Source: Lachnospiraceae bacterium
Lineage (GTDB): Bacteria > Bacillota > Clostridia > Lachnospirales > Lachnospiraceae
Assembly (NCBI GenBank): GCA_017476665.1
Contig: JAFUZJ010000064.1
Coordinates: forward strand, 34,455 to 98,454
DNA: 64,000 nucleotides
Reading direction: 5' to 3'
Shown: positions 1-64,000 of the stretch, piece after piece
How positions within the stretch are numbered: the stretch's first letter is position 1
Layout: the number at the start of each line of letters is the position of its first letter
The notes under the pieces: generated by a model
What the model was told of the DNA's origin: nothing
The model's database searches: none
Seen by the model: the letters and a program-made list of their open reading frames with translations, nothing else
Made by a program: the position numbers and the translations under genes

Positions 1-885
1 CCGCTGGATTACACTGAGTTTAAGTTGGAAGATGTCCGGGGACAGAGAGATCAGATGGTGAAACTGGAATTGTCTGAAAATTACGGTCTCTTTCTGGAGC
101 GGACCGACAGAAAAGATGCGACTCTGTGCTATGCCATCCAAGTGGAGGATGCAGATGGAAATATCTGTTATATGATGGTACTCATGCCCGAGAGCTATCG
201 CGATGAGATGGATCGGATGGCGGAGCTGACCGCCCAGGGAAAAGAAGCGCAGCCTCTGGAATTGGTTGGGCTCGTGGACGGCATGAACGAAGAAGAATAC
301 TGGGCGATGATAAAACAGGGTTTCAGTATGGGGATTCTTTCCGTGCAGGGCAATCAGATCGACGGAAGCGTTATTTTTCCCTATAAGATTGCGGTACTCT
401 CCAATCCCGGTTCAGGCATGACACAACAGAAGAAAATATATCTGATCCTCTTTGGATTCGGTGCTTTGACCGCGGGCTGGATGCTGATCTGGACGGTGCT
501 GGTGTTTGCCGGTATCCGGATGCGGTGGATCAAGGATGACATAAAACGGTCCGGATATGAACTATATCAGGTGGAACAGGATTACTCCTCGGCGGTTCAA
601 TTGTCGGGAAATCCATTTGTGCGGCTGGGCAGAGAATTTTTGTATTGCTTTGACGGTGCGACGCCGAGAGCACCTATGCGCGCTGATATCGCCTGCATCA
701 GCCTGTATATGGAAAGACATAAGTACAAGCATGCCATTACACTTTATCGAACCTATAGCGTCAGAGTAACTCTGCGGGATCAGCGTTTTCTGGACATCAC
801 GATGCCGAACCGGGCAAAGGCGATGAGCATGATTGCCACACTGGTGAGAGAATTGGGGGTTTTGGTGCAGGAAGCGGAGCTGTAA
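1..885 (+). CDS. membrane-anchored hypothetical protein, 5' end outside window
   Basis: The frame is open from the first base of the window, so the gene very likely begins upstream; the first possible in-window start is a TTG at 25. The visible 294 codons show a soluble acidic part, one clear membrane segment (codons about 147-172, rich in L, F, G and W) and a cytoplasmic tail of about 120 residues. The tail has alternating hydrophobic and charged residues like a small alpha/beta domain. I do not recognise the family with certainty; proteins of this plan, with one or two membrane segments and a conserved tail, are common in Lachnospiraceae. Its stop codon lies inside a hairpin followed by a T-run (876-909). 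Confidence 0.7.
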   Translation, partial: PLDYTEFKLEDVRGQRDQMVKLELSENYGLFLERTDRKDATLCYAIQVEDADGNICYMMVLMPESYRDEMDRMAELTAQGKEAQPLELVGLVDGMNEEEYWAMIKQGFSMGILSVQGNQIDGSVIFPYKIAVLSNPGSGMTQQKKIYLILFGFGALTAGWMLIWTVLVFAGIRMRWIKDDIKRSGYELYQVEQDYSSAVQLSGNPFVRLGREFLYCFDGATPRAPMRADIACISLYMERHKYKHAITLYRTYSVRVTLRDQRFLDITMPNRAKAMSMIATLVRELGVLVQEAEL

Positions 886-909
886 GCCAAACGGCGGCAG
901 CTCCTTTTT
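876..909 (+). terminator. intrinsic terminator overlapping the stop codon
   Basis: GGAGCTG (876-882) pairs with CAGCTCC (898-904) and is followed by TTTTTG. The stem starts inside the last codons of the upstream gene, so the stop codon sits in the loop. Confidence 0.7.
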
Positions 910-1102
910 GTATGCCCTGAAAGGGCTTCCAGGCAAGCATTCAGACAGAAAATATCATGAAAAACCATATAAAACCATATAAAAACATATGGAAATCTCA
1001 CAATTTTTGTGATATTGTTAATTTATAAACTATCTTATATAAAGTTTTTTGGATATTACAGTTTCATAGAAAATTCGGGATACTTTGGGGGAATGAAGTA
1101 AG
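886..1102. other. AT-rich leader of the giant surface protein
   Basis: Beyond the terminator this stretch contains short direct repeats of CCATATAAAA (about 963-985), a CACAATTTTTGTG palindrome (about 1000-1012) and strongly AT-rich DNA up to a weak ribosome binding site before 1103. I see no additional gene. The repeats and palindrome may be regulatory but match nothing I know. Confidence 0.4.
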
Positions 1103-4100
1103 ATGAACAAAAAAGCAATAAATATACATAAAAAAGTACAAAGAAGGATTCTGGCATTTGTTCTGGCGATGCTGCAGGTGCTTATGCTGTGCGGAAGTGA
1201 CCTGGGTAGATTGAAGGTTCGGGCGGCTGAAACTTGCACGGTGTATTTTACGGTTAATGACATTGCCAGGGATGATGGGATAAATCTGTCTTTTGGTGAT
1301 AAAGATAATAATACGGATGATATTGCCGCCGGTGTAGAGGCAGATGAAAAATTTAACAATCTGGCACATCGCTATTTTAAGTTTCATCTGGATGTTGCAG
1401 TTGGGGCTGGAATCAGTAAGGAGATAAAACGTCAAGGGGGGAATAAAGATAATACGAAAGTTGTTGGTTGGTATTATGACCGAACATTGGTAGGGACAAA
1501 CGTTCGCGATCAGGGCACTTCAATCCAACCAGACCAAATACTTGGGGGTCAAACATTTGTAATCATGTATGAGCCAGTCAATCCATCGGTGCATATTAGA
1601 TATATTTCCGGCGAAGGCGGAAGTATATCCGGCGGAACAGTTCCGGCATTCAATTATGCAACAGCTAATAACGGAGCTGGAGAAAGAACATATGCATCGG
1701 ATTATATTTATTCCGAGGGAACTTATATTTCAGGGGTTACTGCAGCCGCAAAGGCGGGCTATCAGTTTGTTGGCTGGTATGAGGAAGCCAAAGTAGGTAG
1801 TGAGGGGGCAGAACCTGTATCCAAAGAAGTAACACTTAAGCCAGGAGCAACCACAGGTGTAGATGTTCCTACATCAGATATTACATACGTTGCAGTTTTT
1901 AAGGAGAATCCAAAATATACGTTCAAGTATGAGAGTGATGAAAACGGTACGGTTTCTATTGCCACGGAGACTGTGGGAGTGGGTGAATCTGCAGACGGTT
2001 CTATTGCTGTGCCTGTAACCGGATATAAATTCAGCCATTGGGAAGATCAAGACGGTAATAAGATCAGTACCAATTCAAGAATTGTTCCTACAAATTTTAC
2101 ACTCCCGGAGATAACGGAAGATATAACCTTGACATATAAAGCATGTTTTGTGGAGGAAGAGCAGTATACCATCACATACAAGAGTCAGAGTACAAATAGG
2201 GGGTCTGTTAATTTAGTCGGAGCATCAGGCAATGAAGCAACGGTCACAGAAAAGGTTTATGAAAGCGGAAGCGCAAAAGGTGTAACAGTATCGTCGATTA
2301 AAGACGGCTATCGGTTTGCCGGGTGGTATGATGATCAAAAGGGGACATTGGTTTCGGAGAAAACCACTTTTGTCCCAAGCGGCACACAGATTTATGATGG
2401 AGCAGTCTATACGGCATTTTTTATACAGACCACAGAAGACCATTATATTGTAGCGTCTGTAAACGTGGATGACTATGGAAATATCAAATATAAGGGATTA
2501 GATGATTCAAATCGTAAAGGAGCAATTGTTTATCTGCCATTAGGCTATAGTATTCAGGCTACGGCATTGGACGGGTATGAATTTCAGTATTGGATGCTGA
2601 ATGGAAAGATTCTCAGCGATGACGAGTTGAGGAACGCAGGTGACACAACGAAAGGGGCAATCAGATCTTATCTTACTGCGGAGACGCTAAACGAAGGCAG
2701 AAATGAGTTGATTGCTTATTTTGTACCCAAGGACTATTTGTTTTCTATACAGTATAAAGCAGAGGGCTTCGGCTCGGTAAGTAACTTTGATGATAAGATT
2801 GTTGTCGGAAACAACCAGAATATTATCGGTTCAACAGCTACAGCGGATGACGGATATGTATTTGCCAGGTGGGAAGATGAGGATGGGAATGTGGTATCCA
2901 CAGATGCTGCCTTTGTGCCGGATTACACAAGTATCAGGCGAGACATGGTTTACACCGCCGTATTCCGGGATAAGTATACCTTTACCATAACCTATCAAGT
3001 AAGCGATAAAGCAGGTGGTTATGTAAAAAAGAATACTGCCGGAAGTACCAGCGGAGTTTCCGACAGTGAAAGTGTGATTGAAGGCGGAACAGCAGTCGGA
3101 GCAACCGCAGAAAAGAGAAGTTATGGATTTCTGTATTGGATGGATAAAACTGGAAAAGTGGTGTCCTATAAGGAAAAATTTGTTCCCGAGGGAACTTTGG
3201 TGTGCGATGCTGTATACACGGCTGTATTTACGAACAATAGCAGTAAAAGAGTGTATTACACCGTTAATAATACGGAGTGGGGATCTATATGGTTGGGTTC
3301 TGAAAATAAAACGAATACACTTGATGGAGTCCTGAATAGAACGTTGACACTTCAGGCAGGGGCCAGCGATTATGAATATAGTGGACATATTGCTATTAAC
3401 GGGGTTGAAGTCGATACCTCTGCTGTGAAGCCAAAGAGCTTTGAAACTTATTTTGGTAAGGACGGAAATACACTTGTTGTTTATTTTAGGCCTGTCTCCT
3501 GTGACACGGAGATTCACTACGTTGCCGGTGTCGGCGGTGTTGTGACGAATGCCTATGATTATCTGACAGACGGAGATATTCCGACCGGTTCCGTAGCTCA
3601 GCCTGTGGATGATACGTATGTGTTTACGGGTTGGTATAGTGAGGAAAAGAAAATTTATGTATCCACTGATCCTGTGTTTATTCCGAACGGGGATGAAATC
3701 ACAAATACGACCTACCGTGCTGTCTTTGATAAGTTAAACAATGAGGGGAAAATCGCAGGTAAGGGACGTGTCGGGTATAACATGAATTTGACCGGCACAA
3801 CCATTTTGCTGAAAAAGAATAGTGACCCTATAGATGATTTTGAAATAGGTGCTACCTCGCGATTGGCTCCCGTTTACTATGAGAATAATAATAGTCATTA
3901 TTATAACGGAAATGATTCTGCAAGAAATACATTTGTAGTAAGGGATTTTGAACTGGATGCTGAGGGGTACATTTTTATAGGTTGGTTTGATAAGAAAAGA
4001 GATGAATCGCATCCAACAAAGGTCAGATATGCCGGTGATACGGTTGAATTTGTATATACAACAAGTGATGGAACAGGCAATCCAACTAATGATTATACGT

Positions 4101-7100
4101 TGGATGCACTTTGGATGTCTATAGACGCCGATAATATAACCCGTATATATGATGGTGACTATCACAGTACTACAGTAGACATGCAGATTGATAACGGATC
4201 GCTGAAGGATGAGTATTTAACCCAGATCAAAGCGCTTGCGGAAGAGGTGATATCCAGTAAAACATATTATATTTATACCGGATCCACAGATGGGGATGGA
4301 AAGCCAACAGAAGATTTAAAAACAACTGATAGCTGGAGAGAAATTACAGCAGCGGATTTTGAAAAGGGCTTTAAAGATGTCGGCATACACCAGATGAAAT
4401 GTGAGGTTGTTTCTCTTTTTGGTGAATACACCAATAAAAAGTCGGTTTATCCTTCCGTTACGATTCTTCCGACACCTCTGGTTGTTACAATAGATGATAA
4501 GAGTAAAGTGTATGGTGAGGCTGATCCCGACTTTACGTATACCATCAATGGATTGGTGGAAAGTGATGTTGATCCTCGATTTACGTTGACCCGAGAAACA
4601 GGGGAGGATGTCAATACAGACGGTTACAAAATATTTATTTCAGATGCAGAGTTGGAGGCTAAGAAGTCTCAGATTACTAACTATACACTTACCATTAAAA
4701 CGGGTGCTTTAAACATTACTCCAAAGACAGTGATCGTGACTCCTGTGAATGATGGGAAAGTATATGGAACGAACGATCCCTCCAGTTTTGACTATACGGT
4801 AAAGGATAAAGCCACCGATACGGCACTGGATAAGACGATTCTTACGGGAATTGCGGTAGGAAGAGCAACCGGAGAGAGTGTAGGCACGTATGGTATGACG
4901 GCAAGCGGAAATGCAACGGCAAATCCGAACTATACCGTTGAGTATGAGACGGGAGTTTTCACGATTACCCCGAGGGGAGTGGTCATTAAGGCGGATGACG
5001 CGGAAAAAGGGTACGACGGAACTCCGCTTACGAAAGCGTCGTATACATTCCTGGATGGAACAAGCCTGCCCAGTGGCTACACACTGGAAGTTACGATGAC
5101 AACAGATTCCACCATCACCAATGTGGGAACAAAGGACAATGAGATTGCATCGGTGGTGATCAAGGACGGTTCCGACGTAGATGTGACTACAAATTTTGAG
5201 GTTGATTATTCAGCCAAAGGCACCTTAAAAGTAACGCAGAAGGCGCTTACCGTTACGGCAAAGGACGCGGCTAAAGTCTATGACGGAACAGCTTTGACGG
5301 CAGCAGATACAGGCTACAGCATAGCGGGGCTTGTAACCGGCGACACAGAGGCGGTGGAGTTGAGTGGAAGCCTGACAACTGTAGGTAATACCGAGAATAA
5401 AGTGGTGAGTGTTGTGGTCAGGAACGGTTCCGGTGCGGATGTGACAGGTAACTATGCCATCACGAAGAAGAACGGAACACTTACCGTAAATGCGAGACCG
5501 ATAGAGCTGACGGCCGGCAGTAAGGATAAGGTTTATGATGGCACAGCCCTCACAGACAATAGTTACCGGCTTACAGATGGAACGCTGGCAGCGGGACAGA
5601 GTATAAAGACCGTGAAGGTCAGCGGCAGCCAGACAGAGGTAGGCTCCAGTCCCAATGTGATCGGAACGGGATCAGGAGATGTCGTCATTGTGGACGCATC
5701 GGATCATGACGTGACTGCTAATTATAATATCACAAGAAAGAACGGAACATTAACGGTGACTTCAGCACCTGTTACAATCTCACATACCGTGACCTATGAT
5801 CCTAACGGCAAGGCGGCAAGTGATATGCCTGCTGATGAGACCGTAGAAGACGGTGAGACGGCAACAGAGCCTGCGAGCAGTCCGACAGTTGCACCGAAGG
5901 TTACGGAAACCGATACCAAGACGATCACAACGACTTATACCTTTGTAAAGTGGACAACAGATCGGGAAGGTGAAAACGAATATGACTTTATGATGCCTGT
6001 GACAGAAAACGTCGTACTATATGCGCAGTGGAGTGAAAGCGTAGCGGAAGAAGATAAGCCTGTAACGCCGATTGAGAGAACGAAAGAATTTAAGGTCAGC
6101 GATTACTATGGTGTATATGATGCGGCGTCCCATACGGTTGCAGTAACGAATCTGATGGAAGGGGACATTGTGGAGTATAGTCTTGATGGCGAGACCGGAT
6201 GGACCACGGAAGCACCAACCTACATCAATATAACAAATGGTGCCATACCGGTTTATGTCAGAGTGGGAAATGCATCCACCGTGAAGCCTGCGGGAAGCAG
6301 AATCAGACTCTTAAAAGCGCCGGGAGCGGGAATTACCTATTCTGATCCGGTAATGGCAACCGTGACAATTGTTCCGATCGAGGTATATATCAAAGCAAAA
6401 GATGTATCACTTCAATATGGGGAGGTCATACCGGATACTTTTGAACTGGAAGCACCGCCGGCAACACTCCCGGGGGAAGAAGGACAAATATCCTACACAT
6501 TGTCAACAGACGCAACAGATGATTCACCGGCGGGCGAGTATACGATTTTCCTGACCGCGAACCGGATACAGGGTAATTATATTGTTTATACAGAAAACGG
6601 AAAGCTCACCATAGGGGAAATAGACCGCAATCCAGCTGATGTTACGGCAACGGGCTATTCGGGAGAGTACGACGGAGATTCACACAGCGTGATAGTAACG
6701 GGAACTTTGCCGGAGGATCTGGTTGAGTACAGTATTGATGGAGGAAATACCTGGTCAACAGAACCGCCCGAGGAAACAAATGTAACAGATGGGGCTGTTG
6801 TAGTGGATATCAGAGTGACCAATCCCAATACCACACCCGGTGTTATTACCAAGCAGGTTACGATTGTGATTACGCCTAAGGCAGTAACGGTAACCGCGAA
6901 CGATAAAACTATAGGCTATGGGGAAGCACTTCCCGAATTTACTGCCACGGTAACGGGAACGATCGGAGAAGATACAATAGACTATACGATCAGTACAACT
7001 GCAGTTGTTGGTTCAGTGGCAGGAGATTATCCGGTCACACCGGCGGGAGAAGAACGTCAGGGGAATTACAAGGTGACTTATGTGCCCGCCACGCTTACGA

Positions 7101-7816
7101 TTACGCCGGCTATAAGACCCGGGATCAAGGTAACAAGCTATACCGGTGAATATGATGGCGACAAGCATACGGTTATGGTGGATGACAATGAGCTTCTTCC
7201 CGGAGATGTTGTGGAATACAGTGTGGATGGCGGACAGACATGGACTGTAGAGCCACCGAAGGTAACAGATGTTACGACGGGAGAGGACGGCAGGTCAGAG
7301 GTAAGAGTCAGAATTACTAATGTCAACTCAGATCCGCAGTCGACAGAGGCAGTCTTATCCTTTGTGAAGATAATCCCCAGAAAAGTTGTCGTGACTGCGA
7401 TAGATAATTCCAAAGTGGAAGGTGAAAAGGATCCGGAACTGACCTCCAAGGTAGAAGGTTTGTTGGATGGTGATGCCATCAGTTATCAGGTAGGACGTGC
7501 GCCGGGTGAAGAGGTGGGGCAGTATGCTATAACGCCTGAAGGTGGGGTAAATCAGGGTAATTATATTGTGGAATATATACCCGCTACATTCACGATAACG
7601 CCGAAAAACGATGTGACAACACCTGAGGAAACGGCAAATGATACGGAAGAGGATGATTCTTCTGATGATTTCGGGGAGCAAGCAATAGCGGAGGAAGTTG
7701 TCTGTAAATCGCCTCAGACAGGCGAAAAGTCAGACGAAGTGCCAGGTTTGCTTTTTATACTTTTGGCTGCCGGAGGGGCCGCATTGGCGTGTGTCAGAAA
7801 GCGGCGAAACAAATAG
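1103..7816 (+). CDS. giant cell-wall-anchored repeat protein (bacterial repeat / MBG domains, PQTG sorting signal)
   Basis: A 2,237-residue secreted surface protein. Residues 1-41 form a signal peptide: a long basic n-region, the core LAFVLAMLQVLML and cleavage near RAA-E. From about residue 155 to 1000 there are roughly eight copies of a module of about 75-90 residues with the pattern G-x-V, GYxFxxW, FxP and YxAxF, as in the bacterial repeat (Flg_new/InlB-B-like) family. Residues about 1120-1555 contain tandem MBG-like modules (KVYDGTALT, KVYGEADP). One InlB-like repeat follows (about 1560-1645), then three longer EYDGDxHxV / VEYSxDGG modules (about 1660-2165). The end is a sorting signal: SPQTGE at about 2203-2208, a hydrophobic stretch and the tail RKRRNK, so a sortase should anchor it to peptidoglycan. 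No sortase gene lies in the window. Likely role: adhesin or stalk, inferred from architecture only. Confidence 0.9.
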   Translation: MNKKAINIHKKVQRRILAFVLAMLQVLMLCGSDLGRLKVRAAETCTVYFTVNDIARDDGINLSFGDKDNNTDDIAAGVEADEKFNNLAHRYFKFHLDVAVGAGISKEIKRQGGNKDNTKVVGWYYDRTLVGTNVRDQGTSIQPDQILGGQTFVIMYEPVNPSVHIRYISGEGGSISGGTVPAFNYATANNGAGERTYASDYIYSEGTYISGVTAAAKAGYQFVGWYEEAKVGSEGAEPVSKEVTLKPGATTGVDVPTSDITYVAVFKENPKYTFKYESDENGTVSIATETVGVGESADGSIAVPVTGYKFSHWEDQDGNKISTNSRIVPTNFTLPEITEDITLTYKACFVEEEQYTITYKSQSTNRGSVNLVGASGNEATVTEKVYESGSAKGVTVSSIKDGYRFAGWYDDQKGTLVSEKTTFVPSGTQIYDGAVYTAFFIQTTEDHYIVASVNVDDYGNIKYKGLDDSNRKGAIVYLPLGYSIQATALDGYEFQYWMLNGKILSDDELRNAGDTTKGAIRSYLTAETLNEGRNELIAYFVPKDYLFSIQYKAEGFGSVSNFDDKIVVGNNQNIIGSTATADDGYVFARWEDEDGNVVSTDAAFVPDYTSIRRDMVYTAVFRDKYTFTITYQVSDKAGGYVKKNTAGSTSGVSDSESVIEGGTAVGATAEKRSYGFLYWMDKTGKVVSYKEKFVPEGTLVCDAVYTAVFTNNSSKRVYYTVNNTEWGSIWLGSENKTNTLDGVLNRTLTLQAGASDYEYSGHIAINGVEVDTSAVKPKSFETYFGKDGNTLVVYFRPVSCDTEIHYVAGVGGVVTNAYDYLTDGDIPTGSVAQPVDDTYVFTGWYSEEKKIYVSTDPVFIPNGDEITNTTYRAVFDKLNNEGKIAGKGRVGYNMNLTGTTILLKKNSDPIDDFEIGATSRLAPVYYENNNSHYYNGNDSARNTFVVRDFELDAEGYIFIGWFDKKRDESHPTKVRYAGDTVEFVYTTSDGTGNPTNDYTLDALWMSIDADNITRIYDGDYHSTTVDMQIDNGSLKDEYLTQIKALAEEVISSKTYYIYTGSTDGDGKPTEDLKTTDSWREITAADFEKGFKDVGIHQMKCEVVSLFGEYTNKKSVYPSVTILPTPLVVTIDDKSKVYGEADPDFTYTINGLVESDVDPRFTLTRETGEDVNTDGYKIFISDAELEAKKSQITNYTLTIKTGALNITPKTVIVTPVNDGKVYGTNDPSSFDYTVKDKATDTALDKTILTGIAVGRATGESVGTYGMTASGNATANPNYTVEYETGVFTITPRGVVIKADDAEKGYDGTPLTKASYTFLDGTSLPSGYTLEVTMTTDSTITNVGTKDNEIASVVIKDGSDVDVTTNFEVDYSAKGTLKVTQKALTVTAKDAAKVYDGTALTAADTGYSIAGLVTGDTEAVELSGSLTTVGNTENKVVSVVVRNGSGADVTGNYAITKKNGTLTVNARPIELTAGSKDKVYDGTALTDNSYRLTDGTLAAGQSIKTVKVSGSQTEVGSSPNVIGTGSGDVVIVDASDHDVTANYNITRKNGTLTVTSAPVTISHTVTYDPNGKAASDMPADETVEDGETATEPASSPTVAPKVTETDTKTITTTYTFVKWTTDREGENEYDFMMPVTENVVLYAQWSESVAEEDKPVTPIERTKEFKVSDYYGVYDAASHTVAVTNLMEGDIVEYSLDGETGWTTEAPTYINITNGAIPVYVRVGNASTVKPAGSRIRLLKAPGAGITYSDPVMATVTIVPIEVYIKAKDVSLQYGEVIPDTFELEAPPATLPGEEGQISYTLSTDATDDSPAGEYTIFLTANRIQGNYIVYTENGKLTIGEIDRNPADVTATGYSGEYDGDSHSVIVTGTLPEDLVEYSIDGGNTWSTEPPEETNVTDGAVVVDIRVTNPNTTPGVITKQVTIVITPKAVTVTANDKTIGYGEALPEFTATVTGTIGEDTIDYTISTTAVVGSVAGDYPVTPAGEERQGNYKVTYVPATLTITPAIRPGIKVTSYTGEYDGDKHTVMVDDNELLPGDVVEYSVDGGQTWTVEPPKVTDVTTGEDGRSEVRVRITNVNSDPQSTEAVLSFVKIIPRKVVVTAIDNSKVEGEKDPELTSKVEGLLDGDAISYQVGRAPGEEVGQYAITPEGGVNQGNYIVEYIPATFTITPKNDVTTPEETANDTEEDDSSDDFGEQAIAEEVVCKSPQTGEKSDEVPGLLFILLAAGGAALACVRKRRNK

Positions 7817-7841
7817 GAAAGAAATAGATGAAAATTTATTG

Positions 7842-7870
7842 TTGACAATCTTGGAGGCGTTTGCTATAAT
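7842..7870 (+). promoter_or_regulatory. consensus sigma-A promoter of tRNA-Thr
   Basis: TTGACA (7842-7847), a 17-base spacer and TATAAT (7865-7870), both exact consensus. It lies immediately after the surface-protein gene and 34 bases upstream of the mature tRNA. Confidence 0.92.
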
Positions 7871-7904
7871 CAAGAACGGTGATTGCGCAAGCGTCTCCGA
7901 GAGT

Positions 7905-7977
7905 GCTGCTGTGGCTCAGTCGGTAGAGCGTCACATTGGTAATGTGGAGGTCACGGGTCCGATTCCCGTCAGCAGCT
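7905..7977 (+). tRNA. tRNA-Thr (anticodon GGU)
   Basis: A 73-base cloverleaf. The acceptor stem is GCTGCTG (7905-7911) with CAGCAGC (7970-7976). The D-arm contains GGCTCAGTCGGTAGAGC. The anticodon stem TCACA/TGTGG carries the loop TTGGTAA, giving anticodon GGU with A at position 37, and the T-arm contains GGTCCGATTCC. CCA is not encoded. A37 is the base that carries t6A and, through TrmO, m6t6A; the trmO gene lies directly downstream. Confidence 0.95.
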
Positions 7978-7990
7978 CTTATAAAAAGTG

Positions 7991-8023
7991 GGAACCCCTT
8001 ATAAGATCAGGGGTTCCATTTTT
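7991..8023 (+). terminator. intrinsic terminator after tRNA-Thr
   Basis: The nine-base-pair stem GGAACCCCT (7991-7999) with AGGGGTTCC (8009-8017), followed by ATTTTTG. Confidence 0.88.
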
Positions 8024-8084
8024 GTTTCAGGAAATTATATTAAAACGTATTGGTAGTTCATGAGAATCTTAAGGGGAAAACAAG

Positions 8085-8807
8085 TTGCGGACATCGTTAT
8101 CGGAAAACACTTTGCATGTCATTGCCAAAATTTATACAGATTTTTCATCCAAGTTCGGTATCCCCAGACAGAGCGGACTGGTTCCGGAGTTGAGAGGCGA
8201 GATTGTATTTGAGTCGGAATTTCGAAGACCAGAGGCAATTCTGGGAATAGAGGAATTCTCGCATTTATGGCTTCTCTGGGAATTTTCCGAGGCAAGGAAG
8301 GAGAACTGGTCAGCCACAGTTTATCCGCCGAGATTGGGAGGAAAGGAGAAGAAAGGGGTGTTTGCCACGCGTTCTCCTTTCAGACCAAATTCCATCGGAC
8401 TTTCCTGTGTGAAGTTGGAGGAGGTGATCCTTGCGGGAAAAGATGCGCCGAAGCTGATCGTTTCGGGGGTGGATCTTTTGGATGGCACGCCGATCTTTGA
8501 TATCAAACCTTATCTGCCTTATGCGGATGCACATCCGGAAGCGGAAGGTGGATTTGGACAGGCACATAAGGAGGATTGCATAGAGGTGATTTTCCCGCAG
8601 GAACTTCTGAATCGTCTTCCAAAGGAAAAGAGACAGGCAGCTTGGGCGGTGCTGGCGCAGGATCCGCGCGCTGCATATAATAAACAGCCGGATTATGTAT
8701 ATGGCATGGCGTTTGCGGGATTTGACATCCGTTTTCGGGTGGAGGGAAATATTCTGATTGTGTGTGATGTGGTGCCCCGGACAGAAGATTTTCAAAGGAT
8801 CAAATAG
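8085..8807 (+). CDS. trmO: tRNA (t6A37-N6)-methyltransferase, TsaA/TrmO family
   Basis: A 240-residue beta-barrel SAM-dependent methyltransferase of the TsaA-like (UPF0066/YaeB) family, which in E. coli methylates t6A37 of tRNA-Thr(GGU) to m6t6A. Family hallmarks are FGIPRQSGL near residue 24, EEFSHLWLLWEF near residue 55, the signature TRSPFRPNSIGLS near residue 97, and DLLDGTPIFDIKPYLPYAD near residue 130. The length matches the bacterial family. The start is a TTG at 8085 preceded by AAGGGG at 8071-8076; there is no in-frame ATG before the conserved region. It follows tRNA-Thr(GGU) and its terminator by about 60 bases, so it is probably transcribed separately or by readthrough. Function is confident; activity on the neighbouring tRNA is inference. 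Confidence 0.9.
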   Translation: MRTSLSENTLHVIAKIYTDFSSKFGIPRQSGLVPELRGEIVFESEFRRPEAILGIEEFSHLWLLWEFSEARKENWSATVYPPRLGGKEKKGVFATRSPFRPNSIGLSCVKLEEVILAGKDAPKLIVSGVDLLDGTPIFDIKPYLPYADAHPEAEGGFGQAHKEDCIEVIFPQELLNRLPKEKRQAAWAVLAQDPRAAYNKQPDYVYGMAFAGFDIRFRVEGNILIVCDVVPRTEDFQRIK

Positions 8808-8905
8808 ATTTTGCTTTCCAAGCAAGGGTCCCATATGTTATACTGTGATGCGGGCATTGCAGGAATCAACAAAAAATGCAAAGTATTTTGAGAGAGGAAA
8901 CAAAG

Positions 8906-9595
8906 ATGACTGAATGGATTCAGAACTTTGGCAGTACATTTTATAAATGTTTTATCAAAGAGGACAGATACAAGCTGCTTTTGAGCGGTATCGGCGTGAC
9001 GATCAAGGTGTCGCTTCTGGCGGTTGTGATCGGTATCATTATCGGCATGATCATAGCAATCTGCAATCTGTCGAAACACAAGCTGCTGAAGATCATCGGC
9101 GGCATTTATACGGACGTGATCCGCGGAACGCCTTCCGTAACCCAGCTGATGATCATTTATTTTGTGATTTTTGCATCGGTACATCTGGATAAGTGGATCA
9201 TTGCGGCAATTGCCTTTGGCATCAATTCCGGAGCGTATGTGTCTGAAATTATCCGGGCCGGCATCATGTCCATTGACAAAGGGCAGACGGAAGCCGGCAG
9301 ATCCCTGGGGCTGAATGCGTATCAGACCATGAGCCGCATCGTGATCCCGCAGGCGATCAAAAATATTTTCCCGGCGCTGTGTAATGAATTTATTGTGCTC
9401 ATTAAGGAGACGGCCATTGTGGGATATGTGGGCCTGATGGATATCCAGAAGGCCGGCGACTTTATCAAGAGCGCAACCTTTATCGCATTCATGCCTTTGA
9501 TCGGAACGGCAGTGATCTATTATGTGTTGATTAAGATTCTGACGTTGATCCTGAACAGGATTGAGGCAGCGCTGCGGAAGGCGGATGCAAGGTAA
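8906..9595 (+). CDS. polar amino-acid ABC transporter, permease
   Basis: A 229-residue inner-membrane permease of the HisM/GlnP family. Near the N-terminus is LLLSGIGVTIKVSLLAVV, the usual first membrane helix. The coupling-helix (EAA) loop is intact around GAYVSEIIRAGIMSIDKGQ, then EAGRSLGLNAYQTMSRIVIP. Five membrane segments can be drawn. I place the start at ATG 8906 because GAGAGG sits eight bases upstream (8892-8897); an upstream in-frame ATG at 8876 has no ribosome binding site. The gene is first in a permease-ATPase-binding-protein cluster. TATACT at 8839-8844 preceded by TG may be an extended -10 promoter. The substrate class (polar or sulfur amino acids) rests on the binding protein. 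Confidence 0.93.
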   Translation: MTEWIQNFGSTFYKCFIKEDRYKLLLSGIGVTIKVSLLAVVIGIIIGMIIAICNLSKHKLLKIIGGIYTDVIRGTPSVTQLMIIYFVIFASVHLDKWIIAAIAFGINSGAYVSEIIRAGIMSIDKGQTEAGRSLGLNAYQTMSRIVIPQAIKNIFPALCNEFIVLIKETAIVGYVGLMDIQKAGDFIKSATFIAFMPLIGTAVIYYVLIKILTLILNRIEAALRKADAR

Positions 9596-9625
9596 TATAC
9601 ACAGTTGGGTGAAGAGGGACAGGGA

Positions 9626-10348
9626 ATGATTAAGGTAAAAAATTTGCATAAAACATTTGAGAATCTGGAGGTTCTCAAGGGGATTGACGAGCATATTGAA
9701 AAGGGCGAGGTGGTCGTGGTGATCGGTCCTTCCGGCTCCGGAAAGAGTACGTTTCTGCGTTGCCTGAACCTGCTGGAGGATGTGACGGCGGGCGAGATCT
9801 ATGTGGATGATGAGATGATCAATGATCCGAAGGTGAATGTGAACCGGATCCGCCAGAAGATGGGGATGGTATTCCAGCAGTTTAATCTGTTCCCGCATCT
9901 GACTATCATGGAAAATATTACCCTGGCACCGGTGCTTTTGAAGAAAATGACAAAGGAAGATGCGATTAAGCTCGGCAGGGAACTGCTTGCGAGACTCAAT
10001 CTGGCGGAGAAGGAGAATGCGTATCCCGCGCAGCTCTCCGGCGGTCAGAAGCAGCGCGTGGCGATTGCGAGAGCCCTTGCCATGGACCCGGAGATCATGT
10101 TGTTTGACGAGCCCACTTCCGCCCTGGATCCGGAGATGGTGGGAGAGGTACTGGATGTGATGAAGGATCTGGCGAAATCCGGTATGACCATGGTAATCGT
10201 CACGCATGAGATGGGATTTGCCAGAGAAGTGGCCACCAGAGTGTTGTTCATAGACCAGGGTGTGGTGATGGAGAGCGGCACGCCGGAAGAGGTTTTCGGC
10301 AATCCGCAGAACGAAAGAACGAAGAATTTTTTGAGCAAAGTGCTTTAA
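9626..10348 (+). CDS. polar amino-acid ABC transporter, ATP-binding protein (GlnQ/HisP type)
   Basis: A 240-residue ABC ATPase. Walker A is GPSGSGKST near residue 36, the Q-loop is [13 protein letters not shown], the signature is [16 protein letters not shown], Walker B is [14 protein letters not shown], and the H-loop histidine is in VTHEMGFA. These are diagnostic of the polar amino-acid uptake ATPases. The ATG at 9626 follows a GAGGGACAGGGA ribosome binding region; an upstream TTG at 9605 is in frame but less likely. It lies 30 bases after the permease and is doubtless co-transcribed. It energises import together with the neighbouring permease and lipoprotein. Confidence 0.95.
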
Positions 10349-10407
10349 GAAGTGTTTGTTTTCAAGTGAAAATTGGATATTCTGCGGATTTTCTTTGGTC
10401 AAAAAAT

Positions 10408-10416
10408 TGGTATAAT
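10408..10416 (+). promoter_or_regulatory. extended -10 promoter before the substrate-binding protein
   Basis: TGGTATAAT is an exact extended -10 element (TG-N-TATAAT) without a good -35. It would give the binding protein a transcript of its own, as is common when that subunit is needed in excess. Confidence 0.6.
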
Positions 10417-10463
10417 TACTAGAGACCGGTGAGGAAACCGGCGATAACGAGGAGGATGATATT

Positions 10464-11297
10464 ATGAAAAAAGCAACAAAATTGGCAGCACTGGTACTTG
10501 CTATGACAATGCTTGTAAGTGTATTTGCGGCATGCAGCAATTCCGGTAGTGCAGGTGACAGTAACAGCAATGCAGCTTCTCAGGCAGCAGGCCAGAGCAG
10601 CGAGGCACAGGCACCCGCAGCAGGCACTGAATTGAAGTTCGGAACAAACGCAGAGTTTCCGCCCTTTGAATTTGTGGCTGCAAACGGTGTGATCGGTCAG
10701 TATGACGGAATCGATATGGCAATCGCAAAACAGATCGCTGAGGAGAACGGCAAAACAGCTGTGATCGAGAACATGGAGTTTGACTCTCTGCTGGTAGCTC
10801 TGCAGAACGGTCAGATTGATGCGGTGATCGCAGGTATGACTGTGACGGATGAGAGAAAAGAGAGCGTTGATTTCTCTACACCTTACTACACTGCAACACA
10901 GGTGATGATTGTGAAGGAAGGCTCTGATATCACCAAGGCTTCTGATATTGCAGATAAGAAGATCTGTGTGATTCAGGGTTACACCGGACAGACCTGCATG
11001 GACGAGATGGGTTATCCTTACGAGGCGTTCAAGAAGGGTACAGAGGCAGTGCTTGAGCTTGTAAACGGCAAGTGTGATGTGGTAGTGATCGACTCTGCAA
11101 CAGCAGAAAAGTATGTAAGCGACAATCAGGGTCTGAAGATCGTGGAGGATCCCACCGCATTTGAGGGCGAAGAGTATGCGATCGCAGTTCAGAAGGGTAA
11201 CACCGAGCTGCTGAACATGATCAATGCAGCGATCGAAAAGAAGCTGGCTGACGGCACAATCTCTTCTCTGGCAGCACAGTATGCAGAGGCTGAATAA
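10464..11297 (+). CDS. amino-acid ABC transporter substrate-binding lipoprotein
   Basis: A 277-residue lipoprotein. It has a basic n-region (MKKATK), a hydrophobic core and the lipobox FAAC with Cys24 as the lipid-anchored residue. A low-complexity Ser/Ala/Gln linker follows to about residue 50. The mature domain is a family-3 periplasmic-binding-protein fold: GTNAEFPPFEF, GIDMAIAKQIAEE, MTVTDERKESVDFSTPYY, and a second lobe with GYTGQTCMDEMG. The pattern fits cystine, polar or basic amino acids, but the exact ligand cannot be read from sequence. It is the third gene of the importer cluster, 115 bases after the ATPase, with its own extended -10 promoter and a GAGGAGG-like ribosome binding site. 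A terminator follows at 11337. Confidence 0.94.
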   Translation: MKKATKLAALVLAMTMLVSVFAACSNSGSAGDSNSNAASQAAGQSSEAQAPAAGTELKFGTNAEFPPFEFVAANGVIGQYDGIDMAIAKQIAEENGKTAVIENMEFDSLLVALQNGQIDAVIAGMTVTDERKESVDFSTPYYTATQVMIVKEGSDITKASDIADKKICVIQGYTGQTCMDEMGYPYEAFKKGTEAVLELVNGKCDVVVIDSATAEKYVSDNQGLKIVEDPTAFEGEEYAIAVQKGNTELLNMINAAIEKKLADGTISSLAAQYAEAE

Positions 11298-11330
11298 TCC
11301 GGCGAAACAGTATAAATTACAAATATTGAA

Positions 11331-11406
11331 ATCGACAAAAACCTTGCGGATGCAGGGTTTTTGTTTTAGTATAAAATATAGTACGCGTTATCGACAAAAA
11401 CCTTGC
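11331..11406 (+). repeat. 17-base direct repeat spanning a terminator and the next ribosome binding site
   Basis: ATCGACAAAAACCTTGC occurs at 11331-11347 and again at 11390-11406. The first copy forms the 5' arm of a terminator hairpin. The second copy ends immediately before the AGGAGGG ribosome binding site of the next gene. Confidence 0.8.
11337..11366 (+). terminator. intrinsic terminator after the amino-acid importer
   Basis: AAACCTTGC pairs with GCAGGGTTT (one G-T pair) around the loop GGAT, followed by TTGTTTT. Confidence 0.75.
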
Positions 11407-11424
11407 AGGAGGGATTGATCAGAC

Positions 11425-13719
11425 ATGCATCCGTTTGCGAAAAGCCTTTTAAAGAAAAAAGCAGTTTGGATATATATCGGAGTGATTTGTATCCTGCTTT
11501 GTATTTGTTTTTTTCAATTGATCGTGAGCAGGTCAGTGCAGGAGTTCGATGGAGGCTATGTATTTGCGCCGGAAGATAGTGGGACGAGAACAATTTTTGA
11601 AAATATATCTTTAAAGCCGGGAGTTTATCAGATCATTCTCGACTATCGCACCGATCAGGATTATTCTGCATATTGCAATATTCGTGATGATTCCGTAAAT
11701 GCAGGAACTCTTTTGACAAATGGAGAGCATTTTTATGCGGGACGAGCGGAAACTACGTTTTATTTATGGTTATTTCAGCCGACGGATGACTTGCAGGTCG
11801 TAGCTGATTATGTGGGGGGATATTATGTTGAAACCGGGAATTTATTGATACGAAATACCGGTAAACTATGGAGTATCCGGTTTGTGCTTGTGTGTTTTGC
11901 AGGTGCACTTGGGATGGCTGGGATAGCAATGTTTTTCTACCAAAAAGAGTATGGTATTGCGACGGAGGCTTGGCTGACCGGTATTGTTTTGGTTGGGATT
12001 GCCCTGATGGCTTCGCTTTCGCAGTTGGGCGGCTATATGTATGGCGGAGCGGATCTGACCTATCATCTTATGAGAATAGAAGGGGTGAAGGACAGTATTC
12101 TTGCCCGGCAATTTCCGATCCGGATCGAGCCGGAATGGCTGTATGGACATGGATACGCCAGCGGCATTTTTTACTGTGATGCGCTGTTTTATCTTCCTGC
12201 ATTGCTCAGACTTGCAGGATTCCCGATCACCGCATCCTACAATGTTTATTGCATTTGTCTAAATTTTGCGACTGCTTGGATCGCATGGTACTGTTTTGGC
12301 AAAATATTCAGGGATAATCGCATTGGGCTTATGTGCAGTGGATTTTATACTTTGTCCATTATGAGATTGTATCGGGTGGCTATCGTCAATGCGGTCGGAG
12401 AGGGAAGCGCGATCACATTCCTTCCGCTTATTTTTTATGGGGTTTACTGTATTTTTGCGGGGAAAAATGATCGGGGCAGAAAAGCATGGATTCCTTTGGC
12501 ACTGGGGTATACCGGTATTATTCAGACGCATGTGTTAACCTGTGAGATTACATTATTTTTAATGCTCCTGTTTTGCGTGATCTGTATCAGAAAAGTGTTT
12601 CGCACGCCGGTGTTTACGGCACTTGTAAAAGCAGTATTGGCAGTAATAGGTTTAAACTTTTGGTATATCGTTCCTTTTTTGGATTATTATCTGACGCAGG
12701 ATATCAGGATCCGCCACGCCTCCGGCAGAACTATACAGGACAGAGGACTTTATTTGTCACAGATGCTTGTAAACATATGGTCTGATGAGAAAATTCAAAG
12801 TTTTGAAGAGCGTGGGTTTCAGAATGTAGTGGCACTGAGTCCGGGATATGTAGGTTTGTTGGCGTTAGGGGTATTTGGGGGTGTATGGATCTGGTGGAAG
12901 ATAGTCGGCAGAGATATGAGTACGACTGTATGGCGGGCGGCTGAAATTTCTTTTGTGTTTGCATTGATCATGCTATGTATGACATTGCAGAATTTCCCAT
13001 GGAACAGCATTCAGAAATGGGGAGAGTTACCGGCAGTGTTGATCAGCAGCCTTCAGTTTCCATATCGTTTCCTGGGATGGGCAATGGTATTTTTGACCAT
13101 GCTTTTTGGATGCTGCCTGTGGATATTCCGAAAAAAAAGAGTTACGTATCTGATCGGAGCAGTATTGGCGCTGTTTAGTATGTGTACGGCCGCTTATGGT
13201 GTGTGGCAGTTTACATGTAAAGAAGATTATCAATTGCGCATATACAATGAAGGCGGAATGGGATATGGGTATATATCAGGTGCGGAATATTTGATCTACG
13301 GTGTGGATGAAGGAAAACTTTCTTTTGCGGGGGCGGTTCCCGGAGAACATGTTAGAATAACGGAGTATGCAAAACAATATCTTACCGTGAATTTGGTTTG
13401 TGAAAATACAGGCAGCGAAGAAAGTTATATCGATTTTCCTTTGCTGTATTATAAGGGATATCAGGCTAAAACAGATACCGGAGAAAAGCTGCAGGTATGT
13501 TATGGAGATAATTATCTTGTCAGAGTGATCCTGCCACCCGGATATTCAGGCGGTGTGAAGGTTTGTTTTGTAAGTCCCTTCTACTGGCGGATCAGTGAGC
13601 TTGTCACACTGCTGACAATTGGAGTCCTGTGCCTGTACTTTAAAAGAGGGAAAGCCCGAAAAACCGACTTGACAGGGCGAAAAAAACGTGATACGCTGAC
13701 TTCAGTTAAAAGGGAGTAG
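11425..13719 (+). CDS. large polytopic membrane protein, YfhO / GT-C-like
   Basis: A 764-residue protein with an N-terminal membrane anchor (about 12-32), a short extracytoplasmic beta-rich part (about 35-145) and about ten to twelve further membrane helices. Between helices lies GGADLTYHLMRIEGVKDSI, then YGHGYASGIFYCDALFYLP. This acidic loop arrangement is typical of GT-C-fold, YfhO-like or 6-pyruvoyl-tetrahydropterin-synthase-related membrane proteins. The C-terminal third (about 600-720) is extracytoplasmic, with a last helix before a basic tail. Such proteins are thought to transfer sugars from lipid carriers to wall polymers, but the acceptor is unknown. It starts at ATG 11425 after AGGAGGG. 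Its last 50 bases contain the promoter of the next transcript, and its stop codon is part of the riboswitch core. Confidence 0.75.
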   Translation: MHPFAKSLLKKKAVWIYIGVICILLCICFFQLIVSRSVQEFDGGYVFAPEDSGTRTIFENISLKPGVYQIILDYRTDQDYSAYCNIRDDSVNAGTLLTNGEHFYAGRAETTFYLWLFQPTDDLQVVADYVGGYYVETGNLLIRNTGKLWSIRFVLVCFAGALGMAGIAMFFYQKEYGIATEAWLTGIVLVGIALMASLSQLGGYMYGGADLTYHLMRIEGVKDSILARQFPIRIEPEWLYGHGYASGIFYCDALFYLPALLRLAGFPITASYNVYCICLNFATAWIAWYCFGKIFRDNRIGLMCSGFYTLSIMRLYRVAIVNAVGEGSAITFLPLIFYGVYCIFAGKNDRGRKAWIPLALGYTGIIQTHVLTCEITLFLMLLFCVICIRKVFRTPVFTALVKAVLAVIGLNFWYIVPFLDYYLTQDIRIRHASGRTIQDRGLYLSQMLVNIWSDEKIQSFEERGFQNVVALSPGYVGLLALGVFGGVWIWWKIVGRDMSTTVWRAAEISFVFALIMLCMTLQNFPWNSIQKWGELPAVLISSLQFPYRFLGWAMVFLTMLFGCCLWIFRKKRVTYLIGAVLALFSMCTAAYGVWQFTCKEDYQLRIYNEGGMGYGYISGAEYLIYGVDEGKLSFAGAVPGEHVRITEYAKQYLTVNLVCENTGSEESYIDFPLLYYKGYQAKTDTGEKLQVCYGDNYLVRVILPPGYSGGVKVCFVSPFYWRISELVTLLTIGVLCLYFKRGKARKTDLTGRKKRDTLTSVKRE
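13669..13697 (+). promoter_or_regulatory. promoter of the riboswitch-antiporter transcript
   Basis: TTGACA (13669-13674), a 17-base spacer and TACGCT (13692-13697). It lies inside the 3' end of the preceding coding region and predicts transcription starting just before the riboswitch. Confidence 0.75.
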
Positions 13720-13867
13720 TTGCAAGCGTGCAATCAACATACCCCGGCGACAATAGAGCAGAAGTGTCTGTTTTATTGTGTCGTGGTTGCACACTTTCAG
13801 GGCAGTTGTAAACGGCTATTGAGAGAACAAGACTTTTAGCACATTTGTGCTGAAAGTCTTATTTTTA
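13706..13867 (+). ncRNA. yybP-ykoY-type (Mn2+) riboswitch with terminator platform
   Basis: The core begins AAAAGGGAGTAG (13708-13719) and ends GAACAAGACTTTT (13824-13836). The AAAAG and CTTTT ends can pair as P1, matching the family's AAAGGGGAGUAG ... GCAAGACCUUU ends. Between them are internal helices (GTGCAATC with GGTTGCAC) and the conserved-looking TCAACATACCCCGGC (13734-13748). The P1 3' strand is also the 5' arm of a strong terminator: AAGACTTTTAGCAC (13829-13842) with GTGCTGAAAGTCTT (13847-13860), then ATTTTTA. Ligand binding would stabilise P1 and prevent termination, the ON-switch logic known for this family, which binds Mn2+. The match is by eye; a covariance-model search would settle it. 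Confidence 0.72.
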
Positions 13868-13897
13868 GTTTATGGATTTGGTAACAGGAGGGAAAAG

Positions 13898-14839
13898 ATG
13901 GAAATGATACTTCAGTTTGTATTGAGTGTGGTGGGCTTTGTGATGCTGATCAAAGGAGCCGACTGGTTTGTGGAAGGAGCATCCAAGGTGGCGGATCGTT
14001 TCGGAATCCCGCAGATTGTGATTGGACTCACCATTGTGGCTATGGGGACTTCCCTGCCGGAGGCCGCAGTGAGTATCTCTGCGGCTTTGAAGGGAAGTGC
14101 GGACATCACGATCGGCAATGTGGTCGGGAGCAATATCATGAATGTGCTGGTGATCCTGGGACTGACCTCCGTGATCCGGGCCATCGCGGTGAAGAAGAAT
14201 ACGATCCGGTATGAAATGCCTTTTACGATTGCGATTACGGTCATTTTGGCTGTCATGGGGCTGATGGACAATCAGGTGGGCCGGATGGAGGGGGGAATCC
14301 TGTGGGTATTTATGATCCTGTATCTGTCTTATCTGGTATGGGTGTCCAAGACGGACAAGGATGCCATTGAGGAAGCTGCCAAAGCGGATGAAAAAGAGTC
14401 CATCCTGAAAATGCTGGTGATGATCCTGATTGGTGCGGGGATGATCGTATGGGGAAGCGATATCACTGTGGATGCGGCGACTGCGATCGCTAAGAGTTTC
14501 GGAATGTCGGAGCGTCTGGTGGGACTGACCATTGTGGCGTTCGGGACCTCACTGCCGGAGCTGGTGACCAGCTGTACAGCTGCAATCAAGGGAAAGGCAG
14601 ACATTGCGGTGGGCAATATCGTGGGAAGCAATATTTTCAATATTTTGTTTGTAGTGGGTACCACTGCGCTGATCACGCCGGTGCCTTACAGTGCAAACTT
14701 TATGATAGACAGTATTGTAGCGGTGGCTGCGATGATCCTGCTCCTTGTCTGTGTGATCCCGAAGAAACAGCTGGGGCGCGTGGGCGGCATTTTGATGCTG
14801 TTGGGATATGCCGGATATTTTGTCTATCTGATCAAGTGA
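13898..14839 (+). CDS. CaCA-family cation antiporter (YrbG-like), likely Mn2+-regulated
   Basis: A 313-residue polytopic protein with the two inverted alpha-repeats of sodium/calcium exchangers. The first has GTSLPEAAVSISAALKGSAD followed by GNVVGSNIMNVLVILG; the second has GTSLPELVTSCTAA then GNIVGSNIFNILFVVG. The acidic residues of both GTSLPE motifs are intact. About ten membrane helices are visible, split by a charged loop near 150-170. ATG 13898 follows AGGAGGG; an upstream ATG at 13847 falls inside the terminator hairpin and is unlikely. The riboswitch upstream suggests manganese controls expression, so the physiological substrate may be Mn2+ rather than Ca2+ (inference). Confidence 0.9.
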   Translation: MEMILQFVLSVVGFVMLIKGADWFVEGASKVADRFGIPQIVIGLTIVAMGTSLPEAAVSISAALKGSADITIGNVVGSNIMNVLVILGLTSVIRAIAVKKNTIRYEMPFTIAITVILAVMGLMDNQVGRMEGGILWVFMILYLSYLVWVSKTDKDAIEEAAKADEKESILKMLVMILIGAGMIVWGSDITVDAATAIAKSFGMSERLVGLTIVAFGTSLPELVTSCTAAIKGKADIAVGNIVGSNIFNILFVVGTTALITPVPYSANFMIDSIVAVAAMILLLVCVIPKKQLGRVGGILMLLGYAGYFVYLIK

Positions 14840-14848
14840 TTATAGGGA

Positions 14849-14890
14849 TTGCATCCCACCCACTAAAAATGGTATAATGAGCGGGGGGGG
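14849..14890 (+). promoter_or_regulatory. promoter and poly-G ribosome binding region of the cyclase-malQ-flotillin operon
   Basis: TTGCAT (14849-14854), an 18-base spacer and TATAAT (14873-14878) preceded by TGG, an extended -10. A run of eight G (14883-14890) serves as the Shine-Dalgarno region just before ATG 14897. Confidence 0.7.
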
Positions 14891-14896
14891 AAATGT

Positions 14897-16549
14897 ATGA
14901 GGGGATACTTTAAGAAATATACATTTATTCTGTATCTGGTATTGGCGGTACTTTTCTTCTTGGTGGTATTCCGCATATGGAGTAAGTATGATGTATATAC
15001 GACCAGCAGGCAGTACAGGCATGGATATCAGACAATAAAAAATTATGAATATGAGCGTTATGAAGATCCCCAGGCTCCGGCCGGTATCAGGCAGGAATTT
15101 CGCTTTCCGGTCGATAAGGTAACGGGGACTTACCGGGAATTAGTCTTTTTTACAAAACATCAGAATGTGTATGTCTATGTGGATGATGTACAGGTTTATT
15201 ATATCTGTCCGGCGCAGGGCAATAAATTTGGGAAGACCCCGGGAGGAGTCTGGAACAGCATAGCTTTTGAGGAAGGCGAGGAAGGCAGTGAGATTCGGGT
15301 TGTGACTTATCCCGTTTATAAGGGAATGACAGCAAAGAAGCCGACCTTCTATTATGGAGAGAAATTTGAAATCGTTTTGCATGTGCTGTTACAGCAGCTT
15401 CCGGCTCTGTTCATTTGTTTTATCTGCATCTTGCTGGGGATATTGTTTATTGTGTATGAATTTTATCATCACAATGATGTGGAGAAAGTGGAAGGCAATC
15501 TCAGTATGCTGGGGAGTTTTGCCATTATCATTGCACTGTGGAAGCTGACGGACAGCGAGATTGCGTATCTGCTGTTCCCAAGCCGGCATGCAATGTATCT
15601 GGTGCCATCTTTTCTGCTGCATCTTGGAATGGTTCCGTTTATTCTGTTTGTCAAAGGTCTGAATATCGGTGTGCGCAGCAGAAAGTTTTGGGATATCTGT
15701 GTTTGTGCATCCATGGGAATCGCTTTGATCACGACGCTTTTGCAGATATTTAATATCCTTGATCTGCGGGAAACATTGTGGGTGGTGCATCTGGAGATTG
15801 TTGCGCTTCTGGCATTGTTCTTCGGCATGGCGTTATATGAGATCCGGCACAGGGGGATGACGGAAAAGCTGCGGCTGCATATGATCGTATTACCAATCTG
15901 CGCAGTCGGCGTGATCCTGGATATGGCATTTTATTATACAGTGAACAGCAACAGAAGTGGCTTCTTTGCAATCCTGGGTTTTGCAATCTATACGGTGATC
16001 CTCGGATTGGATTCCATAAAGGCCATCAAGGAATTGATCAGCATCGGCGTGCAGGCGAAGCATTTTGAGCAGAAAGCATATCACGATCAGCTGACAGGCC
16101 TGAACAACCGCATGGCATATGCGGATTATACCAACCGGGATGAGTTTTCGCCGCAACGTTGTATCATTGCGGTGTTTGATCTGAATAATCTGAAGAAGTG
16201 TAATGATATTCTGGGTCATGAGAAGGGGGATATCTACATCAGGGAATGTGCGGATATCATCAAGGATACCTTTCAGGATATCGGGCAGTGCTATCGGATG
16301 GGCGGAGACGAGTTCTGTGTGCTGATGGAACAGGTTTCCCTGGAGACCTGCCACAAGCGGATGAAGCAGATGGAGGAACTGGTGGTGCAGCGCAACCAGA
16401 GGAATCCGGAGATCAAGATGGGAATCGCTTACGGTTATGATATGTTCGATAACCGGATCGATCATAATATCAATGATACATCCAGGCGGGCGGATAAGAA
16501 GATGTATGACAGGAAGTTTAAGATGAAGCAGGAGGAAAACAACACATGA
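14897..16549 (+). CDS. membrane diguanylate cyclase (7TM-type sensor with GGDEF domain)
   Basis: A 550-residue membrane enzyme that should make cyclic di-GMP from GTP. Residues about 9-27 are a membrane helix. Residues 30-160 form an extracytoplasmic beta-rich domain like the 7TMR-DISM sensory domains. Residues about 165-375 hold seven further helices, and residues about 385-545 are the GGDEF domain. The domain starts with YHDQLTGLNNRMA; the active-site loop is RMGGDEFCVL, with the GGDEF motif exact at about 469-473. FDLNNLKKCNDILGHEKGD carries the metal and substrate residues. No RxxD inhibitory site precedes GGDEF. The stop overlaps the malQ start (ATGA). The extracytoplasmic ligand is unknown; the operon partner suggests a link to glycogen or maltodextrin use (inference). 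Confidence 0.9.
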   Translation: MRGYFKKYTFILYLVLAVLFFLVVFRIWSKYDVYTTSRQYRHGYQTIKNYEYERYEDPQAPAGIRQEFRFPVDKVTGTYRELVFFTKHQNVYVYVDDVQVYYICPAQGNKFGKTPGGVWNSIAFEEGEEGSEIRVVTYPVYKGMTAKKPTFYYGEKFEIVLHVLLQQLPALFICFICILLGILFIVYEFYHHNDVEKVEGNLSMLGSFAIIIALWKLTDSEIAYLLFPSRHAMYLVPSFLLHLGMVPFILFVKGLNIGVRSRKFWDICVCASMGIALITTLLQIFNILDLRETLWVVHLEIVALLALFFGMALYEIRHRGMTEKLRLHMIVLPICAVGVILDMAFYYTVNSNRSGFFAILGFAIYTVILGLDSIKAIKELISIGVQAKHFEQKAYHDQLTGLNNRMAYADYTNRDEFSPQRCIIAVFDLNNLKKCNDILGHEKGDIYIRECADIIKDTFQDIGQCYRMGGDEFCVLMEQVSLETCHKRMKQMEELVVQRNQRNPEIKMGIAYGYDMFDNRIDHNINDTSRRADKKMYDRKFKMKQEENNT

Positions 16550-18057
16550 GACAACAGGGAATATTGATGCCGATTGCGAGTATTCCGTCTGCATATGGCA
16601 TTGGGACATTTGGAAAAGAAAGCTATCGTTTTGTTGATTTTCTGGAGAAGGCGGGACAGACACTGTGGCAGATCCTGCCGTTGGGACCTACGAGCTACGG
16701 GGACTCGCCCTACCAGACTTTTTCTACTTTTGCGGGAAATCCGTATTTTATCGATCTGGAGATGTTGGTTGCGGATGGATTGCTCACGCAGAAGGAATGT
16801 GATTCCTGTAATTTTGGAGAAGATGTTCTGTCCATAGATTATGAGAAGCTTTATTATGCCAGATTTCCTCTGCTGAGAAAAGCCTTTGAACGTGGCTATG
16901 AGACGATCAGTCAAACGGAGAGTTATGGGGAATTTAAGCAGAAAAACGCAGATTGGCTGGAAGATTATGCATTGTATATGGCGGTGAAAGATTCCTTTGG
17001 CGGTGTGTGCTATATTGAGTGGCCGGAGGATATCCGCAGGCGGAAGAAGGCGGCTATGAACCGGTATCGGAAGCAGTTGCAGACCGAGATTGATTTTTAT
17101 TTTTTCCAGCAATATCTGTTCTTTACGCAATGGAAAGCGTTAAAGCAGTATGCCAACGAGCGTAGCATAGAGATCGTCGGAGATATTCCGATCTATGTGG
17201 CCTTTGACAGTGCGGATACCTGGGCGAATCCGAAACTTTTCCAGATGGACAGGCAGGGATATCCCACGGCGGTAGCGGGGTGTCCGCCGGACTATTTCTC
17301 GGAGACCGGACAGTTGTGGGGAAACCCGCTTTACGATTGGAATTATCACAGAGAAACCGGATATGCGTGGTGGATGCAGCGGTTTGCCCATTGTTATGAA
17401 CTGTATGATGTGGTGCGGATCGATCACTTCAGAGGTTTTGATGAGTATTGGGCGGTGCCCTATGGTGAGTCTACGGCTGTGAACGGAGAGTGGCTGAAAG
17501 GTCCCGGATATGAGTTGTTTTCTACTTTGAAGAAAACGCTGGGTAAGAAAAGGATCATTGCCGAGGATCTGGGATTCATGACGAACAGTGTGAGAAAACT
17601 GGTGAAACGCACCGGATTTCCCAATATGAAGATCCTGCAGTTTGGATTTGACTCAGAGGGGGAGAGTGAGTATCTTCCTCACAAATATGACCACAACTGC
17701 GTGGTATACACAGGAACGCATGACAATGACACGACGGTGGGCTTTATCCGTCAGATGCGGGGGAAGGATCTGAAATTTGCCAGAAAATACCTGCACTGCA
17801 AGAATGACAAAAAGCTGTGTCGTGAGATGATTCGTGCGGGGATTGCCAGTGTGGCGGATCTGTGTATTATCCCAATGCAGGACTGGCTAGAGTTGGATAA
17901 CAAAGCGCGCATCAATATTCCCTCCACGCTGGGCGAGAACTGGAAGTGGCGTATGGCGTCTGAGGCGCTGACGGAAGAACTGGCGAAGAAGATCTACAAA
18001 ATGACAAAGTTGTACGGAAGAGTACAAGGTGAAGGAGGACAAGAGAGAAATGCCTGA
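16546..18057 (+). CDS. malQ: 4-alpha-glucanotransferase (amylomaltase)
   Basis: A 503-residue GH77 enzyme that transfers alpha-1,4-glucan chains between maltodextrins. It opens with GILMPIASIPSAYGIGTFG and the GDSPYQ substrate loop. The catalytic residues are in place: nucleophile Asp293 in VRIDHFRGFDEYW, acid/base Glu340 in IIAEDLGF, and the stabilising Asp393 in GTHDNDT. Length matches bacterial amylomaltases. The start overlaps the cyclase stop by four bases, implying translational coupling, and its end overlaps the flotillin start by eight bases. It probably works with glgA, about 10 kb downstream, in glycogen and maltodextrin metabolism. Confidence 0.97.
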   Translation: MRQQGILMPIASIPSAYGIGTFGKESYRFVDFLEKAGQTLWQILPLGPTSYGDSPYQTFSTFAGNPYFIDLEMLVADGLLTQKECDSCNFGEDVLSIDYEKLYYARFPLLRKAFERGYETISQTESYGEFKQKNADWLEDYALYMAVKDSFGGVCYIEWPEDIRRRKKAAMNRYRKQLQTEIDFYFFQQYLFFTQWKALKQYANERSIEIVGDIPIYVAFDSADTWANPKLFQMDRQGYPTAVAGCPPDYFSETGQLWGNPLYDWNYHRETGYAWWMQRFAHCYELYDVVRIDHFRGFDEYWAVPYGESTAVNGEWLKGPGYELFSTLKKTLGKKRIIAEDLGFMTNSVRKLVKRTGFPNMKILQFGFDSEGESEYLPHKYDHNCVVYTGTHDNDTTVGFIRQMRGKDLKFARKYLHCKNDKKLCREMIRAGIASVADLCIIPMQDWLELDNKARINIPSTLGENWKWRMASEALTEELAKKIYKMTKLYGRVQGEGGQERNA

Positions 18058-19669
18058 TTTATCATTATTTGTTACTGCGATTCCTATTGTTATTGTGGTT
18101 TTGCTGATCCTTATCATTTTCCTGACCGGATATGTAAAAGCGTCGCCGGATACAGCGATCATTATCTCCGGTTTGCGGAAGAATCCCAAGGTTCTGATCG
18201 GTAAAGCGGGAGTGAAGATTCCGTTCCTGGAGAGGAAGGATGAACTGAATCTGCAGTTGATCCCAATCGACGTAAAGACTTCCAATGCGGTTCCGACGGC
18301 AGATTATATCAATATTAACGTGGATGCGACAGTCAATGTCAAGATCAGCGACAAGCCGGACACCCTGAGACTGGCGGCACAGAACTTCCTGAACAAGAAG
18401 CCGGAGTACATTGCCCGTGTGGCGAGAGAAGTGCTGGAAGGTAATGTACGTGAGATCGTCGGCAAGATGGCCTTGGAGGAGATGGTTTCCGACCGTCAGA
18501 AATTTGCAACGCTGGTAAAAGAGAATGCGGAGCCCGATCTGGCAGCCATGGGTCTGGACATTGTAAGTTTTAATGTGCAGAATTTTGTGGACGGAAACGG
18601 TGTCATTGAGAACCTGGGTGTGGACAACATCGTAAAAATTCAGAAGAACGCTGCGATTTCCCGTGCGGAGAGTGAGAAAGAGATCGCCAAGGCACAGGCA
18701 AATGCGAGAAAAGAGGCAAATGATGCCCAGGTAAGCAGTGAACTGGAGATTGCCAATGCACAGTCGAGAGCTCAGAAGGAGAAATCTATTGTGCAGGTCA
18801 ATGCCCAGCGGGAGGCACAGGAGGCCAAGATCATCGCGGATACGCAGATTGCCCAGAAAGAGAATGAGCTGGCAATCACCAAAGCGGAATTGCAGAAAGC
18901 GGCAGATACCAAGCGCGCAATCGCAGATGCTGCCTATCAGATTCAGCAGGAGTCTGAGCGTAAATCCGTGGAGATCGCTACCGCGGATGCAAACATTGCG
19001 AGACAGGAGAAAGAGATCCTCCTGAAGCAGAAAGAGGCTGAGGTAATGGAGCAGTCTCTGGATGCACAGGTAAAGAAGAAAGCTGAGGCTGAAAAGTTTG
19101 CAAGACAGCAGAAGGCAGATGCACAGCTTTACGAGATCCAGAGGAATTCCGAGGCACAGCTGTTCGAACGTCAGAAGAACGCTGAGGCTGAGAAGTTTGA
19201 GAAAGAGAAGGAAGCGGAGGCTTTGAAGGCAACTGCTGAGGCGCAGAAGTACACCATGGAGCAGGAGGCACAGGGTATCCGTGCCAAAGGTATAGCGGAG
19301 GCTGAGGCAATCCGTGCCAAGGCGCTGGCAGAGGCGGAAGGTATTGAGAAGAAGGCGGAAGCTATGACCAAGATGGGCGAGGCTGCTGTGCTGGAGATGT
19401 ACTTCAAGGCATTGCCTGAGGTGGTGAAGAATGCGGCGGAGCCGTTGTCCAATGTAGATAAGATCACCATGTACGGCGACGGTAATTCCTCCAGATTGAT
19501 GAAGGATGTCATGGGTACGGTGGTGCAGGTGACAGACGGTTTAAAGGAATCCACCGGTGTGGATCTGTCAGCAGTATTGGCAGGATTCCTGGGCGGTAAG
19601 GTTGCCAGCGCACCGACGAAGGAAACTGAGTCTGGGGCGGAGCCTTCCGAAACCACGGAAACGAAATAA
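18050..19669 (+). CDS. flotillin-like SPFH-domain membrane scaffold protein
   Basis: A 539-residue protein of the FloT/YuaG class. Residues 8-28 form an N-terminal membrane hairpin or anchor. Residues about 30-205 are the SPFH/PHB domain (PDTAIIISGLRKNPKVLIG, then PIDVKTSNAVPTADYINI). Residues about 215-455 form a long coiled coil rich in Ala, Glu, Gln and Lys, with the Glu-Ala repeats typical of flotillins. A Gly-rich and then acidic tail closes it. Flotillins organise membrane microdomains and tether signalling and secretion proteins. ATG 18050 has AAGGAGG ten bases upstream, inside the end of malQ; a GTG at 18029 is less likely. It is third in the cyclase-malQ operon; a terminator follows at 19676. 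Confidence 0.93.
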   Translation: MPDLSLFVTAIPIVIVVLLILIIFLTGYVKASPDTAIIISGLRKNPKVLIGKAGVKIPFLERKDELNLQLIPIDVKTSNAVPTADYININVDATVNVKISDKPDTLRLAAQNFLNKKPEYIARVAREVLEGNVREIVGKMALEEMVSDRQKFATLVKENAEPDLAAMGLDIVSFNVQNFVDGNGVIENLGVDNIVKIQKNAAISRAESEKEIAKAQANARKEANDAQVSSELEIANAQSRAQKEKSIVQVNAQREAQEAKIIADTQIAQKENELAITKAELQKAADTKRAIADAAYQIQQESERKSVEIATADANIARQEKEILLKQKEAEVMEQSLDAQVKKKAEAEKFARQQKADAQLYEIQRNSEAQLFERQKNAEAEKFEKEKEAEALKATAEAQKYTMEQEAQGIRAKGIAEAEAIRAKALAEAEGIEKKAEAMTKMGEAAVLEMYFKALPEVVKNAAEPLSNVDKITMYGDGNSSRLMKDVMGTVVQVTDGLKESTGVDLSAVLAGFLGGKVASAPTKETESGAEPSETTETK

Positions 19670-19675
19670 GATTGG

Positions 19676-19713
19676 AAGAGTCCCCGGGGCGAAAAGCCAT
19701 GGGGACTCTTTTG
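19676..19713 (+). terminator. terminator of the cyclase-malQ-flotillin operon
   Basis: AAGAGTCCCC (19676-19685) pairs with GGGGACTCTT (19701-19710), followed by TTG. The strong ten-base-pair stem has the two-sided A/T flanks of a bidirectional terminator. Confidence 0.82.
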
Positions 19714-19796
19714 TCATGAAAGAAAAAATAGTTTCAGCAGGGAGAGGAGGGGGATATATGAGCAGCTTTGGCGGATAAAGATCATCTGTAAGGCTC

Positions 19797-20288
19797 TTAT
19801 AGTTTTTTCATCGCCATGTAAGAATTATGATATTCTTTGCGATAGGTCACATCTTCTCCGAACCAGTCAGGGGGCAGGAAAGCATCCGCCGCTTCTGTGC
19901 TGCCGAATTCCACCTCCGCCATGATCAAGGGGGCAAAGGGGGCGTCGAACACGTCCAACTCGATCGTCAGCGCATAATCCTCCGGCGGAGTGGGAAAGCC
20001 TTCTTTGAATCCCGGATTCGTCAAGGGGATCAGATAGCGCTTTTTGGAGATGATGTTACCGTCTGCTTTTTCCCGTAAATGATAATAGGACATTTCATTT
20101 AAAGCCAGATTATGTTCTTCTCTGGCCATCATGCCACGCCCTTTATAGGTCATATAGTAGTGGTCGTCCTCTTTGCGCACACGGACCACAGGATCTACAT
20201 TCAGATAGGCCTGTTCTATGTGGTGACACGGGTAATCCTTCAGATTATCCGGTAACTTTCTGATCAGATATTTTCGCTCGATTTCCAT
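19797..20288 (-). CDS. CYTH-domain protein (triphosphate tunnel metalloenzyme)
   Basis: A 163-residue protein beginning MEIERKYL, the ExExK signature of the CYTH superfamily (class IV adenylate cyclases, thiamine and inorganic triphosphatases). Further beta-strands carry the expected alternating charges: VVRVRKEDDHYYMTYKG, ISKKRYLIPL, LTIELDVF and MAEVEFGS. These residues line a tunnel binding triphosphate and divalent metal. Clostridial TTMs of this size are most often tripolyphosphatases, but which reaction this one catalyses cannot be told from sequence. It is a single gene read toward the preceding operon. Its upstream region (to about 20460) is filled with GCTTCGC hairpin repeats. Confidence 0.88.
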   Translation of the reverse strand: MEIERKYLIRKLPDNLKDYPCHHIEQAYLNVDPVVRVRKEDDHYYMTYKGRGMMAREEHNLALNEMSYYHLREKADGNIISKKRYLIPLTNPGFKEGFPTPPEDYALTIELDVFDAPFAPLIMAEVEFGSTEAADAFLPPDWFGEDVTYRKEYHNSYMAMKKL

Positions 20289-20299
20289 TTTATGATTCC

Positions 20300-20455
20300 T
20301 CTTGCTTCGCAGCCGCTTGTTTTTCTATCATAAACTCGAAAGCCCGCTGCTTCGCAGCTCTTTTGATTTGCTTCGCAAATCAGCTTCCTCGTTAAAACAT
20401 GCACGAAAAACAAATGTCTGCTTCGCAGCCGCTTGTTTTTCTTTGCATGTTTTAT
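20300..20455. repeat. cluster of GCTTCGC mini-hairpins with a nested palindromic element (copy 1)
   Basis: GCTTCGC (complement GCGAAGC) occurs four times, each at the tip of a hairpin, for example GATTTGCTTCGCAAATC near 20365. At 20394-20453 a large palindrome encloses the last one. The outer arms are AAAACATGCA and TGCATGTTTT, the inner arms GAAAAACAA and TTGTTTTTC, and a CTGCTTCGCAG hairpin sits at the centre. The same plan recurs at 42435-42492. Confidence 0.7.
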
Positions 20456-20489
20456 TTTATCATAACCATCGCAAAAAACCAACCCCGTG

Positions 20490-20518
20490 TTGAAAATGCA
20501 TGAGAAAATGTGTATACT
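20490..20518 (+). promoter_or_regulatory. promoter of the DJ-1/aminopeptidase pair
   Basis: TTGAAA (20490-20495), a 17-base spacer and TATACT (20513-20518). It lies 51 bases before the DJ-1-family start. Confidence 0.7.
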
Positions 20519-20568
20519 GAAATATAGATTGAACCGGTGAAATAACAGGTGAAACGGAGGGATGTGCA

Positions 20569-21123
20569 ATGGGTAAAATTGCGGTTTTTTTTGCAGCGGG
20601 CTATGAGGAGATAGAGGCGCTCACGGTGGTGGATATCTGCCGCAGGCTGGGGCTTTCCATCGATATGGTGTCTGTCACGGGGGAAGATATCGTAGCGGGT
20701 TCTCATGGCATTGCAGTAAAGATGGATAAGCTGATTACACAGGCAAATTTTGAGGAGTATGATATGTTGGTGTTGCCGGGAGGCATGCCGGGAACGAAGA
20801 ATCTGGAGGCCTGTGAGCCGTTGATGGCGCAGATTGATGCCTTTTATCAGGCGGGAAAGTATATCGGTGCGATCTGTGCGGCTCCCAGCATTTTCGGGCA
20901 TAGAGGGATTCTGAAGGGCAGAAAGGCGTGCAGTTATCCTTCTTCCGAGAGTCAGTTGGAAGGGGCGCAGGTGACGGCGGGACCGGTGGAGATCGACGGC
21001 AATGTGGTGACGTCCAGAGGTATGGGAACAGCCATTGATTTCGGACTTGCGATCGGCGGTCTGTTCTGCGGACAGGAGAAGGCGGACAAGCTGGCAGAGG
21101 GGATTGTCTATGGAAAAGCATAA
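20569..21123 (+). CDS. DJ-1/PfpI-family protein
   Basis: A 184-residue DJ-1/ThiJ-type protein of the class I glutamine-amidotransferase-like fold. Near the N-terminus is AAGYEEIEALTVVDICRR, whose Glu supports the reactive cysteine. The nucleophile elbow is GAICAAPSIFG with Cys103, and LVLPGGMPG precedes it. This is closest to the DJ-1/YajL subgroup, proposed to act as chaperone, glyoxalase or protein deglycase in stress; the exact activity is disputed in the literature. A GGAGGG-type ribosome binding site precedes ATG 20569. The last 14 bases overlap the aminopeptidase start, so the two proteins should be translationally coupled. Confidence 0.93.
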   Translation: MGKIAVFFAAGYEEIEALTVVDICRRLGLSIDMVSVTGEDIVAGSHGIAVKMDKLITQANFEEYDMLVLPGGMPGTKNLEACEPLMAQIDAFYQAGKYIGAICAAPSIFGHRGILKGRKACSYPSSESQLEGAQVTAGPVEIDGNVVTSRGMGTAIDFGLAIGGLFCGQEKADKLAEGIVYGKA

Positions 21124-22510
21124 GGAGTCTATAGATTATACAAGAGAAATGCTGGCCTTCATCGACAAGAGTCCCAGTCCGTTCCATGTGATAGCCAATC
21201 TCTCGGAAAGGTTGGTGGGAGCAGGTTTTTTGCGGCTGAGTGAAACCGAAAATTGGAAGGTGGAACCGGGCGGAAGCTATTTTGTGACCAGAAATGATTC
21301 CTCCCTGATCGCATTTTGTGTGCCGCAGTCAGGGAAGGACAGAGCGTGCAGGGGATTTCATATGGCTGCTGTCCACAGCGATTCGCCCACTTTTAAGATC
21401 AAGGAACATCCGGAGGAGGTGACAGACAGGAGATATCTGAAACTGAATACGGAGAAATATGGCGGGATGATCCTGTCCACCTGGTTGGACAGACCCCTTT
21501 CCGTTGCGGGAAGAGTGGTGATCGAGGAACAGGCAGAAGAAACGGGGCGCGCAGCGCTGGTGACAAGGCTGGTTGATCTGGATAGGGATACGCTGGTGAT
21601 CCCGAATGTTGCGATCCACATGAACCGTGATATGAACAAGGGAGTGGAGTACAATCCGCAGATTGATATGCTGCCGCTTTACGGAGATGTGCAGCAAAGA
21701 GCCGAGAACGGCGCAGCGGAAGACGGGAACGCGGAAGATGCGAATGAAAAAGATGCGAATGAGAAGGAGATGTTTCTGGCGGAGATTGCAGAGGCTGTCG
21801 GTGTACAGCCGGAGCAGATATTGGGGCATGATCTTTTCCTGTATGTGAGGGATAAGGGGCGGATATTCGGACGAAACGGTGAGTTTGTGCTGTCCCCCAA
21901 ACTGGATGATCTACAGTCTGTGTACGCGGCCATGGAAGCATTTGTCACTGCCGCGCCAAAGGAATTTATTTCACTCTGTGCTGTTTTTGACAATGAAGAA
22001 GTGGGGAGCCGTACCAGGCAGGGAGCCGATTCCACTTTTCTGGAAGATACTTTGGAGCGGATCTGTGAAGCTCTGTGCGGCGCCTGTGGAGAAAACAGTG
22101 CGAAAACGCTTATGAAGCGGTGGATCGCAGACAGTTTTCTGATCTCGGCGGACAACGCCCACGCGGTGCATCCGAACCATCCGGAGAAAGCGGATCCGAC
22201 GAATCGTCCCTATCTGAACAGCGGCATAGTGATCAAGTATCACGGCGGACAAAAGTATACTACGGATGCGGTTTCCACCGCAAAGATGAAGGCTCTCTGT
22301 AAACGGGCAGGCGTGCCGTATCAGACCTATGCCAACCGGTCTGACATCGCGGGAGGCTCCACATTGGGGAATCTCTCCGCAGGACATGTGCCGGTTGCTT
22401 CTGTGGACATCGGTATGCCGCAGCTTGCCATGCATTCTGCCGTAGAAACAGGCGGTGCCTTGGACACCGCCTATGCCGTAAAAGTATTGCAGGAATTTTT
22501 CCGGGAATAA
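21110..22510 (+). CDS. M18-family aspartyl aminopeptidase
   Basis: A 466-residue cytosolic metallo-aminopeptidase that removes N-terminal acidic residues. Family motifs in order are SPSPFHVIANL near residue 16, the zinc-ligand region FHMAAVHSDSPTFKIK near 80, NREM-like NVAIHMNRDMNKG near 165, FDNEEVGSRTRQGADS near 290, SADNAHAVHPNH near 345 and the C-terminal PQLAMHSAVE near 440. ATG 21110 is preceded by AGAGGGG and lies within the end of the DJ-1 gene. Between about residues 195 and 225 there is an insert rich in Glu, Asp, Asn and Ala (including a repeated DANEK) relative to the family core, probably a surface loop. Confidence 0.93.
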   Translation: MEKHKESIDYTREMLAFIDKSPSPFHVIANLSERLVGAGFLRLSETENWKVEPGGSYFVTRNDSSLIAFCVPQSGKDRACRGFHMAAVHSDSPTFKIKEHPEEVTDRRYLKLNTEKYGGMILSTWLDRPLSVAGRVVIEEQAEETGRAALVTRLVDLDRDTLVIPNVAIHMNRDMNKGVEYNPQIDMLPLYGDVQQRAENGAAEDGNAEDANEKDANEKEMFLAEIAEAVGVQPEQILGHDLFLYVRDKGRIFGRNGEFVLSPKLDDLQSVYAAMEAFVTAAPKEFISLCAVFDNEEVGSRTRQGADSTFLEDTLERICEALCGACGENSAKTLMKRWIADSFLISADNAHAVHPNHPEKADPTNRPYLNSGIVIKYHGGQKYTTDAVSTAKMKALCKRAGVPYQTYANRSDIAGGSTLGNLSAGHVPVASVDIGMPQLAMHSAVETGGALDTAYAVKVLQEFFRE

Positions 22511-22523
22511 AAACGAAATGGGA

Positions 22524-23564
22524 TCAAATCTGATTTCTTCCCTTGAATGTATTATAAGCATCAGGCTTCCACTGCGGGAGAACGTCCGCCACGGCTTCTT
22601 CCGCAGTGATTTCTTTCTCTCCGTTGTCAATATCGATCAAGGCATATCTGTCATTCCCCATGCCAAGTTCTTTCATATAGGATAGCTGTCGCAGTCCATG
22701 CCGGGTTTCCACACGCTCGATCATTGCTTTGCCGCCGCCGAAAGGCAGGTGGTAGATCAGGTCGATGCATGCCTGATCCACGGCCAGAATGTCCAGAGAA
22801 GCCAGAATGCCGATATCCGGTGTTACCACAGGTTCCGCACCGGCCCCCTCACAGTCGCAGGACACCGACATGTTTCGCATCACATTGATGAAGGAGATCC
22901 GGCTGCCAAAGTGATCCACGGTAGCATGGGTGCTCTCGGTCATACGCTCCATGAGTTCCTCCTCGGCAATATTCCACATATTCGATTGGCCGGGAGTGGT
23001 GTGGATCTCTTTCTTGCCGATGCGTCCGTCCGCGCAGCCGATGCCGATATTTTTGTTGGAACCGCCGAAACCGCCCATGGCATGCCCCTTGAAGTGAGTC
23101 AGCGTCAGCATGGAATCATAGTTCAGTAGATTTTTGCCCACATGCATTTCATCAAACCACTTGCCGTTCTTAACCGGGAGCTTGGCAACGCCGTCCTCAT
23201 CCAGAATGTCCACAGGACAGAAAGTCCAACCGTTTATCCGAAGTGTCTCCCGGTGCGCCTCGGTGGTATAGCGGCTGCCTTCGTAATAGGTATTTGTCTC
23301 TACGATGGTTGCATCCGCCAATTTTTCCGCAAATAATTCTTTCACCCAAGGGCGGGGAATGATGTTGGGGCCCTCCGCCTCGCCGGTGTGGAGTTTTACA
23401 CAGATCTTTCCGGTCAGATTCGCACTGACGCGGTCATAGATTTTCTGAAGACCCGCCGGACTTAATTCTCTGGTGAAAAAAACAGTAGAAGAATTACCGG
23501 TCCTTTGATCATATGGAATATAAAGATTTCCGTCTGTACCCGGAATGGGGTGTTTTGTGCTCAT
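22524..23564 (-). CDS. DUF362-domain protein
   Basis: A 346-residue protein with the DUF362 core: VKLHTGEAEGPNIIPRPWV, then TNTYYEGSRYTTEAHRETL, the His/Gly-rich LTHFKGHAMGGFGGSNKNIG, and IGILASLDILAVDQAC. DUF362 proteins are often fused to a 2[4Fe-4S] ferredoxin domain; none is present here, since the C-terminus ends in a charged tail without a CxxCxxC cluster. The His and Cys residues (IGIGCADGRIG, SVSCDCEG) could bind metal. The role is unknown; an oxidoreductase or metal-dependent function is only inference. It is convergent with the aminopeptidase gene, with 13 bases between the stops. Confidence 0.88.
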   Translation of the reverse strand: MSTKHPIPGTDGNLYIPYDQRTGNSSTVFFTRELSPAGLQKIYDRVSANLTGKICVKLHTGEAEGPNIIPRPWVKELFAEKLADATIVETNTYYEGSRYTTEAHRETLRINGWTFCPVDILDEDGVAKLPVKNGKWFDEMHVGKNLLNYDSMLTLTHFKGHAMGGFGGSNKNIGIGCADGRIGKKEIHTTPGQSNMWNIAEEELMERMTESTHATVDHFGSRISFINVMRNMSVSCDCEGAGAEPVVTPDIGILASLDILAVDQACIDLIYHLPFGGGKAMIERVETRHGLRQLSYMKELGMGNDRYALIDIDNGEKEITAEEAVADVLPQWKPDAYNTFKGRNQI

Positions 23565-23756
23565 AATGATTCCCTGCCTTTCTCAAATAATTCTTTTCTT
23601 TTATTATACACGGAATCCGTGGAAAAACGCAAATGCAGTTTTCCGGATTGGGAAAGCCGGCGCATAATTTACTGCATCAATGAGGAAAACAAAACATATG
23701 ATAGGATAACGTGACAGTTGCAAAGCCTTGCATGGTCAAACGGCATATGGGGGCAG

Positions 23757-25529
23757 ATGATGGAACAAAAACGGGAAAATCTTTTGAATCTTGCGCTGGA
23801 GACCCCGGAGGAGGAACGGGAGCAGACGGAGAATCTGAATGCCGGATTCCTCCCGGAAACCAGAAGCTGGGAGATGATCGTAAAGTTTCACGGAGATCTG
23901 CGGGGAGCGGTGGCAGGTGTGGAAAGCCCGGACGCACAGATCCGGGTGGAAATATTGATTGCGGGATATGCGATCCTCACGGTGCCGGAATTTCTCGTGG
24001 ATACGGTGACGGCGCTGGAAGAGATTGAATATATGGAACTGCCCAAACGCTTTTATTATTCTGTGGACGGCTTTTTTGGGAATGGAGGCTTCGGCTTTGC
24101 GTCTGCAGACAGAGCCTGTTTCACTGCGGTCACACAGGGATCGCCTTTTTTAACCGGGCGCGGCGTGCTGATGCTGATTGCGGACAGCGGGATTGATTGG
24201 CAACGTCGGGATTTTCGCAACGGGGACGGAAGTACCAGGATTCGCTTCCTGTGGGATCAGACCCTGAATGCGGAATTTTCTGCTGCACAGATCGATGTGG
24301 CGCTGCTTGCGGCTAATCCGGAGGAACAATTCCGATTGTTGCCCAGTCTGGATGTGAGCGGACACGGCACTGCCGTGGCGGGAATTGCTGCGGGGGCGAA
24401 TCCGGAAAGCGGCTATGAGGGAGCCGCGCCGAAGGCGGAGTACCTGATTGTGAAGCTGGGATCTGCGGACCCGCTTGGCTTTCCCCGCACCACGGAATTG
24501 ATGCGGGCCGTAGCATGGGGATTACAGAAAGCGGAGCTTCTGAGGATGCCTTTGGTGATCAATTTAAGCTTTGGCAACAGTTACGGTGCCCATGACGGCA
24601 GTTCGTTGTTGGAGCGATTTCTGGACAACGCGGCAGAAATCGGCAGAACCGTCATTTGTGTGGGAAGTGGGAATGAAGGCGCAAATGGCGGTCATGCGGC
24701 GGGCAGAGTGCAGGATGGGCAGACCGCGAGACAGGAATTTGCCGTGGCAAATTATGAGCAGAATCTGAGACTGCAGCTTTGGCAGAACTACAGTGATGAA
24801 TATCGGATCTATCTGGTATCGCCCGGCAGACGCAGAGTGGAGATGACTGCTCCGATCAACGGGGGAAAGTATACGGTTTTTCTGGAAGATACAAAAATTC
24901 TTGCCTATCAGGGAGAGCCGGCACCTTACGCGGTGGCAAAGGAACTTTATCTGGAGTTTTTGCCCGAGGGCACACCTTACATCAGCAGTGGGATCTGGAC
25001 CATCGAGTTGGAGCCGGTTCGCGTGGTGACGGGACAGTATTATCTGTATCTGTCGGATGGAGCGGCCAGAAATGCCGGAACTTTTTTCTTTACACCGACG
25101 CCGGAGGTGACACTGACGATCCCGTCCACCGCCGCAAAAGTGATCACGGTGGGAGCTTATGACGCGTTATATGATGCCTATGCGGATTTTTCCGGAAGGG
25201 GCTATGCGGATGAGGACAGGACGATCGGTGTGGTGACGGCTGGGCTTGTCAAACCGGATATTGTGACTCCTGGAGTCAATGTTTCGGCACCTGACCTGTT
25301 TGGCGGCTATGTGCCCGTCACGGGAACTTCTTTTGCCGCGCCCATAGCGGCGGGAGCAGCGGCACTTTTGATGGAATGGGGAATTGTGCGGGGAAATGAT
25401 CGTTTTTTGTACGGTGAGAAAGTGAAGGCGTATCTGCGGGCGGGGGCGCGCAGATTGCGCGGAGAACGCGCCTACCCCAATGACAGAGTGGGATATGGCG
25501 CGCTGTGTTTGTCGGAAAGTCTGCCGTAA
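23757..25529 (+). CDS. subtilisin-like serine protease of the Csp (germination protease) type
   Basis: A 590-residue S8 protease with no signal peptide. Residues 1-115 look like a retained prodomain. The triad is complete: Asp143 in LIADSGIDW, His203 in DVSGHGTAVAGIAAG and Ser525 in TGTSFAAPIAAGAAAL; the oxyanion Asn lies in GSGNEGANGG near 305. Between about 315 and 470 the protease core is interrupted by a beta-rich jelly-roll insert, the feature that distinguishes Clostridia CspA/B/C proteins, which process SleC during spore germination. Unlike the CspA and CspC pseudoproteases, all catalytic residues remain, so it resembles CspB. The start is ATG 23757 or the adjacent ATG 23760 after a GGGGG stretch. 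A role in germination is inference. Confidence 0.88.
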   Translation: MMEQKRENLLNLALETPEEEREQTENLNAGFLPETRSWEMIVKFHGDLRGAVAGVESPDAQIRVEILIAGYAILTVPEFLVDTVTALEEIEYMELPKRFYYSVDGFFGNGGFGFASADRACFTAVTQGSPFLTGRGVLMLIADSGIDWQRRDFRNGDGSTRIRFLWDQTLNAEFSAAQIDVALLAANPEEQFRLLPSLDVSGHGTAVAGIAAGANPESGYEGAAPKAEYLIVKLGSADPLGFPRTTELMRAVAWGLQKAELLRMPLVINLSFGNSYGAHDGSSLLERFLDNAAEIGRTVICVGSGNEGANGGHAAGRVQDGQTARQEFAVANYEQNLRLQLWQNYSDEYRIYLVSPGRRRVEMTAPINGGKYTVFLEDTKILAYQGEPAPYAVAKELYLEFLPEGTPYISSGIWTIELEPVRVVTGQYYLYLSDGAARNAGTFFFTPTPEVTLTIPSTAAKVITVGAYDALYDAYADFSGRGYADEDRTIGVVTAGLVKPDIVTPGVNVSAPDLFGGYVPVTGTSFAAPIAAGAAALLMEWGIVRGNDRFLYGEKVKAYLRAGARRLRGERAYPNDRVGYGALCLSESLP

Positions 25530-25547
25530 AATAAGGTCAGATACCTG

Positions 25548-26714
25548 TCAGATATCGCCTGTGTCCGCAGTGTCTGTGCCCGCGGCGGAGCCTGATCCGC
25601 GCACGCGGATGCCGTTTACTTCCACTTCGCCGTCCAGTTGGATCACCAGGCATTTTCTGCCGTCGATCTCTCGGGTTTCGATCAGATCCGTGCGGTCCGG
25701 ACTTACTTTGATCACGATATCCGGCGTTTTCACGTCGAAAGTGCGGGAACTGAACACGTTGCTGGCGTAGAGAGTGGTCTGATCTCCGGCGGCGGTATCA
25801 TAGTAAGTGTCGAACTCTGCCAGTTTTTCGTTGGCAACGCCGCTGCCTGCCAGCAGGGTTTTTACTTCGTTTTTATCCAATACAAGAGGCGCGGGATCTT
25901 CCTTGTGTTCCGCCGCCATCTCCTGAAATTTTTCATGGATATTTTTCACCATTTCCAGTTCACAGGTTTCTCCCAGCGTTTCCTCGATCAGCGTCTGGAA
26001 GGTTTCTTTCTGGGCACCAGCGGACATGGGGGTGGGGCAGCCCAGCAATTGGTCCATGAACGTTTCCTGCAGTTCCTCCGCATCTTTCGAGTAGTAGAGG
26101 GCACTGTGAATATCGGCCCCTCTGTCGTTGAAAGCGGGGAACAGGAAGCCGGTCTCCGGCATGCCTACGACCCAGTCGCGGATCCGGTTCTGAAACGCAT
26201 TTTCCTCCACATTGTAAGACAGTCCGGGCTTGGAGAGTTCCACCGGACAGATGCAGCACATGATGTATTCGTAGACTTCATCGGAGGCATCGTCCATATC
26301 CAGCCCGTCGGCAGTTTTGCCGGGAACGTCATAGACATCATGGATCAGCAGGATCAGATAATTTCCCACGTATTCATAAGTCTCGATCACCCGGTCATAA
26401 AAAGCCTCCAGCAGGATTTCGTCCTTCAGCTTGCTGTCCCGGAGGCGGAGCATGAAATTCTGGGTGCCCCCGCTTGCTTCCGATTCCAGAGGAAAGGACA
26501 GATCCAGCAGATTTTTGCCCAGGCGTCCGGACAGATTTTTGCGCAGAATGTCAAAATATTTAAACATTTCTTCTTCCGGCAAATTCAGAAAAGACTGTGC
26601 AAATTGCGTTTTTTTATTTTTTTCTCCATCCACATAACAGCCGCAGATGCGGGTGATGGAGCATTTCTTGATGGTGAGAAGTCGCTTGATCTCACTGATC
26701 TCCTGTTTGGTCAT
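25548..26714 (-). CDS. DUF4317 family protein
   Basis: A 388-residue cytosolic protein of unknown function, recognised as DUF4317 by its N-terminus (EISEIKRLLTIKKCSITRICG then CYVDGEKNK). That start is highly conserved in Lachnospiraceae and Ruminococcaceae. It contains DLSFPLESEASGGTQNFMLR, CCICPVELSKPGL and GMPETGFLFPAFNDRGADI. No catalytic motif or membrane segment is evident. I place the start at ATG 26714, preceded by GAGG; the frame stays open to 26807 without another ribosome binding site. It is divergent from the Spo0A-like gene, sharing a 216-base region with two palindromes, and convergent with the Csp-like protease gene. Confidence 0.85.
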   Translation of the reverse strand: MTKQEISEIKRLLTIKKCSITRICGCYVDGEKNKKTQFAQSFLNLPEEEMFKYFDILRKNLSGRLGKNLLDLSFPLESEASGGTQNFMLRLRDSKLKDEILLEAFYDRVIETYEYVGNYLILLIHDVYDVPGKTADGLDMDDASDEVYEYIMCCICPVELSKPGLSYNVEENAFQNRIRDWVVGMPETGFLFPAFNDRGADIHSALYYSKDAEELQETFMDQLLGCPTPMSAGAQKETFQTLIEETLGETCELEMVKNIHEKFQEMAAEHKEDPAPLVLDKNEVKTLLAGSGVANEKLAEFDTYYDTAAGDQTTLYASNVFSSRTFDVKTPDIVIKVSPDRTDLIETREIDGRKCLVIQLDGEVEVNGIRVRGSGSAAGTDTADTGDI

Positions 26715-26795
26715 ATGGTTTTCCTCGCTGTTGAATTGATTGATTCCAGTATACACCCAAAATCCGTTTGCGGCAATGTGCAGATTTCCCCATAA

Positions 26796-26837
26796 ATTTT
26801 GCCGCAAAATCCTACAAATTGTCGGATAAATGACAAT
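26796..26837. promoter_or_regulatory. two palindromes between the divergent DUF4317 and Spo0A-like genes
   Basis: ATTTTGCCGCAAAAT (26796-26810) is symmetric around one base. ATTGTC (26818-26823) and GACAAT (26832-26837) form a second dyad with an eight-base gap. The TTGTCGGA part resembles a Spo0A box (TTTGTCGAA). Binding sites for a divergent or autogenous regulator are plausible but unproven. Confidence 0.45.
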
Positions 26838-26864
26838 CGCCGCAAAACCTGCGGTGAGTTGGAG

Positions 26865-26894
26865 TTGATGTCAGAATGGCTGTTATTTTATAAT
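26865..26894 (+). promoter_or_regulatory. promoter of the Spo0A-like gene
   Basis: TTGATG (26865-26870), an 18-base spacer and TATAAT (26889-26894), 36 bases before the start codon. Confidence 0.65.
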
Positions 26895-26930
26895 GAATTG
26901 GTAAAATTTAGTATGGTCGGAGGTAGTTTT

Positions 26931-27461
26931 ATGGAACAGTTAAACATTACCGCTGCAAAGGATAATGAAAAAATATACAAAATTTTGGATAATCTGATGA
27001 ATGCCGACAAAGAATTCCAGATCATGATCACGGTACCCTCCGTGAAAAGCGGAGCGGACAAGGCTGTCAGGCAGACGATTCCGCGGGAGCCTGTCAAAAA
27101 GGGACCACAGCATAACCTGGAGCAGGATGTGACGAATATGATCCATGAGATCGGTGTGCCGGCGCACATCAAAGGCTACCAGTATCTGCGGGAGGCGATC
27201 ATGATGTCCGTGGAGGACGCGTCGATGATCAGTTCAATCACGAAGATCCTGTATCCCACCATTGCCAAAAGGTTCCAGACCACGCCCAGCCGCGTGGAGC
27301 GGGCGATCCGGCATGCCATTGAGGTGGCGTGGAGCAGAGGGCGCATGGAGACTTTGGACGCGCTGTTCGGCTACACGGTGGATATCGGCAAAGGAAAGCC
27401 CACAAATTCGGAGTTTATTGCACTGATCGCGGACCATATCCGGCTTTCCTACAAAGAATAG
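26931..27461 (+). CDS. Spo0A effector-domain protein without a receiver domain
   Basis: A 176-residue protein. Residues about 65-176 match the C-terminal DNA-binding domain of Spo0A, the master regulator of sporulation: [20 protein letters not shown] at its start, the recognition region [17 protein letters not shown], and the closing [18 protein letters not shown] full Spo0A has a phosphorylatable receiver of about 120 residues and totals about 260 residues. Here residues 1-60 are too short and carry no receiver motif (no DD pair, no phosphoacceptor Asp, no Lys). It therefore cannot be switched by the normal phosphorelay. ATG 26931 follows GGAGGT and the promoter at 26865. It could compete with Spo0A at 0A boxes or act constitutively (inference). 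Confidence 0.88.
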
Positions 27462-27539
27462 GTGCAAGAATGAAAAAAACACTTTTCCAGTATGAGAAAA
27501 TAGTGTATAATTAGAGTATCTTACTTGGGAGGGTTTCAA

Positions 27540-28988
27540 ATGAAGAAAATATTATTTGCAGCATCAGAAGGGGTTCCTTTTATCAAAACGGGCGGTTTGG
27601 CAGATGTTGTGGGGTCTCTGCCTAAGTGTATTGATAAGGAATATTATGATGTGCGTGTATTTATCCCGAAGTATACCTGCATGAAGCAGGAGATGAAGGA
27701 TAAAATGCAGTATGTGACGCACTTTTACATGGATTTTAACTGGAAAAATGTGTATGTGGGCATCCTGGAGTCCGTTGTAGACGGAGTACATTATTATTTT
27801 ATTGACAATGAGTCCTATTTTGGCGGATTCAAACCTTACGGGGACGATCCCATCTGGGAGATCGAGAAGTACGCATTTTTCTGTAAGGCAGTGCTGTCGG
27901 CGCTTCCTGTGGTGGATTTCAGACCGGATCTGATCCACTGTCATGACTGGCAGACCGGATTGATCCCTGTTTACCTGAAAGAGCGGTTTCATGACGGAGA
28001 TTTCTATCGGGGGATAAAATCCGTTATCACGATCCATAATCTGAAGTTTCAGGGAAAGTGGAGTCCCAAGGATGTGCAGAGCATCACCGGGCTTCCCGCG
28101 TATTACTTCACGCCGGATAAGCTGGAGGCGTACAAGGACGCCAATCTGTTAAAGGGCGGCATCGTGTTTGCGGATGCGGTGACCACTGTGAGCGATACCT
28201 ATGCGGAGGAGATCAAAACGACCTTCTATGGCGAGGGACTGGACGGACTGCTTCGTGCCAGAAGCGGTGATCTGCGCGGTATTGTGAACGGAATTGATTA
28301 CGATGAGTTCAACCCTTCGACAGATAAATATATTGTCAAAACCTACGATGCGGTGAACTTCCGCAAGGAGAAGGTGAAGAATAAGCGTGCATTGCAGGAG
28401 GAACTGGGACTTCGCCAGGATGACCGGAAGATGATGATCGGCGTGGTTTCCCGACTGACGGATCAGAAGGGATTTGATCTGATCGCTTATGTGATGGATG
28501 AACTTTGTCAGGATGACGTTCAGCTGGTGGTACTGGGAACCGGCGAGGAGCGTTATGAGAATATGTTCCGTCATTTTGACTGGAAATACGGTGACAAGGT
28601 TTCGGCGAATATTTATTATTCGGAGGCATTGTCCCACAAGATCTATGCATCCTGTGACGCGTTCCTGATGCCTTCGCTGTTTGAGCCCTGCGGTCTGAGT
28701 CAGCTGATGGCGCTGCGTTACGGCACGGTGCCGATCGTGCGTGAGACCGGCGGTCTTAAGGATACGGTGCAGCCTTACAATGAATATGAAAGCACGGGTA
28801 CGGGTTTCTCGTTTGTGAATTACAATGCGCATGAGATGTTAAATACGATCCGGTACGCGGAGCAGGTTTACTATGACAGAAAACGTGAGTGGAACAAGAT
28901 TGTTGACCGGGCCATGGCGGCAGACTTCTCCTGGAGCGTATCTGCCAGAAAATATCAGGAGATGTACGACTGGTTGATCGGGTATTAA
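27540..28988 (+). CDS. glgA: glycogen synthase (ADP-glucose type)
   Basis: A 482-residue GT5 glucosyltransferase extending alpha-1,4-glucan from ADP-glucose. The N-terminal substrate motif KTGGLADVVGSLP starts at about residue 15. DLIHCHDWQTGLIPVY lies near 120, and the C-terminal catalytic region has PSLFEPCGLSQLMALRYGT followed by VRETGGLKDTV. Length and order match bacterial GlgA. ATG 27540 follows GGGAGGG. A TATAAT at 27506-27511 could be its -10. The stop is one base before the next start, so the flippase-like gene is probably translated in tandem. No other glg gene is here, but malQ is upstream in the window. Confidence 0.97.
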   Translation: MKKILFAASEGVPFIKTGGLADVVGSLPKCIDKEYYDVRVFIPKYTCMKQEMKDKMQYVTHFYMDFNWKNVYVGILESVVDGVHYYFIDNESYFGGFKPYGDDPIWEIEKYAFFCKAVLSALPVVDFRPDLIHCHDWQTGLIPVYLKERFHDGDFYRGIKSVITIHNLKFQGKWSPKDVQSITGLPAYYFTPDKLEAYKDANLLKGGIVFADAVTTVSDTYAEEIKTTFYGEGLDGLLRARSGDLRGIVNGIDYDEFNPSTDKYIVKTYDAVNFRKEKVKNKRALQEELGLRQDDRKMMIGVVSRLTDQKGFDLIAYVMDELCQDDVQLVVLGTGEERYENMFRHFDWKYGDKVSANIYYSEALSHKIYASCDAFLMPSLFEPCGLSQLMALRYGTVPIVRETGGLKDTVQPYNEYESTGTGFSFVNYNAHEMLNTIRYAEQVYYDRKREWNKIVDRAMAADFSWSVSARKYQEMYDWLIGY

Positions 28989-28989
28989 A

Positions 28990-30669
28990 ATGAAATTAGG
29001 AATCAAAATCTCGGAAGAGAAGCAAGACAATAATTTTGTCCTGCAGGCAGGCATCCTTGCTGCAGCAGGCATCATAAGCAGGATCATAGGGCTCCTTTAC
29101 AGGAGCCCTTTAACTGCTGTGATCGGCGTGCTGGGAATCGGATATTATCAGTCCGCTTATAAGATTTATACGATTGTGCTGCTGGTATCTTCCTACAGCA
29201 TACCGTCCGCCATTTCCAAGGTGATCGCGCAGAAGCTTGCCGTGAAGGAGTATCGGAATGCCCACAGGATTTTCAAGTGTGCGATGGCTTATGTGCTGGT
29301 TGTGGGCGGTGTGGCCAGCCTGTTATTGTTCTTCGGTGCAAACTGGTTTCTGGAGGAACAGGCGGCGGCTTCCGTGTTGAAGGTGTTTGCACCCACGATT
29401 TTTATTTACGGGATATTGGGTGTGCTGCGCGGGTATTTTCAGGCACACAGAAGTATGGTACAGACCTCCGTGTCCCAGGTGCTGGAGCAGATTGCCAATG
29501 CGGTGGTGAGTGTGGGGGCGGCTGTTTTTTTGATCCGGCATATGATCGGTACGCTGGACATGCCCACGGATGAGGCGTTGAAGATCAGACGTGCCACCTT
29601 CGGTGCCATGGGAAGTGCCCTGGGAACCGGGGCAGGTGTGTTTGTGGCGTTATTGTTTGTAGCGGCAGTGTATGGGATCAACCGGAAGCTGATCTTAAAG
29701 CGGATTGCCAATGACAGGCATGACAGAACGGAGTCCTATGGCATGATCGTGAAAACCATCACTTTGATCGTGACGCCGTTTATCTTAAGCACGGCGATCT
29801 ACAATCTCAGTGATGTGGTAAATGCGAAGATGTATACGGAGTGGATCCCCGGAGTCCTGGGGACCGACAGGACAGCTGCTTATACGGATTTTGGCGTATT
29901 TTCCGGTCTGGCGCAGACCATTGCCCAGATTCCCATCGCCTTTGCATCGGCCATGGCGTCCGCGGTGATCCCGTCGGTGGCTTCCTACATTGTGTCGGGC
30001 AAGCTGGAGGAGGCGAAGGAGAAGATCGGGGTGGCTGTGAAGAGTACGATGGTGATCTCGATTCCGTCGGCGGTGGGGCTCTTTGTGTTGGCGAAGCCGG
30101 TTACAGCGCTGCTGTTTCCGTCCCAGTTGGATGAAACCCTGACACAGGCCGGCTTTTTGCTGATGACACTGGCTTTGTCCGTGGTGTTTTACGCGTTGTC
30201 TACGCTGAACAGTTCTGTTTTGCAGGGACTGGGAAAAGTGAATACGCCTATCGTCAATGCGGCCATTGCGCTGGCAATCCAGACGGCGGCGGTGTATGGA
30301 CTTTTGCGCTATACAGGTTTGGATCTTTACAGCATGGCGATCGCTAACACACTGTATTCCGGCATGATGTGTGTGCTGAATCAGTGGGCGGTGAGACGTG
30401 CCATCGGCTATCAACAGGAATATCAGAAGACATTTGGCGTTCCGGCACTGGCAGCGCTGCTCATGGGCGTGGTGGCTTTCGGTATCTATGAGGGGCTGCG
30501 CCTGGCAGGACTGTCCATGCGGATTGCAGTGCTGCCTGCGGTGGCGGTGGCAGTGGTGGTGTACTTTGTGGCGATGTTAAAATTCGGCGGACTGGACGAG
30601 CAGGAGCTTCTGGGCTTCCCGAAAGGGCATCTGTTAGTGAAGGTGGCGAAGAAGTGCAGGCTGATGTAG
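28990..30669 (+). CDS. polysaccharide transporter / lipid flippase (SpoVB/MurJ-like, MOP superfamily)
   Basis: A 559-residue integral membrane protein with about 14 helices. The N-terminal signature (LAAAGIISRIIGLLYRSPL, then GYYQSAYKIYTIVLLVSSY) is that of the PST/SpoVB branch of the MOP exporter superfamily. Members flip lipid-linked peptidoglycan or polysaccharide precursors. SpoVB itself is needed for spore cortex in Bacillus, and relatives also serve as vegetative lipid II flippases. No domain is missing. It starts one base after glgA and shares its transcript; why glycogen synthase and a flippase are coupled is not evident from sequence. Confidence 0.9.
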   Translation: MKLGIKISEEKQDNNFVLQAGILAAAGIISRIIGLLYRSPLTAVIGVLGIGYYQSAYKIYTIVLLVSSYSIPSAISKVIAQKLAVKEYRNAHRIFKCAMAYVLVVGGVASLLLFFGANWFLEEQAAASVLKVFAPTIFIYGILGVLRGYFQAHRSMVQTSVSQVLEQIANAVVSVGAAVFLIRHMIGTLDMPTDEALKIRRATFGAMGSALGTGAGVFVALLFVAAVYGINRKLILKRIANDRHDRTESYGMIVKTITLIVTPFILSTAIYNLSDVVNAKMYTEWIPGVLGTDRTAAYTDFGVFSGLAQTIAQIPIAFASAMASAVIPSVASYIVSGKLEEAKEKIGVAVKSTMVISIPSAVGLFVLAKPVTALLFPSQLDETLTQAGFLLMTLALSVVFYALSTLNSSVLQGLGKVNTPIVNAAIALAIQTAAVYGLLRYTGLDLYSMAIANTLYSGMMCVLNQWAVRRAIGYQQEYQKTFGVPALAALLMGVVAFGIYEGLRLAGLSMRIAVLPAVAVAVVVYFVAMLKFGGLDEQELLGFPKGHLLVKVAKKCRLM

Positions 30670-30694
30670 TGCGCTGGCATGGAGGTATCTTGAC

Positions 30695-31891
30695 TTGGGC
30701 GGTATCATGGAAAACCTTGAAAGAATGGCAGGAGGTTTGCCGAAAAAGAGTGTATTCATGGTCATGGTGCTTTTGTTCACACTGACGGGCTGCGGTCTCT
30801 CTGGGGGAAAGCACCACGATGAGGATGTCAGCCTTCGGATCGTGAAATCCGGTATGAAAATAGAGGATATGGGATATGATCCGGATTTAAAAAATTTTGG
30901 ACGGGTTGTAGGCGGAGAGATTTATAAATTCACCATTCCTGTTGAGATTTCCGGAACCTTTAAGCATGACACAACGATCCCCATCTATTACTATTTTGAC
31001 GGGGAGCATAATATTAATGAAATTCAAAAATCTGTATCAAATTTTGCGTATGACGGAGGGCTTACCCCGTATTTTAAGGGAGAAATTAAGATCAAAGAAG
31101 GCGCGACAGGTACCATATATTTTGAGGGGATAACAGATGGTGAACTGCACAGTCAGGATGCGGCGTCTTATGATCATGCGTGGGCAGCAATCGAATATGA
31201 TGATGGGTTTGTCCCGGATAACTACGCAGGAATCATGAACCCCTTCTATGATGCATCAAAGGATATTTTTCATGCCGAAGAAAATTATAAAAAAAGAAGA
31301 ATAATAGAACCTCAGACCGTCGAAGGAAATGTTATGATTGATGAGAGCAGCGTCAAGATCGAGAAATCTTATGTTGGCGAAGAACCCGGCAACCCACAGC
31401 ATTATACGGTTTCGGTTACTATAAGGAATGACGTTGACGATCCGGTCTCAACGGATGATCTGTGGATTGCATGTGATTATGACCTGGAGAGTCCGGTTTA
31501 TACCCATGACTGCATGGATTCATTGGCTTCAAGTATGTGGTTTACGAAAGGATTTTATCTGGACTCGACTGTCATTCAGAAAAGCATTACGCAGGAGGAA
31601 GACAGTATCACTGTAGCATTCGATATGTATAACAGATATGTTACAGAGAATAAGACGAAGCTGGGAAGTGACCTTGACTGGTTCTTCTGTTTCTGGATAT
31701 CGATATGTCTTGATGATGATAATCCCAACGATAACTATGTAATTGTTCCCAATCCTTTTTATGACGAGAGTCATCTTGAAGATTTACAGTGGAATACAAG
31801 TATATATGATGGTTATACTTGGGGTAGCGCATGGAATGCCTATTGGAGAGAAAAACGGAATGCAGACGCAAATACTTATCGTGGAGGATGA
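30695..31891 (+). CDS. hypothetical lipoprotein upstream of a two-component system
   Basis: A 398-residue lipoprotein of unknown family. The start is probably TTG 30695, since GGAGGT is eight bases upstream (30681-30686); ATG 30707 is in frame but has no close ribosome binding site. After a basic region the hydrophobic core VFMVMVLLFTLT leads to the lipobox LTGC. The exported part has two related halves, each ending in a similar phrase (GIMNPFYDASKD near 185, VPNPFYDESHL near 353), which suggests an internal duplication of an extracellular beta-rich domain. The end overlaps the response-regulator start by 32 bases. It may present or sense a ligand for the adjacent kinase (inference). Confidence 0.75.
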   Translation: MGGIMENLERMAGGLPKKSVFMVMVLLFTLTGCGLSGGKHHDEDVSLRIVKSGMKIEDMGYDPDLKNFGRVVGGEIYKFTIPVEISGTFKHDTTIPIYYYFDGEHNINEIQKSVSNFAYDGGLTPYFKGEIKIKEGATGTIYFEGITDGELHSQDAASYDHAWAAIEYDDGFVPDNYAGIMNPFYDASKDIFHAEENYKKRRIIEPQTVEGNVMIDESSVKIEKSYVGEEPGNPQHYTVSVTIRNDVDDPVSTDDLWIACDYDLESPVYTHDCMDSLASSMWFTKGFYLDSTVIQKSITQEEDSITVAFDMYNRYVTENKTKLGSDLDWFFCFWISICLDDDNPNDNYVIVPNPFYDESHLEDLQWNTSIYDGYTWGSAWNAYWREKRNADANTYRGG

Positions 31892-32585
31892 CCATGAACT
31901 GAATAAAGGGCTATGTAAAGCACTGCATACAGATGGACGGCAGACGGTCTCCTGTCACAGCATTTCAGAGGCAAGGCAGCAGATGGGTTGTATGGTTCCG
32001 GATCTGCTGCTTTTGGACATTAATCTGCCGGATGGAAGCGGATTGTACTTTTTGCAGGAAATAAAAGTGCAATTTCCGCAGCTCCCGGTCGTTATGCTTA
32101 CTGCCAATGATACGGATTCTGATATTGTGGAAGGGTTGCAGAAGGGGGCGGACGATTATATCACGAAGCCTTTTTCTTTATCTGTTCTGCGGGCAAGGAT
32201 TGAGACCCAGCTGCGGAGGACAAAGATAGGGATGTTGTCGGAATCCCGGCAGGATGGGGAGCCGGGAGAAAGTCTGGCCTCAGATATTTATCGGATCGGT
32301 GACTATGTTTTTGATTTTCCCCGGATGATCTTTACGGTGGCGGGGCAGGCGGTAGAACTCTCCAAGACCGAGCAGAAAGCACTGCGCATTTTAGTGGAAA
32401 ACAGAGGACTTACGGTGGACAGGGAGCGGATGATCGATCTGATCTGGACGGACGGCGCGGAATTTGTGGAGGACAATGCGTTGTCAGTCACGGTGAAACG
32501 GCTGCGGGACAAGCTGAATGCAGGGCAATACATCAAAACGGTATATGGTGTCGGATACACGTGGGAGAAGACAGAAAATCAATGA
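31860..32585 (+). CDS. OmpR-family response regulator
   Basis: A 241-residue regulator. The N-terminal receiver has the acidic pair in ILIVEDDHEL, the phosphoacceptor Asp in DLLLLDINLPDGSG, the Thr in VVMLTAND and the Lys in DDYITKPFS. The C-terminal winged helix (about 145-240) has KTEQKALRILVENRG and the recognition helix region DNALSVTVKRLRDKL. ATG 31860 lies within the end of the lipoprotein gene; upstream in-frame codons are only overlap. The stop overlaps the kinase start (ATGA). Its target is probably the ABC exporter promoter downstream, where a TnACA-N4-TGTnA dyad occurs. Confidence 0.95.
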   Translation: MQTQILIVEDDHELNKGLCKALHTDGRQTVSCHSISEARQQMGCMVPDLLLLDINLPDGSGLYFLQEIKVQFPQLPVVMLTANDTDSDIVEGLQKGADDYITKPFSLSVLRARIETQLRRTKIGMLSESRQDGEPGESLASDIYRIGDYVFDFPRMIFTVAGQAVELSKTEQKALRILVENRGLTVDRERMIDLIWTDGAEFVEDNALSVTVKRLRDKLNAGQYIKTVYGVGYTWEKTENQ

Positions 32586-33493
32586 ATGGCATAATCATAG
32601 GAATATCGTTTTTAATGGTCTGTGGAGCGGGATTTGTCCTATGGATTGGGTTCCGGCGCATCAGAAAGACCTTTGACACATTGGAAGACATGGCAGATCG
32701 CGCAGGCGCGGGAGAGGATATCTTGGAGGTCTATGATGAGAGCAGACTGTCCGCGCTGGAGACAAAGTATGCCCATTTGCTTTCCGCATCGGCAATCTCC
32801 GCCCGTAATGTGGAGGCGGAAAAGGACAAGATCAAGACGCTCATCTCAGATATTTCCCATCAGACCAAAACACCCATCGCCAATCTGCTCTTATACAGTG
32901 AATTACTTGCGGAAGAGGAGCTTCCCGCGTCTGCCCGGGAAAATGCGGCTGCGATACAGAAACAGACGGAGAAACTGCGGTTTCTGATCGATGCGTTGGT
33001 GAAGCTGTCACGGCTGGAGAACGGTATTTTGCAGCTGTGCCTCAAACAGGAGCCGGTGCAGCCAATGTTACAGGAGATTTGCGCCTCCTATAGGAAAAAA
33101 GCCATGGCAAAGGGGCTGTTGCTGATTCTGGAAGAAAAAGCGGGAACGGGTGCGACGGCGCTCTTTGATCCGAAGTGGACTGCGGAGGCAATCGGCAATC
33201 TGGTGGACAATGCCATCAAATATACGGATCGGGGCAGTGTGGCGATTTCGGTTTCCGCATATGAGATGTTCCTGCGGATCGATGTGAAGGATAGCGGAAT
33301 CGGCATTTCCGAGGAGGATCAGGCAAAGATCTTTGCCCGGTTTTACCGCTCTCAGACGGTTCAGGACGAGGAGGGAGTCGGTGTGGGGCTGTATTTGGTG
33401 CGGGAGATTTTATCTGCGGAAGGCGGCTATATCAAGGTGAAGTCTAAGCCGGGGGAAGGTTCGATATTTTCGGTATTTTTGCCCAGGGAATGA
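32582..33493 (+). CDS. sensor histidine kinase with a single membrane helix
   Basis: A 303-residue kinase. One N-terminal membrane helix (about 4-25) is followed directly by a signalling coiled coil and the HisKA box ISDISHQTKTPIANL with phosphoacceptor His93. The HATPase has the N-box IGNLVDNAIKYTD, the G1 box VKDSGIGISEEDQ and the G2 box GVGVGLYLVREIL. There is no extracellular sensory domain, so the input must come through the membrane or a partner, as in kinases that sense flux through an ABC exporter. The start could also be GTG 32561; ATG 32582 is preferred for its ATGA overlap with the regulator. Confidence 0.94.
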   Translation: MNGIIIGISFLMVCGAGFVLWIGFRRIRKTFDTLEDMADRAGAGEDILEVYDESRLSALETKYAHLLSASAISARNVEAEKDKIKTLISDISHQTKTPIANLLLYSELLAEEELPASARENAAAIQKQTEKLRFLIDALVKLSRLENGILQLCLKQEPVQPMLQEICASYRKKAMAKGLLLILEEKAGTGATALFDPKWTAEAIGNLVDNAIKYTDRGSVAISVSAYEMFLRIDVKDSGIGISEEDQAKIFARFYRSQTVQDEEGVGVGLYLVREILSAEGGYIKVKSKPGEGSIFSVFLPRE

Positions 33494-33510
33494 GACAAAA
33501 TTCTAAAATC

Positions 33511-33524
33511 TTACAAAACTGTCA
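33511..33524. promoter_or_regulatory. candidate response-regulator operator before the ABC exporter
   Basis: TTACA-AAAC-TGTCA is a TnACA-N4-TGTnA dyad, the form described for regulators of antimicrobial-peptide exporters (BceR-like). It lies 80 bases before the exporter ATPase start. Confidence 0.45.
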
Positions 33525-33604
33525 TAATTTCTTTTTTATTTTGAAAGAATCTGGAAAGAATCCCGTGATATGATAGGTATAACTTGAATACGGAGGGATT
33601 TGTC

Positions 33605-34315
33605 TTGGAAATTTTACGCGCAGTTGATTTAAAGAAAGTATACGGAAAAGGAGAAAACGCGGTGCATGCCCTGCGGGGCGTGAACATTTCAGTGGAACAG
33701 GGAGAGTTCGTGGCTGTGGTGGGTACCTCAGGAAGCGGTAAATCCACGCTGCTGCATATGCTGGGCGGGCTGGATCGACCCACATCCGGAAAGGTGTTTG
33801 TGGACGGGGAGGATATTTTTGCATTGAAAGAGGAGGCACTGACCATTTTCCGCAGGCGCAAGATTGGTTTTGTCTTTCAGGCGTATAATCTGGTGCCCAC
33901 ATTGAATGTGTATGAAAATATTGTGCTGCCGATCGAACTGGACGGCGCAAAGCCTGATGGAAAGTTTGTGGAGCAGGTGATCGATACCCTTGGTTTGCAG
34001 GCGAGGACGGGGGCCATGCCCAATGAGCTTTCCGGCGGACAGCAGCAGAGAGTGGCGATTGCCAGAGCTCTGGCGTCGAAGCCCGCGATCATTCTGGCAG
34101 ACGAACCCACAGGCAACCTGGACAGCAAGACCAGCCAGGATGTACTGGGGCTTTTAAAGGTGACGGGACAGAAGTTTGCCCAGACCATCGTGATGATCAC
34201 CCACAATGAGGAAGCGGCGCAGATGACAGACCGGATCGTGCGGATCGAGGACGGGCAGATTTCGGGAGGACGCACAGGAGAAACACATATCACAGATCGG
34301 GAGGTGCAGGCATGA
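33605..34315 (+). CDS. ABC exporter ATP-binding protein (MacB/BceA type)
   Basis: A 236-residue ATPase of the LolD/MacB/BceA class. Walker A is VGTSGSGKSTLLHMLGGLD, the Q-loop follows in FVFQAYNLVPTL, the signature is [15 protein letters not shown], and Walker B is IILADEPTGNLDS. The GNLD ending and the LGGLDRP phrase are characteristic of exporters paired with FtsX-type permeases. The start is most likely TTG 33605, with GGAGGG seven bases upstream (33592-33597); TTG 33584 lies upstream of that site. The stop overlaps the permease start (ATGA). It forms one exporter with the next gene, under the upstream two-component system. Confidence 0.95.
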   Translation: MEILRAVDLKKVYGKGENAVHALRGVNISVEQGEFVAVVGTSGSGKSTLLHMLGGLDRPTSGKVFVDGEDIFALKEEALTIFRRRKIGFVFQAYNLVPTLNVYENIVLPIELDGAKPDGKFVEQVIDTLGLQARTGAMPNELSGGQQQRVAIARALASKPAIILADEPTGNLDSKTSQDVLGLLKVTGQKFAQTIVMITHNEEAAQMTDRIVRIEDGQISGGRTGETHITDREVQA

Positions 34316-37023
34316 GCGGAATCTTGCAGGTGCGAAACCGGAAATGTATTCGGAAACTGAGCTTTCTAACTTTTCAGGCGTCCAGGAAGAGAAATGGGAT
34401 TGCTGTGATCGCGATCAGTCTGACTACGCTGTTGTTTACCGCACTTTTTACAGTACTGCTTTCTTTGAACGCCGCTTATGAAGAATATCAGTTCCGGCAG
34501 GTCGGCGGATACAGCCATGGGGCATTTAAAGATGTGACAGAGGAACAGGCTGCCGCCATTGTCTCACACCGGCTGGTGAAGGCATTCGGGGAGAGAACGG
34601 TGATCGGTACTGTGTGGGAGGGCGCTTTTGTGAAGGAACATGCCGAGATCAGTTTCATGGATGAAAACTGTGCGAGATGGAGCTATGCCTGGCCGACCAC
34701 CGGGCGGCTGCCCGAACACGCAGATGAGATCACCATGGATACAGGAGCGTTAAGGCTTATGGGCATAGAACCCAAATTGGGGACGCAAATCCCCATCACA
34801 TTCTGTATTTTTGATAAAGAACAGACCGGACCGGAGGTATCCGATACATTTACGTTAGTGGGCTTTTGGAAAGAGGACGAACTATTGCCGGTGCATTACG
34901 TGAATGTCTCCGCAGAATATGTCAAAGAGGTGGAAAAGGATGCGATGGCGCAGGGAATGGATCCTTTCCGTACGGACCTGAATGTGATGATGAAGTCATC
35001 CGTTGATATCCGCGGGCAGATGGAACAGGTACGGGCGGATCTGGGATATGCCGGAGAGAATGCGGAGGGAAGCGGTGACGCGGCGGATTACGTGGATATC
35101 GGCGTGAACTGGGGTTACACCTCGGAACAGTTCTTACAGGAGATGGATACGGGGACATTACTGGCACTGGTTTGTTTTCTGGTGTTGGTGTTTTTTACGG
35201 GATATCTGATCATATACAATATCTTTCAGATTTCCGTATCCGGTGATGTCCGGTTTTATGGCTTGTTAAAAACAATTGGTGTCACGCCGACACAGCTTGG
35301 CAGGATGATGCGGTATCAGGCACTGTTTTTGTGTGTGCCGGGGATTCCGTCAGGGTTGCTTTTGGGATATATTGCAGGCTGTCTGCTGATGCCTGCGATT
35401 CTACGGAGCACAACATTGGGGATCGAAACGGTAACGGGCAGTGCTTCGCCCTGGATTTTTGGCTTATCGGCTCTGTTTTCATTGGGGACAGTATTCCTGT
35501 CCTGTGCGGAACCGGGCAGGATGGCGGCAAAGGTTTCGCCGGTGGAGGCCGTGCGGTATACGGAAAATATCGGACAGGCTTTTGGAAAGCCAAGAAGCTT
35601 AATCCGGCGTTTGATAGGAAGAAGCGGGCAGCAGGCAAAGATCTGGCAGATGGCGCTTGCAAACCTGGGCAGAAACCGGAAAAAGACGGTTCTGGTGGTT
35701 GTTTCCATGGCGCTTGCGGTGGTGCTTTTGAATGGATTGGTGTTGTTTGTGACGGGGATGGATAGGGAAACTTATCTTTCTCATATGATCTGCGGCGATT
35801 TTATTGTCAGCACCACGGATTATTTTCAATTCCACCGGACGGAGGGGGGATATATTTCCGAGGACAGCATCCGCAGGATCAGGGAAAATACGGAGGCGGT
35901 GCTGTCGGGCTGCGGTTATGAGAACAATAGCATTGCAAGCTGCTTTATGTCCAAAGAAGCGTGGCGGCAGCTCAATGCCCCTTTTTATGACAACAATATG
36001 CAGATTCTGGATTCCCGATATGAAACCATGCCAAAGCGGGGAGACGCTGTACAGAGTTACATCCAGCTGGAGGGCTTTGACCCGGAGCTGTTTGCGAAGC
36101 TGGAGGTGATCGAGGGAGATCTGGCGCCTCTGTATGAGACGGACAGTCATGCCGTTGCACTGGCTGTCATGGTGGATGATTATGGCAATCCGGAGAAGAT
36201 AGAATGTTATCCCGCAGTGGGCGAGGAACTGCCGATCGTATACGCGGAAAAGCTGGAATGGATCGACCGCCGCAATGGGGAACCGGCAGACCGGACAACG
36301 CCGGCGGAGGAAATCGAGACGAGGTTTGTGGGGGAGCATGAGGTGAATTACACGGTGTGTGCGCTGGTAAGGCGGCCGCATGCGATCGGATACCGATATT
36401 ACGTAGCGGGATACGATGGCATCCTTCCGGTGGAGGTGCTGGAGCGGGACAGCGGGCAGGAGGCGACGCCTTTGTTTTATCTGTTTGATACGCCGGACGC
36501 GGAAGCGGAGGCGAAGGCGGAAAGTTATCTGGCGCAGCTTACGGAGAAGGAACAGGTCAATCTGATGTATGAGAGCAAGCAGACAGCGAGGAAGGATTTT
36601 GAAGGCTTTCGCGGAATGTTTGCACTGGTGGGTGGTACCTTGTGCGGTGTCGTGGGACTGGTAGGTGTTCTGAATTTCTTCAATGCCATTATGACCTCAA
36701 TTTTTGCCAGACAACGGGAATTTGCAGTGCTTGGCGCAGTGGGGATGAGCAGAAGACAACTGAGAGATATGCTGGTATATGAGGGAATTTTTTATGCGAT
36801 TTTAGCGGCGGTGGCGGCGTGTGCGTGTGCACTAATCGGCAATCCGCTCCTGGGGAATCTGATGCAGACTGTGTTTTGGTTCTTCAAGCCGCATGTTACG
36901 GTGTGGCCGGCGCTTGCCGCACTCCCGGTATTCCTGCTGTTGGGGTGGATGATACCGGGAATCCTGTATGGACAGGTGGACAGGAAGAGCATCGTGGAGA
37001 CGCTGCGGGAGACAAGTGAGTAA
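34312..37023 (+). CDS. ABC exporter permease with two FtsX domains
   Basis: A 903-residue permease. Helix 1 is at about 25-48, and a first large extracytoplasmic domain covers about 50-275. Three helices (about 280-420) form an FtsX core. A cytoplasmic basic link and a further helix (about 455-480) lead to a second extracytoplasmic domain (about 485-765), and a final FtsX triplet closes the protein (about 770-890; GAVGMSRRQLRDMLVYEG is its conserved turn). This is the mechanotransmission layout of MacB-like or antimicrobial-peptide detoxification exporters, but longer than BceB and with two large outer domains. Substrate unknown. The next T-rich hairpin on this strand lies within the convergent rqcH gene (37112-37142). 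Confidence 0.92.
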   Translation: MSGILQVRNRKCIRKLSFLTFQASRKRNGIAVIAISLTTLLFTALFTVLLSLNAAYEEYQFRQVGGYSHGAFKDVTEEQAAAIVSHRLVKAFGERTVIGTVWEGAFVKEHAEISFMDENCARWSYAWPTTGRLPEHADEITMDTGALRLMGIEPKLGTQIPITFCIFDKEQTGPEVSDTFTLVGFWKEDELLPVHYVNVSAEYVKEVEKDAMAQGMDPFRTDLNVMMKSSVDIRGQMEQVRADLGYAGENAEGSGDAADYVDIGVNWGYTSEQFLQEMDTGTLLALVCFLVLVFFTGYLIIYNIFQISVSGDVRFYGLLKTIGVTPTQLGRMMRYQALFLCVPGIPSGLLLGYIAGCLLMPAILRSTTLGIETVTGSASPWIFGLSALFSLGTVFLSCAEPGRMAAKVSPVEAVRYTENIGQAFGKPRSLIRRLIGRSGQQAKIWQMALANLGRNRKKTVLVVVSMALAVVLLNGLVLFVTGMDRETYLSHMICGDFIVSTTDYFQFHRTEGGYISEDSIRRIRENTEAVLSGCGYENNSIASCFMSKEAWRQLNAPFYDNNMQILDSRYETMPKRGDAVQSYIQLEGFDPELFAKLEVIEGDLAPLYETDSHAVALAVMVDDYGNPEKIECYPAVGEELPIVYAEKLEWIDRRNGEPADRTTPAEEIETRFVGEHEVNYTVCALVRRPHAIGYRYYVAGYDGILPVEVLERDSGQEATPLFYLFDTPDAEAEAKAESYLAQLTEKEQVNLMYESKQTARKDFEGFRGMFALVGGTLCGVVGLVGVLNFFNAIMTSIFARQREFAVLGAVGMSRRQLRDMLVYEGIFYAILAAVAACACALIGNPLLGNLMQTVFWFFKPHVTVWPALAALPVFLLLGWMIPGILYGQVDRKSIVETLRETSE

Positions 37024-37039
37024 AGGGGAATCAGAGCGG

Positions 37040-38827
37040 TTATTGCTCAAGCAGCTTCAGACCTGTGATGTCGCTGTCCGTCACCATGGAAAAATTGGTA
37101 TAATAGACTACAAAGCCCGGTTTTGCCCCGCCGGGCTTTTTTACATGCTTTTTCTGGATATAGTCGATTTCCACCTTGTCGGAGCCACGTCCCTTGGAGT
37201 AGTAGGCAGCAAGTTTCGCCGCCTCCTCGAAGACACGGTCGGGCAGTTCGGTAGTGCCGTCTGTTTTCACCACTACGTGAGAGCCGGGCATTTTCTTGGC
37301 GTGGAACCACCAGTCGTTACCGTTTGCAAACTGGAAGGTCAGTTCGTCATTCTGGAAATTATTTTTGCCCACATAGATGTGGAAACCGTCGCTGCTCAGA
37401 TAGTGAAAGGGCTTGCTGGTGATCTTGATTTTGCCGGTTTTGTCGCCTTTATTGCCGGGATTCCTGCTGCCCTTGCCACCGGAACGCTTGATATAGCCGT
37501 TTTCCGCCAGTTCTTCCCGGATTTCCACCAGATCTTCTTCCTTCAATGCGATATCGAGAGCGGCGCCAATGGATTCCAGGTGGTCAATCTCTGATTTTAC
37601 CTCCTGCGTCAGCTCGGATAATGCTTCATAAGTACGCTTCATTTTATTGTATTTCTCGAAATAACGTTTGGCGTTGTCGGTGGCGGACAAAGTCTCATCC
37701 AGCGGGATTGTCAAAGGTTCGTTGGTATAATAGTTCAGCACTTCGATGGACTTGTCCCCGGGTTTCGCACTGTATCCGTAGGTGTTCAGCAGTTCGCCGT
37801 AAATGCGGTAGGTTTCGCGCTTTTTGGTGTCCTGCATCTGGCGGAGCTGGAGATCGTATTTTTTCACATTGCGCTCCAGAGCAGTCTGCACCACATGACG
37901 CAGATCCGCGGATTTCTGGCGGATGCGGGTGAGGGTATTCTTTTCTGCATAGTAGGTCTCCAACAGGGTGGACATGCTGCCGCAGGGGACGAGATGATCC
38001 CCCTCATTGCCGTCGTACATGGTCAGCGGAACGGCTGCATATTCCACCGGTTGTTTGCCCCGGTAGGCGATGCAGGGGGTAAAGGTTTCTTCCCGGATTG
38101 TCGTTGTCAGTTTTTCCAGCTCCAGATAAAGCGTATGGTAAGCGCTCTCCGCATAAGCGGCAGTGGAAGCTTCACCGTCTAAGCCTGCGCGGTAACACAG
38201 CTCCTGGGCCAGAATGGGGGAAAGCCCCGTGAAACTGCCGTACAGCGCTTTGAACAGTGGTTGTGCTTTTCCGGACACAGTCTGATAATAGGTCTGATAA
38301 TCCGTGGTCAGCAGATTCAGTTTCTCCTGGGTCTGCGCCACAAAGTAAGTCTTTCCCGGCAATACTTCACGTACGCTGGAGACTGCGGCGGAAACATGCT
38401 TGATGCTGTCGATAATGCGGTTTTCGTTGTCGCAGAAGATGATGTTGCTGTGCTTGCCCATGATCTCCACGATCAAAGTCTTGCGGCAGAGATCGCCCAT
38501 TTCGTCCAGATGCTCTATGTCGATATGGATGATGCGTTCCAGTCCCGGCTGGGTGATCGATGTGATGCGCCCGTTTTGCAGATGCTTGCGCAGCAGCATG
38601 CAGAAATTGGGTGCCGTCATGGGACTGGGTTTATTGCTCTCTGTCAGATAGATCAGAGGGAGGGAGGCGCTGGCACTGATCACCAGTCTGCGCTGTCCGT
38701 CCCTGGTCTTGATCGTGAGCAGCAGTTCGTCCGCTTCCGGCTGCGCAATCTTATACACGCGGCCCTCCAGCAGTTCCTTTTTTAATTCCGATACAATATT
38801 TGCAATGGTCACACCGTCGAATGCCAT
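37040..38827 (-). CDS. rqcH: ribosome-associated quality-control factor RqcH (NFACT family)
   Basis: A 595-residue NFACT protein. Bacterial RqcH binds stalled 50S-peptidyl-tRNA complexes and, with tRNA-Ala, adds C-terminal alanine tails that mark nascent chains for degradation. The NFACT-N domain starts MAFDGVTIANIVSELKKEL. The position of the conserved Asp-Arg pair of B. subtilis RqcH reads GLERII here, Glu-Arg instead of Asp-Arg. A central helical coiled-coil (about 290-440) follows. The C-terminal NFACT-R domain begins near SSDGFHIYVGKNN and includes FHAKKMPGSHVV. Older annotation calls such proteins fibronectin-binding. It is convergent with the exporter operon, 16 bases apart, and carries that operon's apparent terminator in its coding sequence. 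Confidence 0.95.
   Translation of the reverse strand: MAFDGVTIANIVSELKKELLEGRVYKIAQPEADELLLTIKTRDGQRRLVISASASLPLIYLTESNKPSPMTAPNFCMLLRKHLQNGRITSITQPGLERIIHIDIEHLDEMGDLCRKTLIVEIMGKHSNIIFCDNENRIIDSIKHVSAAVSSVREVLPGKTYFVAQTQEKLNLLTTDYQTYYQTVSGKAQPLFKALYGSFTGLSPILAQELCYRAGLDGEASTAAYAESAYHTLYLELEKLTTTIREETFTPCIAYRGKQPVEYAAVPLTMYDGNEGDHLVPCGSMSTLLETYYAEKNTLTRIRQKSADLRHVVQTALERNVKKYDLQLRQMQDTKKRETYRIYGELLNTYGYSAKPGDKSIEVLNYYTNEPLTIPLDETLSATDNAKRYFEKYNKMKRTYEALSELTQEVKSEIDHLESIGAALDIALKEEDLVEIREELAENGYIKRSGGKGSRNPGNKGDKTGKIKITSKPFHYLSSDGFHIYVGKNNFQNDELTFQFANGNDWWFHAKKMPGSHVVVKTDGTTELPDRVFEEAAKLAAYYSKGRGSDKVEIDYIQKKHVKKPGGAKPGFVVYYTNFSMVTDSDITGLKLLEQ
37112..37142 (+). terminator. terminator of the exporter operon embedded in the rqcH coding sequence
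   Basis: On the + strand AAAGCCCGG (37112-37120) pairs with CCGGGCTTT (37131-37139) and is followed by further T. It lies about 90 bases beyond the permease stop, inside the 3' end of rqcH on the opposite strand. Confidence 0.7.
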
Positions 38828-39008
38828 GATTATTTCCCCTTATTATGCGATAGTCTGTGTTTCTTACAATACGTCTAACACAGTATATCAAAATTTTTTA
38901 AAAATTAAAAGAAAACTGTTCCATTTCAGAACATTATTTGATACAATTACTCTAATAGCAGAAAACAGCCGTACTGCTAAAATGCGGGCGGACGGAAATG
39001 GAGGAATT

Positions 39009-39677
39009 ATGAGATACTATTTTGAATCTAAGATCGAAAAGAAAGAGGATGCATACTGGATTTCGATTCCCTTTAATATCTGGGAGGTTTGTAAGCAGAG
39101 AGAAGTAATTCAGGCGGACATTCTGCTGGACAACAAGATCATTGATTGTGAGTTAAGACCTTTGGAGAAAGGTAAATATTATATCCATGTTGATGAGAAG
39201 GACATGGTGAGTGTGGATCTTGCACAGCGCCATAAGATCCTGCTTCATGTACATGGTTCCCTGATCCGTATGGACCAGAACAGCCCTTACAGCTTTGATA
39301 ACCCCATCCGCAAGATCGACAGCATCGGCATCATCATCCAGCCCGAGGACGGTCTGTGTGGACAGACCTGTGTGGCAATGCTTGCAGGTGTGACGATTGC
39401 AGAGGTTATGACCGTTATGGACTGCAGAGAGTGGCAGGCTACCATGGGCCGTGTGATCTCCGCATTGAATTATTATGGCATTGACCATACCGATATCATC
39501 AATTATACCGAGGGCAGAGATACCGTACTGCCGAAGTGTTGCATTATGATGGAGAAGATGGGGCGTTTCAGCCATTATCTGCTTCATTTTGACGGAAAGT
39601 TCTATGATCCCAATCTGGGCGTGATGGACAGCTACGATATGAGCAAGCTACTCGGATACCTGGAGATCAAGTGCTAA
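39009..39677 (+). CDS. DUF1905-like domain fused to a C39-like cysteine peptidase domain
   Basis: A 222-residue cytosolic protein. Residues 1-85 resemble the small DUF1905 beta-barrel (YYFESKIEKKEDAYWISIP, then IIDCELRPLEKGKYYIHV). Residues about 100-222 look like a papain-fold C39-type domain: IIQPEDGLCGQTCVAML has the Q-x5-CGxxC arrangement with Cys117 as candidate nucleophile. SHYLLHFDGKFYDPNLG supplies a His and an Asp in the expected order. There is no signal peptide and no ABC transporter partner, so it is not a bacteriocin-leader peptidase of the usual kind. ATG 39009 follows GGAGG. I know no described function for this combination. A terminator separates it from the next gene. Confidence 0.72.
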   Translation: MRYYFESKIEKKEDAYWISIPFNIWEVCKQREVIQADILLDNKIIDCELRPLEKGKYYIHVDEKDMVSVDLAQRHKILLHVHGSLIRMDQNSPYSFDNPIRKIDSIGIIIQPEDGLCGQTCVAMLAGVTIAEVMTVMDCREWQATMGRVISALNYYGIDHTDIINYTEGRDTVLPKCCIMMEKMGRFSHYLLHFDGKFYDPNLGVMDSYDMSKLLGYLEIKC

Positions 39678-39704
39678 ATTATAGTTATCATACAAAAGAG
39701 AATG

Positions 39705-39740
39705 ATCCGGCGGAGGAGTCAAATTTTCCGCCGGATTTTT
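39705..39740 (+). terminator. intrinsic terminator
   Basis: ATCCGGCGGA (39705-39714) pairs with TCCGCCGGAT (39727-39736), then TTTTG. Confidence 0.88.
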
Positions 39741-39766
39741 GTAAATTTCATAAAGGAGGTCATACG

Positions 39767-40264
39767 ATGGAATACAAGATCACATGGAACAGTCTGCCCC
39801 AGAACTTAGAGGAGTTAAAAGCGCTTCCCGAAGCGAATCTGAAGACGCCGGAGGGTACGGCAGCACTGACGATTGCGGCGCTGTGCGTCTATCCCAGAGA
39901 CAGGGAGGAGTGTCATCGGATGCTGGATTTCCTGCGTGGTCCCCGTCCGCTGTCCCCCATGGACAAACAGTTTATCAGAGACCGTTTTATGGACGGAAAA
40001 GATTACATTCCCAGATCCTACTTCAAAGGTGCGACGCCGCAGAATGACTATACACCGGATGTGCCCTATGTAATAGAAATGGAGGACAGCAAAGCGCCTA
40101 TGGCGGATCAGGGATACAAGATCCTGTTGGTGCGCAGTGGCGGTGCGGATTCGGCCAGATCTATCACCTTGCGCAACAAGCCCTCCACGGGAGAGTGGTT
40201 TTTATGGGATCAAATGCTGTTAGCCGGTATCCGGGTTCCGGTGAGCCAGGACGCGTGGGCATGA
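39767..40264 (+). CDS. hypothetical protein (DUF6935-like)
   Basis: A 165-residue soluble protein that I associate tentatively with DUF6935. The features are NSLPQNLEELKALPEANLKTPE at the start (helical), LTIAALCVYPRDREECHRML, and the middle phrase RDRFMDGKDYIPRSYFKGATP. The end, RNKPSTGEWFLWDQMLLAGIR, is very regular and probably a ligand- or peptide-binding beta-sheet edge. No catalytic motif is evident. ATG 39767 follows AAAGGAGG. It has its own unit between the terminator at 39705 and a 10-base-pair inverted repeat at 40332. Relatives occur beside type VII-like or metallo-protease genes in some Clostridia, but nothing like that is here. Confidence 0.7.
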   Translation: MEYKITWNSLPQNLEELKALPEANLKTPEGTAALTIAALCVYPRDREECHRMLDFLRGPRPLSPMDKQFIRDRFMDGKDYIPRSYFKGATPQNDYTPDVPYVIEMEDSKAPMADQGYKILLVRSGGADSARSITLRNKPSTGEWFLWDQMLLAGIRVPVSQDAWA

Positions 40265-40331
40265 ATCTAAATTATTTATTAAATCCATACTTTCGGATTA
40301 GTTAAAGAAAACGGAAGAAAAATTGAGAAAA

Positions 40332-40371
40332 TCAGAGATAATCAAAGAAAATTAAGCTTGGTTATCTCTGA
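40332..40371. repeat. inverted repeat upstream of groES
   Basis: TCAGAGATAA (40332-40341) and TTATCTCTGA (40362-40371) form a perfect ten-base dyad with a 20-base loop and no T-run. It sits just before the groES promoter and may be a transcript-end hairpin for the preceding gene or a protein site. Confidence 0.5.
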
Positions 40372-40377
40372 ATCTGT

Positions 40378-40406
40378 TTGCAAAGGAATCCACATAAAAC
40401 TAATAT
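40378..40406 (+). promoter_or_regulatory. groESL promoter
   Basis: TTGCAA (40378-40383), a 17-base spacer and TAATAT (40401-40406). Transcription would start just before or inside the CIRCE operator. Confidence 0.75.
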
Positions 40407-40418
40407 ATATTTCAGTGA

Positions 40419-40445
40419 TTAGCACTCGAACAAAAAGAGTGCTAA
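40419..40445. promoter_or_regulatory. CIRCE operator (HrcA binding site)
   Basis: TTAGCACTC-N9-GAGTGCTAA is a perfect match to the controlling inverted repeat of chaperone expression. HrcA bound here represses groESL until heat or misfolding load relieves it. hrcA itself is not in the window. Confidence 0.97.
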
Positions 40446-40491
40446 CAAACAAAGAAAAACAAATCAAAATGAAATATAAGGAGGCATCATC

Positions 40492-40776
40492 ATGAAGTTA
40501 GTACCTTTAGGCGACAGAGTTGTTTTGAAGCAGTTGGCAGCAGAGGAGACGACCAAGTCCGGTATCGTTCTTCCCGGTCAGAATGAGAAAAAGCCCCAGC
40601 AGGCAGAAGTTTTGGCAGTCGGCCCCGGCGGTGTGATCGACGGCAAGGAAGTAAAGATGGAGGTTAAGGTTGGCGACAACGTAATCTACTCCAAGTATTC
40701 AGGAACAGAAGTAAAGCTGGACAATGAGGAGTTCATCATTGTAAAGCAGAGCGATATTCTGGCAGTGATCCAGTAA
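40492..40776 (+). CDS. groES: co-chaperonin GroES
   Basis: A 94-residue GroES. The start MKLVPLGDRVVLKQLAAEE, the mobile loop ETTKSGIVLPGQNEKKPQQ and the roof region VGPGGVIDGKEV are all present and of standard length. As a heptamer it caps GroEL and encloses the folding chamber. An AAGGAGG ribosome binding site lies before ATG 40492. It is the first gene of a two-gene operon 46 bases after the CIRCE operator, with 37 bases to groEL. Confidence 0.98.
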   Translation: MKLVPLGDRVVLKQLAAEETTKSGIVLPGQNEKKPQQAEVLAVGPGGVIDGKEVKMEVKVGDNVIYSKYSGTEVKLDNEEFIIVKQSDILAVIQ

Positions 40777-40798
40777 AAAGTATTATAAAAGATTGTAG

Positions 40799-42434
<1,636 letters not shown>

Positions 42435-42436
<2 letters not shown>

Positions 42437-42620
42437 ACGTGCAAAGAGGGAAACAAGCAGCGCGAAGCGCTATTTGTTTCCCTTGCACGTTTACCGAGAA
42501 AGCCGTGTGCGAAGCACACGAAAGAGCCGCGTAGCGGCGGGCTTTCGAGGTTAACTGCCGCAGGCGGAGAGAAAACCGTACACGAAGTGTGCGAAAAAGC
42601 CGCGCAGCGGCGAAAAAAAC
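42435..42620. repeat. nested palindromic element (copy 2) and GCGAAGC-type hairpin cluster
   Basis: AAACGTGCAA (42435-42444) pairs with TTGCACGTTT (42483-42492), enclosing GGAAACAA with TTGTTTCC and a central GCGCGAAGCGC mini-hairpin. This is the same plan as at 20394-20453. More hairpins follow: GTGTGCGAAGCACAC, GCCGCGTAGCGGC inside a GAAAGCC/GGCTTTC stem, ACACGAAGTGT, and GCCGCGCAGCGGC before the tRNA-Ala promoter. There is no coding sequence. Confidence 0.75.
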
Positions 42621-42622
42621 AC

Positions 42623-42651
42623 TTGTTTTTTCATGGCATATTTGTTATGAT
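42623..42651 (+). promoter_or_regulatory. promoter of tRNA-Ala
   Basis: TTGTTT (42623-42628), a 17-base spacer and TATGAT (42646-42651) preceded by TGT, an extended -10. The mature tRNA begins 13 bases later. Confidence 0.8.
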
Positions 42652-42663
42652 AAAACAGGTCAA

Positions 42664-42736
42664 GGGCTATTAGCTCAGCTGGGAGAGCGCCAGGTTCGCA
42701 ATCTGGAGGTCAGGGGTTCGATCCCCCTATGGTCCA
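42664..42736 (+). tRNA. tRNA-Ala (anticodon CGC)
   Basis: A 73-base cloverleaf. The acceptor is GGGCTAT with ATGGTCC, including the G3-U70 wobble that is the alanine identity element. The D-arm has AGCTCAGCTGGGAGAGC. The anticodon stem CCAGG/TCTGG carries the loop TTCGCAA (anticodon CGC), and the T-arm has GGGGTTCGATCCCC. The discriminator is A and CCA is not encoded. It reads the GCG codon. Confidence 0.95.
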
Positions 42737-42743
42737 CTACAGG

Positions 42744-42780
42744 AAAAGCCTTGAAAATATCAGTTTTCAGGGCTTTTTTC
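42744..42780 (+). terminator. terminator after tRNA-Ala
   Basis: AAAAGCCTTGAAAA (42744-42757) pairs with TTTTCAGGGCTTTT (42764-42777, with one G-T pair), followed by TT. Confidence 0.85.
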
Positions 42781-42828
42781 CTTGAAAGCAGCCTATTTGT
42801 GCGAAAGAGAGAAACGGAGCAACGAGAT

Positions 42829-43218
42829 ATGGAGTTGAAGGAAAGAGCTGAAAAAGCAGTGCAATTGAAAACATCGGGAGGTTATAACTGTTCCCAGGCA
42901 GTCACGGCTGCACTCGCTGATCAGACGAATATTTCGGAAGAACAGTTAAAACAGATTGCCGCGGGATTCTGTGCAGGAATGGGAAATCTTGAGGCAACGT
43001 GCGGCGCGCTGATCGGTGCCGGTATGATGGCGGGACTGAAGACGGAAGGGAAAGGAACGCTTGCGGTTACACGTAAGATGCAGGAGACTTTCAGAGAAAG
43101 GTGCGGCGCGATAAAGTGCAAAGACTTAAAAACCGTCACGGACGGAAAAGTGCTATGTCCCTGTGAGGAGTGTGTCAGAAACGCCGTCTTGATTTACGGC
43201 GAGGTAATGGGGCTGTAG
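42829..43218 (+). CDS. C_GCAxxG_C_C family protein
   Basis: A 129-residue protein with the namesake cysteine pattern: YNCSQAV near residue 21, ATCGALIGAGMMAG near 52, ERCGAIKCKDL near 86, and CPCEECVRNA at the end. The family is widespread in anaerobes and named by NCBI/TIGR for this motif. The spaced cysteines suggest a redox or metal-cluster function, but none is proven. ATG 42829 is preceded by ACGGAG. It lies three bases before the methyltransferase gene, which strongly implies one transcript. Confidence 0.9.
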   Translation: MELKERAEKAVQLKTSGGYNCSQAVTAALADQTNISEEQLKQIAAGFCAGMGNLEATCGALIGAGMMAGLKTEGKGTLAVTRKMQETFRERCGAIKCKDLKTVTDGKVLCPCEECVRNAVLIYGEVMGL

Positions 43219-43221
43219 GAT

Positions 43222-43917
43222 ATGGAGACTAAGACTGGTGTGCTGAACGGAATCGGTGTCGGCGTCGGGGATCCGGATATGCTGACCATCAAAGCGGTGA
43301 AATGTATCAAAGAATCAGATGTGATCTGTCTGCCGCGAAAAGACAAAACAAAGTGCAGAGCGTATCAGATTGCGAGGGCAGCCGTCCCGGAAATAGATCA
43401 AAAGCAGATAATCGGTTTTGACTTTGCGATGATAACGGATAAAAGTATACTGCAAAAGAAACATCAGGAAATATATGAATCTGTGAAAGAATATCTGGCA
43501 GAGGGGAAGATAATCTCCTTTCTTACAATCGGAGATCCGACCGTTTATTCCACCTTTGCTTCTATTGCGGAGCAAGCTCAAAAAGACAATGTACAAGTCC
43601 GGATCATCAATGGGATCAACTCGTTTTGCGCATGCGCAGCAAGGCTTGGGATTTCGCTTTGCGAGGGAGATTCCTCATTGCATGTGATTTCAGATATTGA
43701 GGATCTGGAGATGGCGCTATCGCTATCCGGTACCAAGATCATTATGAAATGTGCCGGCTCTCTGCCTGCTGTCAAAAAGTGTTTACTCGATTTGAAATAC
43801 CCTGTTAAGGTCTATGCGGTAGCAGATTGCGGCACCGCACAGGAGAAAGTATATTACGGTATCGAGGAGATTCCGGAGAATTCCACATATATGATGACAA
43901 TTATTGTAAAAGAATAA
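43222..43917 (+). CDS. cbiL: precorrin-2 / cobalt-factor-II C20-methyltransferase-like protein
   Basis: A 231-residue tetrapyrrole methylase. The N-terminal SAM loop GIGVGVGDPDMLTIKAVK is typical of the CobI/CbiL branch, which methylates C20 of precorrin-2 or cobalt-factor II in corrin-ring synthesis. Other motifs are FLTIGDPTVYSTFASIAE near 93, the NGINSFCACAARLG segment near 130 and GTKIIMKCAG near 172. Length fits CbiL. No other cobalamin gene is in the window, so either the pathway is elsewhere or the gene is an orphan remnant. It is coupled to the C_GCAxxG_C_C gene and 12 bases before a PIN-like gene. The family call is confident; the exact step is less so. Confidence 0.85.
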   Translation: METKTGVLNGIGVGVGDPDMLTIKAVKCIKESDVICLPRKDKTKCRAYQIARAAVPEIDQKQIIGFDFAMITDKSILQKKHQEIYESVKEYLAEGKIISFLTIGDPTVYSTFASIAEQAQKDNVQVRIINGINSFCACAARLGISLCEGDSSLHVISDIEDLEMALSLSGTKIIMKCAGSLPAVKKCLLDLKYPVKVYAVADCGTAQEKVYYGIEEIPENSTYMMTIIVKE

Positions 43918-43929
43918 GGAGACCTTCTA

Positions 43930-44586
43930 ATGAACCATTATTTGATAGATTATGAAAATGTTAAAGTTGACTATATTAAAAATCTGCCCGGGACCAAGGA
44001 GGGAGACGAGGTGGTGATCTTTTATTCAGAGCAATGTAAGAATATTGCGCTGGAGGCTGTGGAAAGCCTGCTGAAACGGAATCTGAAACTGTTATGCTGT
44101 AAGGTTGTCACCGGTACCAAGAATGCATTGGATTTCCAATTGGCTTCTTATCTGGGCTATTTGCTGGGAAAGGATACCGGAAACGCTAAATACCATATCG
44201 TATCGAATGATAAAGGCTTTGATTGTCTCTGTGATTACTGGAAAAACCAGGGCAAATCGGTAGATCGGATCTGTGCGTCCGGATCTGTGCAGCCTGTACA
44301 GGAAAAAGTGAATGCAAATATTGATGGGAACGATCAGCAGAATTCTGAATCCGGCACAAAGAAGAAAAAAGGCAAAGTCTTAGAGCATGATATGGCTACT
44401 GTGGAAGAAATAAAGAGTGTACTTTCCATAGATGACAACCCCGAAGACGTACTTCTGATATTCAATCAATATAAAACCAAGCAGGCCATCTGCAACGGTC
44501 TTTCAAAGAAGTATAAGGACAGCAAAAAGGCAAGCGCGATCTATAAGAAACTGAAGCCATTACTAAAAAAGAAACATAAAACATGA
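43930..44586 (+). CDS. PIN/NYN-like nuclease domain protein
   Basis: A 218-residue protein. Residues 1-125 look like a PIN-like (NYN-related) RNase domain: HYLIDYENVKVDYIKNLPG gives the first acidic residue, ALDFQLASYLGYLLG the second, and HIVSNDKGFDCLCDYWKNQ the third. These carry the Asp/Glu residues that bind metal in this fold. A Lys-rich linker (about 140-155) leads to a C-terminal helical domain (about 158-218; EEIKSVLSIDDNPEDVLLIF) that may bind nucleic acid or partner proteins. A role in RNA processing or defence is possible but unproven. It is last in the tRNA-downstream cluster and convergent with the HAD gene. Confidence 0.78.
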   Translation: MNHYLIDYENVKVDYIKNLPGTKEGDEVVIFYSEQCKNIALEAVESLLKRNLKLLCCKVVTGTKNALDFQLASYLGYLLGKDTGNAKYHIVSNDKGFDCLCDYWKNQGKSVDRICASGSVQPVQEKVNANIDGNDQQNSESGTKKKKGKVLEHDMATVEEIKSVLSIDDNPEDVLLIFNQYKTKQAICNGLSKKYKDSKKASAIYKKLKPLLKKKHKT

Positions 44587-44607
44587 GTCCGACATTGACG
44601 GATCTGG

Positions 44608-44647
44608 AAAGAGTAACCTAAAAAGAGCAATCTAAAAAGAGCAACCG
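44608..44647. repeat. short tandem repeat between convergent genes
   Basis: Three copies of a 14-base unit with core AAAGAGYAAYCT occur between the PIN-like and HAD genes. The last copy enters the 3' end of the HAD gene. Confidence 0.55.
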
Positions 44648-44967
44648 CACAGGGTATCGGGAAGCATCGCCTTATCGTCAATATAATAGTCACAGGTGAT
44701 TTTTCTGGAATTATTTCCGTAAAATTCCACGATCTCAGGCAGGTTGTCATTCACTGCGTCAAATTCCAATTCCTGTTCACGGCACCAGGACAGAGCAAGT
44801 TCCAGTGCCGCGCCAGCACGACAGGTCCATAGGATCACTTTGTTTCCGGCCTGTTTCCAGTCTTTCAGATAAGTGATCAGAGGAGTATTCGGCTCCCCAA
44901 CATTCGGCCATTCCCCAAAAGAGAGAGTTCCGTCAAAATCAACAGCAATGATCTTATAATCATACAT
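44632..44967 (-). CDS. small HAD-superfamily phosphatase under an apparent SOS promoter
   Basis: A 111-residue minimal HAD-type hydrolase. Motif I is AVDFDGTLS (nucleophile Asp9, acid/base Asp11), motif II is ILWTCRAG (Thr) and motif III/IV is CDYYIDDKAM near 92-101. There is no large cap domain, so it probably acts on exposed phosphates such as nucleotides or nucleic-acid ends. Similar short HADs occur in phages and in Bacillota genomes. AAAGGAGG precedes ATG 44967. About 85 bases upstream is a strong promoter whose spacer is a LexA box, with a second box near the start of transcription. DNA damage is therefore the likely inducer (inference from the operator match). Confidence 0.87.
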   Translation of the reverse strand: MYDYKIIAVDFDGTLSFGEWPNVGEPNTPLITYLKDWKQAGNKVILWTCRAGAALELALSWCREQELEFDAVNDNLPEIVEFYGNNSRKITCDYYIDDKAMLPDTLCGCSF

Positions 44968-45032
44968 ACGAGATTCCTCCTTTGCTTTTCTGCAAAACCT
45001 GATTTCCCTTTTTAAACAATGTTGCTATACGC

Positions 45033-45046
45033 CAAACGTATGTTTG
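45033..45046. promoter_or_regulatory. LexA (SOS) box 2
   Basis: CAAACGTATGTTTG matches 13 of 14 positions of the Bacillus-type consensus CGAACRNRYGTTYG. It covers the predicted transcription start of the HAD gene. Confidence 0.75.
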
Positions 45047-45051
45047 AGTCT

Positions 45052-45080
45052 ATTATAGAACATATGTTCATTAAGTGCAA
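45052..45080 (-). promoter_or_regulatory. sigma-A promoter of the HAD gene with LexA box 1 in its spacer
   Basis: On the minus strand TTGCAC (45080-45075), a 17-base spacer and TATAAT (45057-45052). The spacer contains GAACATATGTTC (45058-45069), the perfect core of a Bacillus-type LexA box. Repressor bound there would block RNA polymerase directly. Confidence 0.8.
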
Positions 45081-45243
45081 CCGCTACATATTGGGGAATG
45101 TGGTAAAAGCTGCCACAAGAAAAGAATTTTATGTATCAGTCCATAAAAATGTACTGGATTTGTGGATAATAGGATTCAGGAGTCAGGCAGACGCCTGGGC
45201 AGGTTGGAGTAAGAGTCGGATAAAACAAAAGGGGGTACAAATA

Positions 45244-45414
45244 ATGCATGTACAGGATAAAAGAGCGGTAGAGACTATGTGCAGATGCGGGATCAATCTG
45301 GAGGGAATCTTAAAGATGTTTCCCATGTTTCAGCCGGAAGAGGTAGAAGGTATCTTTTGGGATGTGTTGGGAGAAAAGATTGTGGATGTTGCGAAAAAAG
45401 AAGTGAATCTGTAA
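45244..45414 (+). CDS. small hypothetical protein (56 aa)
   Basis: A 56-residue protein starting at ATG 45244 after an AAGGGGGT ribosome binding site. The sequence is helical, with TMCRCGINLEGILKMFPMF followed by the acidic PEEVEGIFWDVLG. The helix-turn-helix-like spacing and its two cysteines suggest a small partner or regulatory protein, but I recognise no family. The same frame is open back to 45019, across the LexA boxes; no ribosome binding site supports a longer protein. Confidence 0.55.
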   Translation: MHVQDKRAVETMCRCGINLEGILKMFPMFQPEEVEGIFWDVLGEKIVDVAKKEVNL

Positions 45415-45497
45415 AGCGTCTTGTCGTCGCCATGTGGTTATAGTAAAATATAGATATATTAAAGTGGGGCGGGAAAAATAGAAGAGGATGTTTTACT

Positions 45498-45644
45498 ATG
45501 GTTGCACAGGAAGTCATAAATGAAATAGACAGGGTTATTAAAGCGTGCTGGAAAGAGGATATCCCCAGGGATTACATGGAGGGGTATTTGCTTAGGGAGG
45601 ACTCTTTAAATGATCTATGGAAATTCATTCATACAATAATTTGA
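45498..45644 (+). CDS. possible small protein (48 aa)
   Basis: ATG 45498 to TGA 45642-45644 encodes 48 residues (MVAQEVINEIDRVIKACW at the start). They form two amphipathic helices with many charged residues and two Trp. AGAGGA lies about 11 bases upstream. Neighbouring frames are closed, and the codon pattern is plausible for a real gene. No family recognised. Confidence 0.4.
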   Translation: MVAQEVINEIDRVIKACWKEDIPRDYMEGYLLREDSLNDLWKFIHTII

Positions 45645-45716
45645 ATGAGGAAATGAATGATGAGGGAGCTGTTTGGCTGGATTAAGTTGGAGCTCTTTGA
45701 GTATGAAAGTGTAAAT

Positions 45717-45743
45717 TGTAAATTGAAACGTTGTAAATTGAAA
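45717..45743. repeat. tandem TGTAAATTGAAA repeat
   Basis: Two copies (45717-45728 and 45732-45743), 15 bases apart, lie upstream of the HipB-like regulator's promoter. They could be an additional regulator site; no match to a known operator. Confidence 0.5.
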
Positions 45744-45769
45744 TACATCCCGCACTATGTTTAATATAA

Positions 45770-45805
45770 TTGACAAAATGTAGATAATGGTTTAATATAT
45801 TAAAC
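45770..45805 (+). promoter_or_regulatory. promoter and palindromic operator of the HipB-like regulator
   Basis: TTGACA (45770-45775), a 17-base spacer and TAATAT (45793-45798). The perfect palindrome GTTTAATATATTAAAC (45790-45805) covers the -10. A related sequence, GTTTAATATAATTGAC (45759-45774), covers the -35. This is the arrangement expected for autorepression. Confidence 0.7.
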
Positions 45806-45837
45806 ATAGATGAACGCAAAAAACAAAAGGAGTTTTT

Positions 45838-46158
45838 ATGAGCAAAAAATCGGTTGTGATAATGCCTGCAACCCAAGAAATACTGACTACCATGGGAGAA
45901 CAAATAAAAAAAGCCAGATTGAGAAGAAATCTTTCGGTAGAATTGGTTGCGGAAAGAGCCGGGATCAGCCGTGCTACCTTGTGGTCAGTCGAAAAAGGAA
46001 CGCCCACGGTTTCTATGGGAACTTATGCAGCGGTGTTGCATGCATTGGGTGGAATGGACAAAGATTTAGAGTTTATTGCAAAGGATGATGAATTGGGGCG
46101 ACGGTTACAGGACCTGAATCTCCCGATGAGGAAAAGGGCAAAAAGGAACAGGATATAA
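45838..46158 (+). CDS. XRE-family HTH regulator, HipB-like, without HipA
   Basis: A 106-residue DNA-binding protein. The helix-turn-helix covers about 17-75: MGEQIKKARLRRNLSVELVA, then ERAGISRATLWSVEKGTPTV with the recognition helix. The tail, LQDLNLPMRKRAKRN, matches the C-terminal strand of HipB antitoxins, which normally pair with the HipA kinase toxin in the next gene. Here the next gene, starting one base after the stop, is vanW-like and not hipA. AAAGGAG precedes ATG 45838. The upstream promoter overlaps a perfect palindrome, so it likely represses itself and perhaps the vanW gene. Confidence 0.87.
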   Translation: MSKKSVVIMPATQEILTTMGEQIKKARLRRNLSVELVAERAGISRATLWSVEKGTPTVSMGTYAAVLHALGGMDKDLEFIAKDDELGRRLQDLNLPMRKRAKRNRI

Positions 46159-46159
46159 A

Positions 46160-47662
46160 ATGGCAAACACAAGCAGAAGAACCAACAGAAAAACAACCGG
46201 AAAAAAGAATTACAGCAGGAACCAATCTGCCGTCAGAAACCAGTCCGGCAGGAGGAAAAACAGCCGAAAGCGCAAAAAAATGCTTTACCGCAGGATCACG
46301 GTAGGCGTGATCGCGGCGGCTGCCCTTTTCCTGCTTCTTTTTGGCGTGCTCATAATTCAGAAGCAGATCCGTGCGGCGAGCAAAGTGGATACGGTACTGA
46401 TCTATGTGGACGGCGAGAACCTTTCCGATATGCCCAGAGAGCAGGCAAAGAAATTTTTAGGAGATAAGTATGCCTGGAACATGACCGTTTCCTATAATGA
46501 GCAGAGTATGCCGATTGAAAATCCGTTCACGGATGCAATCAATACGGTGGTCAACAGAGCTTTCAACGATGCCGAACTGGTACAGGAGAGATTGGACAGA
46601 AAAACTTTCTGGAACAAATTTTTCGGAAAAGAAGAGACAGAGCAGGTGGTCATCCGGTATGAGCTGGGCCTGCCGGATATCAGTGAGATCGCGGCCAGTC
46701 TGGCTTCTGAGGTCGCAGCGCAGTGGAGTGTACCTGCAAAGAACTGTGTCATAACAGGATACAATGCGGGCAGCGGACTTTTCGAATTCTCCCAGGCAGT
46801 GGACGGCAAAGAAATTGATGAAGAAAAGCTGAAAACAGATATCTTAAATGCATATGAAAGTCAGGATTATCAGGCGGCGCTTACCGCGCATGCCTATTCG
46901 GTAGAGCCGCAGATCCTTTCGACGGATTATCGTGTCATTGGTTCCTATACCACGACCACAACGAACAATCAGGACCGCAATACCAATGTCCGCTTGGCTG
47001 CCGAGGCAGTGAACGGACAGATCATACAGCCCGGAGAGCAGTTTTCCTATAACACGGTGGTGGGAGAGCGTACCGCGGCAAAGGGGTATAAACCGGCGGC
47101 AGCTTACGCCAACGGCGAGACCGTGCAGGAATACGGCGGCGGTGTCTGCCAGGTGTCCAGCACACTTTATAACGCGGTGATCGCAGCGGGATTGCAGACC
47201 AACGAAAGAACGGGACATTCTTATGAACCTACCTATGTGACGCCCGGCCAGGATGCCACAGTCAGCTATAGGAAGCCGGACTTCGTGTTCACGAACACGA
47301 GTGAGGTGCCTGTGGGAATCCGTACGTCTTTCCAGAACCGTACCATGTATGTGGAGATTTTCGGTGTGCCGATCCTGGAGGAGGGAACGAAGCGTTATAT
47401 GGAATCCAAGCAGGTGTCTCTTTTGGATCCGCCGGCACCCACTTATGTGGAAGATCCGGCAGTGCCTTACGGCGAGGAAGTTGTGGCGAAAAATGCTACC
47501 AATGGCAGTATCTGGACGACAGATATTGTTCTGGAGAAAGACGGCGAGATCCTGGAGAGGACTTACCTGCATCGGACAAATTATAAGGGACATGCGGCGG
47601 TGATTCACCGAAACACCCAGACGCCCCCGGCGGAACCTGCTCCGGCAGATGACGATGATTGA
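46160..47662 (+). CDS. VanW-family cell-envelope protein
   Basis: A 500-residue protein. A very basic cytoplasmic N-terminus (about 1-43) precedes one membrane helix (about 45-68). The outer part has a PG-binding-4-like region (about 75-265), then the VanW domain (about 275-400) with NVRLAAEAVNGQIIQPGEQFS and the conserved EYGGGVCQVSSTLYNA. A G5-like or beta-rich end and an acidic PAEPAPADDDD tail finish it. VanW was named from vancomycin resistance clusters, but most copies, such as this one, lie outside them and their role in peptidoglycan maintenance is unknown. It is one base after the HipB-like gene. Confidence 0.92.
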   Translation: MANTSRRTNRKTTGKKNYSRNQSAVRNQSGRRKNSRKRKKMLYRRITVGVIAAAALFLLLFGVLIIQKQIRAASKVDTVLIYVDGENLSDMPREQAKKFLGDKYAWNMTVSYNEQSMPIENPFTDAINTVVNRAFNDAELVQERLDRKTFWNKFFGKEETEQVVIRYELGLPDISEIAASLASEVAAQWSVPAKNCVITGYNAGSGLFEFSQAVDGKEIDEEKLKTDILNAYESQDYQAALTAHAYSVEPQILSTDYRVIGSYTTTTTNNQDRNTNVRLAAEAVNGQIIQPGEQFSYNTVVGERTAAKGYKPAAAYANGETVQEYGGGVCQVSSTLYNAVIAAGLQTNERTGHSYEPTYVTPGQDATVSYRKPDFVFTNTSEVPVGIRTSFQNRTMYVEIFGVPILEEGTKRYMESKQVSLLDPPAPTYVEDPAVPYGEEVVAKNATNGSIWTTDIVLEKDGEILERTYLHRTNYKGHAAVIHRNTQTPPAEPAPADDDD

Positions 47663-47695
47663 CAGGATTGACAGCGACAGAGGAGGAATCTGCAT

Positions 47696-47950
47696 ATGGA
47701 AGATAGAACGATCAATATGACGGTTTCACCTGTGTGTACAAAGAATGGGATGAAAGTGGCGTATGTCTCTTTCACAGACGGAGAGCGCACAGCGGAGGGA
47801 GAGATTCCCGGATGCAGGATCACGCAGAACAAAGGCTTCGATGCGAACGAAGTGGAGCAGTTGGAGAATTACATGCGTCGTGAACTCACGGCCCTAAAGA
47901 AGATGGCGGCCCGCATCAATGTTTTGGATGCATTCATGGGTAAGAAATAA
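47696..47950 (+). CDS. conserved small hypothetical protein (84 aa)
   Basis: An 84-residue protein with a beta-rich N-terminal half (VSPVCTKNGMKVAYVSFTDG, then RTAEGEIPGCRI) and a C-terminal helix (FDANEVEQLENYMRRELTAL). Proteins of this size and shape are conserved in Lachnospiraceae without a known function. GAGGAGG precedes ATG 47696. It lies 33 bases after vanW and 46 bases before moeA, so the three likely share a transcript. Confidence 0.72.
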   Translation: MEDRTINMTVSPVCTKNGMKVAYVSFTDGERTAEGEIPGCRITQNKGFDANEVEQLENYMRRELTALKKMAARINVLDAFMGKK

Positions 47951-47996
47951 AACGCAGACAAGACAGGAAAGACTGCAGGCGGAAGCGGAGGCTAAC

Positions 47997-49214
47997 ATGG
48001 CACAGGAAAAAACACCTGAAATTGAAGAATGTCTGGAAAGACTTTTACAATATGCAAAGGCACAGCCGGCGGAGGAAGTACCTATTCTGGAGGCCACAGG
48101 CAAAGTGCTGGCGGAGGAGGTCATAGCACAGATTTCCGTGCCGCCCTACCCGAAGTCCGCTATGGACGGCTATGCGGTCTGCGCCGCAGATCTTGCAGGT
48201 GCGGACAGAGAGCGCCCCGTGCAATTTGCCGTAAAAGGCAAGCTGATGGCGGGAGATTATGAGGAAATTTCCTATGAGAAAAATACGGCGGTTCGTGTCA
48301 TGACGGGAGCGTTTATCCCTGAGGGATATGATGCGGTGATCCGGCAGGAGGACACGGATTATGGTGAGGATACCGTGACCATCTATACCGACACCAAGCC
48401 GTATATGAATTACTGCAAAATGGGCGAGGATATTCAGGCAGAGCAGCCCCTGCTGTCTGCACACACCAGACTGACGCCGCTGCATATCGGATTATTGGCA
48501 GAGGTGGGTATTGAAAAAGTAAAGGTTTATAAGCCTCTGCGCGCGGCAATCCTCTGTACCGGTTCGGAACTGATGAATGTGGGGCAGCCTTTGCAGCCCG
48601 GCAAGATTTACAATAACATTTCTTATATTCTTTCTTCCGCCATCCGCAGGGAAGGCTTGGAGGTTTCTGCCATGCAGATCTGTGAGGACGAGATAGATAT
48701 TTTGTCACAGAAACTGCAGAAGGCGTTGGAGTGTTCAGACCTGGTCATCACCACCGGCGGCGTGTCCGTGGGACAGAAAGACCTGATCCCGGAGGTGCTG
48801 CAAAAGCTGGGAGCGGATATCCTGTTTCGCAGAGCAAATATCCAGCCTGGCACCCCCACCACCGGCAGCGTCAAGGACGGCAAGATTATTTTAAGTCTGT
48901 CCGGAAATCCTTACGCGGCAACTGTCAATTTTGAGATCTATTTCTGGTCGTTGGCAGCGAAAATGATGGGGCACGAAAGCTTCGATACCCGGAAACGGAC
49001 GGCGGTGTTGCAAACCCCATATCCGAAGAAAAATCATGCCAGAAGGTTTCTGCGGGCATACTATGAAAACGGCGAAGTGACTTTGCCTTCCCCGGTGCAC
49101 GCTTCCTCGGTGATTTCCAATCTGACACAGTGCAATTGCTATATTGATCTGGAGAAAGGCAGAGAGGTGCGGGTAGGGGACGAAGTGTGCGTCCGCATGA
49201 TCAAGGGGCAGTAA
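47997..49214 (+). CDS. moeA: molybdopterin molybdenumtransferase
   Basis: A 405-residue MoeA, which inserts molybdate into adenylylated molybdopterin. Domain III carries LCTGSELMNVGQPLQPGKIY and the active-site TTGGVSVGQKDLIPEVL. PPYPKSAMDGYAVCAADLAG lies near residue 45, and LSGNPYAATVNFEIYFW near 300. ATG 47997 follows GCGGAGG; the frame is open further upstream within the preceding gene but without a ribosome binding site. No molybdoenzyme or other moa/mog gene is nearby, so the pathway must be completed elsewhere. Confidence 0.95.
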   Translation: MAQEKTPEIEECLERLLQYAKAQPAEEVPILEATGKVLAEEVIAQISVPPYPKSAMDGYAVCAADLAGADRERPVQFAVKGKLMAGDYEEISYEKNTAVRVMTGAFIPEGYDAVIRQEDTDYGEDTVTIYTDTKPYMNYCKMGEDIQAEQPLLSAHTRLTPLHIGLLAEVGIEKVKVYKPLRAAILCTGSELMNVGQPLQPGKIYNNISYILSSAIRREGLEVSAMQICEDEIDILSQKLQKALECSDLVITTGGVSVGQKDLIPEVLQKLGADILFRRANIQPGTPTTGSVKDGKIILSLSGNPYAATVNFEIYFWSLAAKMMGHESFDTRKRTAVLQTPYPKKNHARRFLRAYYENGEVTLPSPVHASSVISNLTQCNCYIDLEKGREVRVGDEVCVRMIKGQ

Positions 49215-49278
49215 AGATTACATTAAAAATACATTGGTATGGTATTCTGTATCTGACAAAACAAAGGAGGATGCTGTA

Positions 49279-49974
49279 ATGGCGATCAAAGCGGAGATTC
49301 TGCTGATCGAGGATGATCCTGATATTGCGGAGAACATACAGGAATATCTGACCAATAAAAGCAAGGGACAGTGGACGCTTCATATTGCGGACAACGGGAG
49401 GGACGGCGCAGAGCTTGCGGCGGAGGAGGACTATGCCGTGATTTTGCTGGATGTCAATCTGCCCGGCATGGACGGATTCGCAGTCTGCCGAAACTTAAGA
49501 AAGCAGGGGATTCAGACACCGGTCATTTTCCTGACCGCGCGGTTTGCCGAGGAGGATGCCCTGAAAGGTTACGAGAGCGGCGGGGATGATTATCTGGTCA
49601 AGCCTTTTTCTCTGGCGCAGCTGTTCGCGAAGATGAGTGCCCTGCTGAACCGTTTAAACGGCGGCGCGCAGGAGGAGTTTACCTGCGGGGATCTGACCGT
49701 AAATCGCAGTGAGCGAAAGATTTTCCTCAGGGGCGAGGCGCTTACGCTGCCGCCCAAGGAGTATGATATTCTGCTTTATTTTCTGGAACATCCGAACCGT
49801 CTTATCAGCAAAGAGAGTCTGATCGTCGGAGCATGGGGCTACGACAGTGAGATGACGGAGCGGGGTCTTGACAATCACATCAAAAATATTCGCAAAGCCA
49901 TTCAAGCCTCCGAAATGCAGATAACCACCATACGCAAATTGGGTTATCGGTTTGGTCAGAAAGGAGCGCAATGA
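49279..49974 (+). CDS. OmpR-family response regulator
   Basis: A 231-residue regulator. The acidic pair is in LLIEDDPDIAEN, the phosphoacceptor Asp in VILLDVNLPGMDGF, the Thr in IFLTARF and the Lys in DDYLVKPFS. The winged helix (about 130-228) has LPPKEYDILLYFLEHPNRL and recognition-region residues around ERGLDNHIKNIRKAI. AAAGGAGG precedes ATG 49279. The stop overlaps the kinase start (ATGA), so the pair is coupled. Compared with the first system in the window, no ABC exporter follows. Confidence 0.95.
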   Translation: MAIKAEILLIEDDPDIAENIQEYLTNKSKGQWTLHIADNGRDGAELAAEEDYAVILLDVNLPGMDGFAVCRNLRKQGIQTPVIFLTARFAEEDALKGYESGGDDYLVKPFSLAQLFAKMSALLNRLNGGAQEEFTCGDLTVNRSERKIFLRGEALTLPPKEYDILLYFLEHPNRLISKESLIVGAWGYDSEMTERGLDNHIKNIRKAIQASEMQITTIRKLGYRFGQKGAQ

Positions 49975-52262
49975 AAAACAATCGGAAAAAATACGGAAAG
50001 ATCTGGGTTGCAGCACTTTTTCTCGCGCTGATCGTCTGTGCCTTGTATCGCGTTGTGGTCACTTATGTGGTGGAAAACTGGGTGCTGCAGAATGGGGGTG
50101 ACCTGATCGCACCGGCATATCTGGCGCATTTTGCGGATCTGACGGAGAAACGGTTTGCGGGCACCATGGAGGAAATCCAGGAAAACAGTATTGTCGCTTC
50201 CAATGAAGATCTGTGGAATGTGTATTATCAGGCTGTGAATGATAAGGTACAGCCCAGCGGCGTTTCCGTTTATGACCTTGCCACTGTTCTGTGGATAGCA
50301 GACAAGGACGGAAATATTGTGTTGCCGGGGAATTATACTGTTTTTCATCATGAAAAAAAATGGGTGTTGGCAGATATGGCAGCCTGCTTTTCGGAGGAAG
50401 ATCTGCAGGATCTTACGCAGATAGGATCTGAGATGCGGGAATCTGAGATGAGTGATAGACTGCCGTTTCAGAGTCACACCATGGAGATGACAAAGTATAT
50501 TGTACATGACGGTATCTGTTATCCGCTGCAGATCTTGGTGACAAAAGAAGACGGTGAAGTATTGAATTTTGAGGGAACGCCGGATTTTGAAATTACAACC
50601 GATGAACTCGTGACAGATGTATCCTATGAGTGGTTGGATGAGACACAGGATTTTACCGATCCGAATTACCGGGAGATCAAAGAATATACCAAAAAGGTTT
50701 TAGTCGGACATACCGCCGGGGAGAAATATGATGCCGCCAAAATGCTATCCTCCCAGGCAAAAATCGGAAATAAATATCTGAAAACAACGCAGTATATTCT
50801 GAATGACGGAGAATATCTGCTGTGTAAAGGGGAAATTAGCGATTACGGTCATTTTCTGCAGTCGGTCATCTGTCTGGGGTGGCTTGTTATTGCGTTAGTG
50901 GCGGTGTTCATTGCGACTATGATCACGCTCCTCCAGCAGAGGAAACTGCAAAAGGCAGAGTATGAGCGGGCGATCACCAACGCGTTGGCACACGATTACA
51001 AGTCCTCCCTTATGATTCAGCGCAGTTACGCAGAGAATCTGCTTTACGGCGTGTCGGAGGAAAAGAAACCATTATATGAGCAGAAAATCATGGATGAGAT
51101 TGATCATATGGATCAGCGCACCGAGCGGTTGCTTTCCCTGTTTCGCACCAATGCAGGCGGGCAGCCTGTCATGGAGGAAGAGATCGATGTGGAGGCACTC
51201 TGCAGGGAATTGGTGCGTAATTATGAGGAACTGTCGCGAAAGCGGGGATTGATCTGGAAGTTTGAGAGGACTGCAGATGGAGCGGGCAGTCGGACAGATA
51301 ACGGCAACGCGGGCAAAGATGATGGCGTACCCCTTATATTGTATGGGGATAAAGTCCTGCTTTCCATGGCAGTGGACAATCTGATCAATAATGCCTGCAA
51401 ATATAGTCTGGAAGATTCCGAGATTCTGCTTCGTTTTACGAAGGATAGACTGACCATTGAGAATCAGTGGCAGCCGGTGGAGAAATTCTTGAAGAAGCCG
51501 ACGCTTTTCTGGGAACCTTATGTGATCGGTGATGATGCCAGAACCTCCAGAAATTCCGGGATCGGTCTTGCTGCAGCCAAACAGATTCTGGAGCGCATGC
51601 ATCTGAATCTTTCGGTAAAAGCGGATCGGGAGGAGATTGCATTTATGGTGAAAAAGGGGTCGAAAAGAAAAAAGGGTAAAGGAGCGAGCAGCAAAGTACT
51701 TTCCATGTTCCTGATGATGCTTGTGACGTTTTCGGGCTGCGGCGCACAACGCCAGGTAAGCATTTTGGCGGACGAGGTGCAGGTGGATAGACTATATTAT
51801 TATGAATACAATGGCGCAGAGGGGATTTTTCTGTTAACGAAGGCGCCCACTTATTCAAAAGGTGGCGGCTGCGAGTACAAGTACGGTAAAAAGGTGTTGA
51901 ATCTGAATTATTATGCTGTTGCAGATGGAAGCAAGGTAGACAATAATTCAGGAGAGAGCTATCTGTTTCAGTATGATCTTGAGGGGCAGACCAAGTTAGC
52001 TATAAACGGGAAGGAAGTATGGAACGCTGAAAACAGCACTGCTTCCCAGGATGTGCCGGCTTATGTGTTAGAGGCAGCGAAACAGTCTGCCGCGCGGAAA
52101 CAGGGTGACACTGCGCATAACTACAGTTTCCTATACGGGAGCGGGGAAGGCGAGATCTATATGTATGACGAAAACGGAGTTGTGATGACCTGGGATCTGG
52201 ACGGAAATGTGCTCTCAGTGCGGGATGATTCGTATTTGAATGATCCATATTGGAGTAAGTGA
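49971..52262 (+). CDS. sensor histidine kinase continuing in frame into a lipoprotein-like domain
   Basis: A 763-codon gene. The membrane helix at about 12-32 and a large outer domain (about 33-300) lead to a second helix (about 303-330). The HisKA box is ALAHDYKSSLMIQ with His341; the HATPase N-box is VDNLINNACKYSL and the G2 box is NSGIGLAAAKQIL. The G1 box is degenerate (LTIENQWQP). The kinase core ends near residue 558. Without a stop, the frame continues with a basic stretch, the hydrophobic VLSMFLMMLV and FSGC, a textbook lipoprotein signal, then about 180 exported-type residues. Read through, this adds a third membrane segment and an outer C-terminal domain. A separate internal start is described below. 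Confidence 0.88.
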   Translation: MKNNRKKYGKIWVAALFLALIVCALYRVVVTYVVENWVLQNGGDLIAPAYLAHFADLTEKRFAGTMEEIQENSIVASNEDLWNVYYQAVNDKVQPSGVSVYDLATVLWIADKDGNIVLPGNYTVFHHEKKWVLADMAACFSEEDLQDLTQIGSEMRESEMSDRLPFQSHTMEMTKYIVHDGICYPLQILVTKEDGEVLNFEGTPDFEITTDELVTDVSYEWLDETQDFTDPNYREIKEYTKKVLVGHTAGEKYDAAKMLSSQAKIGNKYLKTTQYILNDGEYLLCKGEISDYGHFLQSVICLGWLVIALVAVFIATMITLLQQRKLQKAEYERAITNALAHDYKSSLMIQRSYAENLLYGVSEEKKPLYEQKIMDEIDHMDQRTERLLSLFRTNAGGQPVMEEEIDVEALCRELVRNYEELSRKRGLIWKFERTADGAGSRTDNGNAGKDDGVPLILYGDKVLLSMAVDNLINNACKYSLEDSEILLRFTKDRLTIENQWQPVEKFLKKPTLFWEPYVIGDDARTSRNSGIGLAAAKQILERMHLNLSVKADREEIAFMVKKGSKRKKGKGASSKVLSMFLMMLVTFSGCGAQRQVSILADEVQVDRLYYYEYNGAEGIFLLTKAPTYSKGGGCEYKYGKKVLNLNYYAVADGSKVDNNSGESYLFQYDLEGQTKLAINGKEVWNAENSTASQDVPAYVLEAAKQSAARKQGDTAHNYSFLYGSGEGEIYMYDENGVVMTWDLDGNVLSVRDDSYLNDPYWSK
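51645..52262 (+). CDS. putative internally initiated lipoprotein within the kinase frame
   Basis: ATG 51645 is in the kinase frame and preceded, nine bases away, by GGGAGGAG (51628-51635), a stronger ribosome binding site than the kinase's own. The 205-residue product would begin MVKKGSKRKKGKGASSK, an ideal basic n-region, with the core VLSMFLMMLVTF and the lipobox TFSGC. The mature part is rich in Tyr, Gly and Asn and ends GEIYMYDENGVVMTWDLDGN, a beta-rich repeat-like segment. It may be a partner that presents a signal to the kinase. Alternatively the two were separate genes and lost a stop or frame. Confidence 0.55.
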   Translation: MVKKGSKRKKGKGASSKVLSMFLMMLVTFSGCGAQRQVSILADEVQVDRLYYYEYNGAEGIFLLTKAPTYSKGGGCEYKYGKKVLNLNYYAVADGSKVDNNSGESYLFQYDLEGQTKLAINGKEVWNAENSTASQDVPAYVLEAAKQSAARKQGDTAHNYSFLYGSGEGEIYMYDENGVVMTWDLDGNVLSVRDDSYLNDPYWSK

Positions 52263-52275
52263 GGGAGAAGATACG

Positions 52276-52785
52276 ATGTCCGTTAAGGAGAAATTGTCCT
52301 ACATCATTTTCATATTGCTCCTGTTATTTCTGTTGTATTGTGCCGCATGGAGCGCTTACATTTCTTTGCGCTATGAACCTTTTCGGGCGGGATTTCCAGC
52401 CGGAAGCCATACTGTAGAGGAAAACGGGATAGAGTATGGTGTCTATCAGCATGGCTTTCCGGCGTGGACAGGCAATCTCTCCATAGGTCCCAAACAGAAG
52501 GTGGACCGGAGCAGGCCGGAGGAGGTCGGTGTCAGTTTGCTTATATGGCCCAGAGGACTGCATGATTATGAAGTCGCGGCATGGTTCTGGGAGTTGGTTC
52601 CGGATGAAAACGGTACGCTGCGGGTGGCGGTGCGGCATGTTGCGATGCTGGATGAGCGGATGAATCTGACGGACAGTGTGGAGAATACGACGGAGACCAG
52701 GAAACTCTATGAAGAAAACCGGGACAAGATTGAGAAGCTGTACCGATTGGCGCAGGAACGCTGGGGGATTTTGGGGACAGAATGA
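52276..52785 (+). CDS. membrane-anchored hypothetical protein
   Basis: A 169-residue protein with a long N-terminal hydrophobic helix (about 8-30; YIIFILLLLFLLY) and an outer domain of about 135 residues. ENGIEYGVYQHGFPAWTGNLS and SLLIWPRGLHDYEVAAWFWEL are its most regular parts; the end is a charged helix. It has no recognised family. ATG 52276 follows GAGGGAGA 13 bases after the kinase-lipoprotein stop, so it is probably the third or fourth product of the two-component operon and an accessory surface protein. Confidence 0.72.
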   Translation: MSVKEKLSYIIFILLLLFLLYCAAWSAYISLRYEPFRAGFPAGSHTVEENGIEYGVYQHGFPAWTGNLSIGPKQKVDRSRPEEVGVSLLIWPRGLHDYEVAAWFWELVPDENGTLRVAVRHVAMLDERMNLTDSVENTTETRKLYEENRDKIEKLYRLAQERWGILGTE

Positions 52786-52928
52786 AAGAATGCTGAAGCA
52801 TATGGTTTCGAATCGTTCGAGTTGAAAGCTCTCTTTTTTTTGGTATAATAAAAGTGTTGGGAGAAAGATGAAATAGGGAGTTTGCAATTGTCCATTGAAA
52901 ATTTAGATTGAAAGGCAGGGGAAAATGA

Positions 52929-53390
52929 ATGACAGAGAAAGCAGAAAAGGCTTATAAATTCTATGGCTGGGAGCATGCAACTGTTCCTGCGGTCACCGGA
53001 GAATACCCGGGAATTCATACCCCGCAGGATCTGTATGCTGCACTTTCTGAAATTTGGTGTGCGGACACCTGTGCGCCGCGCATGCGGGCAGATTGGAGCG
53101 CAGAGAATAAGACGCTGGGACAGTGTTCCATCACGGCCTTTCTGGCGCAGGATATCTTTGGCGGCAAGGTGTGCGGCATTCTCAGACCCGGCGGAAACTA
53201 TCACTGCTATAATGTGGTAGGAGATTGCGTCTTTGATCTCACCAGTGAGCAGTTTGGAAACGAAGTGTTAAATTATGAGGACAATCCGGAGCAACTCAGG
53301 GAAGTGCATTTTGCAAAGGAAGAAAAGCGGCTGCGGTATGAGAAACTGAAGGAAGAGTTGAAGAAATGGCGGCGTCAAGTTTACGATTGA
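52929..53390 (+). CDS. YunG-like papain-fold protein
   Basis: A 153-residue cytosolic protein similar to B. subtilis YunG. TLGQCSITAFLAQDIFGG supplies the candidate nucleophile Cys, GGNYHCYNVVGDCVFDLTS the His and Asp, in the order of a papain-like fold. N-terminal PGIHTPQDLYAALSEIW and C-terminal basic helices frame the domain. The activity of this family is unknown. ATG 52929 follows a purine-rich GGGGAAAA region. Its last 95 bases are overlapped on the other strand by a truncated coiled-coil gene. Confidence 0.75.
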   Translation: MTEKAEKAYKFYGWEHATVPAVTGEYPGIHTPQDLYAALSEIWCADTCAPRMRADWSAENKTLGQCSITAFLAQDIFGGKVCGILRPGGNYHCYNVVGDCVFDLTSEQFGNEVLNYEDNPEQLREVHFAKEEKRLRYEKLKEELKKWRRQVYD

Positions 53391-53529
53391 AATCAAGATG
53401 TCCTTCTGCAATCAATTTAATGTTGCGGTTTGTTTCATTTTCAAGCGTGAGCTGAATGCTTCGTATTTCTTGCCGGAGGGGTTCCAGTAATTGCTCAATT
53501 GCTTGAAGATCCTCATTTGTTAATGCCAT
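53296..53529 (-). pseudogene. truncated coiled-coil hypothetical protein
   Basis: ATG 53529 has an excellent GAGGAGGTG ribosome binding site, and the first 50 residues have the phrase LENETNRNIKLIAEGHLDFN, characteristic of a common Lachnospiraceae coiled-coil protein (usually about 100 residues with a second helical half). After about residue 52 the similarity ends and the frame runs antisense through the end of the YunG-like gene. It is most likely a 3'-truncated remnant. Confidence 0.55.
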
Positions 53530-53583
53530 GTTTTCACCTCCTCTGTGTATTGGTGTGTTAAGTATATCATGTTTGAGATGCAA

Positions 53584-53732
53584 AGTCTATCAGTTTCTTC
53601 GACCAACAGATTGCTGAATAAATTACATTTTTTAGAACGAATATTAGACATATAACTACATTTTTTGTAGCGAATATTTGAAAATACATATATTGTCTCA
53701 ATAGATTGACAAAGCTGTCACAGTTGGGTGTG
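53584..53732. repeat. imperfect tandem repeat of about 38 bases
   Basis: TTACATTTTTTAGAACGAAT and CTACATTTTTTGTAGCGAAT begin two imperfect copies of a unit ending in CGAATATT. The stretch is AT-rich, without a gene. It lies between two small genes whose 3' ends meet here, so it could be transcript-end DNA. Confidence 0.4.
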
Positions 53733-54509
53733 TTATAAACAAATCTGTTTTACCAGTTCACACCATTCTTGAGGGTATACGCCGAGAAACTCTTCATGGC
53801 GCATATCCTGTTCGTGTATAATCGGATTTTTAAAATGCTTTTGATACCGGGGCAGGTATTTTGCCCCCATTTTCTTTGCGTAGAATATATGGATTTCGGT
53901 CTCGTCGTTGTCAATCTGCAGAGGCAGTGGCGTGATCAGGTCGGACGCGAACTGATTTTTGATACTTTCTTTGGAGATAAAACTCATATCATATTTGTCC
54001 CTGCCGGTGATTCCCACGAAGGCTCTGTTGTACGGATCGGGATCTGCCATCTGTTTTTCATAGCGTTTCTGCATAAATTTCGAGGTGTAATAGCCGTTGT
54101 GGATAAAGGGGTAGATGACTTTCCCCATGATGGCTGCCATGAGGTTTGCTTTGAACGCGCCGGCTTGATCCAGGTCTGAACTGCCCAGGATGCCGTACTG
54201 CATATGGATGTTGTGGCGCGCTGTAAGCAGCCCAACAAAACTGCCGCCCAGAGAGCAGCCGTACGCCGCGCGGATGGAACCGTCGTAATGCTGTATGACA
54301 TATGCTTCAATCTGTTCCACTTCCTCCGTGACGGTGCGGAAATCTTCCGTGTCATTCTCGTCAAAACCGGTGTATGCCACCACGCTCACCAGAAAGTGCT
54401 GGGCGAGAGGCTCGATGACCTGTCCGAAATTTCCTTTCCAAAAGCAGCAGGTGCCGGGGAGCAGCAGGATGACAGGATTTTGTGTATTACCGAATTCATG
54501 TATGTGCAT
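53733..54509 (-). CDS. alpha/beta-hydrolase-fold protein
   Basis: A 258-residue cytosolic hydrolase. The first strand region VILLLPGTCCFWKGNFG holds the oxyanion loop, the nucleophile elbow is YGCSLGGSFVG (Ser in GCSLGG), and the catalytic His is in RHEEFLGVYPQEW near the end. Acidic candidates lie near IDNDETEIHIFYA. The cap between about 125 and 200 is charged and specific to this subgroup. The substrate is unknown. The start at 54509 has GAGGTG upstream on its strand. It is read in the opposite direction to its neighbours, in a region rich in accessory genes. Confidence 0.85.
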   Translation of the reverse strand: MHIHEFGNTQNPVILLLPGTCCFWKGNFGQVIEPLAQHFLVSVVAYTGFDENDTEDFRTVTEEVEQIEAYVIQHYDGSIRAAYGCSLGGSFVGLLTARHNIHMQYGILGSSDLDQAGAFKANLMAAIMGKVIYPFIHNGYYTSKFMQKRYEKQMADPDPYNRAFVGITGRDKYDMSFISKESIKNQFASDLITPLPLQIDNDETEIHIFYAKKMGAKYLPRYQKHFKNPIIHEQDMRHEEFLGVYPQEWCELVKQICL

Positions 54510-54823
54510 TGTATAACACCTCTTTGATCATTTTTTTGCAGACTGTAGGCCGTGTGATTTGTCCGTATGTCTATTTACAAATCTTAGTATAGTGATATGA
54601 AAAAGCAAATGCAATCTTTTGATTTTTGAAGAATTTGCGATTTTTTCTCAATAACGCAAGAATGTAAGCTGAAAAGATAGCGTGGCAAAAATGGATCAAA
54701 GAATTTAGCGATCCTATAATGGTTCGTGCTTGTTATGCACGTGAGGATATGGTACGATAAAGCAAAGATGAAAGCAAGATAAAGCAAAGGTCAGAAAAGG
54801 ATAAGTTCCTGGAGGAATGGAAT
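54510..54823. other. 314-base intergenic region between divergent genes
   Basis: The stretch is AT-rich. Near the right side TGGATC (54692-54697), a 17-base spacer and TATAAT (54715-54720) could be a promoter for the following gene. A short hairpin (CGTGC ... GCACG, about 54727-54743) follows, then an AAAGCAAAG repeat (about 54770-54790). No coding sequence. Confidence 0.4.
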
Positions 54824-55381
54824 GTGTCGGAACTAATGAAGTATGTAGAGATAGAACACGAGAAAGCGGTTCGCTTGAGGGAAGATTTTATCAATGCTTT
54901 TGTAAATAAGGCTTCATCCTGGTATGAGAGAAAAATCGCTGCGCTGCACCAATATGAGGATGGGGCATGCTATGAAGGGTATCTTTGGGAAACCCTGAAG
55001 GGCAATGAGTCCTATGAATTGGAGTGTTCCATGGAAGGAGCTTGCGATTATCTGAGGATGAAGGATGCGGTATATGTAATGCAGGACATTCATTCTGGTA
55101 CCAGGGGATATTCGCCCTGTGTTTTTGCATGCCAATTTTCCAAAGATGCTGTGCTAAAGGTGAGCGGAGGGGAACTTGCGGACAGGATTCTGAAAGAATG
55201 GCAGGAACCGTTTGAAAACTGGGAGACAGAGAGATTCTTCCCGGAAGATATCTATTGTTTTGATGATGATATGGAGTGGTTTGCGATATTTACGCATGAA
55301 GGTTGGGATCAGCTGACTGCGCCGGAGAGAGGGCTTGACGAGGACGATTATATCAGGATCTGTTTTGCAAAGGGGCGTTAG
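54824..55381 (+). CDS. hypothetical protein, accessory region
   Basis: A 185-residue soluble protein from a GTG start preceded by GGAGGA. It begins with a charged helix (EIEHEKAVRLREDFINAF), and ends acidic (DDDMEWFAIFTHEGWDQLT, then GLDEDDYIRICFAKGR). The Trp-, Asp- and Glu-rich layout resembles immunity or SUKH-like proteins of polymorphic toxin systems, but no toxin gene is adjacent and I recognise no family. It lies six bases before the next gene. Residue composition is ordinary and it looks like an intact gene. Confidence 0.6.
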   Translation: MSELMKYVEIEHEKAVRLREDFINAFVNKASSWYERKIAALHQYEDGACYEGYLWETLKGNESYELECSMEGACDYLRMKDAVYVMQDIHSGTRGYSPCVFACQFSKDAVLKVSGGELADRILKEWQEPFENWETERFFPEDIYCFDDDMEWFAIFTHEGWDQLTAPERGLDEDDYIRICFAKGR

Positions 55382-55387
55382 GAAGAG

Positions 55388-55726
55388 ATGAAGGAATTTG
55401 AATTGCAACCGTTAAGAATTTTTGCAGGTTGGACTGTGGTATATAATCAATTTTCGGAATATGACCCTGAAACGGACGGTGACCAATATGCCTATGAATT
55501 GGTAGAAGACTTATTGCAGTTAGAAAACAGAAATCTGTTGATAGATTTGGGATGGTATCCAGCTATGGAGCTTTCGGGAGAATATGTTTTATATATGATT
55601 GACAAAACATATGAAAGACCATTTGATGAGCCGTTGGAGGTATTCCAATCCAGATCAAAGAAGGAGATCCTGCAGAAATTGGAGTATTGGATGAATTGTG
55701 GGCACTATCAACAATATTTAAGATGA
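55388..55726 (+). CDS. hypothetical protein, immunity-like
   Basis: A 112-residue acidic protein starting at ATG 55388 after GGAAGAG. LQPLRIFAGWTVVYNQFSEY opens it, LLIDLGWYPAMELSGEYVLY lies in the middle, and the end is a helix, KKEILQKLEYWMN. The middle phrase, a short beta-hairpin ending GWYP, is common in small immunity-type proteins of Bacillota. The function is not established here. It shares a transcript with the preceding gene, and perhaps the following transglutaminase-like gene. Confidence 0.6.
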   Translation: MKEFELQPLRIFAGWTVVYNQFSEYDPETDGDQYAYELVEDLLQLENRNLLIDLGWYPAMELSGEYVLYMIDKTYERPFDEPLEVFQSRSKKEILQKLEYWMNCGHYQQYLR

Positions 55727-55756
55727 GAAAAATGGACCGGCAGACGGGAGAGGTGT

Positions 55757-56353
55757 ATGAGCAGGGAAACAATGTTGCAATATCTGGAGAACTCAAAATA
55801 TATTGATTTTGACAATGCAGAAGTGAAACGGAAAGCCCGGGAATTGCGAAACGTTTCCAGCACGGAGATCGAGCTGATCCAAAGTACCTATTATTTTGTG
55901 CGGGACGAGATCAAACATTCCTGGGATGTGCAGGATAAGCGGGTGACGGTCTCGGCCAGTGACGTGCTCAGGGAAGGCGTGGGCATCTGTTGGGCGAAGT
56001 CCAATCTCTTCGCGGCGCTGCTTCGGACGAACGGCGTTCCCTGCGGCTTCAGCCATCAGCGATTGACTCTGGGCGATACGCCGGATACGGGGTATTGTAT
56101 TCATTCCCTGAACACGGTGTATGTGTCTGCATTGGACAAATGGATCCGACTGGATGCCAGGGGAAATACAGATAAGATCCATGCGGAGTTTTCGTTGGAG
56201 GAAGAGGTGTTGGCGTTTCATGTGATCCCGGAGAATGATGAATATGATTACCATGATAATCTCGCAAGACCGGTGGAGGCGTTAATGCGGGTGCTGGAGG
56301 AGAATACGGATGCGCTGTATATGTATCAGTATTGTCTGCCGGGGCGGCTATGA
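55757..56353 (+). CDS. transglutaminase-like (papain-fold) protein
   Basis: A 198-residue cytosolic transglutaminase-core protein. The catalytic Cys is in REGVGICWAKSNLFAALLR near residue 79, His in TGYCIHSLNTVYV near 116 and Asp in KWIRLDARGN near 132, an intact triad in the right order. There is no signal peptide or accessory domain. Bacterial proteins of this type are usually peptidases or amidases rather than cross-linkers. GAGAGGTG precedes the ATG at 55757. It is the third papain-fold gene in the window beside those at 39009 and 52929. Confidence 0.87.
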   Translation: MSRETMLQYLENSKYIDFDNAEVKRKARELRNVSSTEIELIQSTYYFVRDEIKHSWDVQDKRVTVSASDVLREGVGICWAKSNLFAALLRTNGVPCGFSHQRLTLGDTPDTGYCIHSLNTVYVSALDKWIRLDARGNTDKIHAEFSLEEEVLAFHVIPENDEYDYHDNLARPVEALMRVLEENTDALYMYQYCLPGRL

Positions 56354-56429
56354 AAGAGTGTGGCTATGAGAATGGAAGACTTTCGTGCAGAAAAATGCGA
56401 GAAATAACATTTATTCGTCCTTAAAAATG

Positions 56430-56458
56430 TTGACTATTACATTTTTTTGCACTAATAT
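56430..56458 (+). promoter_or_regulatory. promoter of the AAA/DUF4143 gene
   Basis: TTGACT (56430-56435), a 17-base spacer and TAATAT (56453-56458); a TATAAT overlaps at 56456-56461 with a longer spacer. Confidence 0.6.
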
Positions 56459-56512
56459 AATGATGTGACTGGACAAAATCAGGAAAGAATAGGAGCAGAC
56501 AAGGGGGAGGAT

Positions 56513-57805
56513 ATGGAACGTTTTTTGATGAGAGATTTAGAAGCGTGGAGACAAAAACGGAACAGAAAGCCCTTGCTGCTAAGCGGCGCAAGACAGGTCG
56601 GAAAAACCTGGCTTATGCGGGAGTTTGGGAAAAAGTCGTTTGAGCGTACGGTTTATATTAACTTTGATAAGGATGCAAGATTACATGATCTCTTTGCGAG
56701 AACATTAGATCCCAAGGTGATCATTCCAGCCGTTGCAGCAGTGTATGCAACAGAGATCGATTCCGAAAATACACTGATCATTTTTGATGAAGTGCAGGAG
56801 GAGCCCAGAGCGCTTGCTGCTTTGAAATATTTTTGTGAGGAAGCACCGGAGTATGCGATTGTAGCCGCAGGTTCTTTTATGGGGATTGCGCTGAGAAAAG
56901 GGACCACATTTCCCGTGGGGAAACTGGAGCGGAAGGAGCTCTATCCCTTGTCTTTCAGGGAATTCCTTTATGCAACGGGGCAGAAGGGAATGGATGATAT
57001 ATTAGACGGCGCAGATCCGGCGGTAATCTGTGCCATGAAGTCGTTCTTTATTGAAGCGCTGCGGAGCTACTATGCTGTGGGTGGAATGCCGGAGGTGGTG
57101 CAGGAATATCTTGACAGCAGGGATTTTCGGAAATGTCGGCAAAAGCAGGAGGATCTTTTGGATTTTTACAGACAGGATTTTGCCAAACATGCAGAGCCTT
57201 CTTTGATTCCGAGATTGTATCAGGTCTGGGATGCGATTCCGGGACAATTGGCGAAGGAAAACAGAAAGTTTATATACGGACAGATTGAAAAAGGAGCCAG
57301 AGCAAAAGATTTTGAAATTGCGCTCCAATGGCTGAAAGATTGCGGGCTGATCCACATGGTGCACAGGGTCAAAAAGCCCGGGTTGCCATTGAAGGTATAC
57401 GAAGAATTGTCGGCCTTTAAGATATACATGCATGATATTGGATTATTGGGCGCTATGGGAAATTTGCCGCCTGAAGCCATTATTGACGGCAACCGCCTTT
57501 TTACAGAGTTCAAAGGGGCGCTTACGGAGCAGTATGTATTGCAGCAGTTTGTTTCGGATATGGGAATCATGCCGGCGTATTATTCAGCGGAGAATTCCAG
57601 AGGAGAGTTGGATTTTTTGATCCAGAGAGGAGAAGACATTATTCCTGTGGAGGTGAAGGCGGAAGAAAACCTGAAAGCGAAAAGCTTAAAAGCGTTTGTG
57701 GACAAATTTGGGATGGATAAGGGAGTGCGGATATCCATGGCGGATTACAGGGAGCAGGAGTGGCTTGTGAATCTGCCGCTATATGCGTTTATGAAATTTA
57801 TTTAG
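56513..57805 (+). CDS. AAA_14 / DUF4143 ATPase with a nuclease-like C-terminus
   Basis: A 430-residue ATPase. Walker A is SGARQVGKTWLMREFG near residue 24, Walker B is LIIFDEVQEEPRALAALKYF near 90, and the sensor region is AAGSFMGIAL. ELYPLSFREFLYA is typical of this family. The C-terminal DUF4143 region has GELDFLIQRGEDIIPVEVKA, the D-x(n)-ExK pattern of PD-(D/E)xK nucleases, near residue 380. These proteins are abundant in gut bacteria and archaea; their targets are unknown. GGGGGAGG lies only two bases before ATG 56513, unusually close, so initiation may be weak or use the next ATG at 56528. Confidence 0.92.
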   Translation: MERFLMRDLEAWRQKRNRKPLLLSGARQVGKTWLMREFGKKSFERTVYINFDKDARLHDLFARTLDPKVIIPAVAAVYATEIDSENTLIIFDEVQEEPRALAALKYFCEEAPEYAIVAAGSFMGIALRKGTTFPVGKLERKELYPLSFREFLYATGQKGMDDILDGADPAVICAMKSFFIEALRSYYAVGGMPEVVQEYLDSRDFRKCRQKQEDLLDFYRQDFAKHAEPSLIPRLYQVWDAIPGQLAKENRKFIYGQIEKGARAKDFEIALQWLKDCGLIHMVHRVKKPGLPLKVYEELSAFKIYMHDIGLLGAMGNLPPEAIIDGNRLFTEFKGALTEQYVLQQFVSDMGIMPAYYSAENSRGELDFLIQRGEDIIPVEVKAEENLKAKSLKAFVDKFGMDKGVRISMADYREQEWLVNLPLYAFMKFI

Positions 57806-57840
57806 AATAAGAATAAAGTGTTTGGAATGGAGGAAGCAAT

Positions 57841-58845
57841 ATGAAGGTATTTAAGGGGTTTCAAAAGGGGGTCAATTTAGGGGGCTGGATCTCTCAGTTT
57901 GACAAGTATGATGAGGCGCATTTTGCCAGCTATATCACAAAGGAGGACATTGCGCAGATTGCGAAGCAGGGCTATGATCATGTGCGTGTGCCGGTGGATT
58001 ACAATGTGCTGCAGGATGATGACGGAAACTGGAAGGAAACCGGATTTCAGCATCTGTTTGACTGCCGCGAGTGGTGTGAGGAGTACGGGCTGAACATGCT
58101 GATCGATCTGCACGAGTGCTATGGTTATTCCTTTGATCCGCTGAAAAAGGACATGGACAGGAAGAAGTTTTTCTATGATGAGGCGCTGCAGGCGCGGTTT
58201 CTGGATCTGTGGAAGGAGATCGCAGAGCGGTTTGCGGAGTATCCGGAGCAGGTGGCGTTTGAGCCTTTGAATGAAGTGGTGTTGGCGGAGGTTGCGGATG
58301 CGTGGAATAAGGTGCTGGAGAAGTATATCAGGATGATGCGGAGCATTGCACCGGCCAGTTATATCGTGGTGGGCGGTGTGTGCTACAACAATGTGTTGAG
58401 CGTGCCGCTTTTGGAGGTGCCTGTGGACGACAGGATCGTCTACAATTTCCATTGCTATGAGCCCATGATCTTCACCCATCAGGGCGCGTACTGGGTGGAG
58501 GGCATGCCCTCGGATTTCCGGATCAGCTATCCCAAGACGTTAAAAGAGTACCGGGATGCCGGCGAGAGCCTGACGGCGGATCTGGCAGGAGCGGTGTACA
58601 AAGAGGGGATCCGTGAGATCGGTGAGGGATTCTTTGAGGATATTTTTGCACCGGCCATCGAGAAGGCCAAGAAGGATCAGGTGGCGCTTTACTGCGGGGA
58701 GTACGGCGTGATCGATCTGGCGGATGTGGAGGACAAGAAGCGTTGGCTGGCTGACATCCGGGCGGTGTTCGCGAAGCACGGAATCGGCTGTGCGCTCTGG
58801 AATTACAAGGGCAAGGACTTTGAGATGAAAGATATGCCGGTATAG
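57841..58845 (+). CDS. glycoside hydrolase family 5 protein (cellulase-type)
   Basis: A 334-residue (beta/alpha)8 glycosidase. GFQKGVNLGGWISQFDKYD opens it; QGYDHVRVPVDYNVL and NMLIDLHECYGYSF are typical GH5 strands. The acid/base Glu145 is in FEPLNEVVLAEV, and the nucleophile Glu287 is in LYCGEYGVIDLADVE. There is no signal peptide, so it is intracellular and likely acts on imported oligosaccharides or glycosides. GGAGG precedes ATG 57841. A second, broken copy of its 3' half lies at 60887-61232. Confidence 0.94.
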   Translation: MKVFKGFQKGVNLGGWISQFDKYDEAHFASYITKEDIAQIAKQGYDHVRVPVDYNVLQDDDGNWKETGFQHLFDCREWCEEYGLNMLIDLHECYGYSFDPLKKDMDRKKFFYDEALQARFLDLWKEIAERFAEYPEQVAFEPLNEVVLAEVADAWNKVLEKYIRMMRSIAPASYIVVGGVCYNNVLSVPLLEVPVDDRIVYNFHCYEPMIFTHQGAYWVEGMPSDFRISYPKTLKEYRDAGESLTADLAGAVYKEGIREIGEGFFEDIFAPAIEKAKKDQVALYCGEYGVIDLADVEDKKRWLADIRAVFAKHGIGCALWNYKGKDFEMKDMPV

Positions 58846-58879
58846 ATAGGGCGGACAGACAGATGAGGAGGACGGACAG

Positions 58880-59494
58880 ATGCGAAATGTAAGGAAGGTC
58901 ATGAGGGGAAAGCAGGCGTTCAAGGAGGAGATCGACAGGCGGCTGTCCGCGGAGGACAGTGAAAAGGTATGGAAGCAGGCGCATAAGCGTCTGGCAAAAA
59001 TGTATCGGGATTACAGTAATCTGCCCAAAGGTGTGAGCAATCACACGGATTCCTTTATTTTCCCAGCAGCGGCAATCTATCTGTCCATCCGGAAGGTGGC
59101 GCCGGAGGAAGCCTTTGATATCATGAAAGTCGTTATGAAAGCCCGGACAGAAAAGATGGGGCAGACAATCGCGAAGATGACGGGGATCCCCGGATTTAAA
59201 AGCTTTTTCCTGAAAATGTGGGGGGTAATGAGTCACAAGATGTTTGGTCCCACGGCCGGGTTTCAGAATGTGTTTTACCCGAAGACAAAAGGGGAATTCC
59301 GCATGGACATCACTGCGTGTCCGTATCACAAGTATCTGACGGAGCTGGGATGTCCCGAGATCAATATTCTGTTTTGTGACAATGACGTTTATACATACGG
59401 AAACCTGCCGGGGCTGAAATTCATTCGGACAAAGACCATTGGCGCGGGAAATGAGTTGTGTGATTTTAAGATGGTGATAGAGAAAATGCGCTAA
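58880..59494 (+). CDS. L-2-amino-thiazoline-4-carboxylate hydrolase-like protein
   Basis: A 204-residue protein of the ATC-hydrolase-like family (PF14196). The conserved end has DITACPYHKYLTELGCPE, then CDNDVYTYGNLPGLKFIRT and the closing IGAGNELCDFKM. The first 90 residues are helical and basic. Founding members hydrolyse L-2-amino-delta2-thiazoline-4-carboxylate in cysteine formation, but the family is broad and the substrate here is unknown. A GGAGGAC sequence lies before the ATG at 58880, 34 bases after the GH5 gene. Confidence 0.83.
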   Translation: MRNVRKVMRGKQAFKEEIDRRLSAEDSEKVWKQAHKRLAKMYRDYSNLPKGVSNHTDSFIFPAAAIYLSIRKVAPEEAFDIMKVVMKARTEKMGQTIAKMTGIPGFKSFFLKMWGVMSHKMFGPTAGFQNVFYPKTKGEFRMDITACPYHKYLTELGCPEINILFCDNDVYTYGNLPGLKFIRTKTIGAGNELCDFKMVIEKMR

Positions 59495-59563
59495 GTAAAG
59501 GGGACGAACCTGCCGATATAAAAGATAGTTGGAAACGGTTCTGTCAGGCTAAGGAGGGCGCGT

Positions 59564-60541
59564 ATGAAGGTAAATCATAATACGACGATTTTTATGGGCG
59601 ATGAGGCGGCGAGAGCCAGGCATGGTGCGGGCGCAGGGCAGGAAAACGGCGGAGTAAGATCAGGAAGTGCCAAGTCGGTAGACGCCAGCGGTCTGAAGGC
59701 GGTCTTTGATCCCGTGGCACAGAAGAAAGCGCAGGCGCAGAAGCAGGCGTTGAAGCTGGTGGGGGACGTGTTTGCAAACGACAGAAAGATGGATCAGGAT
59801 CTGGAGGGCAGGCGCGAGAGAATCCGACAGCTACAGCAGGAGAACGGCGAGTACAGGCGCTCCATACAGGATATCGAAAACAACCGCGAGGAATTCCGCA
59901 AGAACAGCGGAGTTGCAGCGGACAGCGACGAGGAGAGGGAATTGCAGCTTCTGGCGAAAGAGAAAGAGGCAAGTTTTGCAGGTTCTTCCGTGCGTCTCTC
60001 TGATGAGGAGCGCGAGGAGATCGCGCGGATCAAAGAAAAGGGACTGACACAGTACCAGCAGGATTCCCTTGCCATGAAGGAAGATGAGCGGTATTTTGCG
60101 GAGGCAATCCATAAAGGAGAGCAGGAGATCGAGACCGAGAATGCAACCATCACCGGAACCAAGATAGAGCGTCTGAAAACGCATGCCATGACGGATGCGC
60201 AGAAAGAGGCGGAGCAGATCATGCAGAAAGCCTCCGGGGATATTGTGAACCTGCTTGTGGGTGAGGCAAAGGATCATATCGAGGAGGAACTGGAGGAGAA
60301 GAAGGAAACCGCCAAAGAGGAGGCCGAGAAACGGGAGGAACTTCAGGAGAAGGTCGATGCTGCGAAGGAACGGAAGAAAGAGCAGGAGGAATTCACGGAA
60401 GAAATCCTGGAGGCAACCCGGGGGCAGGGAACCGGTGCAGCCGGTATGAATGAGGCGCAGCAGGAAATTAAAGATATGATGAACAAGATGAAGCTCATTG
60501 AGGAGGATATCAAGGGCGCTGCGGTGGATCGGAATGTGTAA
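59564..60541 (+). CDS. long coiled-coil protein
   Basis: A 325-residue soluble protein dominated by coiled coil from about residue 45 to 320, very rich in Glu, Lys, Gln and Arg. A short non-helical N-terminus (KVNHNTTIFMGDEAARARHG) is the only distinctive part; similar N-termini occur in Lachnospiraceae coiled-coil proteins of unknown role. There is no membrane segment. The ATG at 59564 follows AAGGAGGGC. Residues about 91-181 are duplicated, at about 96% DNA identity and without a start codon, at 63731-64000. Confidence 0.78.
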   Translation: MKVNHNTTIFMGDEAARARHGAGAGQENGGVRSGSAKSVDASGLKAVFDPVAQKKAQAQKQALKLVGDVFANDRKMDQDLEGRRERIRQLQQENGEYRRSIQDIENNREEFRKNSGVAADSDEERELQLLAKEKEASFAGSSVRLSDEEREEIARIKEKGLTQYQQDSLAMKEDERYFAEAIHKGEQEIETENATITGTKIERLKTHAMTDAQKEAEQIMQKASGDIVNLLVGEAKDHIEEELEEKKETAKEEAEKREELQEKVDAAKERKKEQEEFTEEILEATRGQGTGAAGMNEAQQEIKDMMNKMKLIEEDIKGAAVDRNV

Positions 60542-60667
60542 GAAAAATTTTTTCTGGTATGATTATTGGATGTTTCACTGTGTAAGATGAACGCATAGGG
60601 AAAACGACGGTGATATAATTATCAATAGCAGTGATCGTAAACGAAATAAGCTGGGAGGAGCAGGTAA

Positions 60668-60820
60668 ATGGATCCAATAGATATGGTGCGTGACAAGTTT
60701 TCACAGGATTGCACAGTTGAGACTGTGAGACATCTCCTCATGGCACATTATGACATGACTGAGGAAGAGGCTCAGGCAAAAATTGATGAGTATTTTGACA
60801 TCATAAATATAATTTCGTAA
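60668..60820 (+). CDS. small helical protein (50 aa)
   Basis: ATG 60668 to TAA 60818-60820 encodes 50 residues (MDPIDMVRDKFSQDC at the start, then HLLMAHYDMTEEEAQAKIDE). GGGAGGAG lies upstream, and TATAAT-like DNA is near 60612. Two acidic helices with no signal peptide. Good ribosome binding site and codon usage argue for a real gene; the family is not recognised. Confidence 0.6.
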   Translation: MDPIDMVRDKFSQDCTVETVRHLLMAHYDMTEEEAQAKIDEYFDIINIIS

Positions 60821-60856
60821 ATCTTTAAATGTAGATCGCGTATGGGAGGTAATGTT

Positions 60857-60886
60857 TTGAAACTGCTTTTTGCATCAGATTCCTTT
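60857..60886 (+). pseudogene. possible 5' remnant of a glycerate kinase gene
   Basis: A TTG preceded by GGGAGGT (60844-60850) starts a frame reading MKLLFASDSF, very close to the MKIVIAPDSFKGSLS start of glycerate kinases. After ten codons the sequence switches abruptly into the GH5 copy (GCTATGAGCCCA...) and stops. This looks like a recombination joint; the call rests on ten residues only. Confidence 0.35.
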
Positions 60887-61232
60887 GCTATGAGCCCATA
60901 ATCTTCACCCATCAGGGCGCGTACTGGGTGGAAGGCATGTCCTCAGATTTCCGGATCAGCTATCCCAAGACGTTAAAAGAGTACCGGGATGCCGGCGAGA
61001 GCCTGACGGCGGAACTGGCAGGAGCGTATATTTTTGCCCCGGCCATTGAGAAGGCCGAGAAGGACCAGGGGCGCTTTATTGCGGGGAGTACGGCGTGATC
61101 GATCTGGCTGATGTGGAGGACAAGAAGCGTTGGCTGGCTGACATCCGGGCAGTGTTCGCGAAGCGCGGGATTGGCTGTGCACTCTGGAATTACAAGGGCA
61201 AGGACTTCGAGATGAAAGACATGCCGGTATAG
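60887..61232 (+). pseudogene. truncated, frameshifted copy of the GH5 gene 3' half
   Basis: The 346 bases align to 58451-58845 of the intact GH5 gene: GCTATGAGCCCA at the left joint and GATATGCCGGTATAG against GACATGCCGGTATAG at the right. A deletion of about 47 bases removes the segment before the ATTTTTGC stretch, and a one-base loss near 61070 shifts the frame before the nucleophile region. It has no start codon and is a broken duplicate. Confidence 0.88.
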
Positions 61233-61260
61233 AGGATGATGTGTCAATTTACAAATTATC

Positions 61261-61315
61261 TTGACAAAATGTATAAGACAGTGGTAGTATAAAGTCATAC
61301 TACTACTGTCTTATA
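61261..61315 (+). promoter_or_regulatory. blaI promoter with 18-base-pair operator dyad
   Basis: TTGACA (61261-61266), an 18-base spacer and TAGTAT (61285-61290). TATAAGACAGTGGTAGTA (61272-61289) and TACTACTACTGTCTTATA (61298-61315) form an 18-base inverted repeat with one mismatch and an eight-base gap over the -10. It contains the TACTAC/GTAGTA half-sites of BlaI/MecI operators. Confidence 0.78.
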
Positions 61316-61333
61316 TGCGTAAGGAGGGTATTT

Positions 61334-61693
61334 ATGGAGGGGAAATTACAGGATTCTGAAATAAAGGTTATGAATGTTTTGTGGGATGAGGGTATTTGTA
61401 CGGCAAAACACATTTCAGATGTGTTGAATGCAGAATATGGCTGGAATATCAATACGAGCTATACATTGATTAAACGATGTATTAAGAAGGGGGCAATCAA
61501 ACGGACGGAACCTAATTTTACCTGTGAAGCATTGGTTTCTAAAGAAGAAATTCAATCCATAGAGACAGATGAATTGATCGATAAAATGTTTAACGGTCAG
61601 ACGGATAAATTATTTGCTTCCCTGTTGGCAAGGACGAAGCTGTCCGATGATGAAATAGAAAAACTTGTGGATATGGTTGAAAAGCTGAAGTGA
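61334..61693 (+). CDS. blaI: BlaI/MecI-family transcriptional repressor
   Basis: A 119-residue winged-helix repressor. DSEIKVMNVLWDEGICTAKHISDVL is the first helices, and NINTSYTLIKRCIKKGAIKR carries the recognition helix and wing. The C-terminal dimerisation helices (about 75-119; DELIDKMFNG then LSDDEIEKLVDMVEKL) contain the region where the partner protease cuts BlaI in other systems. AAGGAGGG precedes the ATG at 61334. A large operator dyad overlaps its promoter, so autorepression is expected. It pairs with the M56 sensor in the next gene. Confidence 0.94.
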   Translation: MEGKLQDSEIKVMNVLWDEGICTAKHISDVLNAEYGWNINTSYTLIKRCIKKGAIKRTEPNFTCEALVSKEEIQSIETDELIDKMFNGQTDKLFASLLARTKLSDDEIEKLVDMVEKLK

Positions 61694-61739
61694 GAGAACG
61701 TCTGATAGTAAGAATATAAAGATAAAATGAGGTGACAGC

Positions 61740-63095
61740 ATGGTTTTAAGGATAGAAGTGACAGCGGCTCTTATGATTCTGCTGATCATTCCGGTACATG
61801 TGCTTATAATTGATTATTGCCCGAAAAGACCTTTTCTTCTGTTGTGGGATCTTGTAATGCTTCGATTACTTTTTCCATTTGAAGCACTGATGAAATGGAC
61901 TCTGCCAAGCAAGGTTTTTGATATGTTTGGGTCAAATGAAACGATCAGTCGAATGATGTTAGTCAGTAATTTTGTACAGGAGAATACAGGTAATCTGCAA
62001 ATGGATGTCAGAGAAATGGGGTCGGTTGTAGAAAAATTATCCCCGGCTAAAATAGATGCCGCCACCCCGGAACGAATTTTCATTGTCATTTGGCTCGTGG
62101 TTTTTGTGCTGCTTCTGGCAGCATTGATTACACTATACATAGTAAGTTATCGCAGATTTTCTTTCGCATGGGAAAAGCAGAATGCATACCTGCGGGGATG
62201 GAGAGATGCACACCCATTGAAAAGAGATTATCGGATTCGCTTTTATCCGGGGATCAATTCACCGCTTACCTATGGAGTCCTGCGACCTGTGATATTGCTT
62301 CCGGCAGATTGTGATCTGGAGAACGAAGCAGGTCTGCATTATGTTTTGCAGCACGAATGGACACATATTTGTCATCTTGATACGCTGAGAAAGATGATTT
62401 CTTATCTGGTGGTATGCCTGCACTGGTTTAATCCTCTCGTATGGCTGATGACATATTTCATAAATAAAGACATTGAACTTGCGTGTGATGAAGGAGTGTT
62501 AAAGGCGACAAATGAGGATGAAAGAAAGCAATATGCACTCACATTGATTACATTAGAGGCAGCGAAGGACAGTTCCTTTCTTGTGAGTTATTTTGGCACC
62601 AATGCTCTGCCCGGCAGGATTCGGGCGATTATGAAAAAGAGCCGGGTGAGATCCAGCGGAAGGCTGGCGGTATATTGTCTGATTGCGGTGACGGGTATAG
62701 TCGGCTTTGTGAGGGTGGCATTTGCGGCGGCTCCGTTATCAGGGAATGATGATGCACTGTATGGTACCTATGTCATGGATGTGGGAATCACGGATGAGCA
62801 CACCGGAGGTTCGGAATCCGTTCGTGATCTGTTTGGAAACTTCTCGGCGGGGGCCAGGCTGACATTGGACGAGAATTTAAATGTTGAATTTGAGCTTGGA
62901 TTGGGAGCGCATTTTGTCGGACAGATTGTAGAGGGTGATTCTATATATCATGGAGTGGTGGTGGATCAGCACGGTGCGATCAGCGGAGAGCAGGAGATCA
63001 CGTTATATCGAACCTCTGTCCATGATGAAGAATATATGGTAATGGAATGTATGGATCAAAATATATATTGGAAGAAAGTGGAAGTACTTCAATAA
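61740..63095 (+). CDS. BlaR1/MecR1-like M56 membrane metalloprotease sensor
   Basis: A 451-residue membrane protease-sensor. Helices lie at about 5-25, 30-50 and 115-140. The zinc site is LQHEWTHICHLD (HExxH) near residue 206, with the third ligand region in IELACDEGVL near 245. A further helix lies at about 308-328. Beyond it the outer C-terminal part (about 335-451) is short, beta-rich and lacks the penicillin-binding SxxK/SDN motifs of BlaR1, so the signal is probably not a beta-lactam. It should inactivate BlaI on signal. The start at 61740 has GAGGTG. The lipoprotein gene follows in 10 bases. Confidence 0.92.
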   Translation: MVLRIEVTAALMILLIIPVHVLIIDYCPKRPFLLLWDLVMLRLLFPFEALMKWTLPSKVFDMFGSNETISRMMLVSNFVQENTGNLQMDVREMGSVVEKLSPAKIDAATPERIFIVIWLVVFVLLLAALITLYIVSYRRFSFAWEKQNAYLRGWRDAHPLKRDYRIRFYPGINSPLTYGVLRPVILLPADCDLENEAGLHYVLQHEWTHICHLDTLRKMISYLVVCLHWFNPLVWLMTYFINKDIELACDEGVLKATNEDERKQYALTLITLEAAKDSSFLVSYFGTNALPGRIRAIMKKSRVRSSGRLAVYCLIAVTGIVGFVRVAFAAAPLSGNDDALYGTYVMDVGITDEHTGGSESVRDLFGNFSAGARLTLDENLNVEFELGLGAHFVGQIVEGDSIYHGVVVDQHGAISGEQEITLYRTSVHDEEYMVMECMDQNIYWKKVEVLQ

Positions 63096-63105
63096 GGGGG
63101 AGAAG

Positions 63106-63675
63106 ATGATGAGAAAGAAAATAGGATTTGTTGTAATTTTAGGAATGTGTGTGTTCATGGGTTGCGGCAGTAATACGGAGAATGGAGCGCTGGCTGATAT
63201 TAGGACAGAAGCAGTGCAAAGTTCTGAAATTGTGGCAGATACAGCGGAGGCTGAGGAGAGTTTTGCGGTTGTGGTTGATACAGCGGAACCGGAACGGAGT
63301 TCGGAAGTCCGGGTTGATACAGTGGATACAGGTGCATATTCGGTGGCAACCAGTGTTCCGTCTGATGAGGTGGAGCAATTTGCATCTAATGTGAAAGCCT
63401 ATCTGTTAGATGAAGACTGGGCTGCACTTTCAGAGGTAACTTTTTATCCCATCAGATTAAATGATAAGGTGATAGAAAATGCAGATGCATTTGTACAACA
63501 TATGGCGAATTATGATTTCGGGGATCAATTTATCCAGGATATTTCAGATGAAACATGCGTTGATATGTTCTGTAATTATCAGGGCATTATGATGGGGCAG
63601 CAAGGGGAAATATGGCTGAGTGAGGTTGGTGCAAAAGGGAAGTTATATGTTTTTGCGATTAATGTAATCGAATAA
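63106..63675 (+). CDS. lipoprotein of the blaI/M56 operon
   Basis: A 189-residue lipoprotein. MMRKKIGFVVILGMCVF is the signal peptide with the lipobox VFMGC. Residues about 30-80 are a low-complexity spacer with repeats of a V-x-DTAE/DTVD type. The remaining 105 residues form a small domain, SNVKAYLLDEDWAALSEVTF then WLSEVGAKGKLYVFAINVIE, like NTF2- or SnoaL-fold lipoproteins. A GGGGGAGAAG sequence precedes ATG 63106. It probably accompanies the sensor as a surface co-factor or is the regulated output (inference). Confidence 0.8.
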   Translation: MMRKKIGFVVILGMCVFMGCGSNTENGALADIRTEAVQSSEIVADTAEAEESFAVVVDTAEPERSSEVRVDTVDTGAYSVATSVPSDEVEQFASNVKAYLLDEDWAALSEVTFYPIRLNDKVIENADAFVQHMANYDFGDQFIQDISDETCVDMFCNYQGIMMGQQGEIWLSEVGAKGKLYVFAINVIE

Positions 63676-63730
63676 TCAGGTATGGTGGTATGGATACGCC
63701 TGCTGTAATCAGAAGAAGCAAGAGTATTTA

Positions 63731-64000
63731 GCAGAAGAACGGCGAGTACAGGCGGTCCATACAGGACATTGAGAACAACCGCGAGGAATTCCGCAAGAAC
63801 AGCCGAGTCGCAGCGGACAGCGATGAGGAGAGGGAACTGCAGCTTCTGGCGAAAGAGAAAGAGGCAAGTTTTGCGGGTTCTTCCGTGCGTCTCTCTGATG
63901 AGGAGCGCGAGGAGATCGCGCGGATCAAAGAAAAGGGACTGACACAGTACCAGCAGGATTCCCTTGCCATGAAGGAAGATGAGCGGTATTTTGCGGAGGC
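63731..64000 (+). pseudogene. 5'-truncated copy of the coiled-coil gene, continuing beyond the window
   Basis: The 270 bases align without gaps to 59836-60105 of the intact coiled-coil gene, with about a dozen substitutions, most of them silent. In-frame TAG at 63729-63731 lies directly before the homology, and no start codon with a ribosome binding site is visible, so the left end is a recombination joint. The frame stays open to the window edge, so the right part could still be intact beyond it. Confidence 0.85.

Follow-up and report, generated by a model that had tools for sequence, protein, structure and literature searches.

The genome of a Lachnospiraceae bacterium encodes a sensor kinase and a lipoprotein-type segment as one continuous gene. 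Within the window (the whole 64,000-nucleotide stretch of DNA that was analyzed), this gene occupies positions 49971..52262 of the + strand and specifies a protein of 763 aa (86.5 kDa); both the ORF list and the sequence itself show 763 codons with zero internal stops. The predicted product comprises, in order, a transmembrane (TM) segment, an outside sensor, a second TM segment, a kinase core reaching to about residue 560, a basic linker, a hydrophobic stretch, an FSGC motif and a domain of 174 aa. It is preceded on the same strand by a gene encoding an OmpR/PhoB-type response regulator (49234..49974; Response_reg, E 3.2e-27; Trans_reg_C, E 1.1e-18), these coordinates being those of the longest frame, whose true start is perhaps internal. 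The regulator stop codon overlaps the kinase start codon (ATGA) and, judging from this position, the regulator would be the cognate partner of the fusion kinase. Thirteen bases after the fusion lies a + strand gene (52276..52785) whose 169-aa product begins with a hydrophobic segment, is conserved in one related contig (L039) and has no Pfam match. Scanning of positions 49000-53500 revealed one terminator-like and seven promoter-like sites, against 3.9 and 5.4, respectively, expected from shuffles.

Hydropathy peaks at residues 6-39 and 291-326 delimit a probable extracytoplasmic sensor loop (approximately residues 34-300; 50070..50870, + strand). The kinase core (50973..51650, + strand) contains a HisKA-like region (residues 335-396) and an HATPase_c domain (459-554) identified with Pfam, and sequence matches to kinases of the PDB have a best E of 2e-06. 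In the protein search HATPase_c scored just below the cut-off (E 1.2e-05; 26.2 bits against 26.4), while in the six-frame search it exceeded it (30.3 bits). The HisKA match is weak (E 0.039, under the cut-off); the candidate phosphorylation-region residue His341, within AHDYKSSLM, is kept in all three available sequences of this kinase. No such extension was seen in the 10 kinase relatives of the genus that were examined (L006-L015, from 29 non-self loci), all of which end at the ATPase domain. Inspection by eye of the tails of other HATPase_c proteins of the same genome (30 of 42 matches, not all of them kinases, viewed up to 160 residues, with 4/30 running off the retrieved stretch) disclosed no case in which a lipobox immediately follows the ATPase domain.

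Two public contigs (L039 and L040) also contain this fusion in frame, at 83-84% identity, which makes 3/3 genomes found to carry this kinase; within this sample of three sequences, the two contigs resemble each other more closely than they resemble the window. Over the first 327 residues identity to both contigs is 83%, and each of them has 15 additional codons in the sensor-loop part. The open frame, the GGGAGGAG motif, the following ATG, the hydrophobic stretch and the Cys residue are all shared, and in none of the three sequences is the lipoprotein-type segment a separate accessory gene, since it always lies in the kinase frame. Comparison with relatives, which the first-pass annotation had proposed as a means of telling a fusion from separate genes, thus revealed neither a stop codon nor a frameshift at the junction, and the fusion that it had described is real and conserved. 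The joining of two genes by an assembly or sequencing error, or through a missed stop, is hardly credible, because the same junction occurs at 83-84% identity in two public contigs filed under other names; this holds even though the genome is a draft of 72 contigs, the junction is A-rich and both contigs, according to their titles, likewise come from metagenome assemblies. Relative to the window, dN/dS (NG86) is 0.16-0.17 for the kinase core and 0.16-0.28 for the C-terminal domain; purifying selection acts on the two halves in a single frame. For the linker and signal stretch (29 residues) the three pairwise values were 0.35, 0.09 and 0.57, based on few sites.

Past the kinase the frame continues via KKGSKRKKGKGASSK-VLSMFLMMLVTFSG-C, which corresponds to a basic linker, a 14-residue hydrophobic stretch and an FSGC lipobox (51648..51740, + strand; Cys590 at 51738-51740). 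The hydrophobic stretch ends in a lipobox-type sequence in each of the three proteins (FSGC, FPGC in L039, and FSGC), with Gly589-Cys590 kept throughout. A lipoprotein-type signal is therefore present, but it is not the perfect one that had been described, given F at position -3 and P at position -2 in L039. For comparison, our own lipobox patterns, which required a nearby SD-like motif, were applied to 323 ORFs taken from the window together with 17 sampled stretches of this genome; in this small sample a first pattern, reaching n-regions of at most 14 aa, found nine candidates and a looser one, free of that limit, found 13. F at -3 also occurs in 2/9 and 2/13 of these, respectively, and their hydrophobic stretches span 13-19 and 10-19 aa. 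The genome has one match each to Lgt (E 4.2e-59) and LspA (E 1.8e-35). The signal is situated at residues 559-590 of 763 and not at the N-terminus; it would be N-terminal only if translation started at ATG 51645.

Such internal initiation, which would provide a free lipoprotein in addition to the full fusion, either alone or on top of the other models, was the prediction of the first-pass annotation. The candidate start (M559; 51645..51647, + strand) would yield a prelipoprotein of 205 aa (22.8 kDa) with an n-region of 17 aa. The candidate ribosome binding site GGGAGGAG (51628..51635, + strand) does stand 9 bases before this ATG, its SD match (5) is the longest among the 20 in-frame internal ATGs tested, and both motif and spacing are kept in L039 and L040. 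However, a match of the observed length arises in 43% of 5000 synonymous resamplings, so the site is no better than one that the amino acids flanking R-E-E would frequently produce at random. Nor was synonymous constraint detected at the junction, where 7/31 aa-identical degenerate columns (codons 548-592) have changed, much as they have overall (153/580); the longest run free of synonymous change lies elsewhere (codons 78-103), and 14% of 2000 shuffles reach that length. An n-region of this length (17 aa) is long by local standards yet within the range, since the 13 candidates span 4 to 34 aa. Ten of these have n-regions of at most 13 aa. As judged by eye, two of the other three are unlike lipoproteins, with hydrophobic residues continuing past the Cys, and in the last one an internal Met would shorten the n-region. 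With a chance-level motif and no synonymous constraint, selection for an internal ribosome site is unsupported and the site does not serve as evidence for a second product; we regard internal initiation as unlikely.

Far less probable still is a truncation of the kinase by -1 slippage. The sequence A_AAA_AAG (51668-51674), which we take to be a slippery heptamer, immediately precedes GGG TAA in the -1 frame (51668..51679, + strand), and programmed or accidental slippage there would end some of the kinase at 569 aa (about 65 kDa), so that forms with and without the C-terminal domain would coexist. The -1 stop is kept in 3/3 sequences, but it follows from the codons for Gly-Lys or Ser-Lys, and the heptamer itself is not kept, being G_AAA_AAG in L039 and L040.

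At an E threshold of 0.1, the C-terminal domain (174 aa, 19.4 kDa; 51738..52259, + strand) matches neither a Pfam nor an NCBIfam family. Its homologs were found in two zf-HC2 anti-sigma proteins, L038 and L042, encoded beside sigma-factor genes (single-sequence search, E 6.2e-4; profile search, 2.4e-6, each value referring to one genome; hhalign probability, 96.6%). This homology to the outside domain of anti-sigma proteins is new here, and the outside domain is a feature shared with these two zf-HC2 proteins rather than one defining their family. On the strength of this similarity, the C-terminal domain is probably an envelope signalling module. No zf-HC2 domain was matched in the fusion, whose inside part is a kinase adjoining a response regulator. 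The domain has no second copy in the genome at E 0.001, and it is carried by 1/295 genomes of the order (the analyzed one) and 2/397 genomes of the family (the analyzed one and G461). The best match among solved structures (E 0.42) was counted as nothing, and a plasmid search gave no match at E 0.01. An origin of the domain by duplication of the kinase's own N-terminal half was considered and rejected (hhalign probability, 0.1%).

Because the homologous domains follow a membrane segment in the anti-sigma proteins, the earlier suggestion of an outer C-terminal domain is plausible. This arrangement is also consistent with an uncut fusion, i.e. a three-pass kinase, lipidated or not, whose N-terminal loop and C-terminal domain are both outside, the latter tethered by a third segment. 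In the two anti-sigma proteins the domain lies behind an inside-type zinc finger and a single membrane segment; the KD19 hydropathy peak at residue 574 of the fusion (1.45) is compatible with weak membrane insertion; and in a 2009-aa frame of the same genome the first ATPase domain is, by eye, followed by membrane segments and a large outside-type domain. On the other hand, 14 hydrophobic residues are few for a helix that spans the membrane (the anti-sigma membrane segments have 26-28 uncharged residues), and a conserved G-C closes the stretch. Having a Cys close to the membrane does not in itself mark a lipoprotein, because L042 has one (AAAC) inside its own membrane segment. We consider the uncut form possible but doubtful.

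The reading that we favour, with a probability of roughly 0.44, is that a single product provides a two-TM sensor histidine kinase and an accessory envelope lipoprotein, which is lipidated, cut off by LspA and acts on the sensor loop. It draws on the observed frame, its conservation, the domain homology, the lipobox-type sequence and the presence of lgt and lspA genes. The kinase would insert so that the sensor loop is exposed outside and the core stays inside. The basic linker would retain the ATPase side on the cytoplasmic face, and the lipoprotein-type signal of 14 residues would take the C-terminal domain through the membrane. Lgt would then probably lipidate Cys590, and LspA may perhaps cut the chain before this residue, which would leave a kinase of ~67 kDa bearing a third membrane stub, together with a ~19-kDa lipoprotein made 1:1. 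By analogy with QseG and LpqB, the lipoprotein domain could act on the sensor loop of the kinase. None of the literature examined shows such cleavage in a chain where 589 residues of cytoplasmic and membrane protein precede the cut. More tentatively, the fusion may be a signalling polyprotein whose internal lipoprotein signal is lipidated and cut by LspA to supply kinase and accessory lipoprotein 1:1, with the cleavage perhaps regulated and freeing or arming the sensor. Cleavage at the lipobox would release a lipoprotein without any second start, an alternative that goes beyond the first-pass annotation.

In other bacteria such partners are encoded by separate neighbouring genes, whereas here they form one chain, which may sense with both ends or be cut into two partners. 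Lipoprotein-steered kinases are described for enterobacteria and actinobacteria and proposed for Clostridioides difficile. The fusion suggests a kinase-lipoprotein partnership for this kinase as well, and it gives a function-related context to a domain that matches no Pfam or NCBIfam family and also occurs in the two anti-sigma proteins. Cleavage at the lipobox would mean that a lipoprotein signal can be processed even when it is internal and preceded by a large cytoplasmic domain, and that the accessory protein is made in a fixed ratio to the kinase; if the chain is uncut, the kinase has an outside part at each end.

A kinase-lipoprotein fusion of this build was not found in a search of open-licence papers, which agrees with the initial remark that no such two-component system had been described, although there are described kinases whose accessory lipoprotein is encoded separately. 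The FbcH cytochrome b/c1 polyprotein likewise has an export signal within a single chain, and cleavage there gives two partners, but it is processed by signal peptidase I and belongs to a respiratory complex. In the anti-sigma proteins L038 and L042, too, a C-terminal domain of this type follows an inside signalling domain and a membrane segment; they differ in that the inside part is a zinc-finger anti-sigma domain, in the adjacent sigma-factor gene and in the membrane segment of 26-28 uncharged residues. In the enterobacterial QseE-QseG-QseF system, a single operon is reported to encode a histidine kinase, a response regulator and a lipoprotein, and QseG to bind the outside loop of the kinase and activate it. 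QseG is, however, the product of a separate gene and is located on the outer membrane, while the lachnospiraceal protein is encoded in one frame. The actinobacterial MtrA-MtrB-LpqB system shares the order regulator, kinase, lipoprotein, and LpqB is reported to interact with the outside domain of the kinase (PMC3353115); unlike in the fusion, lpqB is a gene of its own. In C. difficile, the WalA-WalR-WalK system represents a Firmicute kinase operon with a lipoprotein gene, whose product may modulate the kinase; walA differs in being separate, first in its operon and predicted to encode a beta-propeller lyase domain (PMC9210968).

The frame at 49971-52262 is open for 763 codons without interruption, and its start overlaps the gene of an OmpR/PhoB-type response regulator at ATGA. 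According to hydropathy, the encoded histidine kinase has two strong membrane segments (residues 6-39 and 291-326) with a loop between them, plus a weaker third one at 572-593 (peak 1.45). The HATPase_c match extends to residue 554 and is followed by a basic linker, VLSMFLMMLVTFSG, C590 and a C-terminal domain (C-domain) of 174 residues, Cys590 included, for which no Pfam or NCBIfam match was found at E 0.1. Genes encoding a VanW-like protein (46160-47662; its G5 match falls under the cut-off) and a MoeA/Glp-like protein (47919-49214) are located just upstream of the two-component pair, and this order is retained in the related contig L039. Directly 3' of the fusion lies a gene for a small protein (52276-52785) with an N-terminal hydrophobic segment, conserved in L039 and lacking a match in Pfam; it is a possible further member of the same system.

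A genome_contigs scan yielded three loci. The whole fusion is encoded by two of them, L039 (DFDT01000195.1, Lachnospiraceae bacterium UBA3821; 84% identity to the window) and L040 (CADBNO010000220.1, uncultured Lachnospiraceae bacterium RUG14141; 83%), and the third, L041, matched part of the ATPase domain only (30%). No stop codon or frameshift was found at the kinase-lipoprotein junction of L039 or L040, and comparison of these orthologous loci thus upholds the in-frame fusion proposed in the first-pass annotation. At E 0.001, the N-terminal half of the kinase was detected in 3 of 138 genus genomes (the source genome, G102 and G124) and the C-domain in four (the same three and G107). Since G102 and G124 very probably represent the same genomes as L039 and L040, we count three fusion carriers, not five. 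The kinase is fused in all three genomes in which it was found, and no unfused relative of it was found in the 138 genus genomes or the genome_contigs scan. All ten of the other kinase loci read, the best-scoring of those given loci among 29 from a 101-genome genus sample, stop at the ATPase domain or at most about 20 residues past it.

With the window as reference, the kinase core gave a dN/dS of 0.16-0.17, the sensor 0.18 and the C-domain 0.16-0.28. In the L039-L040 pair the core had 0.10, the C-domain 0.27 and the sensor 0.81, a value obtained with a dS of just 0.014. For the linker and signal stretch of 29 residues, where sites are few, the three pairs gave 0.35, 0.09 and 0.57. Judged from these sequences, the fusion looks real and appears to have arisen as a derived trait in a small lineage. 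The sensor loop of L039 and L040 has 15 codons absent from the window (after window codon 95) and lacks five others, and the variable stretch ahead of the ATPase domain is longer in both than in the window.

Two more distant homologs of the C-domain were identified, one in G107 with a 205-aa C-terminal query (E 6.2e-4, 25% identity) and one in G461 with a three-row profile (E 2.4e-6, a figure for one genome, 397 being searched). Both have a zf-HC2 zinc finger (E 8.2e-09 and 2.7e-11) and a single membrane segment, behind which the C-domain homolog is placed, and each adjoins a gene of ECF size with sigma-70 regions 2 and 4. Alignment of the three fusion domains with these two anti-sigma domains by hhalign gave 96.6% (E 5.5e-10, 139 columns, few sequences per side), and a W-D/N-L-D-G motif near the end is common to both groups. 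Because a kinase and zf-HC2 anti-sigma proteins carry homologous C-domains, the domain probably serves as a signalling module of the envelope that is attached C-terminally to two dissimilar inside domains. In our samples it is rare (4/138 genus, 2/397 family and 1/295 order genomes, the source genome counted in each).

The hydrophobic stretch before Cys590 comprises 14 residues in all three fusions, within the range (13-19) shown by nine candidate lipoproteins found in the window and in stretches sampled from its genome; the anti-sigma proteins, in contrast, have membrane segments of 26-28 uncharged residues. One of them (L038) has no Cys at the position matching Cys590, and the other (L042) carries a Cys (AAAC) halfway along its membrane segment, where hydrophobic residues continue well beyond it. 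Gly589-Cys590 is unchanged in 3/3 fusions, F at -3 recurs in two of the nine candidates, and model matches indicate that the genome encodes Lgt and LspA (among 14 well-known control genomes, the Lgt model matched nine, B. subtilis not included, and the LspA model ten). The stretch length, the conserved Gly-Cys, the F at -3 elsewhere and the Lgt and LspA genes together speak for a predicted working lipoprotein signal, more than a mere anchor.

An internal ribosome binding site serving ATG 51645 had also been suggested. The motif, GGGAGGAG, is present, and its Shine-Dalgarno match is the longest among 20 in-frame ATGs tested; however, it is largely dictated by the residues R-E-E, and a match of the observed length, 5, arose in 43% of 5000 resamplings of the same seven residues with genome codon use. 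Synonymous change affects 7/31 columns at codons 548-592, compared with 153/580 overall. The n-region predicted from this ATG has 17 residues. Those of the nine candidates have 4-10 (search pattern limited to at most 14), but a looser pattern gave 13 candidates with 4-34 residues, ten of them with at most 13, so the length is compatible with a start at ATG 51645. An A_AAA_AAG heptamer directly followed by a -1 stop occurs at 51668-51679; in L039 and L040 it reads G_AAA_AAG, and the -1 stop is retained in 3/3.

Kinase and C-domain would be translated as a single chain. We infer that the lipoprotein signal would then export the C-domain, that Cys590 would be lipidated and that the C-domain would come to lie beside the kinase's own outside loop; we lean slightly towards cleavage of the chain by LspA.

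Literature searches of open-licence papers listed no kinase-lipoprotein fusion, in line with the earlier statement that no system built this way was known, although kinases with a separate lipoprotein have been described. Within the same genome, a single minus-strand frame of 2009 aa (L102, 720-6749 of contig C2) has two HATPase_c matches; read by eye, it runs from a kinase core through membrane segments to a large repeat domain, which resembles the outside portion of hybrid two-component sensors, and on to another kinase core, a receiver and what may be an Hpt end. Even in this genome, therefore, outside parts behind a kinase core are not unique to the fusion. A lipoprotein signal is by definition N-terminal, whereas that of the fusion is internal unless the second start is used. 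Published work on three-component systems reports that QseG binds and activates QseE, that LpqB, encoded immediately after mtrA-mtrB, interacts with MtrB at the latter's outside domain (PMC3353115), and that WalA, encoded in the C. difficile wal operon, may modulate WalK (PMC9210968). MtrAB-LpqB has the order seen here (regulator, kinase, lipoprotein), a likeness of gene order. A separate lipoprotein gene, the defining feature of such systems, is absent from the fusion, but by analogy its working mode may resemble that of QseE-QseG, MtrAB-LpqB and WalA-WalK.
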